DNA of 21,818 nt from a virus. The position numbers and the translations under genes were made by a program. The notes below the pieces were generated by a model. That model was not told the DNA's origin, searched no databases, and saw only the letters and a program-made list of their open reading frames with translations. Each line of letters begins with the position of its first letter. Position 1 is the stretch's first letter. Location: IMG/VR virus record IMGVR_UViG_3300017748_000169, positions 1-21,818 of that record. One strand, given 5' to 3'. Below, in pieces: positions 1 to 21,818 of the stretch.

Positions 1-3000
1 ACCTCTATTCCCAGAACCAATGATGCCAACATAAGTTCTTGCTGATACTCCATCTGCTCTTACATCTCCATCTGCAACACCAACTCCCAAATTTACACCA
101 CTAGCAAAACTCGCAGTTCCATCAGTTTTAAGAAAGAAGTCAGATGAGCGAGTACCACCGCCAAAGCCCATTCCGTATGCTGATACTGAGATGTTGCCTT
201 TTTGAGTGCCGTTTTTGTAGAAGGAAAAGATTGACCCATCTGTACCGTTTCTATTTAAAAATTGGACAGAATTGTCGGTCATTGATTGATAACTAACGCC
301 ATTTCCAAAAAGAACATGACCATCAGTATCAACTCCTGACGCACTTGTTCTACCCACCAAAAAATTACCATTCGTATCAAGAGATGCTCTAATTGAACTC
401 CCTGCATTTTTAAATACAAAATCTGTTGCTCTTAGAATCATTTGACCCCAAGAAGAAGAAGGGTTGTTGTATGCTCCTATTTGCCCTACAACATCAAGGT
501 TGCCACCCATTTGTGTATTACCAGATAGGTATAGGTCAGAGAATCTATTAGAAGGAGAACCTAATTGGACTGCACCGTCTCTCTGCGCTCCATTTGTGCC
601 TCTTGGTAGGACGGCATCAGAACTTTCGTTGAAGAGCAAGGTTGTATCACCTTTACCAATGTAAAGCTCATCGCCAGAAGTACCAATTCTACCTACGTTT
701 GTGCCGTCTTTGTAAAAGTACTGTATAACACCATCGCTACCTAAGCGATTTAAAAACAGAGGTGCTTCGTTAGTATTAGTTATATCTATCTCACCGCTAC
801 CAAAAACTGCTACCCCTGCTGTCCCAAATGATGCCGCAGTCTTACCCACGAGCAAATCACCGCCAGATGTGAGCCTTGCGCGTTCCTGATCGTTTGTATC
901 AAATATAATAGGTTGATTTTCACGTTGAGTAATTCTTGCCGCAACGGAATCATTACCTATAACAAAACCACCTGTAACTTGCGTTGTGTGAGTTGAATTA
1001 TTAAACGCAATGTATGTTTGAACTCCCCCATACAAACGAGCCACATATCCTGACGTAAGAAACCCACTGGGAGTTGTTCCGATACCAACGTTGCCTGATG
1101 AGTCTATTCTCATGCGCTCTACTGGCGATGCACTACTTGCAGATGTACCAAAACGTAATGAGTGATTATTTGCTGTGCTTTCAGCTACCGCATCAATAAA
1201 GGTTCCGCGAGTAGTAGTGTTCGTGCCAGACATCCAAAGCCTAACGCCTGTATTTGCATTGCCTACAGGATTTACCAAACTAGCAATTTGTGTTGTAGAG
1301 CCTGATGCTGTTTTAGAAACAGTAAGCCCTGTAGCACTCACGCTACCTGAGAAAACTGATGAGCCGTCATAAGCAATAGTAAGCGCATTACTTGCTGATA
1401 CATTAGGGGCGAAACTAAATTCACCAGCTCCTTCAGCATATCTTATTCGACCTTGAGCAGAACCAACATTATTGTAAAAATCAATATCTAAATTTTGAGC
1501 ATTGGTTGTAGATTCAATAGCAATTCCAGTTGCACCTGACCCTTTCAAATGTAGCGTTTTGTCTGGTGCAGTGGTGCTTCCCACCATTAATCCCCCATTG
1601 GGGATGTTGACGTTGCCTGTCCCTCCGATTGTCATCAGAGAATTACTGCCCTGCGTAAATGTAACATCTCTGCTATTCAACACAGTGTCAATGTCAAGAT
1701 TACCGCTTGCAGTTAATATGGTATTTGTTATTACATCTGTAAAACTATTGGCATCTACTACGCCATTTACAGTAAGCCCTGTGCTTGTCACGCTACCTGA
1801 GAATGTTGCGGCTCCATCACCCTGTAACTTTATTTTATTAACGCCTGCTGAATTTCTTACGACCAGTGCATTTTGTCCGTCTGTTTGCGATAAAATGCCA
1901 AAGTCTGCTGTACCGTCCTTATCTACCTTAATGCCCCAATCACTATTGTCATTAGTAACTAGAATGCCTGCATCACCAGTACGGCCGCCTGTGTAATCTA
2001 CAGTAAGCCCATCGGCTACAACTGAGCCACTGAACGTGGCGTTGCCTGATGAGTTGATTTCTAATTTTGTATCACCTGCAATATTAAATTTATAGTCGCT
2101 TGCAAACGCTATTATTTGCTTATAGGCAGATGCGGCTCTGTCATAACTAAATACTACATTTCTTGAATTGCTGTGTTGTGGATTTATTTCAAAACCAGTA
2201 TTACCACCATCGCTAACGACAAATTTACTACTTGGAGCAGTGGTAGCTCCGACCATTAAGCCACCGTTGGGGATGTTGACGTTATTAGACGAACTAAGCG
2301 TCATTTTGTCAGTTGTACCGTTTTGAGCAGTAAAGCGCATATCGTCTGCGCGTAGCTTAAAGATGCCTGAGTTTACTCGTATGTGGCTTGTGCCTGACGA
2401 GTAGAATAGTCCCATGTTGTTAGATGCACCAAACCTTGCTTCGCTACCATCTGAGAAAGTTGCAGTGGAGTTAAAGGCAGATGCACCATCTACAGTCAAC
2501 CCATCGGCTACAACTGAACCTGTTACGTCAATGCCTGTGGAGGTGGTGGCTATTTTGGCTACGTTGTCGTGATACAAAGTTACTGCTCCATCAGCAACAA
2601 AGTTGGCCATAGTTTCCGTAGCGCCTTTTTGAATGTAAACGCCAGCACCGCCTGATTCTAAAATTAACTGTCCAGTCCCTTGATCGCTTACCCAGCTATT
2701 AGAACCATCATGATAAATCTGTAAGTCTGATGAATCACCAAGAATAATTTTCCTACCATCGTTACCTTTAAAATTTAAACCATTAAATTCCCATTGATTA
2801 GCTCCAGCAGTTTGTATTCTTATAGTTCCTGTACCAGCATCATTAATGATAGAGTTAGAACCATCATGATAAATCTGTAAGTCATTACTAGCACCAAACT
2901 GTGCTTTGACGTTATCGCCTAGAGATAGGTTGCCTGTGAGTGTGCCGCCTGATAGGGGTAGGAATGAGCCTGTGCTACCCACTTCTACTATAGTAGGGTC

Positions 3001-3138
3001 ATTAGCAGTACCATTGTCTCTCTTGATAAACATTTTGCCATCAGCAGTGTTGATAGCGATTTCACCAAGTTCCAATTGGTTTAATGCTGGTTCATTTCCT
3101 GCGGTAGCTGAACGCTTGAGTTTAATCGTTTGTGCCAT
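1..3138 (-). CDS. Partial repeat-rich tail fibre or adhesin, C-terminus outside window
   Basis: I checked the frame codon by codon: it is open for 1046 codons from the ATG at 3138 to base 1, so the end of the protein lies beyond the window. A clear Shine-Dalgarno (AGGAG at 3149-3145, 6 nt from the ATG) supports the start. The first ~45 residues (MAQTIKLKRSATAG, then LGEIAINTADGKMFIKRDNG) resemble the N-terminal attachment domain seen in Mtd-type and many marine phage fibre proteins. The rest is low-complexity beta-type repeat: LQIYHDGSNS units, copies of VNIPNGGLMVG and of SVVADGLTVD, and VGIGTTPSG-like segments, typical of trimeric fibre shafts. Likely role: distal host-receptor fibre. It follows the 463-aa fibre by 38 bp. 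Sampled lines are 43-50% GC, higher than most neighbours. A C-terminal self-cleaving chaperone (peptidase S74) is common in such proteins but cannot be seen here. Confident it is a structural repeat protein; receptor binding is inference. Confidence 0.87.
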   Translation of the reverse strand, partial: MAQTIKLKRSATAGNEPALNQLELGEIAINTADGKMFIKRDNGTANDPTIVEVGSTGSFLPLSGGTLTGNLSLGDNVKAQFGASNDLQIYHDGSNSIINDAGTGTIRIQTAGANQWEFNGLNFKGNDGRKIILGDSSDLQIYHDGSNSWVSDQGTGQLILESGGAGVYIQKGATETMANFVADGAVTLYHDNVAKIATTSTGIDVTGSVVADGLTVDGASAFNSTATFSDGSEARFGASNNMGLFYSSGTSHIRVNSGIFKLRADDMRFTAQNGTTDKMTLSSSNNVNIPNGGLMVGATTAPSSKFVVSDGGNTGFEINPQHSNSRNVVFSYDRAASAYKQIIAFASDYKFNIAGDTKLEINSSGNATFSGSVVADGLTVDYTGGRTGDAGILVTNDNSDWGIKVDKDGTADFGILSQTDGQNALVVRNSAGVNKIKLQGDGAATFSGSVTSTGLTVNGVVDANSFTDVITNTILTASGNLDIDTVLNSRDVTFTQGSNSLMTIGGTGNVNIPNGGLMVGSTTAPDKTLHLKGSGATGIAIESTTNAQNLDIDFYNNVGSAQGRIRYAEGAGEFSFAPNVSASNALTIAYDGSSVFSGSVSATGLTVSKTASGSTTQIASLVNPVGNANTGVRLWMSGTNTTTRGTFIDAVAESTANNHSLRFGTSASSASPVERMRIDSSGNVGIGTTPSGFLTSGYVARLYGGVQTYIAFNNSTHTTQVTGGFVIGNDSVAARITQRENQPIIFDTNDQERARLTSGGDLLVGKTAASFGTAGVAVFGSGEIDITNTNEAPLFLNRLGSDGVIQYFYKDGTNVGRIGTSGDELYIGKGDTTLLFNESSDAVLPRGTNGAQRDGAVQLGSPSNRFSDLYLSGNTQMGGNLDVVGQIGAYNNPSSSWGQMILRATDFVFKNAGSSIRASLDTNGNFLVGRTSASGVDTDGHVLFGNGVSYQSMTDNSVQFLNRNGTDGSIFSFYKNGTQKGNISVSAYGMGFGGGTRSSDFFLKTDGTASFASGVNLGVGVADGDVRADGVSARTYVGIIGSGNRG
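1568..1614. repeat. 47-bp imperfect direct repeat, copy 1 (fibre gene)
   Basis: Matches 2237-2283 at 40 of 47 positions, including a 17-nt identical block at the high-coordinate end. It encodes the VNIPNGGLMVG unit of the long fibre. The copies are 669 nt (223 codons) apart, in frame. Confidence 0.8.
1996..2028. repeat. 33-bp imperfect direct repeat, copy 1 (fibre gene)
   Basis: Matches 2488-2520 at 30 of 33 positions, with 18 identical bases in a row. Encodes the VVADGLTVD unit of the long fibre; the copies are 164 codons apart, in frame. Confidence 0.75.
2237..2283. repeat. 47-bp imperfect direct repeat, copy 2 (fibre gene)
   Basis: Partner of 1568-1614. In both copies the following residues (TTAP after the shared unit) are also alike, so the repeated protein unit is a little longer than the DNA match. 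Confidence 0.8.
2488..2520. repeat. 33-bp imperfect direct repeat, copy 2 (fibre gene)
   Basis: Partner of 1996-2028. Weaker relatives of the same unit (AATGLTVS-like) occur at about 1318-1365 and 1771-1815, so this is a repeat family rather than a single pair. Confidence 0.75.
2699..2727. repeat. 29-bp perfect direct repeat, copy 1 (fibre gene)
   Basis: Identical to bases 2855-2883, 156 nt (52 codons) away and in the same reading frame. It encodes the LQIYHDGSNS unit of the long fibre. Perfect nucleotide identity between two copies of a protein repeat suggests recent duplication or gene conversion. Confidence 0.9.
2855..2883. repeat. 29-bp perfect direct repeat, copy 2 (fibre gene)
   Basis: Second copy of the repeat at 2699-2727. 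Both copies follow the same coding phase, so unequal crossing over between them would delete or add 52 codons without breaking the frame. Confidence 0.9.
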
Positions 3139-3153
3139 GTGGCTCTCCTATAT

Positions 3154-3165
3154 GCGTATGTACGC
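3154..3165. repeat. 12-bp near-palindrome between fibre genes
   Basis: GCGTA-TG-TACGC: two 5-bp arms around a 2-bp centre, in the 38-bp gap between the 463-aa fibre stop and the next Shine-Dalgarno. The centre is too short for a good RNA hairpin; it could be a protein-binding site or chance. Confidence 0.3.
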
Positions 3166-3176
3166 TAGAGATTTAT

Positions 3177-4568
3177 TTAGAATGTACCGCCATCAATTGC
3201 TATGTTTTCAACATTTAAAGGGGAAAGAGCATTTAAAGCCGTACCTACAGACCATCTATCTGTTGACTCATCCCAAACAAGATAAGCATTAGCTACTGTG
3301 CCTCTTTCAACTTCAAGACCTGCATCAGCACTTGGAGTACTTCCTGAATAGTCTTTGTTTAAAAGAAGAATATTATCTTTAAATACGACAGTTGTACTAT
3401 CTACAGTTGTTGTAGTACCTTGTACAGTAAGATCTCCAGTTATGATTACTGCATCATCAACAGTAACAGTTGCTCCGCTAGTAGATAAAGTATCTCCAGT
3501 TAAAGTAAAGTTTCCTAACTTACCATCTACATAACTTTTAACCGCACCTGTAGTAGATAAACTTGTATTGCTTGTACTTAATGATGTGCTTGTTTCTATA
3601 GAAGTAACACTTTGGCCTGTAGCAAAACCAACACCACTAGCAGTAACATATAGTTGAGCGCCTAAACTACCAATTTGAAAACTAATATCATCGTAACTTT
3701 GTCCTGAAGCAGGAACAATGTTCATCCCACTAACACCGTCATCGCCTCTTAGTGTTAAAGCCTCACCTTGTATTAATAAACCACCGCCTCCTACTTCTCT
3801 TATTTTTGCTGTACCAGAACCAGAAGTGTCATAGCTTATTTGTAAATTTTGAGAATTACTTGCACCAAACTGTATATTTTGGTTATCTCCCATTACAATA
3901 TTATTAGAACCAGATGCGTTTCCTGCCGCTAACGTAGCAGATAAAGTATTTGCAGAAGTAGTATCGCTCCAAGGAACGTTAACAACTAAGTTATCACTAC
4001 CGTCTACTTGAACTTTATATGTACGATTAGTAGTAGTTGTAGAATTTTGTGCGGCTTCAGAATTTGTTCCGTCAACATTGGCATTAAACGTAGTTCCAGA
4101 AAGACTAAGTCCTGTTCCTGCGGTGTACTGAGTATTTACCCAAGGTACGTTAACAACAGCTTGTTGAGAACTGTTAAGTTGAATACCATAAGTTCTTAAT
4201 GCCGTTGTAGTTACAGCATTGGCAGATGTAGATTGCGCTGTACCGTTGTATAATTTAATTCCACCTAATGCAGTAGTTGTTGCTACACCTTGTAAATAAC
4301 GACCATCAAGATCAACAGTTTCATCTAAGTTTGTACCAACCTGATTAATTTTTAATATACCAGTAGAGGTATTAAAACTAAGTCCGCCAGTTTCGATTGA
4401 TCGATCTGTAAAATACTTACCACCAATAGCATCTACATTAGAAGTAGTCCCCCCCGGTCTGCCAATCCACAATTTATTACTGCTTGCAGAATATGCTAAT
4501 TCAGCATTAGTAAGTGTAGTCGGAGCATCTGTACTTGTACTCTGTTTGATTGTGATTGTTTGTGCCAT
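3177..4568 (-). CDS. Tail fibre / virion structural protein (463 aa)
   Basis: A likely beta-rich fibre protein. The N-terminus (MAQTITIKQSTSTDAP, then NAELAYSASSNKLWIGRPG) is the same kind of attachment domain that starts the next gene. The middle carries two related blocks, each ending in VVNVPW (TYGIQLNSSQQAVVNVPW and TYKVQVDGSDNLVVNVPW), a motif I associate with structural proteins of marine T4-like cyanophages. The C-terminal part has the VTVDDAVIITGDLTVQG and TTTTVDSTTVV pattern followed by a WDESTDRW segment, again common in marine phage fibres, and the protein ends in IDGGTF. The start has GGAG 7 nt upstream. It sits 15 bp after the T7-gp17-like anchor, so it is probably a fibre segment joined to that anchor. 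Precise function and receptor are unknown. Confidence 0.8.
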   Translation of the reverse strand: MAQTITIKQSTSTDAPTTLTNAELAYSASSNKLWIGRPGGTTSNVDAIGGKYFTDRSIETGGLSFNTSTGILKINQVGTNLDETVDLDGRYLQGVATTTALGGIKLYNGTAQSTSANAVTTTALRTYGIQLNSSQQAVVNVPWVNTQYTAGTGLSLSGTTFNANVDGTNSEAAQNSTTTTNRTYKVQVDGSDNLVVNVPWSDTTSANTLSATLAAGNASGSNNIVMGDNQNIQFGASNSQNLQISYDTSGSGTAKIREVGGGGLLIQGEALTLRGDDGVSGMNIVPASGQSYDDISFQIGSLGAQLYVTASGVGFATGQSVTSIETSTSLSTSNTSLSTTGAVKSYVDGKLGNFTLTGDTLSTSGATVTVDDAVIITGDLTVQGTTTTVDSTTVVFKDNILLLNKDYSGSTPSADAGLEVERGTVANAYLVWDESTDRWSVGTALNALSPLNVENIAIDGGTF

Positions 4569-4583
4569 TTTCTTGCTCCGTGT

Positions 4584-5285
4584 TTAAAAGTTTCCACCCT
4601 CAAGGGTTGATGTGTTATTTAAATAATTACTATCATTATTAAATTGTGAGATTGCTCCACTTACATTAGATAGTACTCGTGTTGCATTAATAAACGTTGT
4701 GCCTCCAGCCGCATACCCAACAGTATTGTTTAACAAACCTGTCATTGTATCGCCTGTTTTTTCTACAAATCCTGATCCAGAAAATGACTGCGCGGCTACT
4801 GGCTCACCTGTAACTGAGTCAAATCCTAAAAACTTACCTTTACGACTATCCTTTAAAGGTAGCTCCATACTTCCAGAAGCTACATCTTCATCTTTTAATC
4901 TTAATGATCGATTGATCGCAGTTTGTTGTTGATTAGTTGCAAGCCATAATCTATCGTAATCATTGTTTACTTCATTAGCTAAGAACGCACCGTTAGCTTG
5001 ATATGCTGTATCTCTGTCTAAATCCATAGACATGAGTATGTTTATTGTTGTACCCTGTGTAGGGAAGATAGGATTGTTGTTACTATCTACTAATGTAAAT
5101 GTAATAGTACCGCCTGATCCTACTCCTACATTTTGTACTGTGTAGTGTGTATTTAAGGTTTGTACAACACCACCCAATAAAACGGTAACGTCTGTAGCAT
5201 CGTTTAACTGGAACGTGTAGCTATACACATTTTGATTATTTCCTGCGGTATAATCGTTCCTAGTAGTGTTTGCTGTTACTGTCAT
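4584..5285 (-). CDS. T7 gp17-like tail fibre anchor protein (233 aa)
   Basis: The first ~150 residues match the N-terminal phage T7 tail fibre family, which attaches the fibre to the tail: an early YSYTFQLNDATDVTVLLGG strand pair, YTVQNVGVGSGGTITF, INILMSMDLDRDTAYQANGA and then NEVNNDYDRLWLATNQQQ with an INRSLRL segment. At 233 aa it is far shorter than T7 gp17 (553 aa): the receptor-binding part is missing, consistent with a short adaptor to which separate fibre proteins attach. The tail GSGFVEKTGDTMTGLLNN resembles fibre-shaft repeats, and the protein ends in LEGGNF, like the GGTF end of the next gene. A good Shine-Dalgarno (GAGG, 6 nt from the ATG) supports the start. It follows the 788-aa ejection protein by 40 bp, with a TATAAT in the gap. 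Confidence 0.88.
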   Translation of the reverse strand: MTVTANTTRNDYTAGNNQNVYSYTFQLNDATDVTVLLGGVVQTLNTHYTVQNVGVGSGGTITFTLVDSNNNPIFPTQGTTINILMSMDLDRDTAYQANGAFLANEVNNDYDRLWLATNQQQTAINRSLRLKDEDVASGSMELPLKDSRKGKFLGFDSVTGEPVAAQSFSGSGFVEKTGDTMTGLLNNTVGYAAGGTTFINATRVLSNVSGAISQFNNDSNYLNNTSTLEGGNF

Positions 5286-5325
5286 TTTGGCCTCATATAT
5301 TTTGCCAATTATACTATTTTAGGGG
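5286..5325 (-). promoter_or_regulatory. Possible -10 element ahead of fibre genes
   Basis: The 40-bp gap between the last ejection gene and the fibre anchor contains TATAAT on the minus strand, followed by TTGGC and an A-rich stretch, then the fibre gene's GAGG Shine-Dalgarno. I see no good -35 hexamer at 16-18 bp, and in an AT-rich genome TATAAT can occur by chance. Weak call; it would allow separate transcription of the fibre genes. Confidence 0.25.
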
Positions 5326-7692
5326 TTATAAATCTTCCAAAACTTCCATTGGAGTTTCTGCTGGAGCCCACCAATACTCTTGACCAAACTCTTCATAACG
5401 TTTTGTTCTAATTCTATTTAATGATGATTGATAGTCTGGATCAGCCATTAACCTAATATTATCGAACATTGAATTCATAAATAATTGTATTTGCCACGGA
5501 TCAGGAGCTATGTCTTTAATAAACTTAGCAGACTCACCAAGCACATTTGTTTCATCGCCTGTAACTGCTTCTCTAATATTTCCAATTGTTAATTTATAAG
5601 TGTCGTTAGTAAGACTTGCCATTGGACCTAACAGTGTTTCAACAAATCCGCGACCATATTTATTAACGTCTGATACTACATAATCAGCAAACAAACTACC
5701 TGAACCACCTTGCACAAAAGCAGTAACCCAATCTTCTGGATCGTCCATTGGTCTAGGTTCTCGACCAGCCGCTAAATCTTTTATTTGTAATGCAAATGCA
5801 CCCATTAAAGTTGTTGCTGTAGCAAATGACCCTAAATACATCATTTTACCGCCTGTAGTTGCTTGTGTTGCTCCACGGTATAAATGAGTTGTAGCAATAG
5901 TAATAGGGAATGATTTAATCATCATAGCTGATCGTGAAATTTGGCCCCAAATTGTACCTCTTTCTGTTCCTCCAGTAGCAATTGCTCTTACTCTTGCATC
6001 AGGAGTAGGTACTGCATAATCTGTTTCTGACAAAATCATAGAATGAAATTTCATGCTTTCATCTTTAGTTAAGTCAGCAAACTTAGAGCCACGCAAATCT
6101 AATGGCTTAGTTGCTCTAAAATTATCCCATTCTGCTTTTGTAATTTGATAGTTTTTAAATGCACTTTGTATAACAGGATCAAGCTCATCAAATGTTTTTG
6201 CAAAATTGTCAGATAACATTCCAGCAAATTCCATTCCAAATGCTTTACGGCCTCCTTCAGTCCATGCTTCTAACCCTGAAAATCTTAATACAGCTTCAGC
6301 AGTTTTTGCACTTGCTCCAGTTCCATAAGTATCAGAAAATCTATTTGCAGAATGAGCGCGTCCAAACCACCCATCAAATATTAATCCCATTCTAGCCGCA
6401 AAAATTCTATCTTCTTCATTAGCAGGATTCATTAATTTCATCTGTCTAGCAAATACTTTAGCAACAGGAATTTTATTGTAATTAGCAGTTAATGCTGTTG
6501 TAGCTAAATCAGTTACAGAAGACAATGTTGCGCCACCAAGTTTAGATGCTACTTGAATATTACGTACAAATTGTAATCCATCAGCTAAAGTAACTAACTC
6601 ACCGTTGTTAATATCACCACTTACTGTTTTATAAACAGCATTTAATGTAGCTTTAGTTCTATCTTTAACAATTTTATTTTTAGATATTTCTAACTTTTCT
6701 GCTTCTGTTTTTAAAATTTCAAATGTTTGTTTTGGATTAGTTCCAAACACACGCATTAAAGCCGTATCATTACCCATAGCCTGTATATGATCTGTAAGGG
6801 TAGTTAATATGTCACCCTTACCAAATTCATTTTGATAGGCCATCCAAGATTCTGCATCTTTAAAATATAAAAATCTTTTTTCAGAACCTTTGCGAGATAA
6901 TTTAGTGCCTAGGTTGCGAATAGTAAAATCTTTAGCCTTATTAAGACCACCTGTAGATATAGTTTGATATACATACTTTAATGAATCTTCAAAATTAGCA
7001 TTAGATAGCACTCGACCTTTATCATCTACCATTTGATTTCGATCTAACTTGTCAATTATAAATGCGCGCCAATCTTCATATTTAACAGCGCGGACTCTTC
7101 TTAAATCATGTGCTTGAGGTAATAAGAATTTTTCGTTTTTAGAAATACTGCCGCCCATCACATTAAATTCATCACGCATATCGTCAACAAGTTTTAACCA
7201 ATTACTTGCAGATTTGGTAATTTCTGCATCATCAATAGTTTCACCATATACAGCGCGTATAAATTTATTTAACCCTTCTTCGTCTTGAGACAAACCGAAC
7301 ATTCTTGTTCTAAACATAGATAAAGAATCAGACCATTTAGCCATATATTTTTTTGTATAAGCTTTACCAAGCATATCTACATTAAGATAACTTGCCTTGC
7401 CGCTTATGTCTTTTACCATTAATGACATTAATCCAGTCATTGCATTATTAGAGCCATGCTTTTGAATGTTATCGAAAGCATCTGCAATACGTATAGATTG
7501 AATAGCTTTTTCTCGTTTTTCTCTTGAAATATTTTTAACTAAATTAGAAATAGCATCTTCTGGACTATCAGCCTTTAATATTTCTTGGCCCATTGATTTA
7601 GATATTTTTCCAGCTTGCACAGCAACATCAATACATTTGCTATATTTACCGTGAAGTGGATCTAATTGTTTAGGTGATTTAGCCAAGCGCAC
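5326..7692 (-). CDS. Large ejection protein, gp16-like C-terminal part (788 aa)
   Basis: The C-terminal ~170 residues follow a pattern I recognise from large internal (DNA-ejection) virion proteins of podovirus-type phages and prophages: a Gly/Ala-rich hydrophobic segment from ~617, AAGREPRPMDDP at ~641-652, FVQGGSGSLFADYVVSD from ~659, a LLGP segment at ~687, LMADPDYQSSLNRIRTKRYE from ~748, and the terminal EYWWAPAETP. The N-terminal two thirds is mostly helical. The start is a GTG at 7692 with GAGG 4 nt upstream, overlapping the end of the 545-aa gene by 14 nt; the next in-frame Met is residue 34. There is an in-frame TGA just upstream of the GTG, so the gene cannot extend further. Together with the preceding protein it totals 1333 residues, close to T7 gp16 (1318), so the two probably form one functional ejection protein. 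Expected to be packaged in the capsid and moved into the cell envelope at infection. Confidence 0.78.
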   Translation of the reverse strand: MRLAKSPKQLDPLHGKYSKCIDVAVQAGKISKSMGQEILKADSPEDAISNLVKNISREKREKAIQSIRIADAFDNIQKHGSNNAMTGLMSLMVKDISGKASYLNVDMLGKAYTKKYMAKWSDSLSMFRTRMFGLSQDEEGLNKFIRAVYGETIDDAEITKSASNWLKLVDDMRDEFNVMGGSISKNEKFLLPQAHDLRRVRAVKYEDWRAFIIDKLDRNQMVDDKGRVLSNANFEDSLKYVYQTISTGGLNKAKDFTIRNLGTKLSRKGSEKRFLYFKDAESWMAYQNEFGKGDILTTLTDHIQAMGNDTALMRVFGTNPKQTFEILKTEAEKLEISKNKIVKDRTKATLNAVYKTVSGDINNGELVTLADGLQFVRNIQVASKLGGATLSSVTDLATTALTANYNKIPVAKVFARQMKLMNPANEEDRIFAARMGLIFDGWFGRAHSANRFSDTYGTGASAKTAEAVLRFSGLEAWTEGGRKAFGMEFAGMLSDNFAKTFDELDPVIQSAFKNYQITKAEWDNFRATKPLDLRGSKFADLTKDESMKFHSMILSETDYAVPTPDARVRAIATGGTERGTIWGQISRSAMMIKSFPITIATTHLYRGATQATTGGKMMYLGSFATATTLMGAFALQIKDLAAGREPRPMDDPEDWVTAFVQGGSGSLFADYVVSDVNKYGRGFVETLLGPMASLTNDTYKLTIGNIREAVTGDETNVLGESAKFIKDIAPDPWQIQLFMNSMFDNIRLMADPDYQSSLNRIRTKRYEEFGQEYWWAPAETPMEVLEDL

Positions 7693-9316
7693 ATACCCTC
7701 ACTGATTCAATTCCTTCTATCTGATCATCTAATGATTTCATATATTCATCACCGTCTATTAATTTTCCATCAACTAATACACGCCTAATTTCTTGTGCTT
7801 CAAAATCAGCAATATCTCTATTGTAATTAGCAGACAATCCTTCAAAATCTAATTGTTCTTTTTGCAAACTTGTTTTAGTTGCTATAGGAGCAGGAGGCAA
7901 TTGGCTGACAACATAATCATCATAAGTTAATGTTGGACCATTCATTTGATTTTCAAATTCTTTGTTTTGTCTAAAAATGTCCATATCTTTTTCAACATTA
8001 CTACGAATAACTTGGCCGTAATATTCTTCTAAAACAGTATTCTCATTAGACAACTCATTAATATGCATATTAATGTTATCAATTTCAACTTGTGCAGTAG
8101 GGTCTTTTAACATTTTAGGATTTCTAATAATGCTATCAAGCAAATCAATAGCATCATTCATATCCATAGCATCATAACCAACTTCACGCAATCTCTCAGC
8201 AAGCAAATCTGGTGAATAACCGCCAGTTTTCCTAAATACAGGCTTACCAAAACCCCCTGCAATTTTTTGCATATCAGCTATGTCGAATCCTGCTTCATTA
8301 GCTAATTGTTGTCTATTAACTCCACCATTTTCAGCAATCCATCTTGCCCAAGTTTCATTTTCTTTTTTAATAGTAGTTATTTTTTTTTCTAATTTAACTA
8401 TAGTTGCATCTCTAGCATCTTCTAGTTTTACATACTCTTTGTTTTGAAATGCATCATATTCTTTTAAAATATCATCTTCTATTCGAGCAGGTAATGCCGC
8501 TTTTTGTTCAGCTAGTTGTGTACCCATCCTGTCTAAAATGTTTATTGATTCTTGCTCTGGGGTTAACCTAACCTCAGCATTAATTTTATCAGTCGGCTTA
8601 GGAGGGCCAACAAACTCTGACGCATTCTTAGAAAGGTTTCTAAAGTATCCAGAAATCCCACCTACTGCCCCACCAAGAAGCCCTGCACCTATAGCTGTAG
8701 TGCCAATAGCCATTAAAGCATCTTCAAACTCATAAGGTGAATTAATGTCGTGCTTGTGCTTATATACCAGTGGTTGAATAGCAGACTCAGAGGCTAAGGC
8801 AATAGCGGCTGTGTTTCTACCTGTCATTAATGCTTGGCTTAATGTACTCATCCCTTTGTAAGCAGTACCTACACCTATACCCATAGTAGCTACGTTAATA
8901 GGATCAAGCATATAACCACCCATGCTTCCTAAAAACTGTGCAAATCCATTGCCACGCTCTATAACATCTTGGTTTTCTTCTCTGCGCTTGCGTAGTATTT
9001 CTGTGCGTTCGTCATACAATTCACGGTTAGTTTTTATAAAGCCTGTATCTTCAGCTAATCTGTCATAATCAAGTTCACCAGTAATATCCGTATAAGGGTT
9101 TAAATCAAAACCCTCGTTAGACATTTTAAATATTTGTTGATTTCTGTCGTCATATCCCTGACGATTTAACAAACTAGAAACAGATAACTCTTCGTCTATA
9201 ACAAAACCAAACGCTGAACTCATAGTCTCAAAAAAAGTAGGGTCTTCACGAAACTCTTGTGGGCCAAGCAAATTCTGATAATAATCGCGCTGATCTTGAT
9301 TAGAAAGAATTGGCAT
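7679..9316 (-). CDS. Ejection protein, gp16-like N-terminal part (545 aa)
   Basis: Probable internal virion protein. The acidic N-terminus is followed by two Gly/Ala-rich hydrophobic segments at about residues 128-152 (FLGSMGGYMLDPINVATMGI) and 198-225 (ALMAIGTTAIGAGLLGGAVG). The GS-x-LDP-N element is a pattern I associate with large podovirus ejection proteins. Charged coiled-coil-like helix follows at ~260-330. I see no lytic transglycosylase motif like the one at the N-terminus of T7 gp16, so wall-degrading activity is either missing or elsewhere. The ATG overlaps the stop of the 686-aa gene by one base (TAATG). The last nine codons overlap the GTG start of the 788-aa gene in another frame, and the predicted C-terminus (VRVCALG) looks arbitrary, consistent with a split gene. 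Assignment rests on context, composition and the hydrophobic segments. Confidence 0.68.
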   Translation of the reverse strand: MPILSNQDQRDYYQNLLGPQEFREDPTFFETMSSAFGFVIDEELSVSSLLNRQGYDDRNQQIFKMSNEGFDLNPYTDITGELDYDRLAEDTGFIKTNRELYDERTEILRKRREENQDVIERGNGFAQFLGSMGGYMLDPINVATMGIGVGTAYKGMSTLSQALMTGRNTAAIALASESAIQPLVYKHKHDINSPYEFEDALMAIGTTAIGAGLLGGAVGGISGYFRNLSKNASEFVGPPKPTDKINAEVRLTPEQESINILDRMGTQLAEQKAALPARIEDDILKEYDAFQNKEYVKLEDARDATIVKLEKKITTIKKENETWARWIAENGGVNRQQLANEAGFDIADMQKIAGGFGKPVFRKTGGYSPDLLAERLREVGYDAMDMNDAIDLLDSIIRNPKMLKDPTAQVEIDNINMHINELSNENTVLEEYYGQVIRSNVEKDMDIFRQNKEFENQMNGPTLTYDDYVVSQLPPAPIATKTSLQKEQLDFEGLSANYNRDIADFEAQEIRRVLVDGKLIDGDEYMKSLDDQIEGIESVRVCALG

Positions 9317-11376
9317 TATTTATCTCTAGTTAATATTGGAGTTAAAAACTTTTTGCGTCTAGCCTCTACAAAAGAACCGCTTTCTTTAGAGCTTTTCATG
9401 TCATTAATTTTTTCTTGCGTAACATTAAATATTATTGGCGCACCGTCTTCCCCATAAATAGGAATCCCAGAATCATTATAAACGTGGTAATTACCTTGGC
9501 CTGCAATAGCTTTAATTTGACCGTTAGGAAAGCCAAGAGAATCAAAATAAGCATCAAGATCGTAATCAGGAATACCTCTTGGTAATTGTGTCTGATATCC
9601 TCGGATCTTTTTTACACCGCCTGTAACAGCTTGTATAGCCGCTTTAAACTTAGAAGGATTGTATTGGTCTTCTCCAGCATCTAACGAGCCGTAGTAGTAA
9701 TTAAGAGCCGCATCAAGGGTATCTCGCTTATCATTAGGCCCGTAAACAGTACCAACAATATCATTAAAATCTGACATATATCTATCAGATGATTTTAGTG
9801 TTGTAACTAATTTGTTAGCTAGTAAATCTTGTCCTTTAAATATAGTTTCTTGAACAACACGATTACCACTTGCCGCCGCCTGTGAGAATACACCCTGCTG
9901 TTTAGGTGCAATTTGACCCCATAAAGCTGAGTTACTACCAAATACATTAACTAATTCTATTTTTTCAGCAGGTGTCATTTGTGTAATTGTATTACTTAAT
10001 GCACTAGCTTCATTATCTGTAAGCGGTGACACCGCAACTCCATAATGTGCAGAAGCTAATTTAGCTTGTTCTTGTCTTTTAGCAAATGCTTCTTGATTTG
10101 CAGGGCTATCAAAATCTTCAGCTAATGGATCAAATTCTATAGGCTCTCCTAATCCTTGAGCTACGTACATACTTATACCATCTTCTCTAGCTTGCCTATT
10201 AATATCTGCATTAGCAACTAACATGGCTTTATAAGCATCGGCACGATCTAAACCACCTGTTCGTGCTGATTCAAGCATTTCATTTCTAGCTTGCAATGAA
10301 GCAGTAGCAAATATTCCTATTTCATCTGCTAAAAATAACTTTTCTTCTAAAGGTGTACCTTTAGCCATTTCATATATAGCTGTTCTTTCTTGCTCATCAA
10401 TAGGCTGTCCTAAAGTTCTTGATGTAATGTAATCTTGTACTTTTTCAGAAGTTTCTTTTGTTGAAACTGTTTTGGTTGCTTGTAACCTTGAGTTTTGTCT
10501 ATTTAAATCTTGTTGTGCACTAATTTCAAATGATCTTAATTCTTCCTGAGAATAGCTACTAGGAATTGATTCTTTTAACATTTCATCTAATGCTGTCATA
10601 GCGGCAGAAACACCATCTTTTTCAACAATAGCATCTAACTTTGATAAACGAGTTTGCTCATATATTTTATTTTTTAATTTTCTTTTGTCTTCTAATACAC
10701 GACTAGCATACTCAGGACTAGCTTCAGCTAAAGCATCCATAGTTAACAACAACAACTCTGACTCAGAATTAACTAACTCTGTATCTCCTTCACGAGCTAA
10801 GTTTGCAATATTTCTAACACCAGTATTAATTGAATCAGTTAATGTAATTATATTTTTGTTATTAGCTTCAGTTAAAAAGTTTTTGTTTAATTTTTCTTCG
10901 GCAGAAAATATTCTGCTTGCAAGAGCTTCGTTAATTCTAGGTTGAGATTCAGGAGGCAATAGGTTAACAGTAGCTTGCCTGTACGCATTAGCATCGCTTG
11001 CAAAACCTTGTGGATTGTCTTTGTATTTTTCTTCTAATTCTTTTATTTTTATATCAGAATCAATACTTATTTCTGCTAAATATGCATTAATAGCATTACG
11101 ATTAAATACTTCAGATCCATAACCTCTACGTGTAGGAACTTCGCCAAATACTTTTTTACCTTCTTCGTCTACAGTAATAGCTTGTTCTACAGCTTCTTGT
11201 GCTTGCGCAGGAGCCTCACGTTCAGCTTTAGCAATACCAAATTCTTCAGCTATACCACCTACTTGCTTTGCTAATCCAGCAAGAGCTTGCATACGTCTAG
11301 CCGCAGAGTCATCTATCCCAGTAGGACGGAACTCTCCATAAAAACCAACACGTTGTTGTCTAGGTTGTTTTGCCAT
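9316..11376 (-). CDS. Internal virion protein, gp15-like (686 aa)
   Basis: A long, mostly helical, charged protein with no membrane segment, rich in Ala, Glu, Lys and Gln. It sits exactly where T7 has gp15 (747 aa), between a gp14-like and a gp16-like gene. The first ~20 residues are basic (MAKQPRQQRVGFYGEFRPTG), followed by long amphipathic helices (for example AEREAPAQAQEAVEQ and IKIKELEEKYKDNPQGF), and the C-terminal part holds a folded-looking segment (AGQGNYHVYNDSGIPIYG) and a basic tail. Probable role: part of the ejected conduit across the periplasm. AGGA lies 8 nt before the ATG; the stop is fused to the next start as TAATG. Identification rests on size, composition and order, not on a catalytic motif. 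Confidence 0.7.
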   Translation of the reverse strand: MAKQPRQQRVGFYGEFRPTGIDDSAARRMQALAGLAKQVGGIAEEFGIAKAEREAPAQAQEAVEQAITVDEEGKKVFGEVPTRRGYGSEVFNRNAINAYLAEISIDSDIKIKELEEKYKDNPQGFASDANAYRQATVNLLPPESQPRINEALASRIFSAEEKLNKNFLTEANNKNIITLTDSINTGVRNIANLAREGDTELVNSESELLLLTMDALAEASPEYASRVLEDKRKLKNKIYEQTRLSKLDAIVEKDGVSAAMTALDEMLKESIPSSYSQEELRSFEISAQQDLNRQNSRLQATKTVSTKETSEKVQDYITSRTLGQPIDEQERTAIYEMAKGTPLEEKLFLADEIGIFATASLQARNEMLESARTGGLDRADAYKAMLVANADINRQAREDGISMYVAQGLGEPIEFDPLAEDFDSPANQEAFAKRQEQAKLASAHYGVAVSPLTDNEASALSNTITQMTPAEKIELVNVFGSNSALWGQIAPKQQGVFSQAAASGNRVVQETIFKGQDLLANKLVTTLKSSDRYMSDFNDIVGTVYGPNDKRDTLDAALNYYYGSLDAGEDQYNPSKFKAAIQAVTGGVKKIRGYQTQLPRGIPDYDLDAYFDSLGFPNGQIKAIAGQGNYHVYNDSGIPIYGEDGAPIIFNVTQEKINDMKSSKESGSFVEARRKKFLTPILTRDK

Positions 11377-11386
11377 TTATATTTTC

Positions 11387-11794
11387 CTATTCGGGCATAG
11401 CTTTTGCAGTTTTTCCAGCTCCATCTAACAAGGTAGAAGTTGCTCCTATATTAGCGGTACTTCTAGCCATAGCTCCTTGTCTGCGTAATTGAGCTTGTTT
11501 TAATTTATCGGATACAGCCAGCATACCTTCGCTTGCGCTAACTTGTTTTGCGCTTTCTAAAGCAATACTTTCAGGTGTTACACCAGATACTCCACCAGCC
11601 GCCATAGACACTGCATTAGCCGCAAGGACTTTATTTAACTCTTGCCGTCTTTGTAATTCACGAGCTTCTGCCGCTAACTTTTCTTCTTCAGCTTGACGCT
11701 CTAAAGATTCCTGTTGCGCTTTACCAGCTTCAACTTGACCGTAAACACTAACTGCGGTGCTAGTTGCTATTGCCGCTACTATAAAAAATGACAT
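11387..11794 (-). CDS. Internal virion protein, gp14-like (135 aa)
   Basis: Small Ala/Gln/Glu-rich protein with the layout of gp14-type ejection proteins: a short hydrophobic N-terminus (FFIVAAIATSTAVSVYGQ), a coiled-coil helix (QVEAGKAQQESLERQAEEEK), then AANAVSMAAGGVSGVTPESI, which matches the A-A-GVSG-x-P pattern common in this family, and a helical RRQGAMARSTANIGATSTLL end. T7 gp14 is 196 aa, so this is a short version. In T7 the protein inserts into the outer membrane as the first part of the ejection channel. The ATG directly follows the TAG of the cupin-like gene (TAGATG), with AGAGG inside that gene as ribosome binding site. Next gene: the gp15-like protein. Confidence 0.78.
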   Translation of the reverse strand: MSFFIVAAIATSTAVSVYGQVEAGKAQQESLERQAEEEKLAAEARELQRRQELNKVLAANAVSMAAGGVSGVTPESIALESAKQVSASEGMLAVSDKLKQAQLRRQGAMARSTANIGATSTLLDGAGKTAKAMPE

Positions 11795-12172
11795 CTAAAT
11801 ATCCTCTGGCTCTAACAAAGCCTTTTCTATCTCGTCTATATCAGTTAAATGTGTAGGATGATATGTAATCCAAACACAGTCTGTTTCAGCGTATATAACA
11901 CGCTTAGTTTGCGGAATAGTTTCTCCCATAAACGGAGCTTCTATATCCATGTTTCCAAATTGGCTAGATACTTTACATCTGCCTTTTACTACCATGTACA
12001 AGTGTGTAGTTTTGTGTAAAGCTCCTACCAAACATACGCCAGCAGGAATAAATAACTCTCTTGCATACAATCCATCGCTAAAATGATGTTTTGTTTCTAA
12101 CTCTATTGTGTCTCCTTTTAACATAAGAGACTGTAATTTTATAATATCATCTTGCGCTGTTACTTCATTCAC
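11795..12172 (-). CDS. Cupin-like phage protein between nozzle and ejection genes (125 aa)
   Basis: Looks like a single small beta-barrel of the cupin type. HHFSDGLYARELFIPAG (~29-45) leads into VGALHKTTHLYMVVKGR (~49-65), where His53 and His57 could bind a metal, then a strand pair, IEAPFMGETIPQTKRVIYAE (~77-96) and DCVWITYHPT (~98-107, His105), ending in an acidic helix. I recall similar proteins next to tail genes in many podovirus-type phages, without a known activity. The start is a GTG overlapping the nozzle stop (GTGA); the nearby ATG at 12168 runs into a stop after two codons, so GTG is the only sensible start. Context suggests a virion or assembly role; an enzymatic activity (for example an oxygenase) cannot be claimed. 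Confidence 0.7.
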   Translation of the reverse strand: MNEVTAQDDIIKLQSLMLKGDTIELETKHHFSDGLYARELFIPAGVCLVGALHKTTHLYMVVKGRCKVSSQFGNMDIEAPFMGETIPQTKRVIYAETDCVWITYHPTHLTDIDEIEKALLEPEDI

Positions 12173-14685
12173 GAACTAATCTCATATCCAATTGCTTGCA
12201 GATGGAATGGTGTTGGGTCTGGTATTGTAATAATAGGAGTAACTTCTCTATCCCATCCGTTACCACCGTGGTTATCTTCTATAATTCCTGTAGAAGGTAT
12301 AAGGGATGAGTTTAAAGGGCTATTCCCTGCATCTCCAAACGTTCTAACAGGTACTAAGTTTCCATCTATATAAACACCAGCACTATTGTAAACACGCAGA
12401 TTCATGCGATCTATACGCTTCTGGTTTAATACTGTTTGCGAGCCATTAGGCGATCTTGTGTTTAATGGCATTCCTCTAATTTCACAGTTAAAGTTTTGCC
12501 CTACTTCTATCACATCTGTTAGTGCGGCTTCAGTAGATGTTAATGTAATTGTTCCTGTAGCACTTACTGTTCTAGATGGAAGACTACTATTACCAGCTAC
12601 AACCTCTACCGTATCTCCAGCTAAATGTGAGAGGCCAGACAACGTAGTGCTATGTGGTGATGTGTATTTAACACTGCTGTCCATTTTGTAATCAAAAGTC
12701 ATTTGATCTATAGTAAAACGATTTATATCTCTCTGGCTATAAGTAAACAACGTATTATTTACCGTTACACACTGTTTAAATAAATCTGCTCCACCGCTAT
12801 CACGTACTTGGTTAAACTTTGTATAACCGTTTATATCTTGATCACGCAACGTATTTAAAACAACAGCCGTACCATCTTGGTTTATAACAAATACATAGTT
12901 AGCATCTTCTGATGTTGTACTTGTTACTATGTCCATATCAACAGGACTAACTATTAAATGTGACGCTAATACTGATAAATCAATACTACGATATGCATCT
13001 TCATTGTAGTCATACAAGTATTGTCTTAAACTCCTACCATTGCGATCTACAAATAAAATAGCGCCATCTAATGCTGTAGTAGGGACGTTAATACTAAAAC
13101 TACCATGCTGTGTTTGTTGTTGTATATTAATCGTTGTAGGCGTGTTACCTGTAACTTTGTACTCTGCACCCTCTGTAAATATTTGTAATCCACGATCACC
13201 TACAATATCTACAATATCACTTTGCGATCCATTTATACTTACAAAAATAGCTTCGTCATCATCGCCTTCTTCAAGATAAAAATCTAAAAATGATCCAGCT
13301 TTAGATGCAAAAACACTTTGAGGCTTGTCTCTTGTTCCACCAAACCATAATCGCCCACCAGCAAATACACCGTTTTTAGGATAGCCTCTAGTAGCACTCC
13401 ATACATCTTCTTTACGAGGGCTTCCTTGCGTTGTAATAGCAAACGTTACTTCATTGTTATTTCCGTCAAGATCAGAAGTAGGAAATCCTGTCCACACTTG
13501 AAAAGATTTAGTAGACTCACCTGAAACAGTAATTGTAAATACATCGTTAGAACCAGAAACTGCAACACCTGTATCACCAAATATAGGCATTTCTTGTAAG
13601 TTTTTTTGTATGTTAAATGCTGTTGATGTCGTATCACCTGTATATGTTATGTTTTTACTGATAACAGATTCAATATCAACTTGAAATCTATCTCCTTTAG
13701 TAAAATGCGCTAATGTCATTGTTGTTACATAACTTATAGGAACAGGACTAGAAGCATCATTAAAATCAAACTGTGGCACATTTAAAAATGGCGCATCATC
13801 AAATTTAAATATATTGTTGCCGTTTAAATTGTATATTAATCGTTTAACAGGCACATTTTCGTTAAACATAAGTAATACGTTTTCATTACTTGCTACACGA
13901 TTAGGAAAATTAGTTCCTATGTCTGTCGCTACATCTTGCTTAAATGTAGGTATGTCATTTGCAACTTGATATATTCGCAAATTGTTATTAGTAAATAAAA
14001 GCAAATAACTACTGTAAATGCTTATTTCAAATTTATGCATTTTTATTTGACTAGAAAACGCGCCAGTTACATTGTAGAAATGCATCTCTGCTAACGAAAC
14101 ATTGCACGTACCTAAATCTGTAGTACCAACTCTAGCTAATCTCCAATCTTGGTCTAAGAAAGGGGTAGGCACACCATTGTTTAAAATGGTAACTCTAAGT
14201 GTTTGTTCAAAATCAGTTAACGTAGGAACATTAGCAACCGTAATCCATGCACCGCCAGTTTGTTGATATTGGATAACAAACTCATCGCTAGTAGCATTAG
14301 CAGTAGTTAGTTTAATGTTAATTAAATCTATGTAAGCAATAGTTTGTTGGCTGGTAAATTGATAAGACGCGACAACAAAAGGATTAGTAGTTCCTATTCC
14401 TGCTGTAGTAGTGCTAAAAGTTGTAAGGTCATCATCATTTAGATTAGCCGCAGTACCACCACTAGGTATAGAAGCTGTAGGAGCAGAATACTTAGCAACT
14501 ACTGGTGCTGGAGTTGTTACAAACTTAAAGCCTGCTCTACGCTTTTCTCCTCCTTGTGGGACAGTAACAACATTAGTAGCAGTTTGTAAGCCTTGGTAGT
14601 ATTGATCAAGATCTGTTCGACCTTTTACAATTGGCGATAACTCACCACTTACAAAACTATTTTGCAAAAAGTGACTTTTAGCCAT
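12169..14685 (-). CDS. Tail nozzle protein, gp12-like tail tubular protein B (838 aa)
   Basis: Homologue of the T7 gp12 nozzle (794 aa), which forms the lower part of the short tail and holds the fibres. The N-terminus NSFVSGELSPIVKGRTDLDQ followed by YYQGLQTATNVVTVPQGG and a KRRAGFKFV segment is diagnostic: the same opening occurs in gp12-like proteins of many podoviruses. Further features are an IKMHKFEISIYSSYLLLFTN block, FAGGRLWFGGTRDKPQSVFA, an ILFVDRNGRSLRQYLYDY block and NQKRIDRMNLRVYNS near the C-terminus. A relatively long stretch between the N-terminal block and the FEISIY block (about residues 70-215) looks like an inserted beta domain. The ATG overlaps the adaptor stop by one base (TAATG), with GAGG 5 nt upstream. 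Confidence 0.92.
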   Translation of the reverse strand: MAKSHFLQNSFVSGELSPIVKGRTDLDQYYQGLQTATNVVTVPQGGEKRRAGFKFVTTPAPVVAKYSAPTASIPSGGTAANLNDDDLTTFSTTTAGIGTTNPFVVASYQFTSQQTIAYIDLINIKLTTANATSDEFVIQYQQTGGAWITVANVPTLTDFEQTLRVTILNNGVPTPFLDQDWRLARVGTTDLGTCNVSLAEMHFYNVTGAFSSQIKMHKFEISIYSSYLLLFTNNNLRIYQVANDIPTFKQDVATDIGTNFPNRVASNENVLLMFNENVPVKRLIYNLNGNNIFKFDDAPFLNVPQFDFNDASSPVPISYVTTMTLAHFTKGDRFQVDIESVISKNITYTGDTTSTAFNIQKNLQEMPIFGDTGVAVSGSNDVFTITVSGESTKSFQVWTGFPTSDLDGNNNEVTFAITTQGSPRKEDVWSATRGYPKNGVFAGGRLWFGGTRDKPQSVFASKAGSFLDFYLEEGDDDEAIFVSINGSQSDIVDIVGDRGLQIFTEGAEYKVTGNTPTTINIQQQTQHGSFSINVPTTALDGAILFVDRNGRSLRQYLYDYNEDAYRSIDLSVLASHLIVSPVDMDIVTSTTSEDANYVFVINQDGTAVVLNTLRDQDINGYTKFNQVRDSGGADLFKQCVTVNNTLFTYSQRDINRFTIDQMTFDYKMDSSVKYTSPHSTTLSGLSHLAGDTVEVVAGNSSLPSRTVSATGTITLTSTEAALTDVIEVGQNFNCEIRGMPLNTRSPNGSQTVLNQKRIDRMNLRVYNSAGVYIDGNLVPVRTFGDAGNSPLNSSLIPSTGIIEDNHGGNGWDREVTPIITIPDPTPFHLQAIGYEISS

Positions 14686-15242
14686 TAGAACCTCACATCA
14701 ACAAACGGCCTACTGGTAAGCGGAGTGATAGGATGTTGTTGAGAATCAGTGTAACGCGCCATATTAGATGCGTTAATATATTCTTCATTCATCAATTGTT
14801 TGGTAGAAGCACTGTCTCTAATAGACATAGCAAAGTCTTTAGCTAGTGCGTACTCAACCATTTTAGAAAAGTATGCAGGCCATGTAGCCTCAGATACAGT
14901 ATAGATGTAATCGCAGAATAAATTTGTGTCATAGTTACAGTAAACGCGATCACCAAGAATTTGGTAATTAATGCTAGGGTTCATTTTAATAAACACTAAC
15001 AAGTCAGATGGCAGTTGATACATAACATCGTATTCAGTGCCTACTGGTGTTTCATTAATTTTAGATAGCTGTGCTTTTTTACGTGCAAATCCCCAACGAT
15101 ACTTTGTAAGCTCATTGTGAACAATGTTGTCATATAGATTGTTAGCAACAGTTTGTGCGCGAGTGTTGCCAGTTAACGATGTAATAGGCAAATCACCAAT
15201 TAAAATTAAAGCATTAGAAATTAAATTGATTTTACTTGCCAT
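14685..15242 (-). CDS. Tail adaptor, gp11-like tail tubular protein A (185 aa)
   Basis: Adaptor ring between portal and nozzle; T7 gp11 is 196 aa. Family features: the N-terminal helix INLISNALILIGDLPI and SLTGNTRAQTVANNLYDNIV, then a conserved KYRWGFARKKAQLSK element, YQLPSDLLVFIKM, and the C-terminal AYFSKMVEYALAKDFAMSI helix, ending with a proline-containing arm (HPITPLTSRPFVDVRF). It is directly upstream of the nozzle gene and shares one base with it. The leader between the C(UUCG)G hairpin and the ATG includes AAAGG about 7 nt before the start. Its expression is therefore probably lower than that of the capsid pair. Confidence 0.92.
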   Translation of the reverse strand: MASKINLISNALILIGDLPITSLTGNTRAQTVANNLYDNIVHNELTKYRWGFARKKAQLSKINETPVGTEYDVMYQLPSDLLVFIKMNPSINYQILGDRVYCNYDTNLFCDYIYTVSEATWPAYFSKMVEYALAKDFAMSIRDSASTKQLMNEEYINASNMARYTDSQQHPITPLTSRPFVDVRF

Positions 15243-15266
15243 AATAGACCTTTATGTAGATAGAAA

Positions 15267-15282
15267 GGGGGCCGAAGCCCCC
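15267..15282 (-). terminator. C(UUCG)G hairpin after capsid genes, weak terminator or processing site
   Basis: On the minus strand: GGGGGC-TTCG-GCCCCC, a perfect 6-bp G/C stem closed by the very stable UUCG tetraloop, followed by TTTCTATC. It lies in the 46-bp gap between the small capsid-associated gene and the tail adaptor. The U-tract is short, so I expect partial termination or protection of upstream mRNA 3' ends, not a full stop, because essential tail genes lie downstream. T7 has a partly efficient terminator at the equivalent place, between genes 10 and 11. Confidence 0.75.
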
Positions 15283-15288
15283 AATCAG

Positions 15289-15549
15289 TTAGGCATCACC
15301 AAGAGCAGTGCCAGAAGCCAAATCAATAGAAGAAGTTCCATTGTTTGTTTTTACAAAAGTAGCAGTTACCGCAACACCGTCAGTATCAACAACTAGAACA
15401 ACATCACCAAGATGAAGTTCACTGATAGCTGAAAGCATATAGTTAGAGCCTGTTACAGTTGCAGGAGCATCAGTAGACGCATACACCCACAATGGGCGAG
15501 AGTTTCCTGAACCACCAATTCTAGATAAACCAGATCGTGCAAAAGCCAT
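15289..15549 (-). CDS. Small capsid-associated (decoration-like) protein (86 aa)
   Basis: Short beta-rich protein immediately downstream of the major capsid gene, 11 bp apart, with AGGAGA as ribosome binding site. Pattern: N-terminal LSRIGGSGNSRPLWVYAS, then TDAPATVTGSNYMLSA, LHLGDVVLVVDTDG and a short beta end. The LW-Y-T-DA-ATV and L-GD-V-VVD elements recur in small proteins next to capsid genes of other phages and prophages, which I take to be head decoration or cement-type proteins. It shares the transcription unit closed by the UUCG hairpin, so it should be made in amounts similar to the capsid protein. Role is inferred from position and fold-like pattern. Confidence 0.7.
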   Translation of the reverse strand: MAFARSGLSRIGGSGNSRPLWVYASTDAPATVTGSNYMLSAISELHLGDVVLVVDTDGVAVTATFVKTNNGTSSIDLASGTALGDA

Positions 15550-15560
15550 GATAGTTCTCC

Positions 15561-16394
15561 TTATACGTTATCTTTGTATTCGACTTTAACTAGACCACCG
15601 TTGTCACGGACAACAGATCCAGCTTTGAGCATACCGTTGCACAAGTATGAAGTGCGCTCTGGTACATAGTCGATTGATGTTTTCATGTCGATGCCAATAG
15701 CAAGTCCAACAGCATCTTTCTGGAAGAACCAAGAATCAACAGTGTTTCCAGCTACAGTCAAACCACCTTCAGTACGATCTTCAAGAATGATGAAAGTAAA
15801 TCCAGCTAGGCTGTTCACATCACCAGTTACCAAAGCTTTAATAGTCTGGTAATCAGCGTTAGTTGCTTTCTCATCTTTAAGAAGTCCACCAAGACCAGCA
15901 GAGTTAACTGCCGCGTATAGGTTAGCATTTTGTACACCGTTCTTACGCAATGCAACTTGAGCTTCAATAACCTTGTTCATGCTTAGAGCCAATCCACCGT
16001 GAGCAATGTCAGCCGCATCAGGATTAGAAGAGTTCATAGCATCAATAACAAGTTGATCACAACGACGGCCAAGAGCCCCAGCGATAGTGCTTGCTAGTTC
16101 TTGCTTCTCATCGAAGTTAACGTCTTGTTGGTCAAAGATGTCAGTGTATTCTGGAGCGTTCCAGTTAGAAAGTGAAGCGATTTTAAATTCGTGCGCTACG
16201 TCCATTGGAGTTACTAGATCAGAAGTAGACTTCTGGTTAGCAAGACCTTTGCCCATGCGACGGAACTTGTAAGTGTCACCAACTACATTGTTACGAATAG
16301 TAACAGCAGGCTTCATTAGCCCCATGCCTTGATAGGCGTGTTTTACCATAGAGTCAAACTCAATGACTGCTACGGACGATAGTGTTTTACTCAT
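15561..16394 (-). CDS. Major capsid protein (277 aa)
   Basis: Resembles the Phage_capsid_2-type major head protein found in many podovirus- and siphovirus-type phages, not T7 gp10. Seen: VIEFDSMVKHAYQGMG (~9-24), NNVVGDTYKFRRMGKGLANQ (~35-54), WNAPEYTDIFDQQDVNFDEKQ (~78-98), ALGRRCDQLVIDAMNS (~107-122), VIEAQVALRKNGV and, near the end, YVPERTSYLCNGMLKAGSV. It forms the icosahedral shell around the scaffold. Expression signals are strong: GAGGAA 6 nt before the ATG, a promoter-like sequence and a hairpin in the 156-bp leader, and a UUCG hairpin after the next gene. One sampled line is 48% GC, above the window average, as expected for a highly translated gene. The preceding gene encodes the scaffold. 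Confidence 0.88.
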   Translation of the reverse strand: MSKTLSSVAVIEFDSMVKHAYQGMGLMKPAVTIRNNVVGDTYKFRRMGKGLANQKSTSDLVTPMDVAHEFKIASLSNWNAPEYTDIFDQQDVNFDEKQELASTIAGALGRRCDQLVIDAMNSSNPDAADIAHGGLALSMNKVIEAQVALRKNGVQNANLYAAVNSAGLGGLLKDEKATNADYQTIKALVTGDVNSLAGFTFIILEDRTEGGLTVAGNTVDSWFFQKDAVGLAIGIDMKTSIDYVPERTSYLCNGMLKAGSVVRDNGGLVKVEYKDNV

Positions 16395-16400
16395 AATAAT

Positions 16401-16406
16401 TTCCTC
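16401..16406 (-). promoter_or_regulatory. Strong ribosome binding site of capsid gene
   Basis: GAGGAA on the minus strand, 6 nt from the ATG. Just upstream, GAAAAA (16407-16412) can pair with TTTTTC (16428-16433); this AT-only stem ends exactly at the Shine-Dalgarno and would leave it single-stranded. Confidence 0.6.
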
Positions 16407-16450
16407 GAAAAAGAGTAATTTAAAAAGTTTTTCAAGGTTTTAGCTGAGTA

Positions 16451-16489
16451 CCCAGTAAATTGGTCAGCATTCAACCTAAATTTACTGGG
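16451..16489 (-). promoter_or_regulatory. 11-bp perfect inverted repeat in capsid leader
   Basis: Arms CCCAGTAAATT (16451-16461) and AATTTACTGGG (16479-16489) are perfectly complementary around a 17-nt loop, in which GGT and ACC could add three more pairs. It lies between the candidate promoter and the capsid Shine-Dalgarno, so it would be in the 5' untranslated RNA. No U-tract follows, so it is not a standard terminator; mRNA stabilisation, RNase III-type processing or an operator are possible. Confidence 0.75.
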
Positions 16490-16516
16490 CTATAGAGATA
16501 GGTATCCAGTTTTTGA

Positions 16517-16546
16517 ATTATACACCTTTTATGGTATATCAATCAA
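16517..16546 (-). promoter_or_regulatory. Candidate sigma70-type promoter for capsid genes
   Basis: On the minus strand, TTGATT (16546-16541) and TATAAT (16522-16517) are separated by 18 bp in the only large intergenic gap of the module. The -10 is a perfect consensus match and the -35 matches 4 of 6. Transcription would start near 16510, giving a leader of about 116 nt that contains the 11-bp inverted repeat. A phage RNA polymerase promoter could be here instead; I cannot tell from one copy. Confidence 0.5.
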
Positions 16547-16549
16547 TGT

Positions 16550-17263
16550 TTACTGTGCTTCACCCCAAGCTTGCATAAGCTTCTGTATTTTACGCTCATG
16601 CTCAATGTTAGTGCTACGCAGTAAGTTACCATGATCATCTTTCTTAAACATTTCAGCTTCGATAGATTCCCATGACAATCCAGCAGGGGCTACATCGTTT
16701 TCAGTAGGCAGTTTAACAGGTGCAGTTGCGCCTACTAACATTTCGATTAGTTGAATGTTTTCTGCTGTTGTAACTAAATCTTTTGCTTTTTCGTAAGTTT
16801 CTGCATCAAGGTTATTTTTCATAAACCCATCTACATTGTTAATACGATCTTGCGCGTTGTCTCCTAATTTAGCTATTTCTGCTTCTTGGTTAACTTCTTG
16901 TACAGCATCATCTTGTGCAGATAACAAATCCCATGCGCGTCCAAATGCTTCTTGCGACATATTGGTATCATCTGCAAAAGTTATCAACTCTTGTAACAAT
17001 GCATCATCATTGTCTACACCTTCAGGATGCATATAACCATCTTTAGGCGTACCTTTAAAACCACCAAACTTTTTTTCTAACTCAGCATATCCTTTAGCTT
17101 GATCAGCTACTGATTTATACTTGTTAGCATTAAACCACTCTGGGGTTTCTCCTGTTCCTTTTACATCTTCTGTTAAAAAATATTCACCTTCTGCTACTTC
17201 TGGAGTTGATTCATTTAGCAGGGTATCGCTTTCTGCGGCCTGTTGTTCCATAATCGTTACCAT
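16550..17263 (-). CDS. Capsid scaffold (assembly) protein (237 aa)
   Basis: Acidic, mostly helical protein directly upstream of the major capsid gene, the usual place of the scaffold. It starts with a disordered Glu-rich region, followed by WFNANKYKSVADQAKGYAEL (~43-62) and KKFGGFKGTPKDGY, a segment that I recognise from podovirus scaffold proteins, helical acidic regions, and a basic helical C-terminus (EHERKIQKLMQAWGE), which in such proteins binds the coat. The protein guides shell assembly and is absent from the mature head. The start is uncertain: ATG at 17263 (4 nt after the previous stop, no Shine-Dalgarno) or ATG at 17251, residue 5, also with a poor site; translation is probably coupled to the upstream gene. 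Confidence 0.85.
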   Translation of the reverse strand: MVTIMEQQAAESDTLLNESTPEVAEGEYFLTEDVKGTGETPEWFNANKYKSVADQAKGYAELEKKFGGFKGTPKDGYMHPEGVDNDDALLQELITFADDTNMSQEAFGRAWDLLSAQDDAVQEVNQEAEIAKLGDNAQDRINNVDGFMKNNLDAETYEKAKDLVTTAENIQLIEMLVGATAPVKLPTENDVAPAGLSWESIEAEMFKKDDHGNLLRSTNIEHERKIQKLMQAWGEAQ

Positions 17264-17267
17264 TTAT

Positions 17268-17552
17268 TTATAAAATTTCAGCTTGTTGAATTTGATTTAT
17301 AAGAAATTTAACTACTCCTGCCTCACCATTATGGTATGCAGACTCGTAATTAATGTTTGTAGAGGAAAAAGAAGTATCATTGTTGTAGACAAACCTAGCA
17401 GTCAGATCAGCTAATACTTGTTTTCCATCCTCATCATTAAAACACCGATGATATGCTTTCGCAAGATTAGCTACTTTCTCTCTGTTTTTAGCGTTGTCTT
17501 TTTGTGCGCTTTCTACATCTAATTTAACTTGTTCAATCTTGTCCCAAGTCAT
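17268..17552 (-). CDS. Bbp19-like small virion protein (94 aa)
   Basis: The core AYHRCFNDEDGKQVLADLTARF (split here for length: AYHRCFNDEDGK, then QVLADLTARF, ~33-54) followed by YESAYHNGEAGVVKFLINQI (~69-88) fits the small family named after Bbp19 of Bordetella phage BPP-1: A-R-F-...-G-VLADL...-F, then a Gly-rich helix start and hydrophobic end. The N-terminus is a charged helix. Bbp19 is a structural protein; its exact place in the virion is not known to me. The ATG overlaps the portal stop (ATGA) and the stop is 4 nt before the scaffold gene, so it is translated with portal and scaffold and probably acts in head assembly or at the portal vertex. Confidence 0.68.
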   Translation of the reverse strand: MTWDKIEQVKLDVESAQKDNAKNREKVANLAKAYHRCFNDEDGKQVLADLTARFVYNNDTSFSSTNINYESAYHNGEAGVVKFLINQIQQAEIL

Positions 17553-19129
17553 ACTTGAGTTTGTCCTTGCATTGGTGGTTCACCAGTATCCATGCCTTGT
17601 TGTGCTACTTGCGCTCCAGCTTGTATTATTTGCTGTTTTTCCATAGGACTTCTTACTAACTCAGCAGGCATACCAGCTTTTTCTGCTACCCATGTTCCAA
17701 AGTCTTCTAACTTAAATCCTATTTTAGCTTGATCAGGACCAGCATTTTGTAATACAAACTGTACAGCTTGTTGCACATTTAGAATGTCTTCACTATCTTG
17801 CGCGCGAGCTAACGGTGAGGTAAATTTAATTTCTATATCTCGACCATCTAATTGTAAAGGCTGTAACAATCCTCTACGTGTCAATATAGACGCTACGCGT
17901 TTTATTATAGGAATAAGTACTTCTGTTTGCAAACGTCCAAATGCAGAACCTATTCTTTTAGCAAGTTCTCTAGACTCAATAGCTACTTCTGTAGCAGATC
18001 TAACAGCACCACTAGGATCTCTAAGATCGTTAAACAAAGATCGTTTTATAGCCATTTGCATATCATTGATAACAAATTGCGGTAATTGTAAGTTAGCTCC
18101 TGTATCTAATCGACGAATAGAAGGATTAGAGGAGTTATTAGAACCAACTGGAATAACAACTCCCGGACTTATGCTAATATTGTATGGATTAGTTACACCA
18201 TCATCTGTAGCTGTGTACATTCCTGCAAGGTCTATAGCGGCTTTTTGTAATGAAAATTCTTTTGCTTTGTTTAAAGATTTAACATCAGGCAGTGCTTGTA
18301 ATGCTGGACCACGGCCACGTATCTCACCAGCTACTTTAGAGTAACGACCAGTAACCCAAGGGCTAGATGCGCCAAAGTCTTCCATCCAGCTAATACGATC
18401 TTCTTTACCTACCCATAAGCAACCGTAATAAGTCTTAGCTTTAGGCAGATAAACAACGCCTTCACTGACATCTACTTCAGACTCTGGATGACTTTTAATT
18501 TTTTCTGCAATTTCTTGTGATGGCTTAAATCCTTTCCACTTTCTAGATAGGTCACGCACTTTTACTTTAAATCTACGCCAATGTGTTTCTACATTCCCAT
18601 ACGGACCTTCTTCAAATGCAATACCTTTTTGTGGGATAGCAGTAAATATAATAGGCATATTGTTATCAGGGTCTTCATCTATTCTTAAAGTACCTGTTCC
18701 TATAAGAAGATCAAGAGCGTGTTCATAGAACTGTGTAGCAAAGTTAGATCGATTAATGTAATCAAAGATAATATCAGATTGTTCTTCTAGGTTAGATCTT
18801 ATATCTTCTTCTGATACGTTGTATTGACCATTTTTTAACAATAATTTAACTTGATTAGATGGTTCTAATGTAGCCCAACGAGACCATATAGGTGCAATGT
18901 TTTCTTGTAACTTACTAGCACCTTGTTGAATAGCTTCTAGCGCAGTAGAGTCAAAAATTTTATCCATCTTCTTTTGACCAGCACGAGAGTCCTCAAACAA
19001 GTTTCTATTAGGAAGAAAGTATTCATAAGCATCATCAAGTTGATCACTCCAATATGTTGCTCTTTCAAATGCTTTTGATTCACGCCTTTTGAGGTCTGTT
19101 AGAGAACCTAACTCTGCTGGTAATTTCAT
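17549..19129 (-). CDS. Portal / head-to-tail connector protein (526 aa)
   Basis: T7 gp8-type connector (536 aa in T7), a dodecameric ring at one vertex through which DNA is packaged and ejected. Family features: the N-terminal helix ATYWSDQLDDAYEYFLPNRN (~24-43), KMDKIFDSTALEAIQQGASK (~54-73) and PIWSRWATLEPS, which is the classic (D/E)-x-YD-S-T-A ... P-W-L-P pattern; later YEHALDLLIGTGTLRID (~139-155), KAKTYYGCLWVGKED, SPWVTGRYSKVAGEIRGRGP, LNKAKEFSLQKAAI, DPSGAVRSATEVAIESRELA, and a Gln/Met-rich C-terminus (MQGQTQV). Its start overlaps the stop of the 97-aa gene (ATGA). Full length. Confidence 0.93.
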   Translation of the reverse strand: MKLPAELGSLTDLKRRESKAFERATYWSDQLDDAYEYFLPNRNLFEDSRAGQKKMDKIFDSTALEAIQQGASKLQENIAPIWSRWATLEPSNQVKLLLKNGQYNVSEEDIRSNLEEQSDIIFDYINRSNFATQFYEHALDLLIGTGTLRIDEDPDNNMPIIFTAIPQKGIAFEEGPYGNVETHWRRFKVKVRDLSRKWKGFKPSQEIAEKIKSHPESEVDVSEGVVYLPKAKTYYGCLWVGKEDRISWMEDFGASSPWVTGRYSKVAGEIRGRGPALQALPDVKSLNKAKEFSLQKAAIDLAGMYTATDDGVTNPYNISISPGVVIPVGSNNSSNPSIRRLDTGANLQLPQFVINDMQMAIKRSLFNDLRDPSGAVRSATEVAIESRELAKRIGSAFGRLQTEVLIPIIKRVASILTRRGLLQPLQLDGRDIEIKFTSPLARAQDSEDILNVQQAVQFVLQNAGPDQAKIGFKLEDFGTWVAEKAGMPAELVRSPMEKQQIIQAGAQVAQQGMDTGEPPMQGQTQV

Positions 19130-19419
19130 TTAGTTTTTCTCGTTGTTCTTCTAGTTGCTGACGTAACTCCAGAATAACCTCCAGCCATACTACTACTGCC
19201 TGTAGATCCTGCCCCCATCATGCTACGTTTTGCACCACCACCAGAAGCTTTAGTTGCTTGAGCTAACAAAGAAGATGCACCTAACTTACTTCTTGCCGCG
19301 GCCTTTAATCTTTTTTCACTTTCTTCTATTTCTTCGTCTAACATACGCGAAGTTCGCTGTTCTGCGGCTAACTCCTGAGCAGTAGGCTCTGGTGCTTTAG
19401 GTCGTTTTAGAAATCCCAT
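19126..19419 (-). CDS. Small basic, Gly/Ser-rich protein before portal (97 aa)
   Basis: Not recognised as a named family. The N-terminus is MGFLKRPKAPEPTAQELAAE, followed by a charged helix (EEIEESEKRLKAAARSK) and a low-complexity Gly/Ser/Ala/Met tail ending in a basic RRTTRKTK. Small proteins of this build next to portal genes occur in other phages and are usually presumed structural. It has a good Shine-Dalgarno (GGAG, 7 nt from the ATG), overlaps the upstream gene by 23 nt and the portal by 4 nt. The basic tail could contact DNA. Role unknown. Confidence 0.7.
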   Translation of the reverse strand: MGFLKRPKAPEPTAQELAAEQRTSRMLDEEIEESEKRLKAAARSKLGASSLLAQATKASGGGAKRSMMGAGSTGSSSMAGGYSGVTSATRRTTRKTK

Positions 19420-19753
19420 GATGTTTCTCCAAATATTTTAACAATTGATATGGCGTTAAGATAAATGGGTTGCGAATGCCCAATATCTGCTTAGTATGTC
19501 CAACACAAGTATTCAACATAAATAACGAATGCTGATTTTCTTTAGGTTTAATTTTTAAAATACACTTACTGCCGATTATACTCTTTTCGTCAGTCGTTGT
19601 GAATAAATCAAATCCACTACAATTTTTAGCAAACACTAAAAAACCTTGTCCAGAGGGTTTAACAACGTAGCAATGTCTTATATCTTTCTTTAAATAACGA
19701 CTCCACCAGTTAGTTTGATCGTCTTCAAAGATAACATAGACATCAGAAGACAT
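19397..19753 (-). CDS. Conserved-looking Cys/His protein between terminase and portal (118 aa)
   Basis: I recall a family of ~110-120-aa phage proteins with this pattern at the same place: an aromatic N-terminal element (NWWSRYLKKDIRHCYVV, ~15-31), a strand region, then NTCVGHTKQILGI (~81-93) and FILTPYQLLKYLEKHHG (~97-113). His27 and Cys83 are spaced as candidate active-site residues in a small papain/NlpC-like fold, but that is a guess from the residue pattern and not a shown activity. It overlaps the terminase stop by 11 nt and the next gene by 23 nt; AAAGG lies 9 nt before the ATG. Function unknown; possible packaging or portal-assembly factor, or a peptidase-like virion protein. Confidence 0.65.
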   Translation of the reverse strand: MSSDVYVIFEDDQTNWWSRYLKKDIRHCYVVKPSGQGFLVFAKNCSGFDLFTTTDEKSIIGSKCILKIKPKENQHSLFMLNTCVGHTKQILGIRNPFILTPYQLLKYLEKHHGISKTT

Positions 19754-21200
19754 TAAAATTAACCTTTGCTGTTACAGGTTTAGAAAAGTTTTGTGATGCC
19801 CGTAGTGCTTGTCTGCCCTCACCTTCGCCTTGTAGTGCGTACTCTAAGGCTTCAACAGGGTGTGAGTATTCATTCTTATCGGGTTCATCAGTGTATCTTT
19901 CACCACTGGCTTGTACTCTTCTATAACAGAATCCACCTTGCAATCCTTTACGGATCATAGAAGCTTTAGGTAGGACAGTGAATCTAGGCTTACCATCCAT
20001 GCACATTTCTTTCATAGGGACTTCTAATGCGGCTCTACGTTTAAGAGGGTCATTACTTTGTGTAGGTTGACACGGAATCCCTGCGGCTCGCATAATTTGG
20101 AAAGGTGTTTCAGAGTTAGATTGGTTTTTATTGTTACCAGAAGGATCACCCCATCCTTTAAATTCGTGTTCAGGGTATGTTTCTTCAATGTATCGTTTTA
20201 ACGTAGGGGCAAAGTCAACAGCACCAGAGTCAGTTAACACCATTTCATCAAAACATATCCAACGGCCTATAGATGTTTTTTGAATAAATGCACAAGCAGG
20301 AGTACGACCAAAGTCAAACCCTAAGATAATAGGGTAATCAATAGAAGGTTTAAATTCTAAATGCTGACAATGGACTGAATCCGTATACATTGGGTGTACA
20401 GGTTTACCGTTAGAGACAAATCCGTATTCATTAGCGAGGTTTACTTTAATCCAATCGTCTGTTTTCCCTTGTAGTCCTCTTGCATAATACCCTTTAGGAA
20501 GGTTATCAAGGTTTTCAGCTTTTTCATTAATAATCCAATCTTCACCATTTTTCAAAACTCCACCAGATTGTCTAAAAAATGACCAATCATCAGGTCTTTC
20601 TATCTCTGCTAGTTTAAAATACCAATGATCTTCATCAGGAGCGTTACTATCTCCTATGATTCCATGATGTGTAGGACGTGCACCCTCCTTGTTAGAGGGA
20701 TATCTACCATGTCTAAGGTCTAACATATCTAAAACAGCCTTAGAATGCTCTTTAGTTTCGTTTAACCACACCCATGTAGTCTGTATACCCCTAGCTTTCT
20801 TAACGTGTTCAGGACGGTCGAACGCAATAAACACAACATCACAGTGGACAGAGGTTCCATCATCTAGTTTAAATCGTATAAAGTGTGTAGGAGGCTCTTT
20901 ATTACCTTGTTTGAAGTCACCTAACTCTCCGTGTATTTCTAGCCAATCTTTAATCGTAGTAGAAAACAATTCAGAATAGGTGTTACGAGCCGCAATAACC
21001 CTTGATAAACGAACATTGTAGTTTTTATGCTTCTTATCTTTGACAGGTTCCTGTTCGCACATTAAGTCAAACAGTTTTAATATACATTGAACCGTTTTAC
21101 CTGAACCCAATGGACCCATAATAAATGAGTTTCTTGCACGGCAATCATTAAAATCTTGAAGGACTTGACCTTGAGGCATCAAGTTATATTCGATTCTCAT
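19743..21200 (-). CDS. terL: Terminase large subunit (485 aa)
   Basis: DNA-packaging ATPase and nuclease. The ATPase half has Walker A GPLGSGKT (29-36) and Walker B TWVWLNE (142-148, catalytic Glu148). The nuclease half is of the RNase H type: LGFDFG (Asp296), GWGDPSG (Asp352) and the C-terminal SHPVEALEYAL (446-456), where the acidic residue expected as Asp is Glu450. It threads genome copies through the portal into the prohead and cuts them. It is shorter than T7 gp19 (586 aa) and lies at the upstream end of the head genes, unlike T7, where it is near the end. The ATG overlaps the stop of a 54-aa gene (ATGA), and I see no strong ribosome site of its own, so it is probably translated by coupling. 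No clear small-subunit gene is present. Confidence 0.95.
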   Translation of the reverse strand: MRIEYNLMPQGQVLQDFNDCRARNSFIMGPLGSGKTVQCILKLFDLMCEQEPVKDKKHKNYNVRLSRVIAARNTYSELFSTTIKDWLEIHGELGDFKQGNKEPPTHFIRFKLDDGTSVHCDVVFIAFDRPEHVKKARGIQTTWVWLNETKEHSKAVLDMLDLRHGRYPSNKEGARPTHHGIIGDSNAPDEDHWYFKLAEIERPDDWSFFRQSGGVLKNGEDWIINEKAENLDNLPKGYYARGLQGKTDDWIKVNLANEYGFVSNGKPVHPMYTDSVHCQHLEFKPSIDYPIILGFDFGRTPACAFIQKTSIGRWICFDEMVLTDSGAVDFAPTLKRYIEETYPEHEFKGWGDPSGNNKNQSNSETPFQIMRAAGIPCQPTQSNDPLKRRAALEVPMKEMCMDGKPRFTVLPKASMIRKGLQGGFCYRRVQASGERYTDEPDKNEYSHPVEALEYALQGEGEGRQALRASQNFSKPVTAKVNFNVF

Positions 21201-21361
21201 CGTGACCAGTTTATTTTATCGTAATTAAGTTTGAATGTTTCTCGACTACTGGATGTAGACTTTCTAGGGTGACTACCCTTACCACCATTGTATTCAGGAA
21301 AGTGTCTATCTCTTGTTTCTTTGTCTAACTTATGAACTAAATTTGGACCTTTCTTGCCCAT
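21197..21361 (-). CDS. Tiny basic protein upstream of terminase (54 aa)
   Basis: A 54-codon frame that abuts the previous stop exactly (TAAATG) and shares ATGA with the terminase start, so it is very probably translated. The protein is strongly basic (about 8 more Lys/Arg than Asp/Glu, plus three His), starts MGKKGPNLVHKLDKETRDRH and ends in NYDKINWSR, with a PEYNGGKGSHPRKST middle. No family recognised. The charge suggests nucleic-acid contact; its place just ahead of the terminase makes a packaging accessory possible, but it is too short for a typical terminase small subunit. Confidence 0.6.
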   Translation of the reverse strand: MGKKGPNLVHKLDKETRDRHFPEYNGGKGSHPRKSTSSSRETFKLNYDKINWSR

Positions 21362-21544
21362 TTACCATCTCCCACATATACACTCTTCTTCTAAACAAAC
21401 ACACTCACCAGACATCTTTTCATGCAGTATATATAAAACTTCTTTCATTGCATAATGATCTTTATCTATTAACGCTGTACAAAATGCCTCTATTAATTCG
21501 TAATCAGAATCCGTAATAGGCTCATCTGTATTTAAATCAATCAT
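21362..21544 (-). CDS. Small acidic protein with two CxC pairs (60 aa)
   Basis: Acidic helical protein (TDEPITDSDYELIEAFCTAL, then EVLYILHEKM) ending in a Cys-rich tail, CVCLEEECICGRW, with four Cys in two CxC pairs plus Cys22. The tail could bind a metal ion. No family recognised. It overlaps the 64-aa gene by 8 nt and abuts the 54-aa gene. It looks like a real gene because of its place in a tight chain, with the coding evidence otherwise thin. Confidence 0.55.
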   Translation of the reverse strand: MIDLNTDEPITDSDYELIEAFCTALIDKDHYAMKEVLYILHEKMSGECVCLEEECICGRW

Positions 21545-21731
21545 CAGCTAACCAATCCTTTATAATTAATGACTTTGCTAATTCTAAATAAAACAGCTCC
21601 TGTTCACTTGTAAGCGTACTTCCTACCTCTACCCCTACATCGCCTATACTTATTAAAAGAAAGTCCTTAGAACGCTTTATATGAGCTTCTATGAGGTCTT
21701 CTGCATCAGGTCTAAGCTTTATTATAGTCAT
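21537..21731 (-). CDS. Small acidic hypothetical protein (64 aa)
   Basis: First gene of the chain within the window. MTIIKLRPDAEDLIEAHIKR, a hydrophobic strand pair (DFLLISIGDVGVEVG) and a C-terminal helix (EQELFYLELAKSLIIKDW). No family recognised. The ATG has no visible Shine-Dalgarno: it is preceded by an A-run and TTAG, so the start may be weak or the protein poorly made. It overlaps the next gene by 8 nt. Confidence 0.5.
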   Translation of the reverse strand: MTIIKLRPDAEDLIEAHIKRSKDFLLISIGDVGVEVGSTLTSEQELFYLELAKSLIIKDWLADD

Positions 21732-21818
21732 CTAATTTTTTTTTGCGGGGGACATATATACATCACATCGCGCCACTTTCGGGGAGGGGGGTCCCTTTCT
21801 TATTGCGCATTGTCATTG
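21732..21818. other. Non-coding leader with G-runs and a 9-T run
   Basis: No gene recognised to the window edge. On the plus strand there are a run of nine T (21736-21744), then G5 (21747-21751), an ATATATA stretch, and G4-A-G6 (21781-21791). GGGAC (21749-21753) can pair with GTCCC (21791-21795) over a 37-nt loop. The G/C-rich runs contrast with the AT-rich surroundings. Could hold a promoter, terminator or a packaging-related site; no consensus is convincing. Confidence 0.35.

Follow-up and report, generated by a model that had tools for sequence, protein, structure and literature searches.

A probable three-segment tail fibre with gp36:gp37-type joints encoded by a T7-like phage genome fragment

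Three consecutive genes at the end of a T7-like structural module very probably encode a linear tail fibre of three segments, held together by two plug-and-socket joints of the kind formed by gp36 and gp37 of phage T4. In this proposal, drawn from sequence comparison and from analogy with T4, the three genes would encode one fibre in three pieces, of which the first (the anchor) would fix it to the short tail through its N-terminal domain; the LEGGNF tail of the anchor would plug into the N-terminal socket of the 463-aa middle segment, and the IDGGTF tail of the middle segment would in turn enter a homologous socket with which the long distal segment begins. There the chain would stop, because the distal segment probably has a self-folding S74 end and no plug. 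We term the C-terminal motif plug and the start domain socket on the strength of the parallel with gp36 and gp37, since in T4 trimeric gp36 is known to bind gp37 at its N-terminal region (review, PMC3004832). A modular chain joined C-terminus to N-terminus, as put forward by an initial annotation, is supported by sequence comparison, homology to the T4 joint included; we infer that plug and socket touch, and the segments are presumably trimers.

The stretch of DNA analysed here (the window), a fragment of a viral contig, spans 21.8 kb (IMG/VR record IMGVR_UViG_3300017748_000169, positions 1 to 21,818) and has all its structural genes on the minus strand. Their order is T7-like, with a putative terminase first and then the portal, head, tail and internal virion proteins, and the PHROG matches (connector, head, tail including tail tubular protein B, and internal virion proteins) follow this order as well; with a portal matching PF12236 at E 4.5e-80, the module is of the T7-type short-tailed kind. 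According to the ORF calls, the last three genes of the module are those of the anchor, the middle fibre and the long fibre (Table 1). Their translations reproduce exactly the LEGGNF end of the 233-aa anchor and the IDGGTF end of the 463-aa fibre given in that annotation, and the MAQTI start that it had noted on the 463-aa and long fibres belongs to a common N-terminal domain of ~50 aa. PHROG hits of the three fibre proteins are only to generic tail and fibre families. Elsewhere in the window, two internal-virion-protein-like genes of 545 and 788 aa (5326-9316) overlap by 14 bp and differ in size in relatives, and a 125-aa gene (11795-12172) is 96% identical to its counterpart in the related locus L062, most neighbouring proteins being 37-77% identical, a pattern that suggests recent exchange or strong constraint.

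Table 1 Features of the predicted fibre module, in window coordinates
Feature	Position	Strand	Basis and remarks
Anchor protein, 233 aa	4584..5285	-	ORF; ends STLEGGNF; putative base-of-fibre tail-attachment segment
Anchor tail-attaching domain, aa 1-128	4902..5285	-	Dpo31 match
Plug 1, anchor C-terminal LEGGNF (joint 1)	4587..4604	-	Kept in relatives and on unrelated proteins in the anchor position
Middle fibre segment, 463 aa	3177..4568	-	ORF; starts MAQTITIK, ends NIAIDGGTF; three-gene order recurs
Socket 1, middle-segment N-terminal domain, aa 1-55	4404..4568	-	Alignments; clade of middle-type sockets
Plug 2, middle-segment C-terminal IDGGTF (joint 2)	3180..3197	-	Ending on 44/45 distinct middle genes
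Middle-long spacer with pyrimidine tract, hairpin and Shine-Dalgarno	3139..3176	-	
Hairpin GCGT-ACAT-ACGC, before long-gene Shine-Dalgarno	3154..3165	-	50/54 distinct joint-2 spacers; covarying stem
Long distal fibre, >1046 aa, starts MAQTIKLK	1..3138	-	ORF open at window edge
Socket 2, long-fibre N-terminal domain, aa 1-55	2974..3138	-	Homologous to T4-type gp37 N-terminus (tblastn, hhalign)

The anchor is most clearly related to a known tail-attaching domain. Its residues 1-129 match the tail protein family phrog_1640 (E 8.7e-18), and its profile matches residues 1-128 of Dpo31 (PDB 28lx/8ck1, E 8.3e-23), the tail spike of the marine podovirus Carin-1, whose N-terminal domain attaches to the tail (PMC13317679); anchor residues 1-128 are thus a Dpo31-type tail-attaching N-terminus. 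The annotation had described the anchor as gp17-like. An hhalign comparison with the N-terminus of T7 gp17 is colinear from the start at E 0.17, and the gp17 domain PF03906 has no match in the anchor, nor in the controls, so that a likeness to gp17 is only suggested and the clear relative is the N-terminus of Dpo31.

We chose 80 viral loci by one criterion only, a match to the 60 N-terminal residues encoded by the long gene; a single long-fibre start served as the query because an alignment of mixed start domains proved too diverse for scanning the collection. Duplicates were removed before counting, genes were taken as the longest non-overlapping ORFs without curation, and loci L178-L241, from a DNA-pattern scan, were excluded from the counts because they had been chosen with the motif itself. 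The motif scored was a D-x-G-x-aromatic C-terminus, written as [DEN][GAFY]G-x-[FY](S). Among 45 distinct genes directly before the long gene, 44 end in it (the remaining one ends IDGGTFPDNV), as do 38 of 42 genes one place further up, in the anchor position (the other four end in the close variants QGGTF, DAGSYF, SGGTF and IGGTF), while none of the 31 complete long genes and only 2 of the 316 other genes of the same loci end in it, counts which are not independent trials since the loci are related to varying degrees. The motif is paired with a socket at the start of the next gene, is absent from the last gene, and recurs with unrelated anchors. Its codons vary synonymously between loci, indicating that selection acts on the peptide and not on the DNA. 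The collection leans to marine samples. The contigs that hold these loci vary widely in size and gene content, one of them measuring 281 kb, and the first genes belong to many unrelated kinds; across all loci retrieved, including some selected with the motif, there are 70 three-gene chains. The open-access literature, when searched for a D-x-G-x-aromatic ending, returned nothing relevant.

The closest relatives of the window have the same three genes in succession, with anchors ending in (L/I)(E/D)(G/A)GNF or DGENF, middle proteins ending in (I/L)(D/N)GG(T/S)F, and a MAQTI or MAQTM start on both genes after the anchor. Among anchors that are otherwise unrelated and come from unrelated phages, the C-terminus is the sole common part; the 132-aa anchor-position protein of locus L101, for example, has only its last 22 residues in common with the window anchor, at 64% identity. 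The chain may also be longer, as in locus L155, with four genes encoding 71 aa (NGGSY), 110 aa (SGGTF), 689 aa (DGGSF) and 528 aa, and in the cultured Zobellviridae phages L242 and L243, which have four-gene chains too.

Complete relatives of the long fibre measure 1113-1391 aa. The annotation had asked whether the long gene might itself end in GG(N/T)F beyond the window edge; in the close relatives L058, L062 and L065, where the gene is complete, this ending is absent and a Peptidase_S74 chaperone region stands in its place. Judging from these relatives, the terminal segment is one without a plug. Their long fibres carry two S74-type tails, ending ...LRQRVAQLEE or ...SELLAFIISAI (L058 and L062 versus L065), which suggests swaps of the distal end.

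The start of the long gene matches the gp37 N-terminus of T-even phages by tblastn, and hhalign aligns it with that of T4 gp37 over 48 columns at 46% identity (prob 98.3, E 1.9e-14). Both sides of a gp36:gp37-type joint are consequently present in the window: a gp37-type N-terminal domain downstream, and upstream a preceding gene ending in D-x-G-x-aromatic, with E in first place in LEGGNF. All eight T4-type gp36 proteins found before such a gp37 end in DFGYY, DFGSY, DYGTY or DFGTF, sometimes followed by S (in general D[FY]G[YST][FY](S)), and the trailing serine is also seen in the marine set; two annotated gp36-like proteins that precede a gene without that start domain lack the ending. We take the D-x-G-x-aromatic ending to be the likely defining mark of this type of joint. 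In some T4-like cyanophage contigs, D-G-G-T-Y endings are followed by an unrelated small gene, which counts against the joint reading. The start domain also resembles Mtd_N (PF18454), with matches from 9 of 19 aligned members (best E 4.8e-8) and none from the window long-fibre start alone, and in phage BPP-1 the gene before mtd has no plug, so that a domain of the Mtd_N type can be used without one. Sequence searches found no solved structure of gp36, of the gp37 start or of any such plug-socket joint. Single-chain AlphaFold2 models had a mean pLDDT of 45 for the anchor and 51 for the middle segment, too poor to support fold searches, which is no surprise for trimeric fibres whose alignments are thin.

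In fibres, trimer folding commonly starts from C-terminal residues. The motif might on that account cap or register the trimer, or aid folding, with no contact to the next protein, the socket being an unrelated common fibre start and the clustering of fibre genes explaining the co-occurrence; the Mtd_N-type domain that does without a plugged partner in BPP-1 would fit this as well. We consider it unlikely, because the last segment has the same start and never ends in the motif, because the single-gene fibres of sister phages are without it, and because the motif tracks a following socket gene and resembles the gp36 ending found before gp37 in T4-type phages. These sister phages (L072-L083) have the anchor domain joined directly to a single long fibre of about 950-1660 aa, which lacks a terminal plug and is not followed by a socket gene. 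S74 was detected in both of the fused fibres scanned, and parts of the fused proteins can be aligned to the long and middle proteins that are encoded separately elsewhere; the single-gene fibre and the three-gene set thus look like alternative encodings of the same appendage.

The two joints of the putative chain differ from each other. Most anchor plugs read D-A-G-(A/N)-F, and the usual middle plug is D-G-G-(T/S)-F: A occupies position -4 in 31 of 38 anchors and 0 of 44 middle proteins, and one of A, N and G occupies position -2 in the same proportions (31/38 vs 0/44; Fisher 3e-16 in either case, uncorrected for relatedness), the window anchor having G at -4 and N at -2. In a tree from a short alignment with many unresolved forks, 54 of 57 middle sockets form a well-supported group separate from the long-fibre sockets. 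Two plug and socket classes fit, but do not prove, an address code that would keep the segments in order. The annotation had suggested interchangeable joints. Within one phage this does not simply hold, as across relatives the plugs are mostly of different classes and the sockets of different clades; between phages exchange does seem to occur. In locus L011, the long-fibre start is 98% identical to that of the window over 60 residues, and the middle and long fibres are its only detectable protein matches to the window, structural genes included. The joint appears, from such comparisons, to recur across unrelated marine phages, both reused and swapped.

These classes also bear on a branched arrangement, in which the middle and long proteins would be separate fibres, both seated on the anchor or on the tail and perhaps addressing two receptors. 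The start domain that they have in common could mean a shared attachment site. Branched receptor-binding devices made of several separately encoded proteins do exist, for example in Klebsiella phages (PMC6872550). Those of Klebsiella podophages resemble the proposed fibre in having separate receptor-binding proteins that assemble on an anchor via short conserved docking peptides; they differ in being branched depolymerase systems, while in the window the peptide lies at the C-terminal end of the upstream segment and the layout looks linear. We regard two separate fibres as very improbable, since the two start domains fall mostly into different clades matched with different plug classes, the middle protein has an end plug that would be needless on a free distal tip, and the gene before the long gene, in loci picked by the long-gene start, is almost always of the middle type and not an anchor.

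At joint 2, the putative linear chain is accompanied by an RNA feature. The 38-bp spacer before the long gene holds a hairpin of GCG/CGC around TACATA. Such a hairpin, at the same position in L098-L177 and with a centre of TA(T/C/A)ATA, occurs in 50 of the 54 distinct spacers of joint 2, compared with 11 among 422 spacers elsewhere. The stem shows covariation (20 double-change cells vs 4.3 in shuffles, 0/500), and no Rfam family matches it. The pyrimidine tract upstream of the hairpin is more complementary to the Shine-Dalgarno than shuffled tracts are, own pairs being not clearly better than swapped ones (p 0.087). At joint 1 plug and socket are paired without a hairpin, three nominal hits there looking like misfiled joint-2 spacers. 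A possible role of the hairpin is translational coupling between the middle and the long segment. A similar hairpin (TCT-TATATA-AGA) lies in the T4-like cyanophage contigs L022, L025, L033 and L035 directly before a gene starting MAAKFLVKRSS, which has the same type of start domain, and proteins nearby end in D-G-G-T-Y. That the junction is kept as DNA or RNA, as a recombination site or a regulatory element spanning stop, hairpin and start with the peptide ends as by-products, is hardly credible, since the strong conservation of the hairpin and the sharing of the long fibre among unrelated phages are set against plug codons that vary synonymously, a joint 1 that lacks the hairpin, and T4-type phages whose plug and socket are separated by a gap of mostly 8-9 bp, again with no such hairpin.

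The proposed three-segment chain has precedents for its parts. With T4 and other Straboviridae it has in common an upstream D-x-G-x-aromatic end and a homologous downstream socket in adjacent genes of the same order; it differs in that the joint would be used twice in succession, in a short-tailed phage of T7 order and starting from a small tail-attached anchor, in that a gp34/gp35 knee was not apparent, and in that the plug reads D/E-G-G-(N/T)-F where T4 has D-F-G-Y-Y. The cultured Zobellviridae Vibrio phages 1.293.O and 1.208.B similarly have adjacent short proteins ending in D/N-G-G-x-(F/Y), followed by a segment of the MAQTI type with DGGSF at its end and by a long protein of the MSQTI/MAQTI type, but with four genes, two short N-terminal segments and other anchor sequences. 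Dpo31 of Carin-1 resembles the window in the tail-attaching region, which is homologous to anchor residues 1-128, and differs in that one protein of 828 aa makes up the spike, depolymerase included, with no separate segments. Mtd of BPP-1 (Mtd_N) has a start domain of the same broad family and differs in the unplugged gene before it.

A wider reading, which we offer tentatively and hold to be somewhat doubtful, is that several unrelated marine phage lineages have in common a portable, ordered fibre kit. In such a kit, class-1 plugs (D-A/G-G-A/N-F) would enter class-1 sockets between anchor and middle and class-2 plugs (D-G-G-T/S-F) class-2 sockets between middle and distal segments; the order would be written in the last residues, distal fibres would be swappable, and the RNA hairpin would tie distal to middle translation.

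A resemblance of six residues would thereby become a general rule for building phage fibres from separate genes, with a testable form: a C-terminal plug on all segments but the last and a start socket on all but the first. The rule would link the gp36:gp37 joint of T4 to a widespread marine system and would identify which adjoining 'hypothetical' proteins form one fibre, and in which order. The joint also suggests a reason for the movement of distal fibres between unrelated phages.
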